Shown in pieces: positions 1-38,332 of a stretch of 38,332 nucleotides of DNA. Below the pieces are notes generated by a model. It did not search any database, was not told the origin of the DNA, and was given only the letters and a program-made list of their open reading frames with translations. Origin of the DNA: a virus; the IMG/VR virus record IMGVR_UViG_3300007712_000088, positions 1 through 38,332 of that record; one strand, 5' to 3'. Position 1 is the stretch's first letter, and the number at the start of each line of letters is the position of its first letter. Both the position numbers and the translations under genes were made by a program.

Positions 1-279
1 ACGTTTAAGATAACACATAGTGGAATCAACGGGCCTTGGCCCAGCACGCCCGCCTATTACAATTTTAGTATGACTGTCCTGCAACCTAGGTTCCCGCGAG
101 CAGACAGTGTTTTACAAAAACTGTGGATAATCGACACACTTGCCTATGAAATAGATCAAAATGTTACCGGGCATATCACAGTTGAAACGCCCTCATGTAT
201 GAATGACAATCGTTTTTCATTTGGCTTATACGTTTTCGATCAAGAGATCGCAACAATTATAAAGTTGACATACAGTTGA
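1..279 (+). CDS. Hypothetical protein, 5'-truncated at window edge
   Basis: Frame 1 is open from the first base to the TGA at 277-279, so the gene begins upstream of the window; at least 92 codons are visible. The first internal ATG is at 70, but open coding-like sequence continues upstream of it. The C-terminal end (FDQEIATIIKLTY) resembles the end of the next protein (SDMRTIIRLRDEEN), hinting that the two are related or tandem-duplicated. I do not recognise a family. The stop overlaps a TTG start of the next gene, as is usual in this operon-like region. Confidence 0.6.
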   Translation, partial: TFKITHSGINGPWPSTPAYYNFSMTVLQPRFPRADSVLQKLWIIDTLAYEIDQNVTGHITVETPSCMNDNRFSFGLYVFDQEIATIIKLTYS

Positions 280-632
280 CAGAAATCAATGATGACTTAA
301 AGCTGTCTTTGGAATCAACCTGGATCGAATCAAATGGATCTGGGTATGACCGTGTGGTCGTGTTAAACTTCTTTACTGTTGATTGTCTGAGTAGCAGCCC
401 AGAAAACGTATTGAAGGCCGTCGGCCCAGCCCTTCGCGAACGAGTTATATCAAAACTTGATAGAGAAATTGGCCTTGTCCACGAAGCAGATTATATATTT
501 GGTGTATATGACAGCCCCAAAATGCGAAATGGGCGGTGGGCACCTGGACCGATTCCTAGCGATATGAGGACCATCATTAGACTGCGTGATGAAGAAAATT
601 TCACGATGCTAAAGATGCATTACAGCAATTAA
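276..632 (+). CDS. Hypothetical protein (118 aa)
   Basis: The TTG start at 276 overlaps the upstream stop (TTGA), giving translational coupling; there is no strong ribosome-binding site and a later start cannot be excluded. The protein is acidic and mixed alpha/beta-like, without membrane segments, cysteine clusters or a motif I can name. Its C-terminal third (PSDMRTIIRLRDEENFTML) has some likeness to the end of the upstream truncated protein. It lies 13 bases upstream of the SufT-like gene. Function unknown. Confidence 0.55.
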   Translation: MTEINDDLKLSLESTWIESNGSGYDRVVVLNFFTVDCLSSSPENVLKAVGPALRERVISKLDREIGLVHEADYIFGVYDSPKMRNGRWAPGPIPSDMRTIIRLRDEENFTMLKMHYSN

Positions 633-645
633 AATGGGATAAGAC

Positions 646-945
646 ATGTTAACTAAGGAAAATCTAATAAATAGCTTTAAGGATGTTTACGACCCTGAAG
701 TCAGTGTCAATGTTTATGATCTTGGATTGATCTACAATATTGACATTTTGGATGAAGGTAAGGTAAGCATTCTAATGACTTTGACTAGTCCGTTTTGTCC
801 GGCTGGCGATGAGATTATCAATGATATCGTCGCGGCTAGTTATGCAACTGGAGCGGATGATGTTGAGGTTAATGTAACATTCCAACCGGAATGGGGTCCC
901 GACCGAATATCCGAAGAAGGAAAACTAGAGTTGGGGCTACTGTAA
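646..945 (+). CDS. SufT/MIP18-like (DUF59) Fe-S assembly protein
   Basis: A 99-residue protein covering essentially one DUF59 domain. Family signatures are visible: DPE at 16-18, YDLGLIY at 24-30 and the TLTSPFCPAGDEI segment at 45-57 with the conserved cysteine C51. DUF59 proteins (SufT, PaaD, eukaryotic MIP18) help mature Fe-S proteins in the cytoplasm. The gene sits two genes upstream of an IscA-like A-type carrier, so the pair probably supports Fe-S cluster delivery during infection, as proposed for similar genes in marine phages. The ATG at 646 fits the domain start. The family call is secure; the client protein is unknown. Confidence 0.85.
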   Translation: MLTKENLINSFKDVYDPEVSVNVYDLGLIYNIDILDEGKVSILMTLTSPFCPAGDEIINDIVAASYATGADDVEVNVTFQPEWGPDRISEEGKLELGLL

Positions 946-964
946 GCGGGAACGGAGCAGGACA

Positions 965-1270
965 GTGATACTCAACCAACTCGAAAGAGCTTTTATGGTC
1001 ATTGGGGATAAAATAATTATGGCAGGCAGCGGCGCCAAGGATTTTGATGATTTTGAAATTCTTGATGAAAATGTAACATCAGAATTGGTAGTAAAGCCAC
1101 GCCCTGAAGAACCAAAAACCCATTTTGAAACCAGACAAAGCTTGAACAACGTTACTAAGAAAACCATTTGTGATTTAGCATTAGAAAGATATGGAGTTGA
1201 ACTCAACTTCAAAACAGAGAAAAAGATGCTGATATCTCAGTATCTCGCTCTACAAGAACACGAAGGCTAA
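965..1270 (+). CDS. Hypothetical protein between two Fe-S genes
   Basis: The open frame starts with GTG at 965; an ATG at 1019 with GGGG about 10 bases upstream is an alternative start that would give an 83-residue protein. The C-terminal half (about residues 55-101) is basic and helix-like, with a sequence of the type LNNVTKKTICDLALERYGVE that may be a helix-turn-helix or small binding domain. It lies between the SufT-like and IscA-like genes, two bases before the latter, so it is in the same transcription unit. No family is recognised. Confidence 0.5.
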   Translation: MILNQLERAFMVIGDKIIMAGSGAKDFDDFEILDENVTSELVVKPRPEEPKTHFETRQSLNNVTKKTICDLALERYGVELNFKTEKKMLISQYLALQEHEG

Positions 1271-1272
1271 TA

Positions 1273-1623
1273 ATGACAGATAACTTTGTTATTCCCACTG
1301 ATAATCCAGTGGTGATGAGTGAACGAGCGGTCACTCATTTCAAATCAATCGCTCAAAATCAGATCGTAAAGTTTGGCGTAGAAGGTGGAGGCTGTGCAGG
1401 GTTTCAATATTCTTGGAAAATCCTGGACAGCAGAGATGAACTATACGATGATGACATCATCACAGAATACGAAGGGTTTACCTTTGCTGTTGATGGTTCA
1501 AGTTTGATGTTCCTTATGGGATCATCAGTAGACTACCTAACTGACATCACAGGCAGCCATATTGAAGTCAACAATCCTTTGGCTAAAGCCGGCTGTGGTT
1601 GTGGTGTCTCAATTAACTTTTAA
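1273..1623 (+). CDS. A-type Fe-S cluster carrier, IscA/SufA/HesB-like
   Basis: A 116-residue HesB-fold protein of normal family length. The three cluster-binding cysteines are present: C41 in GGGCAGF and C108/C110 in the C-terminal AGCGCGVS motif. Family members bind a [2Fe-2S] or [4Fe-4S] cluster between subunits and pass it to apo-proteins in the cytoplasm. It is two bases downstream of the previous gene and in one operon with a SufT-like gene. I cannot say whether the client is a phage or host enzyme. Phage-borne A-type carriers are known from marine myoviruses, so the presence is plausible rather than odd. Confidence 0.9.
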   Translation: MTDNFVIPTDNPVVMSERAVTHFKSIAQNQIVKFGVEGGGCAGFQYSWKILDSRDELYDDDIITEYEGFTFAVDGSSLMFLMGSSVDYLTDITGSHIEVNNPLAKAGCGCGVSINF

Positions 1624-1634
1624 GAGGAAAAAGA

Positions 1635-1781
1635 ATGACTACACTCATAGTAAACTATCAGAATGATACCGACAAGCAGAAATTTAAGTCAGATAACCAG
1701 TCTGTTTTAGGTAGATATAACTTGGTTTTTGTAAATGACCGCAACACGAATGGTGTTACTGTTGAAATGATGAAGGAGTAG
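1635..1781 (+). CDS. Small hypothetical protein (48 aa)
   Basis: A short open frame with an ATG at 1635 preceded by AAGAGGAAAA, a good ribosome-binding site, and ending in TAG at 1779-1781. It fills the space between the IscA-like gene and mazG with only 5-11 bases on either side. The product is hydrophilic, with no cysteines and no membrane segment. Supported by position, spacing and ribosome-binding site rather than by homology. Confidence 0.55.
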   Translation: MTTLIVNYQNDTDKQKFKSDNQSVLGRYNLVFVNDRNTNGVTVEMMKE

Positions 1782-1786
1782 ATTAA

Positions 1787-2191
1787 TTGACAGCAGATCT
1801 CAAACGTTACAGCGATTTTGTTGACGAAGTAACTAGCCCTGTCAGCAAAGACACAGAGCTATTCATAAATCGCCTTAGGGCACTTGAAAAGTTGGGCATC
1901 AATTCAACACAATTACTGACTGCTAGCGAAGGCTTGGGTGGTGAAACTGGTGAATTCAGTGAGATCGTCAAGAAACTAAACTGGCACGAGAAGCCGTTTA
2001 CAGAAGAACTGCATCAGCACCTTGAAAAAGAGTTGGGTGACATCATTTTCTATTGGATAATGGCTTGCCAAGCACTTAAACTCGATCCTGACAAAGTGGT
2101 AAAGAAGAACGTGGGCAAGCTAGAGGCACGTTACCCTGGTGGTAAGTTTAGTGTTGATCGTGCAGAGAACCGTGCAGAGGGCGACGTTTAA
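1787..2191 (+). CDS. mazG: MazG-like nucleotide pyrophosphohydrolase
   Basis: A single-domain all-alpha NTP pyrophosphohydrolase of 134 residues. The metal-binding signature is present: E53-x-x-E56 in LGGETGEFSEIVKK and E82-x-x-D85 in KELGDIIFYW. Family members hydrolyse (d)NTPs to monophosphates plus pyrophosphate; phage versions have been suggested to clean nucleotide pools or adjust alarmone levels. The start is TTG at 1787, with GGAG about 9 bases upstream inside the end of the previous gene. The gene overlaps the stop of a leftward small gene by four bases. Family call strong, physiological substrate unknown. Confidence 0.88.
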   Translation: MTADLKRYSDFVDEVTSPVSKDTELFINRLRALEKLGINSTQLLTASEGLGGETGEFSEIVKKLNWHEKPFTEELHQHLEKELGDIIFYWIMACQALKLDPDKVVKKNVGKLEARYPGGKFSVDRAENRAEGDV

Positions 2192-2334
2192 CGTTGCCCC
2201 TGCCGCAAATTTAACTTGAGAAGCTTGTGTTGATACTTGATCATTTTATCTTCATCATGCTTGAGACAGGCCTGGATAAGCTTGCGGCGAGTTTTAGCGA
2301 TCTTCTCCGTTAAGTTTTTGATTTTCTTGGTCAT
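2188..2334 (-). CDS. Small basic leftward protein (48 aa)
   Basis: One of only two leftward genes here. The longer frame reaches 2394, but the ATG at 2334 has GGAG six bases upstream on the minus strand, so this start is preferred. The product is highly basic (TKKIKNLTEKIAKTRRK) and probably a single long helix or helical hairpin. It converges on mazG with a four-base overlap and is divergent from the gene at 2377, sharing an A+T-rich control region at 2335-2376. Function unknown; a small nucleic-acid-binding role is only a guess. Confidence 0.5.
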   Translation of the reverse strand: MTKKIKNLTEKIAKTRRKLIQACLKHDEDKMIKYQHKLLKLNLRQGQR

Positions 2335-2336
2335 TG

Positions 2337-2365
2337 TTGACTCCATGTTATTTTTATAGTATAAG
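2337..2365 (+). promoter_or_regulatory. Sigma70-like promoter, rightward
   Basis: TTGACT at 2337-2342 and TATAAG at 2360-2365 with a 17-base spacer. The ATG at 2377 is 11 bases after the -10 box and has no ribosome-binding site, so the transcript would have a very short leader of about five bases. Confidence 0.5.
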
Positions 2366-2376
2366 TATATATCATA

Positions 2377-2604
2377 ATGACAAAACGAACCCAAAAAAAG
2401 ACACCAGCACAGGTTTTGGATGAGCGTCTTCAGACGTTGATGTCAAAACGACTTAAGGCATTTCGAGCCGGAGCAAGCCAGGATATAATGGAGCAACTTG
2501 ATCGCATGATTGCCGAAACAGAATTAGATCTATATACGGAAACAGAATTACAAAGAAACCGTGATGATAGAGATAATGAAGATGGAGAACAGTGGATCGT
2601 ATGA
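2377..2604 (+). CDS. Hypothetical helical protein (75 aa)
   Basis: ATG at 2377 directly follows the divergent promoter region and lacks a Shine-Dalgarno sequence. The protein begins with a basic stretch (TKRTQKK) and is otherwise helix-rich and charged, ending with an acidic D/E-rich tail. Its first residues (MTK.) and lysine-rich character resemble the divergent gene at 2188-2334, although they are not clear homologues. Its stop overlaps the ATG of the DnaE-like gene at 2601. No family recognised. Confidence 0.55.
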   Translation: MTKRTQKKTPAQVLDERLQTLMSKRLKAFRAGASQDIMEQLDRMIAETELDLYTETELQRNRDDRDNEDGEQWIV

Positions 2605-3113
2605 AGACCAATGAGCTTCACCAAGTCGTAGTCAGCGAGGCGGATATGATGGACGTCCTCTACAGGGATGACACAATCAACGGACTAGTCGTTGATCAAC
2701 CCCACTGGATAGAGCGATTCAACAAAAATTGTAGAGATTATGGCCTAGATGAGATCGTTAATTGGTCACAAGAAAGCGACCAAACTCCTGATGAGTTTAT
2801 TCAAGCCAATCTATCGGATTGGAATCTTCCAATCGAGTATCAACAATTTGATCTAGAAAATTATCTACTAAGTAAATGCAATACTGCCCAGCAAATCACA
2901 AGAGTTCAAGAAGAGCTAAGTGAATTTCGATCACGCGACATGATGGGCATTTTGAGGTGGCTTAAATATTTTGTAGACACCATGAGAGAACACAACTTGA
3001 TTTGGGGTGTCGGACGTGGCAGCTCAGTCGCAAGTTATGTGCTGTTCCTCATGGATGTGCATAAAGTAGACAGTCTCAAGTATGATCTGAATATCAAGGA
3101 ATTCCTTAAATGA
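2601..3113 (+). CDS. DNA polymerase III alpha-like fragment, lacking catalytic aspartates
   Basis: A 170-residue protein, starting at the ATGA overlap at 2601. Its C-terminal 40 residues closely follow the C-family polymerase (DnaE/PolC) palm signature: GVGRGSS at 136-142, then SYVLFLMDVHKVDSLKYDL and IKEFLK. In DnaE the corresponding GRGSAAGS...DPLKYDLLFERFLNP segment is followed at once by the PDIDxDF catalytic aspartates; here the protein stops just before them. The N-terminal part is acidic and unrecognised. It cannot be an active polymerase by itself. It may be a scavenged nucleotide- or DNA-binding module; the function is unknown. Confidence 0.6.
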   Translation: MKTNELHQVVVSEADMMDVLYRDDTINGLVVDQPHWIERFNKNCRDYGLDEIVNWSQESDQTPDEFIQANLSDWNLPIEYQQFDLENYLLSKCNTAQQITRVQEELSEFRSRDMMGILRWLKYFVDTMREHNLIWGVGRGSSVASYVLFLMDVHKVDSLKYDLNIKEFLK

Positions 3114-3508
3114 AACAAGTCAAAACAGCTAGAGGGCGTGTCATTGACATGGCAGCGTTGGCTAAGAAAAATGAAGAAACACGGGCAGTGAGCCCGGGAA
3201 ATATACAAATGAACGCTCGAGGAGATCGTTTGGACAATAGTGGCAATGTCAAGGAAACTGTCCAAGCCAAGAGCCGTGCGGTGCGAAACACAACCAGCGC
3301 ACCAGAAAAGCGCAAACTAAGTGAAGCACCTGGAGCAACCAAAAAGGCTGCACCCAAAAAGAAGACAGAAGAAGCCACAGCGGAAGATCCTCAACCAATC
3401 GTTGTGCGCGAAGAAGAAAAAACACGTGATGATGGAACCCGTTATCTTGAAATTGAATACGATGACGGAAGTATGGATGTGAAAGAGCTAGGAAATGAAA
3501 CAGATTAA
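3110..3508 (+). CDS. Conserved phage protein with disordered basic middle
   Basis: ATGA overlap with the DnaE-like gene. The N-terminus (TARGRVIDMAALAKKNEETRA, residues about 5-25, through GNIQMNARGDRLD) looks like a conserved marine T4-like phage family from memory. The middle (about 65-95) is a low-complexity Ala/Lys/Pro/Glu linker and the C-terminus ends with a compact DDGTRYLEIEYDDGS strand pair. It resembles a tethering protein with two short binding ends. No enzymatic motif. It overlaps the GroES-like gene by 14 bases. Confidence 0.6.
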   Translation: MKQVKTARGRVIDMAALAKKNEETRAVSPGNIQMNARGDRLDNSGNVKETVQAKSRAVRNTTSAPEKRKLSEAPGATKKAAPKKKTEEATAEDPQPIVVREEEKTRDDGTRYLEIEYDDGSMDVKELGNETD

Positions 3509-3809
3509 ACCACTCAAAGACAAAGTCCTCGGATTTATGATTGAACCACTCAGCGGAACACGTCAAACATTAGGAGGCGTATACCTTACTGCGGATGAAA
3601 CCAGCGAAGACCATGTTCGTCCACGTTGGTTCCAAATCACACATATTGGTCCTGAACAGGAAGAACTCTACGTAAACCAATACGTTTTGGTTCCGTTTGG
3701 TCGTTGGAGTCGAGGAATCAATATCGAAAACGATATGCGCGAAGATCAAAAGTTATTTCTTATTGATCATGACGATGTTCTTGGCGTTAGCGATGAAATA
3801 CCATCTTAA
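3495..3809 (+). CDS. GroES/gp31-like co-chaperonin
   Basis: A 104-residue protein with the co-chaperonin layout: PLKDKVL at 6-12, a flexible loop around 18-27 (the GroEL-binding mobile loop position), GGVYLTAD at 27-34, ITHIGP at 48-53, and DHDDVLGV at 91-98, matching the EDDILGV-type end of GroES. T4 gp31 replaces host GroES so that GroEL can fold the major capsid protein; this gene likely does the same. Length is near bacterial GroES and shorter than gp31. Overall identity to either is low, so the call rests on the motif order. Confidence 0.7.
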   Translation: MKQIKPLKDKVLGFMIEPLSGTRQTLGGVYLTADETSEDHVRPRWFQITHIGPEQEELYVNQYVLVPFGRWSRGINIENDMREDQKLFLIDHDDVLGVSDEIPS

Positions 3810-4008
3810 ACGTCCGCCTGAAACAAGGGAAGACATCATCACAAGTATGTGTTATACTTGGGATCATGGATTTGGTTTAGACAAAGACCCAGAGCTCGAA
3901 GGCATACAATTCATCGGTGGCTACACTGACGAAGAACGTCGTGCACTGTGGGACCGCATGGCACAGCTATATGACCATCATATAGCACCTTATCGCAACA
4001 AGGATTAA
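3793..4008 (+). CDS. Hypothetical protein (71 aa)
   Basis: The preferred start is ATG 3793, overlapping the end of the GroES-like gene by 17 bases; the same frame is open further upstream, but that extension is out-of-frame GroES coding sequence. The protein is soluble, with a WDHGFGLDKD segment and a helical C-terminus (ERRALWDRMAQLYDHH). The stop lies two bases before gp44. No recognised family. Confidence 0.55.
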   Translation: MKYHLKRPPETREDIITSMCYTWDHGFGLDKDPELEGIQFIGGYTDEERRALWDRMAQLYDHHIAPYRNKD

Positions 4009-4010
4009 AC

Positions 4011-4934
4011 ATGGCAGCATCAGCACTGTGGGTTGAAAAATATAGACCCAAAACTCTGAGCGAGTATGTCTTTAAAGACGACCGCCAAAAAAAGATTGTA
4101 GAGGGATGGGTTAAAGACCAGAGCATTCCGCACTTGCTATTTTACGGCAGTGCCGGCACGGGCAAGACAACACTTGCCAAAGTGCTAATTAATGACCTAA
4201 ACGTAGAAGATGCTGATGTGTTATACATCAACGCTAGCCGCGACAACGGCGTGGATATGATCCGCGAACGCATCACTCGCTTCGCAAGCAATATGCCCTG
4301 GGGTGACTACAAGGTGGTTTTGCTGGACGAGGCCGATTATATCAGCCCCAACGGACAAGCTGCCTTGCGTGGAGTCATGGAAGAATATCACAGCATTGTT
4401 CGTTTCATTCTCACCTGTAACTACGTCAACCGTATTATCCCTGCCGTCAAGAGCAGACTACAAGAATTTCACATCACTAATCAGGACCAAACAGACTTCA
4501 CAGCGCGGGTGGCTGAGATACTAATTGAAGAAGGCGTGGAAGTAGATTTGGATACTATCGATAGCTATGTGCGAGCTACCTATCCTGACTTGCGCAAGAC
4601 GATTAATAGTGTGCAACAAAACATCAGTGATGGCAAGCTGACGCCCCCAGAGAGCAGCGAAGAGCTAGCAAGTGACTGGAAGCTGCAAATGGTCGGGCTG
4701 TTCAGAGAAAACAAGCTGCGAGAAGCACGACAGTTGATCTGTAACAGTGCGACACCAGAGGATTACGATGATATTTACAAATTTCTCTATCGCAACTTGG
4801 ACTTTTTTGGCGATGACGACGCTACACAAGACGCCGCTGTGGTCATCATTCGCAATGGCATGGTCAAGCACACACAAGTCGCAGACCCAGAAATCAACCT
4901 AAGCGCAACGATGATTGAATTGGAGAATATCTAA
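4011..4934 (+). CDS. 44: Sliding clamp loader ATPase subunit, T4 gp44-like
   Basis: A 307-residue AAA+ protein of RFC-small-subunit type. It begins with the RFC/gp44 opening WVEKYRPKTL (7-16). Walker A GSAGTGKTT is at 46-54, Walker B VVLLDEADY at 102-110, sensor-1 TCNY at 135-138, and the arginine-finger motif SRL at 148-150 (SRC in many relatives). The remaining residues form the lid and collar. It loads the gp45 clamp onto primer-template junctions for gp43 polymerase. T4 gp62, its partner, is not recognisable next to it, and gp43 lies about 34 kb away rather than in a 45-44-62-regA-43 cluster. Confidence 0.95.
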   Translation: MAASALWVEKYRPKTLSEYVFKDDRQKKIVEGWVKDQSIPHLLFYGSAGTGKTTLAKVLINDLNVEDADVLYINASRDNGVDMIRERITRFASNMPWGDYKVVLLDEADYISPNGQAALRGVMEEYHSIVRFILTCNYVNRIIPAVKSRLQEFHITNQDQTDFTARVAEILIEEGVEVDLDTIDSYVRATYPDLRKTINSVQQNISDGKLTPPESSEELASDWKLQMVGLFRENKLREARQLICNSATPEDYDDIYKFLYRNLDFFGDDDATQDAAVVIIRNGMVKHTQVADPEINLSATMIELENI

Positions 4935-5410
4935 TGGCAATTGACGGGGGCAGTTTCTCCTCATATTCATACGATCTTCAGAGAGAAATCGAAAATCGTA
5001 CACAAAAACAAGTAGACAAGCTACGTAATGCAGGTGTTCGTGTAATAGATACTCGCATCATGCGCAAGCCACGCACGGAGTATATAGATTATCAAATTTT
5101 GGGCAAGTCGGGTAACCAAAAAATCCCCACAGAAACTATATCATCATATGATTATGATATCCGTTACGATCTCGAAGTTGATGACAATTTCGTTAGCCAT
5201 TTCCTTGACATGTCGGAAAAATACAAATACTTCATGAATAGAACAGAAGAGGAATATCGAAAACGGCAGACGGCTGAACACAATGCTCAACAGCTCGAGA
5301 AACGATCCGAACGATTAAACAGCACACTAGCTGCAAATCCAGGCATACGTGAGCAATGGGAAGAAATGATGGTCATGCTCAAAATGGCCGGCTTCGACGA
5401 GCGGCTCTAA
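4934..5410 (+). CDS. Hypothetical protein with C-terminal coiled coil (158 aa)
   Basis: TAATG overlap with gp44 at 4932-4936 couples the two. The N-terminal half is beta-like, with repeated Y/D-containing strands (SYDYDIRYDLEVDD). Residues about 100-130 are a charged helix or coiled coil rich in E, R, Q and K. The position directly after gp44 is where T4 carries gp62, but I see no gp62 likeness. A replisome-associated role is possible by context only. Confidence 0.6.
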   Translation: MAIDGGSFSSYSYDLQREIENRTQKQVDKLRNAGVRVIDTRIMRKPRTEYIDYQILGKSGNQKIPTETISSYDYDIRYDLEVDDNFVSHFLDMSEKYKYFMNRTEEEYRKRQTAEHNAQQLEKRSERLNSTLAANPGIREQWEEMMVMLKMAGFDERL

Positions 5411-5423
5411 TAAAGATCTCACC

Positions 5424-5600
5424 ATGGAAAAGCGCGTAAGATATTGTGTCAGGTGTCCATTTCCTGACGAAGACCTTTGGTGTTTCGTTCTTGACAAGGA
5501 AGGCAAAGTGCGTTACTATGATAATGTGGTTGACGCTGAGGCTGAAGCATATAACTACGATGACGCAACTGTAATGGAGTGCACATACTATGGGTTCTAG
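5424..5600 (+). CDS. Small cysteine-containing protein (58 aa)
   Basis: ATG at 5424, 13 bases after the previous stop, ending at TAG 5598-5600 and overlapping the next ATG by 11 bases. C8-x-x-C11 near the N-terminus and C20 could bind a metal, and the product is otherwise acidic and Tyr-rich. No strong ribosome-binding site is seen. Supported by position in a tightly packed operon and by its open frame; unrecognised. Confidence 0.5.
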   Translation: MEKRVRYCVRCPFPDEDLWCFVLDKEGKVRYYDNVVDAEAEAYNYDDATVMECTYYGF

Positions 5601-5886
5601 CATTGTTTTTGTTCTTGTGATGATCGGCTACAATGCCATGTCTCACAACGTAGATTCTGCTCGAGAGGTGGCTTGGACTATGAGCCATTCTGCTTGTCTG
5701 CAGGAATTGAGCTACCAAAATCAGCGAGGCCGCGCTGAAGGCTATAACCACGAATATGTGTGCCTTCGCGTCAGCGATTTTGAAGCCAGGGCGCGTATTG
5801 AACGGTCCCATGATTCTCATGTTGGATACAACGTGATCCGTTCCAGACATGCCCTTGGACGAGGTGGATTTAGGGTTGAATGGTAA
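5590..5886 (+). CDS. Small protein with N-terminal hydrophobic segment
   Basis: ATG at 5590, overlapping the upstream small gene. The first 15 residues (GSSIVFVLVMIGYNAM) are hydrophobic and could be a membrane anchor or weak signal. The remainder (about 80 residues) is soluble, with two cysteines (in SACLQ and YVCLRV). It may be membrane-attached or periplasmic. The stop overlaps the next start by seven bases. No family recognised. Confidence 0.5.
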   Translation: MGSSIVFVLVMIGYNAMSHNVDSAREVAWTMSHSACLQELSYQNQRGRAEGYNHEYVCLRVSDFEARARIERSHDSHVGYNVIRSRHALGRGGFRVEW

Positions 5887-6413
5887 TAAAGAATACAGCA
5901 AGTTTCAACGAAATAAATCGAACACTATGGACGTTGGCCATGAACGGTCAACGTCTGTATTTCCCCTATTGCACGATTGAATACAACAGTGATCTCAAAC
6001 GAGATGTTGCTGTTTTATTCCAAACAACACAATCAATATCAGGGGATTTGCTCGACGATCTCTACGAGCTTGAGTTCAGTGCAGCAGATCGAAAAAAGCT
6101 CGGCCGTGATGGCCTAAGTTTGTATATGGATCGTTTGATCGAACGTATCAAACACGACACTTTAAATGATCCACGTGAGCGTTTGAGTGACCGTATTACT
6201 GAGTTATGGCCAGCTTGTCCATTCGACGAATGGCTGGAAGATAAAATACGCTATCCCTGGATGACCGCCAGTTATTCGATTCAAGACGATTGGTCCTCTT
6301 TCACACGAAGATTTGATCTCAATTGTAAATATCATGCCGTCCTACCCATGCCGCGGGAACAGTTTGAAGAAGAATATGGCTCTGTTTTTATAATGACAAA
6401 AATGTCTCTTTAA
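5880..6413 (+). CDS. Hypothetical protein (177 aa)
   Basis: ATG at 5880 overlaps the upstream stop, and TAATG at 6411-6415 overlaps the next gene. The protein is soluble and mixed alpha/beta, with a central basic/acidic helical part (AADRKKLGRDGLSLYMDRLIER) and Trp-rich C-terminal part. No motif for catalysis or binding is visible. It is probably co-translated with the following gene; both have similar size and aromatic-rich composition. Confidence 0.6.
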   Translation: MVIKNTASFNEINRTLWTLAMNGQRLYFPYCTIEYNSDLKRDVAVLFQTTQSISGDLLDDLYELEFSAADRKKLGRDGLSLYMDRLIERIKHDTLNDPRERLSDRITELWPACPFDEWLEDKIRYPWMTASYSIQDDWSSFTRRFDLNCKYHAVLPMPREQFEEEYGSVFIMTKMSL

Positions 6414-6859
6414 TGTGTTTTACTGGTCCAAGAAAATTTTGTGATGTCCTATTAACACCCCATCGTAAAGATCTTGATGACAGGGTTTTGTTGTTCATTT
6501 GCCTTAACACGTTATATGATCTCAAGTGGCAAGGGGCAAAGATTTTAAATGAGCAGCCTGGACGTGAAAATCTTCAAAGTCTAAAGATCGAGTTCAATAG
6601 CCTATATAAACATGCCGATCATCAAGCCATGATTTCTTTCTTTCCGGGGTGGCCTAGCAACACACTAGAAGAGTGGGCTGTTGACTATAACAACACCTTC
6701 ATGTTAGACTTTGATGTCTTTTACTCAGCACGTTCAATGGAAAGTATTATCAATATTTCAGTATACGGTGACAGAATTGTTGATTGGAAAGAATATTCTG
6801 ATTCTTACGGACAAGCACAAATCATGCACAAGCTAAAACAAGGCATACCAAATGGATGA
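6413..6859 (+). CDS. Hypothetical protein (148 aa)
   Basis: Starts in the TAATG overlap at 6413 and ends overlapping the DUF2693-type gene by eight bases. A soluble protein with hydrophobic strand-like segments (DDRVLLFICLNTLYDL near residues 22-37). No domain recognised and no signal peptide. Context suggests an early or middle gene in the replication-side operon. Confidence 0.6.
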   Translation: MCFTGPRKFCDVLLTPHRKDLDDRVLLFICLNTLYDLKWQGAKILNEQPGRENLQSLKIEFNSLYKHADHQAMISFFPGWPSNTLEEWAVDYNNTFMLDFDVFYSARSMESIINISVYGDRIVDWKEYSDSYGQAQIMHKLKQGIPNG

Positions 6860-7100
6860 ATTAAAAAAGAGAGTATTAGAGCAATTACATCTGGGCGTTG
6901 CCAAGGTGGTGTTTACCAAAGTCAACGGTGAACGGCGCGAAATGAATTGCACACTGGTTGAAGATCTCATGCCTGTCCGTAGTGAGGATCCAAGTAATCA
7001 GACTCGCAAGGAAAATCCTGAAGTGCAAAGTGTCTGGGACATAGACAAACAAGCATGGCGCAGTTTTCGTTGGGATAAATTGATTGAGGATGAAAACTAA
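6852..7100 (+). CDS. DUF2693/WYL_2-like SH3-barrel protein
   Basis: An 82-residue protein with the family pattern: a VVFTKVNGERREMNCTL strand pair near residues 18-36, a conserved polar centre, and the VWDIDKQAWRSFRWDKL ending near 61-77. Such small Sm/SH3-like proteins are widespread in T4-like phages; their role is not established but nucleic-acid or protein binding is assumed. It overlaps both neighbours. The family call is from memory of the WRSFRWD ending. Confidence 0.7.
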   Translation: MDELKKRVLEQLHLGVAKVVFTKVNGERREMNCTLVEDLMPVRSEDPSNQTRKENPEVQSVWDIDKQAWRSFRWDKLIEDEN

Positions 7101-7264
7101 TGGATGAAAAATGGCTAGCAATTGCTTTTATCTTCTTTACGTTCATGGTCATGATTCCAGCGGTAGCTGATCAATTTATGAAACCAAAAGAAATCCGAGC
7201 CTGTGTTTCGGGTGGAAACATGGAGTATGTCAATGGAAACTGTCGTCCAATACAATCTGATTGA
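7100..7264 (+). CDS. Small single-span membrane or secreted protein (54 aa)
   Basis: ATG at 7100 shares a base with the TAA of the upstream gene (TAATGG), ending at TGA 7262-7264. Residues about 5-22 (WLAIAFIFFTFMVMIPAV) form a transmembrane helix or uncleaved signal. The C-terminal tail has two cysteines (ACVSGG and NCRP) that could form a disulfide in the periplasm. It overlaps the next gene by about 30 bases in another frame. Confidence 0.5.
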   Translation: MDEKWLAIAFIFFTFMVMIPAVADQFMKPKEIRACVSGGNMEYVNGNCRPIQSD

Positions 7265-7406
7265 AGATATTGTGCCCGAGCATCGCGAAGTTGTTGAAAG
7301 CGCGAGCGGACAAAGGCTGGAAGAATTAGACATCGATGATGTTAATTCATTCCTCAACGGTCTCTATCTATTCATGGATCCGGAGGCGTTCACTTGGAAA
7401 AGCTAA
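7233..7406 (+). CDS. Small acidic hypothetical protein (57 aa)
   Basis: The frame is open from 7203, but ATG 7233 has GGAG at 7222-7225 with seven-base spacing, making it the best start. The product is acidic and helical (EDIVPEHREVVESASG) with no recognised domain. It overlaps the HAD-like gene by 13 bases and supplies that gene's ribosome-binding site. Confidence 0.5.
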   Translation: METVVQYNLIEDIVPEHREVVESASGQRLEELDIDDVNSFLNGLYLFMDPEAFTWKS

Positions 7407-7993
7407 TTGTAACCGATGTGGACGGAGTCTTGGTCAACTGGGAAGGACATTTTCATGACTATATGAAAAGCCATGGACACGAACGCGCGTATGATGGCAG
7501 TGGCAGCTATTGGAAGGAAGCCGAATATAGTCACCTAAGTCAAGATGAAGCCCGCAAGATGGTTTATCACTTTAATACCAGCGCGTGGATGATTGACGTT
7601 CCGCCCTTACGTGATGCTCGTTCTGGTGTCGCGCGACTCGTGGACGCTGGTTATCGATTCATTGCTGTTACTGCGATGGGATTGGATCCCTATGCAAAAC
7701 AGATCAGAGAAATCAATCTCGAGCGCCTGTTTGGCTACGATACCTTTGAAGATGTGATTGTAACTGATATGTATGATCCTGACAGCAAAGTGGAACCACT
7801 ACGTCAATTGAGTGGCAAGGGGCGTTTGCTTTGGGTTGAAGATAAACCCAGCAATGCTGAAATTGGACTCAACCTTGGCTACGAGACATTTCTTATGGAT
7901 CATCTTTACAATCAGGAGTATGACGAAGGCGGCGACATTCAAAGAGTGAACAGTTGGGCGGACATCTGCAGGGTAGTTTTGCCTACTTCTTAA
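7394..7993 (+). CDS. HAD-superfamily phosphatase
   Basis: A 199-residue haloacid-dehalogenase-fold hydrolase. Motif I is TDVDGVLVNWE (nucleophile D8, general acid D10), motif II is T93 in AVTAMG, K132 is a possible motif III lysine, and motif IV is WVEDKPSN (E149/D150). These act on phosphorylated small molecules or 5'-nucleotides; the substrate is not evident. The start is TTG at 7394, supported by GGAGG about eight bases upstream. The stop codon overlaps the PhoH stop on the other strand (TTAA at 7990-7993). A phage 5'-nucleotidase or polynucleotide 3'-phosphatase role is possible. Confidence 0.8.
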   Translation: MEKLIVTDVDGVLVNWEGHFHDYMKSHGHERAYDGSGSYWKEAEYSHLSQDEARKMVYHFNTSAWMIDVPPLRDARSGVARLVDAGYRFIAVTAMGLDPYAKQIREINLERLFGYDTFEDVIVTDMYDPDSKVEPLRQLSGKGRLLWVEDKPSNAEIGLNLGYETFLMDHLYNQEYDEGGDIQRVNSWADICRVVLPTS

Positions 7994-8727
7994 CTTTCGT
8001 CTCCGTAGATCTTGAGAACCTCCTTTACAGCGGGATGGCGTTCAACGTCATGTTGATCAAATTCAACTGCGCCGATACGTTGTGAATAGTCTGCTAAACG
8101 TGAAATGATGTCTCTCAAACCATTTGATTCGAATCCCCTATCGTGCTGAGTTACATCGCCTGTTACAACGACGCGACTATTGTCACCAATACGTGTCAAC
8201 AACATTTTCATTTGATTGGGTGTTGCGTTTTGCATTTCGTCAGCTAGGATCCATGCGTTTTTGAACGTGCGGCCTCGCATATATGCAAGCGGCGCGATTT
8301 CGATAATATTTTCAGAGATTAATGCTTCAATTTCTTTAGGTGAATAATACTCTTCAAACACATCAAAGATTGGCCTTGTCCAAGGGGCCATCTTTTCTAC
8401 TAGAGTTCCTGGTAAAAACCCGTGCTGCTCATCCACACTAACAGCCGGACGAGTAACAACAATTTTTTCGCACTCGCCTGCCTTTAGAGCACGAATAGCT
8501 GCCAATACAGCGATCATGGTCTTACCTGTTCCGGCAGGTCCGGTGGCGAAAACAATATCTTTACCGGGATCATCAAGAAGCGCGAGGTAATCTTCTTGGG
8601 CTAGGTTTTTGGGTAGAATTTTTACCCTGTTCTCTCGCTTTTTGAACCTACTAAAATCAATCACTTGGTGATTGTTCTGTTGTTCTAAATATTGAGCCTT
8701 ACGAGCTCTTCTTCTGCTTTTTGACAC
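7990..8727 (-). CDS. phoH: PhoH-like ATPase
   Basis: A 245-residue P-loop ATPase of the PhoH family. Walker A GPAGTGKT at 63-70 is followed by VTRPAVSVDE (91-100) and the Walker-B-type WILADEMQN at 159-167, then the conserved TGDVTQHDRG. The basic N-terminus (KSRRRARK) is typical of phage versions. The start is GTG (8727), with GGGAG about nine bases upstream on the minus strand. PhoH is frequent in marine phages; its role in infection (RNA metabolism or phosphate response) is unsettled. It is the main leftward gene and has its own late-type promoter. Confidence 0.93.
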   Translation of the reverse strand: MSKSRRRARKAQYLEQQNNHQVIDFSRFKKRENRVKILPKNLAQEDYLALLDDPGKDIVFATGPAGTGKTMIAVLAAIRALKAGECEKIVVTRPAVSVDEQHGFLPGTLVEKMAPWTRPIFDVFEEYYSPKEIEALISENIIEIAPLAYMRGRTFKNAWILADEMQNATPNQMKMLLTRIGDNSRVVVTGDVTQHDRGFESNGLRDIISRLADYSQRIGAVEFDQHDVERHPAVKEVLKIYGDES

Positions 8728-8780
8728 TTTTTATGTCTCCCTTGTTGGTTGGTGCAGCGCCAATCCAACTGTTCACGTAA

Positions 8781-8788
8781 ATATTTAG
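8781..8788 (-). promoter_or_regulatory. Late-promoter box for phoH (CTAAATAT on minus)
   Basis: Reading leftward, the sequence is CTAAATAT, matching the T4-type late -10 element TATAAATA as it appears elsewhere in this window (CTAAATA, CATAAATA). It lies about 54 bases upstream of the phoH GTG and is back to back with a rightward box at 8835-8842. Confidence 0.5.
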
Positions 8789-8834
8789 CGAGCACTAGCA
8801 TGAATCGCGCAGATATGCGATCTTTTAGAAACGG

Positions 8835-8842
8835 CATAAATA
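8835..8842 (+). promoter_or_regulatory. Late promoter box CATAAATA
   Basis: CATAAATA lies 22 bases before the ATG at 8865, inside the 137-base divergent intergenic region. It matches the T4 late -10 octamer in seven of eight positions. It probably drives the 8865-14772 block. Confidence 0.65.
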
Positions 8843-8864
8843 GTGTAAAGCACAGGAATACCGC

Positions 8865-9413
8865 ATGATTGATATCAACGAAATTGCAGCAACTATTAGT
8901 GGCGTCAAAAAGAATCGCAATACTCTAGACGTCTTGCTTGAGTTCGAAGGCATTTTGGACGATCTGCACGTTTACGCATATGAAAATTGGATCAAGGGTG
9001 AAGTAATCAAAGGACCTATTATTTCAAAATATTGGGTTGAAGTTTACCTCATGTATCCTTATAAGCAAATGCCAAACCCAGAAGCAGCATTGCGTCTTAT
9101 CAAGCACGGCTGTTATGTATTTTATCAGAAAGATACGTTGACAGATAATGTAAAGATTAAACGCCCAAACGATCTCATTATGGATCCAGAACGAAACAAA
9201 CACGTTCCCAAAACCAAGAAGATTGATGTATGGGTTATCAAAATTGTTATGCCACGTCACTTGCTCACTGATTACAACGTCAAGAAAATCAGCGCATTGA
9301 CTGGTGAAGTAGATCTGGACGATGTAGTAGATGCATATGACCAGGGTCTAGATGTAGATAGAAATGCACGTAGTGAAGATGAAGAAGAACCGAATCAAGA
9401 ACAGGATATCTGA
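8865..9413 (+). CDS. Conserved T4-like phage protein, late class (182 aa)
   Basis: The first gene after a late promoter, with ATG at 8865 (weak ribosome-binding site). It is a soluble alpha/beta protein with an N-terminal half of strands (DLHVYAYENWIKGEVIKGP) and a very acidic tail ([11 protein letters not shown]) after VDLDDVVDAYDQGLD. The pattern looks familiar from marine T4-like genomes but I cannot assign a T4 gene number. Late expression suggests virion assembly or packaging. Overlaps the next gene. Confidence 0.65.
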   Translation: MIDINEIAATISGVKKNRNTLDVLLEFEGILDDLHVYAYENWIKGEVIKGPIISKYWVEVYLMYPYKQMPNPEAALRLIKHGCYVFYQKDTLTDNVKIKRPNDLIMDPERNKHVPKTKKIDVWVIKIVMPRHLLTDYNVKKISALTGEVDLDDVVDAYDQGLDVDRNARSEDEEEPNQEQDI

Positions 9414-9924
9414 GGGGTTGAAATACGAAGACCTTAAAGGTCTAGTATCCAGCACAATCACTATAGATCTACACAAACCAAAAATTGGTGATGTGGAGGA
9501 TACAGTTGTGGTTGCATTTGATGTCACATATGAAGAACCCGCAAAAGATCTCGGCGCGTTCATTGAAACTGGCAATCTAGAACATCTTGACGTGGAAGTT
9601 GCCGGATCACCAGACGCAGATGGAACCTGGAGGGTGTTCGTTGAGTTTCAAAGAGACCACAATCTCTTCGAAAAAATCGAAGAAATGCTGCATAGTGTAG
9701 ACCAAATCACCAGCCGCGATGATGGCGAATGGAAATACCGGGCTTATAACGTCAAAAATAAAAGAAAGTTTACTGAACAAAATTTCCGCAATGACGTTGT
9801 AGATAGTCGTTATGAATACCGCAAAAAGTATTTGAGTAACGACGAAACAGATGACGAGCCAGTGGACGAACTAGAAGAGAGTTGGCTCCGTCGCATTAGA
9901 GAGATGCAAAAGCTGAATGCCTAA
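9379..9924 (+). CDS. Conserved T4-like phage protein, late class (181 aa)
   Basis: The frame is open from ATG 9364; ATG 9379 ([13 protein letters not shown]) gives a basic start and is preferred only weakly, since neither has a strong ribosome-binding site. The first 30 residues are basic; the centre holds beta-like segments ([19 protein letters not shown] and [20 protein letters not shown]); the C-terminus is acidic and then helical. It overlaps the upstream gene by 35 bases and the IF-1 gene by eight. Function unknown; probably a late structural or assembly protein by context. Confidence 0.6.
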
Positions 9925-10138
9925 AGAAGAAACGTTAACCATGCAGGGCGAGGTGGTCGAATGCTTGCCCAATGCAACATTTCGAATTCGACTTGAAAAC
10001 AATCACGAAATACTTGGCATAATCAGCGGCAAAATACGTAAGTTCAACATCAATATCCTACTAGGTGACAAAGTTGATGTAGAAATTACCCCATATGACC
10101 TCTCAAAAGGTCGCATTACATATAGGCATAAAAAATGA
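9917..10138 (+). CDS. infA: Translation initiation factor IF-1
   Basis: A 73-residue single OB-fold protein that aligns without gaps to bacterial IF-1 over its whole length: [20 protein letters not shown] (9-28), ISGKIRK (36-42), [20 protein letters not shown] (48-67). IF-1 binds the 30S A-site and works with IF-2 and IF-3 in start-site selection. The RNA-binding residues K39, R41 and R66 of the E. coli numbering are kept, while the NYIRIL segment (43-48) is FNINIL, replacing Y44 and R46 by Asn. It is embedded between late-class genes with overlapping starts and stops, so it is a genuine phage gene and not host contamination. Confidence 0.93.
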
Positions 10139-10653
10139 TTAACTTTCTAAGTTTTCTATCACCAAGATTCTTAAAAGGACTGGCTATTGTTGCTGTTATA
10201 GCAGCAATAGGAGGTGCTATTTACTTTCACTTCCAATCGATTCAGGCTAAAGATGATCGTATAGCTGAGCTTGTAAGTGAGAAAGCAACACTGGAAGCAA
10301 ACGTTGCTCAGTTAGAAGAAGGCATTACCAAACAACAAGAAACTATTGCATCTTTGCAAGAAGATTTTCGTCTGCAGGCCGAGATACTAAACAGCACAAA
10401 CGAACAATTTCAAGATGCACGAGACAACGTAACACGACTAAGAGATCGTCTAGGAAGTCATGAGCTAGGATTTCTAGCTTATAATCGACCAGGGCTTGTT
10501 GAAAATATCATCAATGATGCTACAGACGAAGTTGGTCGTTGTTTTGAGATCGCAGCGGGGGCACCACTAACGGAAGAAGAGCTCAATGCAACACTTCCCA
10601 GTCAGATCAATTCGGAATGTCCAGATTTAGCCAATCCGAATTACGAGGAGTGA
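10135..10653 (+). CDS. Rz-like inner-membrane spanin
   Basis: A 172-residue protein with a short cytoplasmic N-terminus, one transmembrane helix at about 13-32, and a long periplasmic coiled coil at about 38-108 ([20 protein letters not shown] and following). A conserved-looking C-terminal domain follows, with C136 in [17 protein letters not shown] and C162 in SECPDLANP. This layout is that of i-spanins, which disrupt the outer membrane together with an outer-membrane lipoprotein. The very next gene encodes a lipoprotein, supporting the pair. It starts in an ATGA overlap with IF-1. Confidence 0.72.
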
Positions 10654-10656
10654 ACA

Positions 10657-11046
10657 ATGAAATGGTTATTAACAATCCCCTTGCTTGCACTTGTTGCTTG
10701 TGGGGGTGGCGATATGTCTGAACCAACCCGTCCGGTTGTCATACAGAGCCAACCCATACAGCGTCCTAATTTGAATCTACCTGAAGTTGATCCATATAAT
10801 GCAAGACCAGTTGAGTGGGTTGTAGTGACACCAGAAAATGCTGATCAAGTATTTGCAGAAATGGAAGCTGAGGGACGGGCACCAACAATCTTTGGTGTTG
10901 ACGAAGAAGGATATGAAAATATCGCGATCAATACCCAAGAAAGTCTTCGTGTAATTATGCAACAGCAAGCACAAATTGACGGTTACCGCCAATACTATAT
11001 GCGAGTTAATCGACGAATCGAACAGCACAACTCATCATTGAATTAA
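10657..11046 (+). CDS. Outer-membrane lipoprotein, o-spanin-like
   Basis: A 129-residue protein with a type II signal peptide: MKWLLTIPLLA followed by the lipobox LVAC, lipidated at C15. The mature part begins with a Pro-rich stretch (TRPVVIQSQPIQRPNLNLP), then WVVVTPENADQVFAEMEAEG and a C-terminal helix. The ribosome-binding site is GAGGAG. It lies three bases after the i-spanin-like gene, so this is probably the o-spanin partner, though longer than classical Rz1. Confidence 0.7.
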   Translation: MKWLLTIPLLALVACGGGDMSEPTRPVVIQSQPIQRPNLNLPEVDPYNARPVEWVVVTPENADQVFAEMEAEGRAPTIFGVDEEGYENIAINTQESLRVIMQQQAQIDGYRQYYMRVNRRIEQHNSSLN

Positions 11047-11666
11047 TGAATCCATACAGTATTCTCAATATCAGTCCTACGAACGATAAAATGGCTGTTC
11101 GTCGAGCATATGTGCAAGAAACCAAACGTCACCACCCAGACCAAGGCGGCGATCCAGAGCACTTCCAACGCATACAAATAGCCTATGAAATGATAATAAA
11201 AGGCCAGGTCCGAGAAGAAATCGTTGAGACCAGTGTAACACTGAACCTCAAGGACCTTATGTATGGATGCAATGCCGTGGCACTGATCGACATAGGTAAC
11301 TGTGACACACTTATAGAATTCCAGGTTCCAAAATATAGTTACCCGGGATCAGTGATTGAATTTCATGACCAACACTCGACAAACCGCCGAATACGTGTTA
11401 CATTGAACGAGATTTTCGCAGAGCAGTATAAGAGGCTTGATTCAAACATCATTATCCGACATAAAATAAATAGATTTGAAGCAAATGTCGGGACTGAGCT
11501 CGAGGTTGAAAACTTCGACGGCATAAAACACAAAGTAAAAATTTCTCCTGAGACCACCGCTGATAGATTGATATATCATATAGACGGTGCAGGTTTTTTC
11601 GACAAAGCTACTAAAGTTCGTGGTGATCTCACGATCATTGTGGAAATTAAACAAAAAGGTATATGA
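11046..11666 (+). CDS. DnaJ-like J-domain protein without zinc finger
   Basis: A 206-residue protein. Residues 1-55 form a J domain (PYSILNISPTND, HPD at 30-32) that should stimulate a DnaK ATPase. Residues about 60-205 resemble the beta-sandwich C-terminal substrate-binding domains of DnaJ/CbpA (VTLNLKDLMYGC..., RGDLTIIVEI). The Gly/Phe linker and zinc-finger cysteines are missing, so it is a reduced type II-like J protein. It starts in a TAATG overlap and is followed immediately by the ClpA-like gene, forming a chaperone pair. Confidence 0.85.
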   Translation: MNPYSILNISPTNDKMAVRRAYVQETKRHHPDQGGDPEHFQRIQIAYEMIIKGQVREEIVETSVTLNLKDLMYGCNAVALIDIGNCDTLIEFQVPKYSYPGSVIEFHDQHSTNRRIRVTLNEIFAEQYKRLDSNIIIRHKINRFEANVGTELEVENFDGIKHKVKISPETTADRLIYHIDGAGFFDKATKVRGDLTIIVEIKQKGI

Positions 11667-13922
11667 ATGTCTGACGAAAAACTACAGCGTATTGCGCAAT
11701 TGGCTTTCAAAGAGGCGATCGACCGTCGTCATGAATACGTGACTCTCGAGCACTTGCTTGTTGCTCTGCTAGCTGATACAGATGTGATTGCATTACTGGA
11801 AGATATGGATGTATCAACAGATGGCATCATAGAAGATGCGACATCATATCTAGATACAGAGATTGAAAGCTTGCCAGATGACATTGGTGGCGCTAAAAAG
11901 ACAGTTGCTCTTGAGCGAGTATTCCAGAGAGCTGTTGCACAAACCTATTTTGTAGGCAAGCAGATCGCTGATCCATACGACATTCTCTCGAGTATTCTCA
12001 GCGAGAAGAACAGCCATGCCGCCTACTTCTGTCAAAAGCACGGTCTTTCACGTGAATCGTTCACTGAGACCATTGCGGATCAGATCAAGGAAGAACCCGT
12101 TGGACACGGCATGGATGCCGGCCAACCTCGCCGAGGCAAACAGAATGCACTTGATCAATATACAGTCAATCTCAACGATGAAGCTGAAAAAGGTAATATT
12201 GATGATTTGATTGGTCGACAGTGGGAAGTAGAAAGCGTCGTCCAAACACTTGCCCGCCGCAAAAAGAACAACATTGTATTGGTTGGTGATCCCGGTGTCG
12301 GTAAAACTGCAATTGCAGAAGGACTTGCCAAACGCATTGTTGAGGAAGATGTCCCTGATACTATTATGGGCAAGACTATCTATAGCCTTGATGTTGGCAT
12401 GCTACTGGCTGGTAGCAAATATCGTGGCGACTTTGAAGAGCGCATGAAGGATGTTCTTCAAGAGCTTGAAGATAAACCAGACAGCATTCTTTTCATCGAC
12501 GAAATCCATATGATCATGGGTGCCGGAAGTGGTGGGCAGAGTGCAATGGATGTTGCCAACTTGCTCAAACCAGCATTGCAAAAAGGAAGCCTGCGCTGCA
12601 TTGGTAGCACCACAGTGGATGAATACCAAGAAAAGATCGAGAAGGATGCTGCGCTCAAGCGTCGTTTTGAACGGGTTAACGTAACTGAGCCCACAGTTCA
12701 AGAAGCAAAAGAAATCTTGCTCGCAAGTATGCCTTCGTATGAAAGTTTCCACAACATGCCAATCGATAAAGAGGCTGTGGAAACAGCGGTTGATCTTGCC
12801 GTTCAATTTATGCATGACAAGCGACTTCCAGACAAGGCTTTTGATCTTGTTGACAGCGCCTTTGCCCGTGCCAGAACCTTTCCAGATGCAGTAGATCTCG
12901 GAGAAGATGTGGGCGAAGTTAAAATAGGTGAAGTTCGAATTGACAAAGCTGCAATCGAACGCGAATGTAGCAGACTCGCAAGAGTGCCACTTGATGTTAT
13001 CGCTCGAGTCGACAAAGATCAGCGTGATGTTGTCGACATAGAGGAAGGTCTAAGGCTACAGGTATTTGGACAAGATCAAGCACTCACAACCCTAAGTGAC
13101 GCTGTCTATATCGCACAAGCTGGTCTAAAAGACAAGGAACGCCCAATGGGTAACTACTTGTTTACCGGACCAACCGGTGTTGGTAAAACAGAAACAGCGA
13201 AAGCACTAAGCCAACTTCTAGGAATGGCTCTTGTTCGTTTTGATATGAGCGAGTTCATGGAAAAGCATACTGTGAGTAGATTCATTGGTAGCCCTCCAGG
13301 ATATGTTGGTTATGGTGACGGACAAGCTGGTAACGGCATGTTGGTTACTGAACTAGAAAAGAACCCCAACTGCATTTTACTATTGGATGAGGTTGAAAAA
13401 GCACACCCTGATGTGCTCAACGTCTTGCTACAGCTAATGGACAACGGTATGGTTAGTTCAAGCAGTGGCAAGAAGGTCAGCGCCCGCAATGCACTGGTTA
13501 TCATGACCAGCAATGTTGGCGCAGTTGATGCCGCCAAGAACCGTATTGGTTTTGGTAGCCAAGACAACTCAGATGCAGGAATTGAAGCAGTCAACCGTTT
13601 CTTCACTCCTGAATTCCGAAATCGTCTTGATGCTATTGTGCAATTTGGCAAACTTGGCAAGGACAATATCGACAAGATCGCTGAAAAGTTCCTCATTGAG
13701 CTTAAAGAAAGCACAGCAGAGCGTGGTATCAAGCTCAAGTGGAACAAAGGGGTTCTTGCCTGGCTCTCCGAGAAGGGCTTTGACCCAGCAATGGGTGCCC
13801 GCCCAATGAAGCGGGCTATTGCCGAACATATCAAGAAACCACTTGCACGTAAAATGCTTTTTGAGGATGTCGGCAAGACAATTACTCTGAAAGTAAATGA
13901 TGGCAGTATTGAACTCAGCTGA
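11667..13922 (+). CDS. clpA: ClpA-type AAA+ unfoldase with ClpP-binding loop
   Basis: A 751-residue double-ring AAA+ protein, close to bacterial ClpA in length. The N-domain is residues 1-145 ([10 protein letters not shown] typical). D1 has Walker A GDPGVGKT at 207-214 and Walker B ILFIDEIH at 274-281. D2 has GPTGVGKT at 501-508, pore loop GYVG at 545-548 and Walker B ILLLDEVE at 570-577. There is no ClpB coiled-coil middle domain. IGF at 627-629 matches the IGL/IGF loop that docks on ClpP. No clpP is visible here, so it probably uses host ClpP. Directly follows the J protein. Confidence 0.92.
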
Positions 13923-14772
13923 ATTAAGAGAAAAAGTCCAGGGTGCGGGCATAAAATATCTACCGTCTGGACAGATCTTTTTTCAAAATTTTCCATACAA
14001 AGTAGAGCTCAGTCCTAAATTTAAGGGACTTGGCTCTCAACGCAGACGTGGGTGTCAAATTGATATTAACAATCCTGAGCGGGCCCGCGCCGCCCTCAAT
14101 GATTTTAACCAAAAAATGGAAAAGATTATCAGCAATGTAGAGCATCTTCGTGAAATACAAAACTATGTAGATCGCTTGCCCCAGGTAGAATATAAAAGAC
14201 GAACTGGTGGCCAAAATAATCTATTCTATTTCCGTGATGCAAGTCTTGTCCTAACACTTGTTGAACGTTACACAGATGTTATAAACTCTGTCACTGGCCC
14301 AATTAACGATAATCATGAAGTTACAATGGACGAGCGCAATATTCTCATGCGCGAAAAACTTTACTATGATCGTTACCGTTATATGATCGAATTTCCATTC
14401 AGTGAGGATTTTGTCAAGACCGCACGATCAATATTAGAGCACCTGGCAGAAGCCAAAGATAAAAGCTGGCGTGCAAACCGTCTTGAAACTTGTGTGAGAC
14501 ACTTCGACCTCCATGCAGCACAAGGCACAACCTCACCTCGTTCCAGCAGCCAGAAAAAGACATTGAATCGGCCACGACCTTTAGGGTCACCAATGACGTC
14601 AATGACTAGGAATAGTCTAATAAATTCTCCCTACAAACGTTGCTCATACTCAGCACCTGACAAGATACAGCTCTACTTGGAAGATGGCAACGACTATGTA
14701 TATATCAAGCTCATGGCAGCAGAATACGTTCTCAATAATCATGAAGTTGTGCTTTTTGATGAGTTAACCTAG
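13897..14772 (+). CDS. Conserved phage protein with Ser/Arg-rich linker (291 aa)
   Basis: Starts at tandem ATGs (13897 or 13900) overlapping the end of clpA. The first 60 residues are basic and strand-rich (GIKYLPSGQIFFQNFPYKVEL), then a long helical region (about 70-200) with many charged residues. A low-complexity linker rich in Ser, Arg and Pro follows at about 210-245, and the end is a compact segment (YVYIKLMAAEYVLNNHEVVLFDEL). The C-terminal element looks familiar from other T4-like phages, but no function is assigned. It closes the 8865-14772 late block. Confidence 0.65.
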   Translation: MMAVLNSAELREKVQGAGIKYLPSGQIFFQNFPYKVELSPKFKGLGSQRRRGCQIDINNPERARAALNDFNQKMEKIISNVEHLREIQNYVDRLPQVEYKRRTGGQNNLFYFRDASLVLTLVERYTDVINSVTGPINDNHEVTMDERNILMREKLYYDRYRYMIEFPFSEDFVKTARSILEHLAEAKDKSWRANRLETCVRHFDLHAAQGTTSPRSSSQKKTLNRPRPLGSPMTSMTRNSLINSPYKRCSYSAPDKIQLYLEDGNDYVYIKLMAAEYVLNNHEVVLFDELT

Positions 14773-14780
14773 TGTTTAAT

Positions 14781-14788
14781 GCTAAATA
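14781..14788 (+). promoter_or_regulatory. Late promoter box GCTAAATA
   Basis: GCTAAATA, 22 bases before the ATG at 14811, in a 38-base intergenic gap. Same motif class as the other late boxes. Confidence 0.65.
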
Positions 14789-14810
14789 CATATAGCATAG
14801 GAGAAGCACA

Positions 14811-14993
14811 ATGGCACAACTCAGCGAAAGCGTGGTCGTAGTCAAGATCAGTAAGCTAGTCAAAGACGGCGAAACACTTGATGCAATGATTGACGCAGAC
14901 ACAGTGACCAACCTCGAGGCAGTATTGGAAGAGCTCGTAAACGATCCAAAAGCCATGATCGAGGTAATCAAAGCAGACGAAGACGGCGAATAA
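14811..14993 (+). CDS. Small acidic late protein (60 aa)
   Basis: ATG at 14811 follows AGGAGAAGCAC, a good ribosome-binding site, and an upstream late box. The protein is highly acidic and helical, alternating strand-like VVVVKISKLV with DAMIDADTV and ending ADEDGE. It stands alone between two late promoters, which suggests a separately regulated, possibly abundant product. No family recognised. Confidence 0.6.
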   Translation: MAQLSESVVVVKISKLVKDGETLDAMIDADTVTNLEAVLEELVNDPKAMIEVIKADEDGE

Positions 14994-15013
14994 GCAGATT
15001 TCTGTCTTGAAAT

Positions 15014-15021
15014 GATAAATA
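15014..15021 (+). promoter_or_regulatory. Late promoter box GATAAATA
   Basis: GATAAATA about 44 bases before the ATG at 15066; the gene has AAGGAG as ribosome-binding site. One transcript would then span 15066 to the terminator at 15484-15506. Confidence 0.65.
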
Positions 15022-15065
15022 AATGTAAGCACAATAGAGTGCACACATTTTAAGGAGATACCACA

Positions 15066-15455
15066 ATGGTAGACAAAATTAACCCAGTATACGACGTAAC
15101 TCTTCCACGTTCATTCGTTGGCAAGAGCGTTCAGCATCTAACAGTAACAATGGCAGTTGACATCACAAGTGCAACTGATCCAGACGATGTAGTTGATCTT
15201 GTTGTCAAGGCACTTAGCCTTCGCGCAACACCAATTATGATCTCAGCAATCGCAGCAGGCGGCTTCGACGTTTACTACGAAGGCGAGTTCCCAACTGATG
15301 ACTACAACAGCGACGGAAGCGACACAACCTTCGCTGCACAGCTACAGGCTGACATCGTTGCTCTTGGCGCAACAGCAGGAACATCAAACCTTGACGTTAC
15401 TGGCACAACAGTTGCTGAAACTGCATTCTTCCAGGCAGACCAGACAAACACATAA
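15066..15455 (+). CDS. Probable abundant virion protein, monocistronic (129 aa)
   Basis: The gene is framed by its own late promoter and an intrinsic terminator, so it is a single-gene late transcript. The ribosome-binding site AAGGAG is strong. The protein is acidic, Ala/Thr/Asp-rich and beta-like (FVGKSVQHLTVTMAVDI; GFDVYYEGEFPTDDYNSDGS), without signal peptide or membrane segment. This regulation and composition fit a highly expressed capsid or decoration protein, but no homology supports a specific role. Confidence 0.6.
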   Translation: MVDKINPVYDVTLPRSFVGKSVQHLTVTMAVDITSATDPDDVVDLVVKALSLRATPIMISAIAAGGFDVYYEGEFPTDDYNSDGSDTTFAAQLQADIVALGATAGTSNLDVTGTTVAETAFFQADQTNT

Positions 15456-15483
15456 TAGGTTAAAGAAACACACTTCGGAATTG

Positions 15484-15506
15484 GGCGGGCTTAGGCTCGC
15501 CTTTTT
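15484..15506 (+). terminator. Intrinsic terminator
   Basis: Stem GGCGGGC (15484-15490) pairs with GCTCGCC (15495-15501) with one G-U pair and a TTAG loop, followed by TTTTT (15502-15506). It lies 29 bases after the stop of the 15066 gene and directly before the next late promoter. Confidence 0.85.
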
Positions 15507-15517
15507 CTATGGCCGCC

Positions 15518-15525
15518 CATAAATA
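15518..15525 (+). promoter_or_regulatory. Late promoter box CATAAATA
   Basis: CATAAATA, 24 bases before the ATG at 15550 and 12 bases after the terminator T-run. The gene's ribosome-binding site is AAAGGAGA. Confidence 0.65.
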
Positions 15526-15549
15526 TCACTATGGAAAAGGAGACTCGGA

Positions 15550-15933
15550 ATGATTATCAACGAGGATGGAAAAGTGAACAAAGAAGGATGGCTTTGGCTT
15601 GCGCCAGAGTATTTCAATCGTTGGAGAATGTTTCCACGAGCGTTTATTATTTTCTATTTTTGGCTAGCTTTTGAAACTGCAATGTGGTTCATGGGGTTGC
15701 CTGCGCCAGGACCCAGTCAAGCTGCATTTGCAAGTGCGGTGATCGGTGCTGGGGCTGCATGGTTTGGACTTTATGTCAACAGTGGTTCAATGAGTGTGAG
15801 ATCAACTCCACAACCTGGATATGAATATCGCAGAACAACAAGAATAGAACCACAACCTACACCCAACAATCAATCCGTGCCTGATGAAATCTCACCACCA
15901 GGGACACCTACATACGAGATAAAGGGCGAATAA
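15550..15933 (+). CDS. Probable holin, two-span membrane protein
   Basis: A 127-residue protein with a short N-terminal soluble segment, two hydrophobic helices at about 28-50 (FPRAFIIFYFWLAFETAMWF) and 57-77 (AFASAVIGAGAAWFGLYV), and a long hydrophilic Pro/Thr/Arg-rich C-terminal tail. The AGAAWFGLYVNS segment resembles membrane proteins that I recall as putative holins in marine phages. It has its own late promoter. Without a search it could equally be another small phage membrane protein, but size, topology and late timing suit a holin that releases the amidase at 33249. Confidence 0.5.
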   Translation: MIINEDGKVNKEGWLWLAPEYFNRWRMFPRAFIIFYFWLAFETAMWFMGLPAPGPSQAAFASAVIGAGAAWFGLYVNSGSMSVRSTPQPGYEYRRTTRIEPQPTPNNQSVPDEISPPGTPTYEIKGE

Positions 15934-16496
15934 TGAGTGAACACTATATGAGATTGCTTACTGACGTCGAGCTCAATCCCAAACAAAAGCAGGTTTGGTA
16001 TCGGGTTGTGGAACAGTTCTTGGGCGCTGAGTATAGCACACAGCCTGAAAACTTCCTGGATACACTCACAAGCCAACGTGATGAATTTGAAGGTGACGAC
16101 GATTACCCATATGTGTATGTGGTCTACTTAAATGATGATGTCGATCCCAGCGTAGCAGAGCAGATTGTCATGCTATGGAATGATGTCTACCCAAGAGATT
16201 TTGAAATTGAAAGTTCAGCAGAATATGACCCTGATTGTGATGACTGTGACGTTGAAATAGACGACGCAATGCACGAGGAGATCCAGCGACGTGCGAGCAA
16301 GTTCTTGCACAATCGCTGGGTCGAAAATCAAGTCAACGAGGGCTGGCGTTATGGCATCCAAACCAATAACCAGAACAAGACCAGCCCGCGTATGCGCGAC
16401 TGGGACAACCTGCGCGAAGAGTATCGACGCGAACTGGTCATGGATCGCGACCAAGCAACCAAGTTCTTCAAGACATATCCTCACCTTTTTGTTTGA
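15933..16496 (+). CDS. RyR-domain-containing protein (187 aa)
   Basis: TAATG overlap with the holin-like gene. The N-terminal 110 residues are acidic (EFEGDDDYPYVYVVYLNDDVD; DPDCDDCDVEID). The C-terminal region, about 110-170, resembles a RyR repeat: HEEIQRRASKFLHNRWVEN, GWRYGIQTNNQNKTSPRMR, then DNLREEYRRE. RyR domains occur in phage proteins next to DNA-related functions; their ligand has been suggested to be small molecules, but this is not settled. The stop TGA is embedded in the -35 box of the next promoter. Confidence 0.55.
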   Translation: MSEHYMRLLTDVELNPKQKQVWYRVVEQFLGAEYSTQPENFLDTLTSQRDEFEGDDDYPYVYVVYLNDDVDPSVAEQIVMLWNDVYPRDFEIESSAEYDPDCDDCDVEIDDAMHEEIQRRASKFLHNRWVENQVNEGWRYGIQTNNQNKTSPRMRDWDNLREEYRRELVMDRDQATKFFKTYPHLFV

Positions 16497-16521
16497 CAAG
16501 CAAGGCATTTTGTTCTATGTT
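16493..16521 (+). promoter_or_regulatory. Sigma70-like promoter, leaderless HNH gene
   Basis: TTGACA at 16493-16498, 17-base spacer, TATGTT at 16516-16521. The next ATG (16528) begins seven bases after the -10 box, at the expected transcription start, and has no ribosome-binding site at proper spacing. Confidence 0.7.
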
Positions 16522-16527
16522 GGTGGC

Positions 16528-16995
16528 ATGGAACAGATTACATTCAGATATGCACCTTTCAATGGCGATGTGGTCGTGCTCAAGACCCCAATTATCTATA
16601 ATGGAGAAGTCGGCCATGGATATGCCGTAGACATCCATTCTGGTGATATTTGGAGTAGCAAACGTGGTGGTGAAGGCACGTGGCTCAAATTGACGCCCAC
16701 AGTCAGCGGAAAATCCCAATACCCGCAGTTAAGCATGACTATAAATGGCAAGAGGAAACGAGTGCAAGCCCATGTCATTGTTCATGAGACTATGCAACCA
16801 GAAACCCCGCACCCGCCCGGAGTCAGCGAATACGAATGGATCAAAACTCCAGATTCTGTGAAGGCATGGACTCGGGGAATGTGGCAAGTGAATCACATCA
16901 ACCATATCAAAACTGACTACCACCCAAGAAATCTTGAGTGGACAACTGGCAAGCAAAATGTTGAAGCTTACCATCGTTATCGTTTGACATCATAA
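16528..16995 (+). CDS. HNH homing-type endonuclease
   Basis: A 155-residue protein. ATG 16528 is chosen because the promoter ends just upstream; the longer open frame overlaps the previous gene out of frame. The middle (GDIWSSKRGG..., LSMTINGKRKRVQAHVIVHETM) follows the layout of phage HNH proteins, with H in the AHVIVHETM segment. The second half has QVNHINHIKTDYHPRNLEW, the NHINH...NLEW core of HNH nucleases, and ends TGKQNVEAYHRY. Probably a free-standing mobile endonuclease gene. No disrupted target gene is seen beside it. Confidence 0.82.
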   Translation: MEQITFRYAPFNGDVVVLKTPIIYNGEVGHGYAVDIHSGDIWSSKRGGEGTWLKLTPTVSGKSQYPQLSMTINGKRKRVQAHVIVHETMQPETPHPPGVSEYEWIKTPDSVKAWTRGMWQVNHINHIKTDYHPRNLEWTTGKQNVEAYHRYRLTS

Positions 16996-17012
16996 TCGTA
17001 ACCACGTAAAAT
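16984..17012 (+). promoter_or_regulatory. Sigma70-like promoter, leaderless uvdE
   Basis: TTGACA at 16984-16989, 17-base spacer, TAAAAT at 17007-17012, and ATG at 17019 after six bases. The -35 box lies in the last codons of the HNH gene. No ribosome-binding site precedes uvdE. Confidence 0.7.
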
Positions 17013-17018
17013 ACATGT

Positions 17019-18050
17019 ATGTTTGATCAATCCATCCAGCGCGTAGGCTTTGCCTGCAAATATATGCACCCTGACCAATCCCTCCCAGCCAAGCGGTTGA
17101 AGGAGTTGCAGGGTCGTCTTACCGAGTCTACTACAACCAACCAATGGATGCAGCGTCAGACACAGCGTGACGCTCGCGACAAGCTATGGTCGCTTATGCA
17201 GCACAACACACAAGCTGCCTACAACCTAGTGCAGTATGTGAGCGGATTGCCACGTGGACAGCGCATGGTGCGACTCGGCAGCGACCAACTCCCATTCTAT
17301 ACACTTGACCCCTGGCGTGAGTTTTATACTCGAACTGACGTCCGTGACTTCCTCGAGCGCCAGTATCGCCGTGTAGGTGACCTTGCGCGTGAGCACGACG
17401 TGCGACTGAGTATGCACCCTGGTCAGTTTACTGTGTTGGGCAGTGACCGTGACGATGTGGTTGACCGCAGTATTGACGAGCTCGAATATCACGCCGACAT
17501 CGCACGTTGGATGGGCTATGGCAACACGTTCCAGGACTTCAAGATCAACATTCACTTGACTGGTCGGCGTGGGGCTCAAGGCTTTCGCGACAATTATAGT
17601 CGCCTCAGTCCCGAACTGCGAAACATGATGACTGTGGAGAATGATGAGTATAGCAGCGGCATACGCGACATACTCGAACTCGAAGACTTGTTTGCATTGG
17701 TGTTTGATACTCATCACCATTGGATCCATAGTAACGAGTTTATCGACCCGCAGCGTGATGACTTTCAACGTGTCGTGGCATCGTGGCGTGGTGTTCGTCC
17801 TGTTGTGCACTACTCGGTCAGCCGTGCGGAGTATCTTGTCGACGTGGCTGACGACGAGCTGCCTGACCGCAACGTGCTCAAGGAGGCTGGCTTTGCCAGC
17901 AACAAGCTTCGCGCACATTCAGATCGCTATACGCATCGTGCCAGCAATGATATGATTGCCGAGTTCTGGCCCTATGCGGACATCATGGCCGAGGCCAAGC
18001 ACAAGAATCTCGCTAGCACTGAACTCTACAACTATCTCATGGAGAACTAA
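17019..18050 (+). CDS. uvdE: UV damage endonuclease UvdE/UvsE
   Basis: A 343-residue TIM-barrel nuclease of the UVDE family. Conserved metal and active-site segments are in order: RVGFACKY (8-15), SMHPGQFTVLGS (131-142, H133), INIHLTG (177-182, H179), VENDEYS (206-212, E207), VFDTHHHWIH (228-237), VHYS (263-266), AHSDRYTH (299-306). It nicks DNA 5' of pyrimidine dimers and other distorting lesions, starting an excision path independent of UvrABC. It follows a strong early-type promoter without leader. Length and motifs are complete, so it should be active. Phage UvdE would repair sunlight damage in incoming DNA. Confidence 0.92.
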   Translation: MFDQSIQRVGFACKYMHPDQSLPAKRLKELQGRLTESTTTNQWMQRQTQRDARDKLWSLMQHNTQAAYNLVQYVSGLPRGQRMVRLGSDQLPFYTLDPWREFYTRTDVRDFLERQYRRVGDLAREHDVRLSMHPGQFTVLGSDRDDVVDRSIDELEYHADIARWMGYGNTFQDFKINIHLTGRRGAQGFRDNYSRLSPELRNMMTVENDEYSSGIRDILELEDLFALVFDTHHHWIHSNEFIDPQRDDFQRVVASWRGVRPVVHYSVSRAEYLVDVADDELPDRNVLKEAGFASNKLRAHSDRYTHRASNDMIAEFWPYADIMAEAKHKNLASTELYNYLMEN

Positions 18051-18344
18051 ATGACTAAGCTCTATATTGCGTTTTATGATGATGAAGATGGCTGGGATCG
18101 TGAATCCTGGAACACGTTCTATACGCCCTGGGTTGCCTCGACTGTGAGTCGTGCAGATGCAGAACAGAAAGCAAGAGCAGCTATCCAAGCTGAGATTGCG
18201 GAAAGCATCAAAAATCAATTCAATGTTGATATCACACAAGTAACTGATGAATCAACGCTGTCGGAGGAAATTCGTGAAGAACTTGAATGCGAACGCCAGC
18301 GAGCCAAGGACAAACATATTGAAATCCAAGAAGGAGAACTATAA
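18051..18344 (+). CDS. Hypothetical protein (97 aa)
   Basis: ATG at 18051, directly after the uvdE stop, with GGAG in the end of uvdE. The N-terminus is beta-like (KLYIAFYDDEDGWDRESWN) and the remainder is a charged helix (ADAEQKARAAIQAEIAESI), very acidic at the end. Probably co-transcribed with uvdE. No family recognised. Confidence 0.6.
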   Translation: MTKLYIAFYDDEDGWDRESWNTFYTPWVASTVSRADAEQKARAAIQAEIAESIKNQFNVDITQVTDESTLSEEIREELECERQRAKDKHIEIQEGEL

Positions 18345-18805
18345 TGAAATTTGACACAAAACAGGCCCGCGAATTGCTCAACGAATGTGGAGGCAGTGGT
18401 CCCACAATGAGCATGGCAGTCAATTCTGCTAAACTGGATGGTCTATTGATCAAAGAATTAATCGAAGCGCCATATCAGGACTGGTATAATCCTCCTAGTG
18501 ATGAGATTGACGAGGCGGTCCACGATTTCCCTCTCAATGTAGAATGGGACATGGAAGATGTCACGTTTTGCATAGTGGACGAACATGGGCTCGGTGGTGA
18601 GCCTGTTCTTTATGTGAGCCTTCGGGCTGATCCTAGCTGGGATCAAGACATGCTTATGCCTGAATTGGACGACAACCCTAAATGGCAGGCATGCATGGAG
18701 CAGGCTTGGGAATATAAAGGAGACAAGGATATTCCCACTCTAATCGCCGAACTTGAAGCCATGGGCGGTGTCTACGATAAAAATCTTGAGCAATATTTCG
18801 TATAA
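18344..18805 (+). CDS. Hypothetical acidic protein (153 aa)
   Basis: TAATG overlap and AAGGAG ribosome-binding site at about 18331. An acidic, soluble protein, with strand-like segments around residues 65-90 (DMEDVTFCIVDEHGLGGEPV) and helices at both ends. No catalytic motif is visible. Same operon as uvdE by spacing. Confidence 0.6.
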   Translation: MKFDTKQARELLNECGGSGPTMSMAVNSAKLDGLLIKELIEAPYQDWYNPPSDEIDEAVHDFPLNVEWDMEDVTFCIVDEHGLGGEPVLYVSLRADPSWDQDMLMPELDDNPKWQACMEQAWEYKGDKDIPTLIAELEAMGGVYDKNLEQYFV

Positions 18806-18816
18806 GGAGACTGATT

Positions 18817-19140
18817 ATGGGAGTTGATAGAGACGACTATGTGATTTTCGGTGTCAACTTAGGATATGACAACGTTGACTATGACGACTTTGAGGACGAA
18901 ATTGACGGTGCGCCTGACGCCAAATTCCGTATTATATACGATGGCATGAACGGCAAATATGCCTGGGCTGGCATGGTCCTTGCAGAGGGTGATCGTTACG
19001 AAGGGTTCGACGACGGGGTTGAACTCACACTCAAGGGCGGAAGCCCCACCGCTGCCGCCATGGAGATCATTAAGAGGTTTCCTGATCTCAACCTCGCAAT
19101 CAGTGACTTCAAATTCATGGCCATCAGTCACTTCCACTGA
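18817..19140 (+). CDS. Hypothetical acidic protein (107 aa)
   Basis: ATG at 18817 with AAGGAG upstream. A Tyr/Asp-rich N-terminal half (DRDDYVIFGVNLGYDNVDYD), then a beta-like MNGKYAWAGMVLAEGDRYEG. The length and acidic N-terminus are reminiscent of small T4 host-takeover proteins, but there is no direct homology that I can claim. Confidence 0.6.
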   Translation: MGVDRDDYVIFGVNLGYDNVDYDDFEDEIDGAPDAKFRIIYDGMNGKYAWAGMVLAEGDRYEGFDDGVELTLKGGSPTAAAMEIIKRFPDLNLAISDFKFMAISHFH

Positions 19141-19154
19141 ATGTCACTTTTTTG

Positions 19155-19190
19155 TTGACAAGACCAATGTGCCTTGCTATATTGGTCTTG
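19155..19190 (+). promoter_or_regulatory. Sigma70-like promoter with overlapping 10-bp dyad
   Basis: TTGACA at 19155-19160, 17-base spacer, TATATT at 19178-19183. A perfect inverted repeat, CAAGACCAAT (19159-19168) and ATTGGTCTTG (19181-19190), spans the spacer and covers the -10 box. The leader continues with TAAGCAACGGAGA, then ATG 19209. Confidence 0.8.
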
Positions 19191-19208
19191 TAAGCAACGG
19201 AGATAGAC

Positions 19209-19637
19209 ATGAACCTCGCCCAAGCAATCAAAGACCTGCGTGATGACATTGAGACCGACGGCTTTGATGCTGACATCATGGCAGAGATTGCCCAGGACAA
19301 CGGGTGCGCGGCCGCACTGCTCGAGCGCAAGTTTGCTGAGCAGTATGGTGTTCATCCCAGCGAGTATACTGCCCCCAAAAAGATCAGCGAAGAGACCATG
19401 ATCGAACGCGCCAAGCGCGCGGCGCTCGACTGGAATCACCGAGTTATGACCCGCCAAGGCGATGTGCCTTGCGGCGTTGTTTTTGAGCGCGACAGCACCA
19501 CTGGCAAGTATGTGACTGTTGGCTGGCTGGGCAACCGCCTTGCTTGTGTGCGCGTTGAAGACGGTGGCGAGTATTACCTCAACTTCCGCAACATTGAATC
19601 GTGTGTGCGGTTCATGAAAAAGCGACATCTCCTGTAA
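19209..19637 (+). CDS. Hypothetical early protein (142 aa)
   Basis: ATG at 19209 follows an early-type promoter and CGGAGATAGAC ribosome-binding site. The N-terminal half is helical (NLAQAIKDLRDDIETDGFDA); the C-terminal half is beta-like, with GVVFERDSTTGKYVTVGWLG and two cysteines (ACVRV, SCVRF). No family recognised. Monocistronic by spacing, since another promoter begins 18 bases after its stop. Confidence 0.65.
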   Translation: MNLAQAIKDLRDDIETDGFDADIMAEIAQDNGCAAALLERKFAEQYGVHPSEYTAPKKISEETMIERAKRAALDWNHRVMTRQGDVPCGVVFERDSTTGKYVTVGWLGNRLACVRVEDGGEYYLNFRNIESCVRFMKKRHLL

Positions 19638-19654
19638 AAACTTTGCCTTAAGGC

Positions 19655-19683
19655 TTGACACCAAGGCACTTTGGTGCTATATT
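19655..19683 (+). promoter_or_regulatory. Sigma70-like promoter with spacer dyad
   Basis: TTGACA at 19655-19660, 17-base spacer, TATATT at 19678-19683. The dyad CACCAA (19659-19664) and TTGGTG (19671-19676) sits in the spacer. The leader is TAAGCAAAGGAGATACGTT, ATG 19710. The best copy of a cassette used five times in this window. Confidence 0.85.
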
Positions 19684-19709
19684 AAGACTGTAAGCAAAGG
19701 AGATACGTT

Positions 19710-19994
19710 ATGAACATCAATGAACTCATCAGCGGCGAAGCTAACACTTGGGATGGTGATTACACCGTTCCTACCCTCAATGGGTATAAAATCTTCTACG
19801 GCGAGCCGGCCCGGGAGATTTGGGGCGACGTCGAACAGTATAGCGATGAAGGCATCGCACTGTTCCAGGCGTGGTGCAAGGCACACAATATTGCCTATTG
19901 GGCCGCACCCCGGGAAGACTTCTTCAGCTGGAAGGGTGCCGAGTATGCCCGGGAGCAGGGCGCAACCTACCTCATCCTGGAGGATCTGTCATGA
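19710..19994 (+). CDS. Hypothetical early protein (94 aa)
   Basis: First gene after the 19655 promoter, with GGAG nine to twelve bases upstream of the ATG. A soluble protein with a strand pair (LNGYKIFYGEPAREIWGDVE) and a central helix (EGIALFQAWCKAHNIAYW). No motif recognised. The stop overlaps the next ATG (ATGA). Confidence 0.6.
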   Translation: MNINELISGEANTWDGDYTVPTLNGYKIFYGEPAREIWGDVEQYSDEGIALFQAWCKAHNIAYWAAPREDFFSWKGAEYAREQGATYLILEDLS

Positions 19995-20185
19995 AACAGA
20001 AAACACAACTTCCGTTCAACCCCGACACTATGACTGTGAGCGATCTCAAGAAATGCGCTCACACTGTTCGCTCGCTCATGGAAAAATACGAGCAACTGCA
20101 TCAGGCAGGGCTCAGCGACACCACATTTGTGGAAGAGCTCTATGTCCATGTTCTGCAAATCACTGACGCATACGAGGTGGTGTGA
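19991..20185 (+). CDS. Small hypothetical protein (64 aa)
   Basis: ATGA overlap with the upstream stop at 19991-19994 decides this start over the longer frame beginning upstream. Mostly helical: SDLKKCAHTVRSLMEKYEQL. No family recognised. The stop overlaps the next ATG (TGATG). Confidence 0.6.
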   Translation: MKQKTQLPFNPDTMTVSDLKKCAHTVRSLMEKYEQLHQAGLSDTTFVEELYVHVLQITDAYEVV

Positions 20186-20376
20186 TGAAAACGTATGATC
20201 AAGCCATGCTCAAAGTTGCTCGTGAATACTCGAACAATATTCACGATGCACTGATGCCCACGTTTCCCTACGAAAAAGCCGATATGATTGCATTCATCTA
20301 CGACGTGGACACAGAACAGGTGTGCAAGCGCATCAAGACGGTCGAGGTCGATAACCGCAAGGAATGGTGGTCTTGA
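20185..20376 (+). CDS. Small hypothetical protein (63 aa)
   Basis: TGATG overlap at 20183-20187 favours ATG 20185 over a GTG one codon earlier. Contains one helix-rich half (YDQAMLKVAREYSNNIHDAL) and a strand pair ending in a basic C-terminus. Fourth gene of the 19655 transcription unit. Unrecognised. Confidence 0.6.
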   Translation: MKTYDQAMLKVAREYSNNIHDALMPTFPYEKADMIAFIYDVDTEQVCKRIKTVEVDNRKEWWS

Positions 20377-20561
20377 CAGAGAGGCTACAATGTCCTGATG
20401 GAGGCCGTTGCCACCACCGTTGCGCACTCAATAACTGCAATCGTGTTGGCACTTCTGGTCCTCTTAGCAATGTTTTTCCTGACGACCAATGGCCTGATTA
20501 TTTGACCTACGATTCAGAGTTGCATGAATGGCATCAAGTCATGCGAAAGCTTGAATCCTAA
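20373..20561 (+). CDS. Small zinc-ribbon-like phage protein (62 aa)
   Basis: TTG at 20373 overlapping the upstream TGA is the favoured start; a GTG at 20364 is possible. The N-terminal CPDGGRCHHRCALNNC (residues about 7-22) is a compact Cys/His cluster likely to bind zinc, followed by RVGTSGPLSNVFPDDQWPDY. I recall this CPDGG...CGPLSGVYPxDxWP pattern from many phage small proteins of unknown role; here the second half's cysteine is replaced by Ser. Ends the early unit before a late promoter. Confidence 0.62.
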   Translation: MTERLQCPDGGRCHHRCALNNCNRVGTSGPLSNVFPDDQWPDYLTYDSELHEWHQVMRKLES

Positions 20562-20570
20562 CCCATTCTC

Positions 20571-20578
20571 CATAAATA
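20571..20578 (+). promoter_or_regulatory. Late promoter box CATAAATA
   Basis: CATAAATA upstream of the first MGRPI gene; predicted start near 20584, giving a leader of about 90 bases, unusually long for this genome. Confidence 0.65.
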
Positions 20579-20595
20579 GTGATAGTTCAATTGTG

Positions 20596-20656
20596 CCCTC
20601 ATTAGGGACTTATGGGGACACCACCCCGTAGCGGCTAGAACCCGCATTGGGCTTCT
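20596..20656 (+). other. Structured 5' leader with three consecutive hairpins
   Basis: Between the late box and ATG 20674 lie three short inverted repeats: CCCT/AGGG (20596-20599 and 20604-20607), GGGG/CCCC (20614-20617 and 20624-20627), and AGAACCC/GGGcTTCT (20637-20643 and 20649-20656, one bulge). AGGAG at 20662-20666 stays free. Such leaders often stabilise abundant mRNAs; no riboswitch class is recognised. Confidence 0.45.
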
Positions 20657-20673
20657 ACTATAGGAGAAATAAA

Positions 20674-21306
20674 ATGGGTAGACCAATCAACAAACGTTAC
20701 CTCGGCGATGCCGCAGATAGCATCAAGGTATCACACTATCGTCGTTCAACTGGCAGCGAAGTCACAGGCGAAGACGATACATACATCGTTAGTCAGCGTT
20801 CAACAAATAGCTTTATCGTTGCTGACACAAGCGGCGGTTGGAGCGAAGAGCTCACACTAGTTGACAAGGACGCAGGTTCACTTCTAAACGGTGAATTCCG
20901 CATTGACGGCCAGGATGCAGAAGGTAACGCCTACAACGTTACACGTCTTTACAACCGCACACTACGCCTAGGTTCAGCTGATGATTCATTCATCAAAGCA
21001 GCCTGGAGCATCGACGCAGCAGCAGATCTTGCTATCAGTGGTATCACAGCAGCTGATCCAGCTGTTGTCACGGTTACATCAACAGCAACACTCACAACTG
21101 GCGACACTGTCACAATTGATGGTATTGTTGGTGATATGGGAACTGACGGCACAAACGGTCTCAACGGCAACAGCTACACAGTTACAGTCATCGACAGCAC
21201 AACATTCAGTCTTGATGGGACAGATACAAGTGGCCTAACATACACTTCAGGTGGTGTGGTTGCTGGTGTTGGCGGCACAGCTAGTATAGACGTTCAAGCG
21301 TCATAA
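20674..21306 (+). CDS. Virion-type protein with E1-FCCH-like domain
   Basis: ATG 20674 is chosen over an earlier in-frame start because AGGAG lies seven bases upstream. A 210-residue, Thr/Asp/Gly-rich protein. The N-terminal part (GRPINKRYLGD...) is paralogous to the next gene. The second half, from about residue 135 (AVVTVTSTATLTTGDTVTID) through STTFSLDGTDTSGLTYTSGG, has the repeat pattern of the E1-enzyme FCCH-like beta-barrel found in phage appendage proteins. With its late promoter and long leader this is likely an abundant head or tail decoration. Confidence 0.72.
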   Translation: MGRPINKRYLGDAADSIKVSHYRRSTGSEVTGEDDTYIVSQRSTNSFIVADTSGGWSEELTLVDKDAGSLLNGEFRIDGQDAEGNAYNVTRLYNRTLRLGSADDSFIKAAWSIDAAADLAISGITAADPAVVTVTSTATLTTGDTVTIDGIVGDMGTDGTNGLNGNSYTVTVIDSTTFSLDGTDTSGLTYTSGGVVAGVGGTASIDVQAS

Positions 21307-21323
21307 AAATTTAAGGAAAATCT

Positions 21324-21953
21324 ATGGGAAGACCAATAAAAAAGAAATTTATGGGTCAGGGCGATGAAGCCCTGCCCATTGCGGCCTTTAAAAGAACAGG
21401 AGTTGCGGCGGCTACGGCCGGCGCATATATTAAAGCACAAAAAGGAAGCAGACGATTTATTATTTCTGCTGATGATGATTCATGGAAAGAGCAAATGCTC
21501 TTAGTTAATAAAGAACAAGCTGGCGATTTAGCTGATGGTGAATTTACAGTGAATGGCGCGGATAGCGAAGGCACTTCTTCCCGCCCATTCAAAATGTATA
21601 ACAAATTGTCTATCGTCGATATCAGTGATCCAGCAAAAGCCAAATGGAGTATTAGCAATGGATCCACCTTGACAATGGTTTATTGGGATCCAGATGTAAC
21701 CACAACATTGATTGCATTTTCCACTAACCATGGATTATCTGATGGTGATACTATTACAATATCTGGCAGTGATGGTGGTGTTCTTGATGGTGGGCCATAT
21801 GTTGTTACTGACCTTTCATCTACTGAAGGTCCTGATGTAATATCAATTCCTAATCCTGATGGCGTAACTTCAGCAGATCCTACTGGTAGCACAGGAACGG
21901 CTACCACGCCAAAAAGAATAAGCATAGGACCACGAAGAACATTTAACCGCTAA
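21324..21953 (+). CDS. Second MGRPI-type virion protein (209 aa)
   Basis: The N-terminus MGRPIKKKFMGQGDE, and the shared order of YI...RRFIISADD, SWKEQMLLVNKE and LADGEFTVNGADSEG, show that it is a paralogue of the upstream gene. The second half has a similar beta-rich, Gly/Asp-rich domain (FSTNHGLSDGDTITISGSDG) of FCCH-like character. Ribosome-binding site AAGGAAAA. Codon choice appears more A+T-rich than in its neighbour, which may mean a different history. Probably a virion decoration. Confidence 0.7.
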   Translation: MGRPIKKKFMGQGDEALPIAAFKRTGVAAATAGAYIKAQKGSRRFIISADDDSWKEQMLLVNKEQAGDLADGEFTVNGADSEGTSSRPFKMYNKLSIVDISDPAKAKWSISNGSTLTMVYWDPDVTTTLIAFSTNHGLSDGDTITISGSDGGVLDGGPYVVTDLSSTEGPDVISIPNPDGVTSADPTGSTGTATTPKRISIGPRRTFNR

Positions 21954-21983
21954 AAATCACCATCTACACTCTAGAGACTGAAG

Positions 21984-22020
21984 GCCCTGTCGCTGCTAAA
22001 TATAGTAAAGACAGGGCTTT
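21984..22020 (+). terminator. Hairpin with T-rich tail enclosing a late promoter
   Basis: GCCCTGTC (21984-21991) and GACAGGGC (22010-22017) form a perfect eight-pair stem followed by TTT. The 18-base loop contains the late box at 21995-22002. It could terminate upstream late transcription, while transcripts starting within the loop lack the 5' arm. Confidence 0.55.
21995..22002 (+). promoter_or_regulatory. Late promoter box GCTAAATA
   Basis: GCTAAATA with the ATG of the 469-residue protein 21 bases downstream. A transcript would begin near 22008 and have a leader of about 16 bases with only a weak AGGG ribosome-binding site. Confidence 0.65.
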
Positions 22021-22023
22021 CTC

Positions 22024-23433
22024 ATGACACAACCAATTACAAAATCACAACTTGATGCACTCGAAGCAGCAGCCGATAAGGTTTTTGGCAAGCTGGGTAT
22101 TGACATTGAATTTACGCGTCACTTCCTAGACCGTGTTAACGATGAACGCAACCGCAAACAGATTACAATACGTGAACTGGGCGAGTTGTTCGCTAAAGAA
22201 TATCGTCGTTGGGGTCGTAAGATCTCTGCTATGCCCGTTAACTCACAAGCTGTTATGAAAGATCTCAGCAGCGAACTCAACATACCATTTGTATTGAATA
22301 AGGATGGCAAGGAGAAAGACCTTGTCGCAAAAACAGTCATGCGCAAAAAAGATTTTCGAACACCAAACCCAGAGCTTCCAGTAGAAAGCGTGAACGAAGC
22401 AGGTCGTCATCGTGACCATGTTCCAAGAAAAGGATCTAACAGTGAAGTCACAATCAAAGGTATAGAGATTCCTCTAAAGAAAGAAAGTTGGGGTGATTGG
22501 ACTGTGCCATATGGCAAGTTTAAGAACATCGGAAATTTCAAGAGCAAGCGTGAATTGATTGCTGCTCTGAAACAGAAAGCAGATCAGGTACAGGAAGAAA
22601 AGCATGGCGCTAAAAAGGGCACACAAGTTCGAGGACGTGATTCTACACCCAAGATGACCAAGCCTAGCCACAAAGGCCAGCAGCCACACCCAATGCGTGG
22701 TAAGCTGGTTGGTGAGGGCGACAAGCAAACTTGGGACGTGGTTGCTAACAGAACAGGAAAGATCCTAGCTACGTTTGATGTCGAAGCTCTTGCTCCTCGA
22801 CACTACTGGGTCGAAAAAGGATGGGCAACAGTCAAACCCAACCATGGCGGACGTAAGGGCGAAATTTATAACGAATCAATGGACGAGCGGCCGCTGGACG
22901 TAAAAACACCAACAGCAGAAGAAATCGCGCAAATGCATGGTGTTGATTTGGAAATGATAGAACAGCAACTCCAGATGGGACTCAAAGTAGAAATGGAACA
23001 TACAGATGATCCATTTGCTGCTATGGAAATTGCTCTCGACCATCTAAAAGAAATGCCAGATTATTATACGCACCTGGCAGGAATGGAATCAGAATATACA
23101 CAAGAAATGGTTCGTGCATCATGGCAAGCATATCAAGTCAATGAAAAATTATCAGATCCACGCGAAGCCATACTTAACATGGCACTCAAATTCCTAGATC
23201 GCAAAGTCAAAAGTAAACGTGATCAATCAAGTCTGGCTGGATACGCATATGACGTTGCTAAAGAAATAAATCTCAATCAAATTGGAGTTAACGCAAAAGA
23301 ATTGGCGCAATTGTATCGTGATTGGCAAGGGGATAATGTTGTCGCTGAAGGATGGATGGAAGAAAATCTATACTACCTAGACGAGGTAACGGAAACAAAA
23401 AAGAAAACCAAAAGTATCAAGAAGAAAAAATAA
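22024..23433 (+). CDS. Modular virion polyprotein with DUF5661 (469 aa)
   Basis: Residues about 1-115 form a domain starting IEFTRHFLDRVNDERNRKQI and ending VAKTVMRKKDF, which I recall in several marine T4-like structural proteins. The motif VNE-AG follows at 123-127 (cut expected after E125). Residues about 140-290 are basic, and 299-360 are a DUF5661-type domain (MHGVDLEMIEQQLQMG, DHLKEMPDYYTHL). Then come VNE-K and a helical domain, VAE-G and a Lys-rich tail. The linker motifs match the T4 prohead-protease pattern, so this is probably processed in the capsid. TAATG overlap with the next giant gene. Confidence 0.65.
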   Translation: MTQPITKSQLDALEAAADKVFGKLGIDIEFTRHFLDRVNDERNRKQITIRELGELFAKEYRRWGRKISAMPVNSQAVMKDLSSELNIPFVLNKDGKEKDLVAKTVMRKKDFRTPNPELPVESVNEAGRHRDHVPRKGSNSEVTIKGIEIPLKKESWGDWTVPYGKFKNIGNFKSKRELIAALKQKADQVQEEKHGAKKGTQVRGRDSTPKMTKPSHKGQQPHPMRGKLVGEGDKQTWDVVANRTGKILATFDVEALAPRHYWVEKGWATVKPNHGGRKGEIYNESMDERPLDVKTPTAEEIAQMHGVDLEMIEQQLQMGLKVEMEHTDDPFAAMEIALDHLKEMPDYYTHLAGMESEYTQEMVRASWQAYQVNEKLSDPREAILNMALKFLDRKVKSKRDQSSLAGYAYDVAKEINLNQIGVNAKELAQLYRDWQGDNVVAEGWMEENLYYLDEVTETKKKTKSIKKKK

Positions 23434-26400
23434 TGCAGATCAACGAGCTTTTTGATAAACCATATTCATTCAAATGGATTGAACAGAGTGACGAAGCTTG
23501 GAAGGCTGAAGCACAGTTGAGTGGTGATGATTACCTCGTCATCAATTTTAACACTACAGATTTCAATTTAACTGAGTGGGAAATCAACTTCCAGCGTGGA
23601 GATGATTACGACTATAAAGCATCAGGCGCAGGCGATGAGTTTCGTGTTTTTGCCACTGTGGTAGCGGCAATCAAAGAATGGTTCAAAAAACAAAGCCCCA
23701 AGCCCCGTGAAATATTTTTCAGCGGCGACAAACAAGACACACCAAACGCAGAAAGCCGTGTTCGTCTTTATGATCGTTTTGCTAGACAGTTTGCACAAGC
23801 AACTGGTTATCGCATGGAACGCAAAGAACTAAAAATGAGTGTTAGTTGGAATTTTGTTCGTCCCAAGAAAAAGAAGGCTGTCAAAGAAGTTGAAATTGAC
23901 AACGCCAAGGGTCGTGGGCAAGTGCCTATGAACCAAGATGTTGATTATTTTGGTTTGCGTGTTAAGATGCGCCCGAGCACATTTCTCAAACTTGCTGCGC
24001 CGCTTGCCAGTGATGCAAGCGATGAAATGAAAGATTACATCCGCAAAGGCGGTGCAATTGGAGCGCCGTTCCTTATCATTCGTGTTGAAGAAGGTGAAGA
24101 GCCATACGTTAGGAGTCATGAAGGACGCAATCGTATGAAGGCTATACTAGCTGTTGAAGGTGATGATCCAGTTGAAACCCATTTGTTTTTCCGCGGTGAT
24201 GTTAGCAAGGCAAGGCAATTAACACCAGAGCTTATTGCTCGTCTCAAAAAAGGACTTAAACAGCAAGTGACTGGTCAACATGTAAGAGGACCACTGTGGG
24301 AGGAAGCAGCAGGCGTTGGTCGTATCACCAAACAGAATACAACTGTGGATGTTAAACCTGGTGAGACACAACGTCAAGCTGCCAAGTTCGGAAACAAGGT
24401 CGACAAAAACAATCGCCCGCCAGAGCTACATAAGAAAGCCCGCAAGAACTCTAATGCACACATATTGACCAATCTGGGATTGGCTGAACATGTTCAACTC
24501 AACGAACTATTTGACAAGTCATATAATTGGACGTGGAAATATAATAAAGGGAGAAGTCGGAAAGCTGTTTTTGATACAGACGCAGGCGACACAGTAAATG
24601 CTGAGTTTGGTGATCTCGGCGGAGATGCAGTATACTTTGATTTTGGACGTAACGGCTCACATTATGTGACAGGAGAGGGTGACGCATTTAAAATCTTTGC
24701 CACAGTGATGAAGATACTTGCTGATTATATCCGAGACGAAAAGCCAGGCAAACTGGTGTTTGGTGCTGAGAAAAATCCTCAGTCTGGTGCAAAAATGATG
24801 TCACGGATAAATCTTTATACCCGTATGGTCAAGAAGTTTGCTGATGCCGCTGGATACGATTTTGATATCGTAGACGCAGGCTTTCAAACCAAGTATAAGC
24901 TATTTCGCAAGGATCTAAAAAACATATCCGAAAGCAAAGAACCCGCATACCAAATGCAACTAGTGCGTGATGGTGATGAAGATGCCTTAATCGTAACCAG
25001 CAACAAGAGTTCAAAATGGGTTGAAGTTCGTGGAAAATCAAATTATGAAACAGATGGATATGATCCTCAGGACCCACTACACCAAATTTTGGATAAACTA
25101 GATCCTGCTACGGTTGCAGCATTGATGGCTGGTGATACAAAATTCCTCAATCCAAATAACTCACGCACCACTCCATCAATCAAAACGGCACAGCACGTGA
25201 TGACAAACGAGACTGAAGGCACCAAAAAGATTTATGGCTACAAGGCCATGAACTACAACCCTGAATCAGGCGAAATTACAAGTGGTGCAGATAAAAGAAC
25301 CACAAAAGGCGTAAAGCTACGTAAAGGCATGACGTTGCGTATGCCAGGACGCGGAATTTTTATGTCAACCAACCGTGACTATGTTGAGCAATATTACAGT
25401 GGACACAACGACTATGAAGCACTGATCAAATTTGAATTTGATCCGGATGAAATAACAAGTGGTAACTTGACTGACCGTGAAAATGAGTTTACTGTTCCCA
25501 GTGCTCGTGTAGTTGGTTTTAAAGTTCTTGATCACTTAAACGAAGCAGTAATCAAGAAGCCGCACCCGAAAGACACGCTGGGTGTCAAGCGAGCAGATAT
25601 GCCACAAGTGCACAAGGATCATTACCCAGAGTTCATCCAGTATCTCAAAGATCACGGTGCTAGTATGCGCCATCGCCGCGTTCATGCACGTGACCTCAAG
25701 CCAGTGCAAAGTGAGTTTAGCGATGCTGGTGTTGAAAAGATGATGACCAACAAGGACGAGAAAAAGGGCACCACACGGGAAAAGCCGCTTATTGTGAGTA
25801 GTGACAATTACATTATTGATGGTCATCATCGTTGGCTTGCTAGCTACAACCTTGATGAGGACATTCCTGTTATGCAATTCAGTTTGCCCATCAAGCGTCT
25901 GTTCCAATTAACCAAGGACTTTAAGCACACCACATACAAAGACATTCACGAAGGTAATTTAAATGAAGCACTTAAAGATGCCTATGAATATGACATTTAT
26001 CGCGTTGGATCCAGTATCATAAAGGCAAAATTCGAAACACAAGGCGGTCATGAAGTGAAGGTAGTCCTAGGAATGGTAGTAGATGATTACTATGCTGCAA
26101 GCCTCCTGCATTATGCTGATTTTGACATACGTGATATAGGTCTCAATTCCAATGATATTTGGGAATTCTTTTTTACGCGCGATGGCGACGTTGATCTCAC
26201 AAATCAAGGCGATCAGTGGCGCGTCATGGCAACAGTGATTGCTATCTTTAGAGATTTTGTATCTCGTAAAAAGCCACAAGTCATTGCATTTAGTGCAAGC
26301 AAGCAAGAAACTGGTGGCAAGGGAAGACTGCCATTATACAGAAGAATGGCGAGAGCATTTGCACAAGAAAGTGGATTTCAAGTTAGAGAATTTGATCTCA

Positions 26401-26684
26401 TGGATGAGACTTATTTCATGCTATTTGCACCCAGCATTAAGTTAGGCGAAAACATTTCAATTACAGGCACGGAGCGTCACAAGGAGGAACGAAAGAAACA
26501 ACTCGTTCCTGGTTCTGACGCTTGGTTCAGTCACTGGTTCTCAAGACCATATCTCAAGCGTGAGCAAGTAGAACAACTCAAGGCGGAAGCTGTCAAACAC
26601 ATCAAAGGAGTTCGAAATGAAAAAGCGACTAACAGAAGAAGATCTCTTAGCGACAGAAGGACCAATGAACGCAGTGGCAATTGA
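23433..26684 (+). CDS. Giant modular polyprotein: three Alt-N-like repeats, ART-like and ParB-like domains
   Basis: The start is ATG 23433 in the TAATG overlap; 1083 residues. Module A (1-145) starts MQINELFDKPYSF and has VFATVVAAIKEWFKK. A basic domain with SHEGRNRMKAIL is at about 150-290. Module B (356-497) starts LNELFDKSYNW; after ISE-S at E500 comes a linker. An ADP-ribosyltransferase-like domain is at 598-702 (K604 in YGYKAMN, S645-T-N in FMSTN, E683-N-E685 in RENEFTVP). LNE-A at E704 precedes a ParB-type domain at 708-835 (DGHHR at 796-800). LNE-A at E845 precedes module C (847-997). T4 Alt, as I recall, begins MELITELFDE. Likely packaged and injected. Confidence 0.65.
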   Translation: MQINELFDKPYSFKWIEQSDEAWKAEAQLSGDDYLVINFNTTDFNLTEWEINFQRGDDYDYKASGAGDEFRVFATVVAAIKEWFKKQSPKPREIFFSGDKQDTPNAESRVRLYDRFARQFAQATGYRMERKELKMSVSWNFVRPKKKKAVKEVEIDNAKGRGQVPMNQDVDYFGLRVKMRPSTFLKLAAPLASDASDEMKDYIRKGGAIGAPFLIIRVEEGEEPYVRSHEGRNRMKAILAVEGDDPVETHLFFRGDVSKARQLTPELIARLKKGLKQQVTGQHVRGPLWEEAAGVGRITKQNTTVDVKPGETQRQAAKFGNKVDKNNRPPELHKKARKNSNAHILTNLGLAEHVQLNELFDKSYNWTWKYNKGRSRKAVFDTDAGDTVNAEFGDLGGDAVYFDFGRNGSHYVTGEGDAFKIFATVMKILADYIRDEKPGKLVFGAEKNPQSGAKMMSRINLYTRMVKKFADAAGYDFDIVDAGFQTKYKLFRKDLKNISESKEPAYQMQLVRDGDEDALIVTSNKSSKWVEVRGKSNYETDGYDPQDPLHQILDKLDPATVAALMAGDTKFLNPNNSRTTPSIKTAQHVMTNETEGTKKIYGYKAMNYNPESGEITSGADKRTTKGVKLRKGMTLRMPGRGIFMSTNRDYVEQYYSGHNDYEALIKFEFDPDEITSGNLTDRENEFTVPSARVVGFKVLDHLNEAVIKKPHPKDTLGVKRADMPQVHKDHYPEFIQYLKDHGASMRHRRVHARDLKPVQSEFSDAGVEKMMTNKDEKKGTTREKPLIVSSDNYIIDGHHRWLASYNLDEDIPVMQFSLPIKRLFQLTKDFKHTTYKDIHEGNLNEALKDAYEYDIYRVGSSIIKAKFETQGGHEVKVVLGMVVDDYYAASLLHYADFDIRDIGLNSNDIWEFFFTRDGDVDLTNQGDQWRVMATVIAIFRDFVSRKKPQVIAFSASKQETGGKGRLPLYRRMARAFAQESGFQVREFDLMDETYFMLFAPSIKLGENISITGTERHKEERKKQLVPGSDAWFSHWFSRPYLKREQVEQLKAEAVKHIKGVRNEKATNRRRSLSDRRTNERSGN

Positions 26685-26844
26685 TGATGCGCGAGCATAT
26701 CTGGGCTTAGAAGATCAAGCACGTCTTACTCCTATAGAAGAACGCCAACTAAGAGCAAAAAAGAAAAAGATTGTCACTTCTAGTAAGAAAATGGAGCGAC
26801 GTATCGATCGAGAACTCACCCGTCACGCAGATCGCCTGGATTGA
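26617..26844 (+). CDS. Small basic helical protein (75 aa)
   Basis: ATG at 26617 overlaps the end of the giant gene by 68 bases, with AAGGAG about eight bases upstream. The protein is charged and helical: it starts KKRLTEEDLLATEG (LATE-G resembles the protease-type motif) and ends with very basic KKKKIVTSSKKMERRIDREL. Late by context; might be a packaged internal protein. Unrecognised. Confidence 0.55.
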   Translation: MKKRLTEEDLLATEGPMNAVAIDDARAYLGLEDQARLTPIEERQLRAKKKKIVTSSKKMERRIDRELTRHADRLD

Positions 26845-26850
26845 TAAATA
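26843..26850 (+). promoter_or_regulatory. Late promoter box GATAAATA
   Basis: GATAAATA ends five bases before ATG 26856. With T4 late geometry (-13 to -6) the first transcribed base would be the A of that ATG, a leaderless late mRNA. The box overlaps the TGA of the previous gene. Confidence 0.6.
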
Positions 26851-26855
26851 CCTGT

Positions 26856-27029
26856 ATGCGTATTACAGATATCATCAATGAAACCACCGCCGGAGCCGTT
26901 GCAGGAGTTGCAACTGGGCTAGGTGGTGGTGACCCTGCCGCTAGCATTTACAAAAACAACAAAAAGAAAAAGAAGCGTAACAACTCAAAGATGGTCCGAC
27001 GCCCACAGATGGAGAAGAAGGATGACTAA
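26856..27029 (+). CDS. Small internal-protein-like peptide (57 aa)
   Basis: Starts at ATG 26856 (a longer TTG start overlaps the promoter box). It begins MRITDIINETTAGAVAG, resembling the N-terminal peptides of neighbouring genes (MKIRDLKES, MLIEDIIREG), with INE-T as a possible protease site, then a Gly/Ala-rich stretch and a very basic Lys/Arg tail. No ribosome-binding site. Overlaps the next gene by eight bases and contributes its GGAGAAGAAGG. Probably a small packaged DNA-binding peptide. Confidence 0.5.
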   Translation: MRITDIINETTAGAVAGVATGLGGGDPAASIYKNNKKKKKRNNSKMVRRPQMEKKDD

Positions 27030-29154
27030 GTCACCACGTTATAATAAAGATGCTGTTGATAAGGAGCTCAAGAAAACGGGTGCTGGCAAAAAAGCTAGCA
27101 AACTTACACACAAGCTGCTAAAAGGACGTCAACAAGCAGACGAATCAAAAGTTACAGAAGCTGACATTGTAGACTTCAGCTCATTTGCTGGAATGTATCA
27201 CGGTGGCGCTCATGCAGTTTTTCAACACCCAAGAACTGGCGAGTTTCACATGATTCAAGCAACAGGCAATAAGCCTCGAAAATATTTCCTAGATGGCAAA
27301 GAAATTTCATGGGATGAGCTCAAGCAGGCTGTGGGTAGAACACAGCTACACCCAAAGCAAGGCTTCAAACCAGACTATGAAGAGTCAGTAAACGAAGCAA
27401 GTGAAATGAAGTCATTTAGTGTTAGATACAAGACCAAGAGCGGCAAAACATCAACATGCACTATCCGGGCGCGTGACAAAAAAGAAGCAGAAGCAAAATG
27501 TCGTAGTAAACCAAACTATAACGGTGACGCAAGTGCAACACTCAATGAGGACCGCGCAAGTGATTACGGCGTAAGTGATGCGCAACGCAATCCTAGCATG
27601 GGTCGTCCCGCTACTAGCCGCAGCCACCGTAAACCAACAGACCGTGAAATTGAAGACCGAGATCGATCAGCCGGAATGGCAATGGATGCCATGACCGCTG
27701 CCAAGCGTAAAAAAGAGCGGGCAATGTTTGGTGAAGATGGTGCAGGTTTTAGCAAAGGTGACACAGTGATTGCTCTAAGAGGACCTCACAAAGGCGATCG
27801 TCACGAAGTGATTCATGATTTTGGTGATGGCACATACAACGTTCGCCCACTAACACGTCGCGTCAAATATCGTTTGGGAGCAGCAAAAGCAAGTGCTGAG
27901 GACCTCAAGCCTGTTACAGAAGGCGCCAAGCCAAGCGCAACTCTTGGTGAGGCAGAAGTGGGTGATCGTGTTAAGTATCGCAACATCAAAAGCAAGCGCA
28001 ACAAGACAGGCACAGTGCGCCGAGTAGACACAAAGAACAGCCAAAAGCGTTACGAGCTTGATGGCGGCAAGATGGTTTATGATTCTGACTTAGAGGAATC
28101 AGGAGATTGGAGCGGAGGTGTAATGCCGTTTCGATATGCAGTAATCAATGACAATAACGACATTGAACTTTATAATACAAGAACAGACAGATTAATTAAG
28201 ACTGTTCCGATGCCAGACTATCGATCTGCAGAACGACGCTTAGAAAGGGCACTATTTGACCCAAGTCTAGATGAGCATGTCCATGGACAAATTTGGTATA
28301 TGAATATGATTCCAGGTGAACGTTTTAGCGATGTTGATACTGAACTAGAAGAAGCAAACACCTCATATGACAGAGATCTTGACGATAACCAGCCAATTAT
28401 TGTAAAAGGTGTAAAGGGTGCTAGCAGCAAGTCTTTCCGTAAAAAGTTTAAAAATATGGATGCATATGGCAAGTGGATTGACAGTGATGCCGCTGATGAT
28501 TATGAAGTTCATCAGGTTATGAACGAGTCACACAAGATAACTGAAGGCGTTCTAGACGACATGGACGACGATGGATTTATGGCCAAGCGTCAACTATACG
28601 ACATTGCCAAGTATGCTGTTGAACTACATCGCATGATTCAGGACACTGATAACCTCGAGCCTTGGATACAGGCAAAAATCACAAAGGCACAAGACTATAT
28701 TGACACAGTCAAGCACTACATGGAATATCAAGGTGTATCAGATGCAGAGGCCATGGCAGACTTCAGCAACATGGACGACCTTGCCCCAGCAGTGGATGCA
28801 ATAGGCCCTGAAATGCCTCAAGAAGAAGTAATGGAATACGGTGATGAAGATGGATCATATGTATATCCTGAAGACGTTCTGCGTTGGGCCGTTACCCGTG
28901 GTGTGATCAGCGACGAACAATTTGACAACCCAAGCACTGAACTTCACGACGCTGCGGCAGATGCAGCAGACTGGATAGGGCAAGTTGATGAGATCGGCAG
29001 CTCAGATGTTTCAATTTGGTTGCGTGATTTTGTTGATACTGCAAAAGGTTATGGTGCTGAACTAGATGGACCAAATGCAATTCGTTATATGAATGAATCA
29101 AAGGCTGCTCGCATCTACGAAAAAATGATCAAGCAATTAAAAGGACGCAAGTAA
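27022..29154 (+). CDS. Modular virion polyprotein with KOW/SH3-like units (710 aa)
   Basis: ATG 27022 has GGAG at 27011-27014; the longer open frame lacks such support. The basic N-terminal 42 residues are followed by VTE-A (E45). Later modules are separated by VNE-A, LNE-D, FGE-D, VTE-G, LGE-A, LEE-S, LEE-A, MNE-S, ITE-G and MNE-S. Two units look like SH3/KOW barrels (FSKGDTVIALRGPHKGDRH and VGDRVKYRNIKSKRNKTG). The C-terminal third is acidic and helical. No enzyme motif. TAATG links it to the next gene. Proposed: a string of small capsid proteins released by the prohead protease. Confidence 0.62.
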   Translation: MTKSPRYNKDAVDKELKKTGAGKKASKLTHKLLKGRQQADESKVTEADIVDFSSFAGMYHGGAHAVFQHPRTGEFHMIQATGNKPRKYFLDGKEISWDELKQAVGRTQLHPKQGFKPDYEESVNEASEMKSFSVRYKTKSGKTSTCTIRARDKKEAEAKCRSKPNYNGDASATLNEDRASDYGVSDAQRNPSMGRPATSRSHRKPTDREIEDRDRSAGMAMDAMTAAKRKKERAMFGEDGAGFSKGDTVIALRGPHKGDRHEVIHDFGDGTYNVRPLTRRVKYRLGAAKASAEDLKPVTEGAKPSATLGEAEVGDRVKYRNIKSKRNKTGTVRRVDTKNSQKRYELDGGKMVYDSDLEESGDWSGGVMPFRYAVINDNNDIELYNTRTDRLIKTVPMPDYRSAERRLERALFDPSLDEHVHGQIWYMNMIPGERFSDVDTELEEANTSYDRDLDDNQPIIVKGVKGASSKSFRKKFKNMDAYGKWIDSDAADDYEVHQVMNESHKITEGVLDDMDDDGFMAKRQLYDIAKYAVELHRMIQDTDNLEPWIQAKITKAQDYIDTVKHYMEYQGVSDAEAMADFSNMDDLAPAVDAIGPEMPQEEVMEYGDEDGSYVYPEDVLRWAVTRGVISDEQFDNPSTELHDAAADAADWIGQVDEIGSSDVSIWLRDFVDTAKGYGAELDGPNAIRYMNESKAARIYEKMIKQLKGRK

Positions 29155-31622
29155 TGAAAATTCGTGACCTAAAGGAATCACTTCCTCCACACCTCGCACG
29201 CCATGTTGACAGTCGTGGTGACAAGGTTGATGGTGACTGGGAAGATGGTGACTGGAAACCCAAGAAGCGTCGTGTATTGCACAAGCGCATGGGCACCATC
29301 CAAAAGAGCAAGGACGTCACACCCAAAGGTTACGGACCAGATGAATCACTTGAAGAGGGTCGCCTAGACGATTTCATCAAAGTCAGCAAGCGTGAATTTT
29401 ATGATCTAGAAAAGCAAGGCGCAATATCAAACCCACAGACAGGTGGCTTATACATGAATAACAAGCTTGTGGGTTATAGAGATAATGCGGGTGACGGCGA
29501 ACAAAACTTTTATGACTACTTCCTAGATCCTGATTTTGTTGAAGAACTGGTAGCAGAGGGATTTTGGAGTGATGGCAAATACAACACTACAGGAACAACA
29601 CATTATCTTTTAGTGCCACATGATGGTCGACCAGACTATTCCAAGTGGTCAGTAATGCCATATCAAGATCGGCCAGGATCAAATCCACTTCATCTAAAAG
29701 CAATGATTGATGAATACGCAAAGCGTCTTGGTTGGGATCGTTCAGATGTCGTAGCATCATGGAGAGGTGACTTGGACCAAGAGCTTGCTTCAGCAACTGA
29801 AAAGCTCGCTAGTGACAAGAAATTGATTCCAAGTTATGAAATGGATCTACAAAAAACTGTCAAGGACTTGAGCCAAGCAAAAGAAGTCATGAAAAGTGGC
29901 GAGGAAGTCAAGCCAGCTAATACTGAAGCACGTGATCCACAAAGCGTTATCAAGCAATTCCTAGACAAAAAGAAATCACGTCAGGCACGTTCAGATGAAC
30001 TAGCCAAGAATCCACGCAAAGTTAACCAACTCAAAAGCGACAAAGAACTGCAAGAAGAGCCAACTGATAGCGACTATGCTATTGGCATGGCGCAGGCCAA
30101 AAAGAGCACAGGTGACCGTAAGCCACTTCGTAAGTCAACAATCAAAAAAGGTCACAAGATTGCTCGTGCAGTTGCAAAAGAAGAACAGGATTTGACAGAA
30201 TACAAACCAGGCGTCACCGTGCTAACACGTGAGATTAGCTTTAACGACTACGAAGGGCACAATGGCGAACAAGACTACCAAACAGTCAAGCGTATCCGTT
30301 GGCCATATGGCATTGACGTTAGCTTCAACGACCGCGCTCGCACAGTTCGTTTCAAAACTGCAAAGATGAAGACAGTTGCTAAGATTCTTGACAAGCACAT
30401 TGATTTTGGCGCAGTGAGTGCAGGTGAAGTTCTTGACTTGCCACCAGAGTTGATGATGGATTCTACTCCAACCAAAAAAGTAACACCAGGTCGTAAAGCT
30501 GCTCGTTTACTTCAAGCTAACGGATGGGACGTTCCGTTCGTAGACAAAGGAAAGAATGGTTACAGCCTAAAGATTTTTGGTTACAAATTCAGACCAAGCA
30601 ATCCAGAACATCAAAAACAAGCTGAAGCTAGAATCCTTGATGAAAAGAGACAACTTGAAAGTCTGCTAGCTAAGGACTTTCCTAACGCACAAGTAAAAGT
30701 TGTTCGTTCATGGATTGGTCGAACTGAAAGTGAACGTCGCAGTAAAACAATTGGCGAATACAATATCAGAATTTTAGTGCCTTTTGAAACTGCACCCATT
30801 GGTGATTCGCCAGAGTTGATGGGTGAAAGTGATCGCAAATCAGAGCTCAAGAAAAAGTTTCGGCAAGATCGCGATGACGAAGAAGTGAGAACTGGTAAAG
30901 CTAACAAGGTTGGTAATATGACAGTTTATGATCGCAACCCACCACAAGATTCTTTGGCTGGCGGCATCAAGTCACGCATGAAGAACATGAAAGAAGCAAT
31001 GCCAACAACCGGAACAAAGATAACAATCGCCGTAAATAACAAACCAGTCCGGGAGCTCAAGTTACCACGCGACGCTCGTGCTCACCATGTCGTTCAAGAG
31101 TTGCGAGGATTGAAATTAGGCCTAGGCGAATATGAAATGCAAGATGCTGCTCGCAAGTTGGCAGCTGGAAAAGTCTTCAAGAAAGACAACATATCAATGA
31201 CACCTGCCGCAACTCATCCACGTGAAATGGAGAGTGTTGAAGAAGATGACAGTTTAAATGAAAATCCATGGAACCAGGCAGGGCAAAAGAAACCAACCGG
31301 CGGAACATTGCCTCCGCCAAAACGAGGTCAGGTTCCATCGCACAATAAGATGTGGCAAGTAGGCGATAAAGTTATTCCTCATACTGGTCCGCTTGCTGGT
31401 AAGCCACATATAGTTGTATCGTCACGTAAAACAAGCGTCAACATTGTTCCTCGTCGAGGATCGTATCCTGACCCATATGGAATGAGTGTTAGAGCAAAAC
31501 ACAGTTGGCTCACTCCAGCAGAAGTCAAGGAAGATGATGATCCATGCTGGGACGGATACGAACAGATCGGTATGAAAAAGAAGGGCGGCAAGAAAGTCCC
31601 CAATTGTGTTCCAAAGAAGTAA
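29154..31622 (+). CDS. Modular virion polyprotein with CWDGYEQIGMKKKGG tail (822 aa)
   Basis: Begins MKIRDLKES, a likely N-terminal targeting peptide with LKE-S. Modules are separated by LEE-G, VAE-G, LTE-Y, MGE-S, MKE-A and LNE-N motifs. Parts are strongly basic (KKSTGDRKPLRKSTIKKGHK). The C-terminus PCWDGYEQIGMKKKGG with a following KKVPNCVP is an ending I remember from marine T4-like virion proteins; its two cysteines may pair. No catalytic motifs. Late by position. Role inferred: internal head or injected polyprotein. Confidence 0.62.
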   Translation: MKIRDLKESLPPHLARHVDSRGDKVDGDWEDGDWKPKKRRVLHKRMGTIQKSKDVTPKGYGPDESLEEGRLDDFIKVSKREFYDLEKQGAISNPQTGGLYMNNKLVGYRDNAGDGEQNFYDYFLDPDFVEELVAEGFWSDGKYNTTGTTHYLLVPHDGRPDYSKWSVMPYQDRPGSNPLHLKAMIDEYAKRLGWDRSDVVASWRGDLDQELASATEKLASDKKLIPSYEMDLQKTVKDLSQAKEVMKSGEEVKPANTEARDPQSVIKQFLDKKKSRQARSDELAKNPRKVNQLKSDKELQEEPTDSDYAIGMAQAKKSTGDRKPLRKSTIKKGHKIARAVAKEEQDLTEYKPGVTVLTREISFNDYEGHNGEQDYQTVKRIRWPYGIDVSFNDRARTVRFKTAKMKTVAKILDKHIDFGAVSAGEVLDLPPELMMDSTPTKKVTPGRKAARLLQANGWDVPFVDKGKNGYSLKIFGYKFRPSNPEHQKQAEARILDEKRQLESLLAKDFPNAQVKVVRSWIGRTESERRSKTIGEYNIRILVPFETAPIGDSPELMGESDRKSELKKKFRQDRDDEEVRTGKANKVGNMTVYDRNPPQDSLAGGIKSRMKNMKEAMPTTGTKITIAVNNKPVRELKLPRDARAHHVVQELRGLKLGLGEYEMQDAARKLAAGKVFKKDNISMTPAATHPREMESVEEDDSLNENPWNQAGQKKPTGGTLPPPKRGQVPSHNKMWQVGDKVIPHTGPLAGKPHIVVSSRKTSVNIVPRRGSYPDPYGMSVRAKHSWLTPAEVKEDDDPCWDGYEQIGMKKKGGKKVPNCVPKK

Positions 31623-31624
31623 CT

Positions 31625-31948
31625 ATGAGATTGATTGAGCTAAAAGAAAAGATCCGAAATACCCGTATACCACGTGCCATCTATCATGAAATCATGGCAC
31701 AGGAAGTGGATACGATTGGACCGGATAGCCCGCAAGAAAAGCAGATGCTTGCGGACCAAATGATGCGAGCTCAACAAAGCGGAACAATCTATAAGGTTCC
31801 GCTCACAACAGAAACTCAAACTTATCTGCTCAAGAAATCAATGCCCAGTATGATAGATATTGCTCGGGACAACATGAACGGACGCCTTGTAAATAGCTTG
31901 CAAAAGTTTCAGGCAAAACTACATGCCAAACTAGTAGGAGCAAAATAA
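31625..31948 (+). CDS. Hypothetical helical protein with N-terminal MRLIELKEK (107 aa)
   Basis: ATG 31625 lies two bases after the preceding stop; the longer upstream frame overlaps that gene and is rejected. The start MRLIELKEKIRN resembles the N-terminal peptides of its neighbours. The remainder is helical and amphipathic (EKQMLADQMMRAQQSG; RLVNSLQKFQAKLHAKL). Likely another packaged protein or scaffold-like element. TAATG overlap with the next gene. Confidence 0.6.
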   Translation: MRLIELKEKIRNTRIPRAIYHEIMAQEVDTIGPDSPQEKQMLADQMMRAQQSGTIYKVPLTTETQTYLLKKSMPSMIDIARDNMNGRLVNSLQKFQAKLHAKLVGAK

Positions 31949-32568
31949 TGCTCATTGAAGATATTATCCGTGAAGGCCCAGAAGGCATGAAAAAGCTAGC
32001 CCTCTATCCAGGGCGTTTCCAGCCTCCCCACATTGGACACATGAAGGCTTGGCAATGGATGAATCAAAAATTTGGCGAGGCTTTTGTAGTCACAAGCGAT
32101 AAGGTTGATCCGCCACGCAGTCCTTTTAACTTTAACGACAAGAAAAGACTGCATATGTTTGCTGGCATCCCAGCCAACCGCATCGTTCAAGTAAAAAATC
32201 CATATCAAGCTGGAGAAATCGTAGAAAAATATGATCCAAACAAGACTATTCTTGTTTTTGGAGTAAGCAAAAAGGACATGGATGAAGATCCTCGGTTTTC
32301 ATTCAAACCCAAGAAGGACGGTAGCCCGGGCTACCTTCAACCATATAAAGAAAACCAAAACAACCTACAACCCATGAGCAAGCATGGTTATATCGCAGTT
32401 GTGCCTACTTTCAATTTTACAGTGTTGGGCGAGCCTATGAAAAGTGCAACTGAATTTCGCGCTAACTTTGCCTCAGCAGACGAAAGCACTCAAGCCAAGA
32501 TGATCAAAGATCTCTATGGCAAATATGATGAAGGTATACATCAACTGTTGAGAGAGAAAATTGTCTAG
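31948..32568 (+). CDS. NMN adenylyltransferase-like nucleotidyltransferase with N-terminal targeting-like peptide
   Basis: A 206-residue protein of the HIGH-type nucleotidyltransferase superfamily. GRFQPPHIGHMKAW at 22-35 carries the HxGH motif (H28, H31), and SATEFR at 166-171 matches the ISSTxxR motif of the nicotinamide-mononucleotide adenylyltransferase group. The expected reaction is ATP plus NMN to NAD plus pyrophosphate; other nucleotidyl acceptors are possible. The first ten residues, MLIEDIIREG, resemble the capsid-targeting-like ends of neighbouring polyproteins with IRE-G as a possible cut site. That extension is unusual for a metabolic enzyme. Confidence 0.8.
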   Translation: MLIEDIIREGPEGMKKLALYPGRFQPPHIGHMKAWQWMNQKFGEAFVVTSDKVDPPRSPFNFNDKKRLHMFAGIPANRIVQVKNPYQAGEIVEKYDPNKTILVFGVSKKDMDEDPRFSFKPKKDGSPGYLQPYKENQNNLQPMSKHGYIAVVPTFNFTVLGEPMKSATEFRANFASADESTQAKMIKDLYGKYDEGIHQLLREKIV

Positions 32569-33220
32569 CGTTGAATATGATTGTGATGCTTGGAACAGAT
32601 ACCCACGACACAGGTGGCTTTTCAACAAATTAGAACTATCATTAAAATTGGGCTATCAAGCCGGACCAGGCGGAACATCTGTGCCAAGTCATAAAAATTA
32701 TATTGTTCGTCCAATATACAATCTAAGCGGCATGGGCGTGGGTGCCCGAAAAATCAAGATCGGTCCAGGAGATCATCACAGTGTCAAGCCTGGTGAGTTT
32801 TGGTGCGAATACTTTGATGGTCCAAATGTCAGTGTAGATTATGAATGGGACATGGTCGATGGTGAACGTGTCCTGCGCCCAGTATTTGCAGCACAAGGAT
32901 TTCGCACCAGCCCAGAACTGTATCGATTTAATGCGTGGAAAAGAATCCAACCACCACACTGGAAATTGCCCGACTGGATATCAGATTTACAGGACGTTCC
33001 GCGCTTCAATATCGAATTCATACACGACAATATTATTGAGATACATCTGCGTCCTGGTGTTGACTTTCCTGAAGATTCAACTCAACTCATTCCAATTTGG
33101 TTGGATATGAGTGATGACGAATGCAAGTTTTTCGAACGCAAAGGATTCAAATTACATCTAGACCAAGATGATGCTGATGGTCATCTTCCCATGATGAGAC
33201 TGGGTTTCTTTTACCGGTAA
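32561..33220 (+). CDS. Conserved T4-like phage protein (219 aa)
   Basis: TTG at 32561, overlapping the previous stop by eight bases, with GAGAGA upstream. The sequence HKNYIVRPIYNLSGMGVGAR (about 45-64) and GEFWCEYFDGPNVSVDYEW resemble a conserved unknown family I recall from marine T4-like phages; a Gly-rich NLSGMGVGA loop could bind nucleotide (ATP-grasp-like), but this is a guess. The rest is alpha/beta. The late promoter for the endolysin lies in its last codons. Confidence 0.62.
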   Translation: MSSVEYDCDAWNRYPRHRWLFNKLELSLKLGYQAGPGGTSVPSHKNYIVRPIYNLSGMGVGARKIKIGPGDHHSVKPGEFWCEYFDGPNVSVDYEWDMVDGERVLRPVFAAQGFRTSPELYRFNAWKRIQPPHWKLPDWISDLQDVPRFNIEFIHDNIIEIHLRPGVDFPEDSTQLIPIWLDMSDDECKFFERKGFKLHLDQDDADGHLPMMRLGFFYR

Positions 33221-33223
33221 ATA
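33216..33223 (+). promoter_or_regulatory. Late promoter box GGTAAATA
   Basis: GGTAAATA, 25 bases before the endolysin ATG at 33249 and overlapping the TAA of the upstream gene. AAGGAGA is the ribosome-binding site. Confidence 0.62.
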
Positions 33224-33248
33224 CTTATACATTTAAGGAGAACCAGTA

Positions 33249-34046
33249 ATGGCAGTCATCAAAAACCATCGCCTTGAAGGCGCGCCTTATGTTGCGTCAC
33301 CCAACAAAGGCGGTCGTATCACACCAAGATTCATCGTACAACATTATACAGCAGGCTATACAGCACAATCTGCAATCAACACTCTTACTCGACGCGGAAG
33401 CGGAGTGAGTGCTCACGTCACAGTGGACCTAGATGGCACAATCACACAACATGTTCCTTTCAATGTCAAAGCTTGGCATGCTGGGCCAAGTAGTCACATG
33501 GGCTATACGGGCCTGAACAGTCATAGCATTGGTATTGAAATTGTTAACATTGGCTGGCTTCGCCCTCTTGGAAATGGCCACTATCAAGATGCATACGGAA
33601 ATTCAAGAGATGATTCAGATTTTCCACATGGATTGGTAGCAGCACCAAACACAAGGGTGGGGTCAGGAACATTTTACTGGCCACGCTATACACCCGAGCA
33701 ATTACATGCTGTGGATGAATTAACAGAAGCACTGGTACAGAAATACAATATCATCGACATCGTATCACATGAAGAAATCGATACCAGGGGATGGAAAACC
33801 GATCCAGGTCCTGCGTTTCCAATGAAACTAGTCAAGCGTCATCTCGAAGCCGAGCGAGGTCTGGATAGCGAGCGATATGTAGTCACCGCAAGTTCACTCA
33901 ACGTCCGTGGTGGCCCAGGAACGCGATTTGCAACCCTGGGCGGTCTCTCTAATGGACAAGAAGTTGAAGTTCAAGAACACTCAGGTGTTTGGGCACGTAT
34001 TGACGATAACGGATGGGTCCACAGCGGATATCTGCGTAGAGTTTGA
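33249..34046 (+). CDS. Endolysin: N-acetylmuramoyl-L-alanine amidase with SH3 domain
   Basis: A 265-residue protein. Residues about 24-200 form an Amidase_2 domain: IVQHYTAG (H32 zinc ligand), SIGIEIVN (E97 region), SHEEIDTRGWKTDPGP (H174 and D185 as further zinc ligands, K183). Residues about 208-265 form a bacterial SH3 domain (SSLNVRGGPGTRFATLG and WARIDDNGWVHSGYL) that should bind peptidoglycan. It cleaves the amide bond between muramic acid and L-alanine. No signal peptide, so release needs a holin, probably the 15550 gene. Late promoter and strong ribosome-binding site. Confidence 0.93.
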   Translation: MAVIKNHRLEGAPYVASPNKGGRITPRFIVQHYTAGYTAQSAINTLTRRGSGVSAHVTVDLDGTITQHVPFNVKAWHAGPSSHMGYTGLNSHSIGIEIVNIGWLRPLGNGHYQDAYGNSRDDSDFPHGLVAAPNTRVGSGTFYWPRYTPEQLHAVDELTEALVQKYNIIDIVSHEEIDTRGWKTDPGPAFPMKLVKRHLEAERGLDSERYVVTASSLNVRGGPGTRFATLGGLSNGQEVEVQEHSGVWARIDDNGWVHSGYLRRV

Positions 34047-34071
34047 CATTGAGCTATTAACCTGCTAGTAT
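34043..34071 (+). promoter_or_regulatory. Sigma70-like promoter, leaderless 34077 gene
   Basis: TTGACA at 34043-34048 contains the endolysin stop codon TGA (34044-34046). 17-base spacer, TAGTAT at 34066-34071, ATG at 34077 after five bases. The -10 match is weaker than in the other promoters; TATAAG at 34069 is an alternative. Confidence 0.55.
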
Positions 34072-34076
34072 AAGGT

Positions 34077-34547
34077 ATGCCACTTCTAGAAGCGCCAACC
34101 TTTGATCAATTAGAGCACCGCAAAGAGATACTTTACGGCAATATTCACCGTGAAGAATGGAGATGGAATGGTGTGCTACACAGTGTAGACGATCATCCCA
34201 GCGTCAAAATCGATGGTGCTCAAGAGTGGCAGTGGCATTCGCACGGTATGAGACATCGTGAAGGTGATCGCCCTGCCTGGATCAAAGACTTTGGAACCAT
34301 CCAAATCTATTATCATTTAAACGTGATTCACCGCGCCCGCGGCGGCCCAGCCATGATTAGCGACACAAAACAAAAATGGTATAGCTATGGCCGAATCCAC
34401 CGTGCAGATGGCCCTGCGATCATTCATAATGACGGTCATGTCGAATGGTGGTGGAAGGGATACGAATATGCTACAATGGATGAATGGGCAGATCACGGCA
34501 AGGTTGACCCCCAACTTTTTGTGCTTCTCAAGCTAGAATGGGGTTGA
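34077..34547 (+). CDS. HR-x-GPA repeat protein (156 aa)
   Basis: A protein with about five imperfect repeats of the form W-x-x-x-G-x-x-HR-x-x-GPA-x-I: IHREEWRWNGVLHS, EWQWHSHGMRHREGDRPAWI, VIHRARGGPAMI, KWYSYGRIHRADGPAII, VEWWWKGYEY. Such MORN-like repeats are common in phage and mimivirus proteins and likely form a beta-meander binding surface. No function known. It begins with an ATG directly after the promoter without ribosome-binding site. Its TGA lies in the -35 box of the next promoter. Confidence 0.65.
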   Translation: MPLLEAPTFDQLEHRKEILYGNIHREEWRWNGVLHSVDDHPSVKIDGAQEWQWHSHGMRHREGDRPAWIKDFGTIQIYYHLNVIHRARGGPAMISDTKQKWYSYGRIHRADGPAIIHNDGHVEWWWKGYEYATMDEWADHGKVDPQLFVLLKLEWG

Positions 34548-34572
34548 CAAACCAAGGCACATTGCTTATATT
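34544..34572 (+). promoter_or_regulatory. Sigma70-like promoter cassette
   Basis: TTGACA at 34544-34549 (upstream stop TGA embedded at 34545-34547), 17-base spacer containing ACCAAGGCAC, TATATT at 34567-34572, then leader GTAAGCAAAGGAAAAGATA and ATG 34598. Confidence 0.82.
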
Positions 34573-34597
34573 AGTATAGTAAGCAAAGGAAAAGATA

Positions 34598-34807
34598 ATG
34601 TGGCTGTTCATCGGAATCGTGTTGTGGAATAAAATCATTGCCCTTGTGGGACTAGAACCGTCGTTTCTGATTTCAGCAATTGTAGTCATCGGTTTCCACC
34701 TTGCAGTCTACTGGTTGATAGGCAAGCTTTTAGGAGCAAAAGGCGTTGCTATTATGTTTGCTGTCGATCTCGTGTTCATGGCACTTCTTAAGTCTGTCTC
34801 AAAATAA
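34598..34807 (+). CDS. Small integral membrane protein (69 aa)
   Basis: ATG 34598 after AAAGGAAAAG. Almost entirely hydrophobic, with two or three transmembrane helices: about 2-20 (WLFIGIVLWNKIIALVG), 24-43 (LISAIVVIGFHLAVYWLIG) and 48-64 (GVAIMFAVDLVFMALL), ending in a short basic tail. Monocistronic under its own early-type promoter. It may affect the host membrane early in infection, for example in superinfection exclusion, but no homologue is recognised. Confidence 0.65.
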   Translation: MWLFIGIVLWNKIIALVGLEPSFLISAIVVIGFHLAVYWLIGKLLGAKGVAIMFAVDLVFMALLKSVSK

Positions 34808-34811
34808 TTGA

Positions 34812-34840
34812 TTGACACCGAAGCGTTTTGGTGCTATAGT
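34812..34840 (+). promoter_or_regulatory. Sigma70-like promoter cassette
   Basis: TTGACA at 34812-34817, 17-base spacer with the imperfect dyad CACCGAA/TTTTGGTG, TATAGT at 34835-34840, leader GTAAGCAAAGGAGAAGAGAC, ATG 34867. Confidence 0.82.
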
Positions 34841-34866
34841 CGTAGAGTAAGCAAAGGAGAAGAGAC

Positions 34867-35130
34867 ATGATGAAGTTCGAAGCCACTGCCGAAGTTGGTG
34901 ATCTCATCAAGTGCTATGATTTCGAACCTTTCCCTGGTCGTGAAGAGCGCTACGTTGTTGGTCGCGTCACTGAAAAAGGTTGGATCGCTGATCACTCCGT
35001 CCAGGGCTACCGTGTCGAGGTCCTCAAGGATACTGTTTGGCCTGATGAAGAGCGCACTGAGATTGTTGCTCCGTTCCAAGTTATGTTCCTTGAGTTCGAC
35101 CAGCGCATCACCAAAGTGGAGGCAGTGTAA
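34867..35130 (+). CDS. Hypothetical early protein (87 aa)
   Basis: Double ATG at 34867 and 34870 behind AAAGGAGAAGAGAC. Mostly beta-like, with an SH3-like feel (EVGDLIKCYDFEPF, RYVVGRVTEKGWI, HSVQGYRVEVLKD). Possibly a small binding protein. First gene of a four-gene early unit with overlapping stops and starts. Unrecognised. Confidence 0.62.
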   Translation: MMKFEATAEVGDLIKCYDFEPFPGREERYVVGRVTEKGWIADHSVQGYRVEVLKDTVWPDEERTEIVAPFQVMFLEFDQRITKVEAV

Positions 35131-35345
35131 TGGCTCGTAAAACTATCAGTGTTGACCGCCTGCGTGACATGACCAACTCGTATCTCGCCAGCGAAGACAG
35201 CACGCCTGATGGGCGTGAAGCTGTTGCAAGTCTTCTGGAAGCTGCACTATTTGAGACCAAGCGTTACGCTGGTTTCCGTTACCTCGACACTGACGAGGTT
35301 GAAGGCGCTGGTTCGCGTCGGTTCTACATGATTCGGGAGATTTGA
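35130..35345 (+). CDS. Hypothetical early protein (71 aa)
   Basis: TAATG overlap with the previous gene. Helical N-terminal two-thirds (VDRLRDMTNSYLASEDS, REAVASLLEAALFE), then a strand-like GSRRFYMIREI end. No motif recognised. Same early operon. Confidence 0.62.
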   Translation: MARKTISVDRLRDMTNSYLASEDSTPDGREAVASLLEAALFETKRYAGFRYLDTDEVEGAGSRRFYMIREI

Positions 35346-35346
35346 T

Positions 35347-35634
35347 ATGGTTCGTGCTGTCAAGCCCTGGCCTGCCAAAACTGACTGCCCTCTTGATGGA
35401 TTTGAAGAATTCAAGGATTCTTTGAATAAGGCAAGTTACCATAATGCGGCAGAAGGACATCCTTCTGAAGCTGGACTTGCACGTGAAGCCACGCGTCGTG
35501 CTGCTCAAGTGGCAATTGATGAAGAATGGCCGGTATGGGCCATGGAGCGTATGTTCCGTGAAATTAGACCTCTTGTTGCATGGGATGGTTTCATGCAGAC
35601 CTACGTCAACATATTGTTCGAAAACCAGAAATAA
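35347..35634 (+). CDS. Hypothetical early protein (95 aa)
   Basis: ATG 35347, one base after the previous stop, with GGGAG upstream. Mostly helical, with Trp and Arg clusters (REATRRAAQVAIDEEWPVWA). No cysteine pair or membrane segment. Same operon. Not recognised. Confidence 0.62.
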   Translation: MVRAVKPWPAKTDCPLDGFEEFKDSLNKASYHNAAEGHPSEAGLAREATRRAAQVAIDEEWPVWAMERMFREIRPLVAWDGFMQTYVNILFENQK

Positions 35635-35668
35635 GTGTTGACAAACTTTTGATAGAAGGACAGAAATA

Positions 35669-36109
35669 ATGCGTATCAACTCTGCTTTTGAAGCTGGTAA
35701 CCTGATTGCCGAACTGGCCGAGGACGTTTGGGATAAGCGCGATAGGCTTGTTGGTCGTGGTAAAGCGATTTACCTTCCTTACCGTTTGTCTGTGAGCAAT
35801 CATGCTACTGACATTGATGAGAACTTCTACGTTCACTTTGTTGTCACCCTCGATCGCTGGTATGCCACTGTTTCCAGTGAGCAGCCGTTCAACATTGATC
35901 ACAGCAAGCTAATCTTCAATGACAATTCAGAAGAGTGGGAATACCGCATGGAGAGCTGGAGACACTATGCATTTAGTGATCTTCTTAGCCGTGCGGTTCG
36001 GAAATATATCGAGTCAATTGAGGCTGATATGGATTGCGCCAGCATGCCTTATCTGTGGAATACGTTTCCGCTGGAAAAATTTTCTGAGGAAGTCAAAGCT
36101 TTGGCTTGA
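35669..36109 (+). CDS. Hypothetical early protein (146 aa)
   Basis: ATG 35669, with GAAGGACAG about ten bases upstream. Alpha/beta soluble protein (AIYLPYRLSVSNHATD, NFYVHFVVTLDRWYATVSSE). A TTGACA at 35638 precedes it but no -10 box fits, so it is probably read from the 34812 promoter. The stop TGA is embedded in the next -35 box. Confidence 0.62.
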   Translation: MRINSAFEAGNLIAELAEDVWDKRDRLVGRGKAIYLPYRLSVSNHATDIDENFYVHFVVTLDRWYATVSSEQPFNIDHSKLIFNDNSEEWEYRMESWRHYAFSDLLSRAVRKYIESIEADMDCASMPYLWNTFPLEKFSEEVKALA

Positions 36110-36134
36110 CATCAATACACTTTGGTGCTATATT
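36106..36134 (+). promoter_or_regulatory. Sigma70-like promoter cassette
   Basis: TTGACA at 36106-36111 (TGA of the upstream gene embedded at 36107-36109), 17-base spacer ending CTTTGGTGC, TATATT at 36129-36134, leader GTAAGCAAAGGAGATGGGC, ATG 36160. Confidence 0.85.
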
Positions 36135-36159
36135 AGTATAGTAAGCAAAGGAGATGGGC

Positions 36160-36720
36160 ATGAACAAATATTATGTCACTTTTGAGCACGGGATCAGCTT
36201 CCTGGTTGACGCAACTGACAGCGACATGGCTGTCGTGAGTCTGCTAAAGGAATGGCCTGGCCTGCGTGGCCAAGAAGTTACGAGCCTAGTCATCCTGAGC
36301 GATGACGGCAAGGGCGATGTCCAACTCAAGGTTGATGCTGCGGGCCGCGAAGTTGCTATGCCCGAATTGCCCGGAGACTTTGTTGCTCAGCGCGAGGCAT
36401 CTGTTGCTCGTGTTGATGCACTGGTTACCAAAGCACAAACAGCAACCAAGCCGAGCAAAAATAAACTGCCCAGCCGGCGGCAAGGTGGTATGACCCTTAG
36501 CTATTGTGAGGGGGATTTGTTTGTTACGTTCTTTGGCTACAGCGCGTCGCTTGCGGTTGCTGCCAACGAAGGTCAACTTCACCCCACCTCAATGAACCGT
36601 TACGATGAATACGAGTTGACTTCCCGGCAACAACAGATCGTCGATGAGTGGGATCGTTACCAGAACGAATATTACGAAGCCAACGGTTGGGCCACATGGG
36701 CTGAATTACACAACAACTAA
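36160..36720 (+). CDS. Hypothetical early protein (186 aa)
   Basis: ATG 36160 is preferred over ATG 36154 because AAGGAG at 36148-36153 abuts the earlier one and lies six bases before the later one. The N-terminal 75 residues form alpha/beta structure (KYYVTFEHGISFLVDATDSD); a Lys/Thr linker is at about 95-110; the C-terminal part has tyrosine-rich helices. A two-domain protein of unknown role. Confidence 0.62.
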   Translation: MNKYYVTFEHGISFLVDATDSDMAVVSLLKEWPGLRGQEVTSLVILSDDGKGDVQLKVDAAGREVAMPELPGDFVAQREASVARVDALVTKAQTATKPSKNKLPSRRQGGMTLSYCEGDLFVTFFGYSASLAVAANEGQLHPTSMNRYDEYELTSRQQQIVDEWDRYQNEYYEANGWATWAELHNN

Positions 36721-36729
36721 GGAGAAACC

Positions 36730-37080
36730 ATGTTTGCTGTCGACTCTCAAATTGTAACACCTGCAGGCACAGGACAAGTTGTCTACTCTGAAGATGACTA
36801 CATCGAAGTTCTTATTGCCGGCAACGAGGTGAGCTTTGAGTCACCATTCCAGGGAATTATGACCATGGAAGAGGTCGAGGCTGAGGCCCAGGCCGCAAAA
36901 GAGTTTGCTGACCAAAAAGCTCGCCAAGAGCTCGAATCAGTCAGCACAGACGAGATCATGGCTGCTCGCCTCAAGCATGAAATGTCCAGCGCTCTTGTTA
37001 CCTTGATTGGTGGAAGCGCCGCCAGTTGGGATGACCTTAGCGACGAACAGAAACTCAACTTTGTGAAGGTGAAGATGTGA
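36730..37080 (+). CDS. Hypothetical protein with KOW/SH3-like start (116 aa)
   Basis: ATG 36730 with AAGGAGA upstream. The N-terminal 40 residues (VDSQIVTPAGTGQVVYSEDD, EVLIAGNEVSFESPF) look like a small SH3/KOW-like barrel; the remainder is an Ala/Glu-rich helix. Found after the previous gene with a nine-base gap, in the 36106 unit. No function assigned. Confidence 0.62.
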   Translation: MFAVDSQIVTPAGTGQVVYSEDDYIEVLIAGNEVSFESPFQGIMTMEEVEAEAQAAKEFADQKARQELESVSTDEIMAARLKHEMSSALVTLIGGSAASWDDLSDEQKLNFVKVKM

Positions 37081-37217
37081 TACGAGATGTAGAATCAATT
37101 GCCATGGAAATGTACCGAGTCCTGACAGGATCTGCCATGGGCTTTGGCGACGACCAAAGACTTGCCAACATTCTTCGTGAATTGGCCCGTAAACAATTGG
37201 AGAGTGAAAATGTGTGA
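37077..37217 (+). CDS. Small helical protein (46 aa)
   Basis: GTG at 37077 overlaps the upstream TGA (GTGA), with AAGGTGAAG as ribosome-binding site, and the frame ends at TGA 37215-37217, overlapping the next ATG at 37210. Helical throughout (DQRLANILRELARKQLESEN). Supported by coupling, not homology; an ATG at 37104 is an alternative start. Confidence 0.5.
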   Translation: MIRDVESIAMEMYRVLTGSAMGFGDDQRLANILRELARKQLESENV

Positions 37218-37461
37218 TCTATGTGCTGCCACTGAGCGCGAGATGCTCAGTCGCACCCTTGAACAGTATTTGCGTCCTGGTGTTCGCATCGCCGTCAAAT
37301 ATGCGATGAACGAAAAAGACTCAGAGGAAATCATCTTGGTAGATGATCAAGCCAAGACCTCGGTTACATTGAGTTCTGTTGGTCCCATGTGTTGGGAGGC
37401 TGAGAACCGTGGTAATGTGGTTAAATTTCCAACCAAGGTCATTCCGTTCCCAACCGAATAA
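37210..37461 (+). CDS. Hypothetical protein with CxxC start (83 aa)
   Basis: ATG 37210, with GGAG at 37199-37202, is preferred over the longer upstream frame. Begins MCDLCAATEREM, a C2-x-x-C5 pair that could bind metal or be redox active; the rest is beta-like (RIAVKYAMNEKDSEEIILVD), with one more Cys in PMCWEAENRG. Last gene of the 36106 early unit. Confidence 0.58.
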   Translation: MCDLCAATEREMLSRTLEQYLRPGVRIAVKYAMNEKDSEEIILVDDQAKTSVTLSSVGPMCWEAENRGNVVKFPTKVIPFPTE

Positions 37462-37465
37462 ACTA

Positions 37466-37494
37466 TTGACATCACAGTAAAGATTTGTTATCTT
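37466..37494 (+). promoter_or_regulatory. Sigma70-like promoter for dsbA-like gene
   Basis: TTGACA at 37466-37471, 17-base spacer, TATCTT at 37489-37494. Predicted start near 37501, within the hairpin at 37499-37518. The leader lacks the TAAGCAAAGGAGA element of the other cassettes. Confidence 0.72.
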
Positions 37495-37498
37495 AACG

Positions 37499-37518
37499 GG
37501 GCAGTTGCAAAACTGCCC
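37499..37518 (+). other. Perfect 8-bp hairpin with GCAA tetraloop at mRNA 5' end
   Basis: GGGCAGTT (37499-37506), loop GCAA (37507-37510) of the GNRA class, AACTGCCC (37511-37518), followed by TTCTATATATTT. It lies at the predicted transcript start, so most likely protects the 5' end; an attenuator role is possible because of the following A/T-rich run. Confidence 0.6.
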
Positions 37519-37544
37519 TTCTATATATTTGAAAAGGATAAAAA

Positions 37545-37802
37545 ATGAGCAGAACTTTTTCTGAGACAGAAATCAATAAACTCAAGCAGATAGTAAGTGA
37601 GGGTGTCCAAGTCCACAGCGAGGTAGATACACTCAAAGAAGGTCTTAGTGAGACAGTGAAGGCGATTGCAGAAGAGCTTGATATCAAGCCCGCTGTTCTC
37701 AATAAAGCTATTCGCACAGCATACAAGGCTGATCTTGAGGACAAGCGTGAGGCACTTGGTGATCTTGAAGATATCCTAGTGGCAGTTGGTCGCGATTTTT
37801 AA
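37545..37802 (+). CDS. dsbA: DsbA-like dsDNA-binding late-transcription regulator
   Basis: An 85-residue helical, charged protein with the pattern SETEINKLKQIVSEGVQ, then VKAIAEELDIKPAVLNKAIR and a C-terminal acidic helix, which matches the T4-like dsbA family as I remember it from marine phages. T4 DsbA binds double-stranded DNA and helps late transcription. The helix-turn-helix-like part is about residues 38-60. Here it sits just upstream of gp43 and has its own promoter and leader hairpin. The ribosome-binding site is AAAGGATA. Confidence 0.75.
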   Translation: MSRTFSETEINKLKQIVSEGVQVHSEVDTLKEGLSETVKAIAEELDIKPAVLNKAIRTAYKADLEDKREALGDLEDILVAVGRDF

Positions 37803-38062
37803 TGACCCTTGAAGTAGCATATGATCGCCTTGGACAAGAACTAAAAGAGGGCAGCATTATAGCTGCTCCTCATACCAGGGCTTCTATTGTTATTGGACGA
37901 ATAACCAAGATCACGCCCAAGATGGTTCGGTTTGAAGATATTGATCGAAAACCGCTAAGAGCACAATCTGCACGTCCTACACACACTAAATATCACAACG
38001 AAGTCATCTGCTTGGACGAACTCGAAGAGACTGTGATGTTCATGATGACAAGAAATCTTTAA
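37802..38062 (+). CDS. Hypothetical protein upstream of gp43 (86 aa)
   Basis: TAATG overlap with dsbA. Predominantly beta, of SH3/KOW-like appearance (EGSIIAAPHTRASIVIGRI, ITPKMVRFEDIDRKPLR), perhaps nucleic-acid binding. Position between dsbA and the DNA polymerase suggests a role in replication or translational control, but it shows no clear RegA likeness. Unrecognised. Confidence 0.62.
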   Translation: MTLEVAYDRLGQELKEGSIIAAPHTRASIVIGRITKITPKMVRFEDIDRKPLRAQSARPTHTKYHNEVICLDELEETVMFMMTRNL

Positions 38063-38077
38063 TCCAGGAGAATAGTC

Positions 38078-38332
38078 ATATACGTCGACGCACTTCACGA
38101 TCGCGAACGCGATACAATCTTTGTAGTTGAGCGCGATGAGCAGGGCAATCGTGTGCATACACAATATCCTGCTCGTTATGTGTTCTACTACCCAGATCCC
38201 AAAGGAAAATATACAAGTATTTTTGGCGATAGTTTGGAACGTTTCCAAACCACAAGTGGTAGAGCCTTCCAGAAAGAAAAGAAGGCAATGAATCACAAGC
38301 GGCTGTTTGAAAGCGACATGAATGTTGCTTTC
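38078..38332 (+). CDS. 43: DNA polymerase, T4 gp43-like, N-terminus only; apparent AUA start
   Basis: The frame is open from 38063 to the window end. The visible 85 residues match the start of T4-type family B polymerase: YVDALHDRERDTIFVVERDE, then YPARYVFYYPDPKGKYTSIF and FQKEKKAMNHKRLFESDMN, like the gp43 N-terminal domain (TREVEYLPTMFRH...YKDIYG). No ATG, GTG or TTG exists before GTG at about codon 25. ATA at 38078 lies seven bases after AGGAG (38066-38070), exactly where a start is expected, so AUA initiation is inferred. A sequencing error or a variant ATG is the alternative. 3' end outside the window. Confidence 0.82.
   Translation, partial: MYVDALHDRERDTIFVVERDEQGNRVHTQYPARYVFYYPDPKGKYTSIFGDSLERFQTTSGRAFQKEKKAMNHKRLFESDMNVAF

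Follow-up and report, generated by a model that had tools for sequence, protein, structure and literature searches.

Mosaic genes in a viral genome fragment probably encode polyproteins processed by a prohead protease

We analyzed a block of genes on the plus strand of a 38,332-nt stretch of viral DNA (IMG/VR record IMGVR_UViG_3300007712_000088; hereafter the window). Four large open reading frames follow one another head to tail, with short start/stop overlaps or gaps between them, and encode proteins of 469 aa (22024..23433), 1083 aa (23433..26684), 710 aa (27022..29154) and 822 aa (29154..31622). A preliminary description of the DNA had reported four adjacent module-string genes of these sizes, and we recovered them all. 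The 1083-aa start is an ATG within a mechanical 1110-aa ORF, and the same ATG is kept in relative L019. Three small genes belong to the same block, encoding a basic 57-aa protein (26856..27029), a 107-aa protein (31625..31948) and a 206-aa cytidylyltransferase/NMNAT-like protein (31948..32568) with a match to PF01467 (E=5e-9).

The small proteins begin with short N-termini that end in a hydrophobic residue, any residue and Glu (φ-x-E; a slash marks the putative cut). These read MRITDIINE/T in the 57-aa protein, the leader-like MRLIELKE/K in the 107-aa protein and MLIEDIIRE/G in the 206-aa protein, as had been noted for the neighboring genes. Among the four large genes a leader-like start was found only in the 1083-aa protein (MQINE/LFDK, 23433..23447) and the 822-aa protein (MKIRDLKE/S), and no obvious leader was seen on the 469-aa or 710-aa protein. 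The leader of the 57-aa protein ends IISE/T in L002 and IITE/T in L019 and L115, while that of the NMNAT-like protein ends INE/G in L115 and LRE/T in G019 and is missing in L002. A leader-like φ-x-E within the first 12 residues occurred in 6/8 block genes versus 10/51 others (p=0.003). A frameshift that would fuse the leader-bearing 57-aa gene with the 710-aa frame was considered, and dropped because the overlap of the two frames, 107 nt in the window, varies among relatives: it shrinks to 35-50 nt in L002 and L019, and L112 has none.

The 469-aa protein consists of a conserved N-module, variable cargo and a conserved DUF5661 module (E=2e-16), a layout derived from a three-phage alignment (A4). 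The putative site VNE125/A (22396..22398) lies at the exact end of the N-module, where relatives have VVKE/A or VTE/D, and YNE284/S (22873..22875) lies at the start of the DUF5661 module. The 1083-aa protein holds three GNAT-like modules, a ParB-like module and others. The GNAT-like modules match DUF6934 in three stretches (E=4e-16), and Foldseek assigned them to GNAT with probabilities of 0.97-1.0, though the best E was about 2e-3; the ParB-like module is supported by a ParB-like PHROG and by tblastn matches. A short module, GVGRITKQNTT...NLGLAE352 (24318..24488), opens the protein right after a leader in L053 and L066 (MRIRDITE/GVGR and MRWTQFNE/GVGR). LNE358/L comes directly before the second GNAT-like module (24489..24917), and ISE500/S (24930..24932) precedes a module that in L112 follows MNE/S. 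The ParB-like module (25551..25946) has LNE704/AV before it (VKE/S or MNE/E in relatives) and the double site IHE840/G and LNE845/A (25950..25967) after it. Farther on, LGE1006/N (26448..26450) stands before an ISITGT module; its counterparts are IGE/N and YKE/N, and in L023 this module sits behind the leader MKINEIFE/N. The hydrophobic-x-E motifs listed earlier for these genes were present as written, and in the 1083-aa protein the positions E358, E500, E704 and E845 were correct, E351 should read E352, and E1006 is additional. Residues 834-847 form a low-confidence linker in the AF2 model, but this is weak evidence of disorder because confidence was low for most of the AlphaFold predictions (mean values 42.7 and 44.3, with 3 sequences each), which were usable only over the GNAT-like and ParB-like regions.

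Nine [LIVM]xE[AGSN] sites occur in the 710-aa protein. One of its cassettes, EVGDRVKYRNI...DLEE (27952..28098), lies between LGE310/A and LEE359/S and is found in the 822-type gene of L116. Another site, ITE508/G (28543..28545), precedes a GVLDDMDDDGF module, before which relatives carry ITE, IKE or LTE/G. Residues 308-346 and 789-821 of the 822-aa protein are modules common to cyanophage proteins. Cassettes move between genes with φ-x-E sites at their ends, and in one relative the 469- and 1083-type modules are fused into 1862 aa. In Vibrio phage nt-1, ORF252 has two modules joined by LTE/A (VNLTE/AFDK). The block combines several biochemically unrelated domains per chain with a mosaic architecture in which GNAT-like, ParB-like and other modules are swapped among relatives. 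Scans with Pfam and PHROGs found no peptidase domain in the four large proteins. An embedded metallopeptidase domain is common, not universal, in polyvalent proteins.

Where the sites lie is much stronger evidence than how many there are. Few relatives were recovered with single-protein queries, and profile scans were more productive. In three syntenic phages, aligned by hand, conserved modules alternate with swapped cargo, and a hydrophobic-x-E lay at most 4 aa from the swap point in 23/24 cases, against a base rate of 0.20 (P = 8e-5 even with the three sequences counted as one event). At these swap points P3 and P1 are kept and P2 is free. DUF6934 modules in N-terminal position carried a T4-like capsid-targeting leader plus φ-x-E in 23/24 copies, whereas fused copies had φ-x-E directly before the module, with the leader absent, in 24/26. 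The resulting joint profile has L/V/I at P3, any residue at P2 and A/G/S/L at P1', with E at P1 by selection.

It could be argued that such strings are packaged and injected whole, as intact polyvalent proteins, and that φ-x-E is a leftover of fused leaders that is cut rarely or never. Known polyvalent proteins include ones with GNAT, ART and ParB domains, and examples such as N4 vRNAP enter the head without being cut (PMC5512222); moreover, stand-alone copies bear leaders ending in φ-x-E, so fusion leaves the motif behind. However, the fused copies without a leader still keep P3 and P1 with P2 free, which suggests continuing selection, and sites are also found before short non-enzymatic modules and doubled at joints. 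We consider delivery of intact strings unlikely.

Processing in the prohead would call on an S77 (gp21-type) protease. We found none in the window, G001, G002 or G013, all of them fragments, nor a major capsid protein match in G001, most likely because these contigs miss the capsid region, which is absent from the window. The S77 protease was found in nt-1, cyanophages, PA5oct, G003, G006, G019 and G020. Where a relative's contig has the capsid genes, it also encodes an S77 prohead protease, and the major capsid protein bears the same motif; a single contig, G019, carries a 710-type polyprotein, the NMNAT leader, S77 and a capsid protein arm ending ALTE/S.

Virion proteomics of cyanophage S-CREM2 (PMC10665884) detected a SAM hydrolase, an APH kinase, a cytidylyltransferase and a Cas9-labelled protein, and all four have T4-like leaders. 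The association between leader and virion detection was modest (5/28 versus 4/167, p=0.004, using a strict CTS regular expression tuned after looking), and the authors of that study noted that carry-over in CsCl is possible (PMC10665884). S-CREM2 head proteins of the kinds that gp21 cuts in T4 had a similar motif enrichment (21 versus 8.4), and internal sites in its leader and linker-rich proteins were not clearly enriched (26 versus 19.1, p=0.08). A Kuttervirus homologue of the ParB-like module is stand-alone, is annotated as a structural protein and appears in virions. Among cultured phages, PA5oct is the closest by clamp loader (54%). It was set aside as a source of virion mass spectrometry; the homologous genes are absent at the syntenic place and tail-fibre-like proteins are found there instead, so its virion data do not bear on the polyproteins.

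Another possibility is that the proteins are not packaged, being late cytosolic multidomain proteins in which the leader-like starts and the linker motifs arose by chance or are there for some other protease or complex. That would fit the missing capsid genes of the window, the start-proximal φ-x-E in 10 of 51 of its ordinary genes, and the fact that we found no virion proteomics for this phage group. It fits poorly with leaders that resemble the T4 CTS, orthologous sites that keep P3 and P1, related modules in phages whose leader-bearing enzymes are virion-detected, and the Kuttervirus homologue, and we regard it as quite improbable.

The module genes were also enriched in sites over shuffled sequence, whereas the other proteins of the window were not, a comparison proposed in the preliminary description. 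[LIVMF]xE[AGS] was observed 22 times versus 10.6 expected (p=0.0005), about twofold over shuffled sequence, and 34 times versus 32.2 expected in 51 other window genes. The bulk of the excess came from the 710-aa gene (9 versus 2.4), with the 469- and 1083-aa genes not significant singly. For the strict [LI]xE[AGS], module genes had 10 versus 4.8 (p=0.02), and because background genes were also mildly raised (26 versus 16, p=0.01), motif frequency alone is modest evidence. A broader boundary test using HSP ends across all ORFs, in which noise was high and module identity was in part a confounder, gave only 1.8-3-fold enrichment. That linkers rich in E and small residues would gather any E-containing motif at joints is very improbable: shifted and reversed E-motifs did rise 1.5-3-fold at HSP ends, but versions with K showed no rise there or even a deficit, as did most versions with D, the hand-aligned sites have a hydrophobic P3, and control motifs (D or K for E, shifted, reversed) showed no enrichment in the module genes as a whole.

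Taken together, the sequence data make it fairly probable that the block encodes capsid-packaged precursor polyproteins, cut by S77 at φ-x-E into modules delivered with the DNA. Each chain consists of small modules, most of them enzyme-like, joined at φ-x-E. A leader, carried at least by the 57-aa and NMNAT-like proteins and by the 822- and 1083-aa precursors, would draw these proteins into the core of the prohead. As the head matures, the S77 protease would cut after each exposed φ-x-E, so that the leader would be lost and the modules set free, to be delivered with phage DNA. We infer packaging, cleavage, injection and effector function for the window proteins. The capsid-cut polyprotein reading of the preliminary description holds up in part: in its sites at module joints kept through cargo swaps, in leaders on stand-alone modules versus a cut-site-like motif alone when fused, in the S77 protease and capsid arm motif of module-carrying relatives, and in leader-bearing enzymes of purified S-CREM2 virions; its extension of capsid targeting to all four proteins is not established, since neither the 469-aa nor the 710-aa protein starts with an obvious leader. 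In this large T4-like phage the exchangeable units meet precisely at the sequence that its head protease is expected to cut, so one gene probably delivers several separate head-packaged proteins.

The best description is probably that of prohead-protease-processed polyvalent polyproteins, known parts in a new combination. In T4, a 10-residue CTS is enough for packaging; Alt is cut at both ends, at ITE-6 and LTE-619 (PMC5694885), and the CTS of T4-like phages has been proposed as a means to load various proteins (PMC9026906); Asp at P1 prevents processing of the T4 CTS (PMC9026906). T4 Alt and IPI-IPIII share the short N-terminal leader ending in φ-x-E and the S77 protease, but each T4 precursor gives one mature protein, whereas here up to about nine putative sites per chain would release several modules. 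Polyvalent proteins, including P1 DarA/DdrB (Iyer et al. 2017, PMC5512222), are likewise mosaic chains in which enzyme-like domains that are unrelated to each other (GNAT, ParB-like, ART, NTase) follow one another, and injection and processing into units were proposed for them; the proposed processor there is an embedded zincin-like peptidase, and here it would be the head S77 protease, with its motif at the joints. The ejection proteins of the giant phages phiKZ and SPN3US are large, head-packaged and cut after x-x-E by a gp21-related protease, often at several sites (PMC10052503), but their multiple cuts shred an N-terminal propeptide (at A-x-E in SPN3US), and release of several folded modules was not reported for them in the literature consulted (PMC10052503). 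Polyproteins of eukaryotic RNA viruses also yield several products from one precursor by one viral protease, without homology to the present case, in which a structural head protease would act in the capsid compartment of a DNA phage. We found no prior report of such a polyprotein in our search of published open-access papers.

More generally, it seems reasonably likely that in T4-supergroup phages the head-maturation protease is also a polyprotein protease, with mosaic cassette precursors bearing φ-x-E ends being cut in the prohead and delivered. Vibrio phage nt-1 and S-CREM2 are culturable phages for direct testing. If true, a phage structural protease would double as a polyprotein-processing enzyme, and the site it recognizes would also mark the boundaries at which cassettes of delivered proteins are shuffled. 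An explanation would follow for many unknown genes in T4-like jumbo phages and in cyanophages, proteins delivered by virions could be predicted from a sequence rule, and there would be a hint as to how numerous small cargos can get into a head when leaders are few.

The window, a 38-kb virus fragment, derives from a large T4-like phage: clamp-loader identity is 54% with Pseudomonas phage PA5oct and 87% with a 142-kb uncultivated contig. The four adjacent large genes noted in the preliminary description (469, 1083, 710 and 822 aa, within 22024-32568) were confirmed as real, closely coupled open reading frames. Shortly downstream we identified by eye an N-acetylmuramoyl-amidase-like protein with an SH3-like C-terminus (33249-34046). 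A single gene of tandem WYxxGxxHRxDGPA-type repeats lies at 34077-34547, with several paralogues in a related phage (L002:15846-17360).

Two uncultivated relatives, L019 and L002, retain the block but differ in its contents, with proteins of 485, 1348, 418 aa and more in L019 and of 497, 663 and 310 aa in L002. Aligning these with the window revealed unrelated cargo between conserved modules. At eight boundaries picked by eye on the alignments, the glutamate of a hydrophobic-x-E motif lay no more than 4 residues from the conserved/variable boundary in 23 of 24 sequences, against a base rate of 0.20; counted as one event per boundary, 7 or more of the 8 would arise by chance with probability 8e-5. 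An automatic boundary scan recovered most of these boundaries, plus dips within domains. Examples, with a slash at the putative cut, are VNE/A, VKE/A and VTE/D; LNE/A, VKE/S and MNE/E; LGE/N, IGE/N and YKE/N; and ITE/G, ITE/G and IKE/G. Position P2 varies, and P3 and P1 are retained. This bears out the proposal that the large genes are strings of modules joined at T4-like sites, and comparative support at the sequence level for putative sites at the joints is strong.

The same motif precedes individual modules. A profile scan for DUF6934, a GNAT-like module present in three copies in the 1083-aa protein, yielded 67 loci with the module. When N-terminal, the module usually follows a short leader (MKIEELLE/T, MRIAEIITE/S, MKTFNQLHE/A), with hydrophobic-x-E in 23 of 24 cases. 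When fused within a longer chain it loses the leader and retains the motif (NVQE/S, DVNE/A, QLTE/T, AVTE/A) in 24 of 26 cases, a count that takes in L019 and L036, where an upstream start codon was mis-called and the copy is really of the leader type. Of the two patterns used in the search, one held part of the motif; this bias is limited because that pattern leaves many of the loci unmatched. Module starts also followed hydrophobic-x-E in the ParB-like (4/4, 1.1 expected), ISITGT (8/9, 2.5 expected) and GVLDDMD (13/13, 6.4 expected) modules, some of which are represented by few independent lineages.

Across the module genes, [LIVMF]xE[AGS] occurred 22 times versus 10.6 expected from shuffling (p=0.0005), with the 710-aa gene the main source of the excess, compared with 34 versus 32.2 in the 51 remaining window proteins; the predicted enrichment over other proteins was observed. 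Control motifs (D, K, shifted, reversed order) were not enriched. The strict T4 motif gave 10 versus 4.8 in the module genes, with the background likewise slightly up. In cyanophage S-CREM2, whose annotation is complete, the same motif was enriched in the pooled protease, scaffold, major capsid protein (MCP) and portal (21 versus 8.4) and not in the remaining proteins (108 versus 101). Short leader-like N-termini did gather in the block (6/8 genes versus 10/51 others, p=0.003). Two of the four large proteins, those of 469 and 710 aa, have no obvious leader.

Segments of the 710-aa gene sit in an 822-type gene in L116 and L115, with sites at their ends (window LGE/AEVGDRVKYRN...DLEE/S; L116 TNE/AEVGDKVKYRN...DLEE/D, where P3 is T). 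One 1862-aa frame (L112:9971-15559, on a 202.7-kb contig, G014) combines modules from the window's 469- and 1083-aa genes and holds several GNAT-like repeats in between, and L023 unites the last 1083-gene module and the first 469-gene module behind the leader MKINEIFE/N. Exchangeable units with processing ends would be expected to look like this.

An S77 (gp21-type) prohead protease was found in nt-1, in the four cyanomyoviruses S-RIM8, S-CREM1, S-CREM2 and C48C1, and in PA5oct, G003, G006, G019 and G020. Almost all large contigs without S77 also lacked a full-length MCP; G004, the 125-kb contig of L083, had MCP-like matches but no S77 match. G004 also carries several neighboring DUF6934 paralogues with leaders. 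G019 combines a 710-type polyprotein, an NMNAT leader (MLIEDILRE/T) and S77 with an MCP that has ALTE/S at the end of its N-arm; the equivalent position reads YLSE/S in G020, YLTE/A in G003 and FLVE/N in PA5oct. By position from T4 gp23, these would be maturation sites. In PA5oct, gp333 (record 82921-83142), a 73-aa structural protein detected by mass spectrometry and adjoining the portal, starts MKINDIITE/G, nearly identical to window leaders MRITDIINE/T and MLIEDIIRE/G.

In T4, ten residues of the capsid-targeting leader (CTS) suffice, processing is governed by residues 8 and 10, and Alt is cleaved at both ends; this literature supplies a mechanism for leader packaging and cutting. Proteins detected in S-CREM2 virions (PMC10665884, Table 3) include a SAM hydrolase (leader MKDFDSFLEE), an APH-like kinase (MKRFDAFLTE), a cytidylyltransferase (MKNFSSFLTE) and a Cas9-labelled protein, gp12 (record 7704-10313), in which RFASFMAE/A lies some 25 residues from the annotated N-terminus, which points to a mis-called start or a longer leader. 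Among virion proteins that are non-structural or unknown, 5 of 28 matched a CTS expression tuned after looking, versus 4 of 167 among the undetected proteins (p=0.004). The authors of that proteome warn of possible carry-over (PMC10665884).

An AlphaFold model, built from three sequences only, had low overall confidence (42.7); two DUF6934 copies and the ParB-like module were better modelled. Foldseek matched GNAT acetyltransferases (probability 0.97-1.0, best E about 2e-3) and ParB-N (0.95-0.99, E 0.02-0.04). Relatives add GNAT, NTase and weak PARP/ART-like modules. Kuttervirus has a stand-alone, leaderless ParB-like homologue, whose counterparts Sajous1 gp192 (a ParB-domain protein, 11 spectra, PMC10892097; matched by annotation and gene order) and LIMEstone1 ORF102 (PMC3296691; matched by size and order only) were seen in virions. 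Enzymatic activities are predictions. A short module in the 822-aa protein, CWDGYEQ.GMKKKGGKKVPNCVP (31533-31619), is shared with cyanophages and with gene 27 of Haloarcula virus HCTV-1, a tailed virus of archaea. L041:1154-3241 encodes a string of modules, 696 aa long and NTase-like at its start, that also carries a HELVHY-type zincin-like motif; this may be a metallopeptidase embedded in the chain, as classical polyvalent proteins have.

Targeting by a CTS, proteolysis in the head and polyvalent proteins are each already known; the literature searched describes no polyvalent chain whose shuffled joints carry sites for a structural protease. The main alternative, that these are polyvalent proteins packaged intact and the sites are fossils, appears rather unlikely. 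The most likely reading, which we consider probable from comparative data, is that leaders would bring the precursors into the prohead core, the 469- and 710-aa proteins possibly entering by co-assembly with a leader-bearing partner; S77 would cleave behind the joint glutamates, and the freed modules, putative effectors, would travel with the DNA on delivery.
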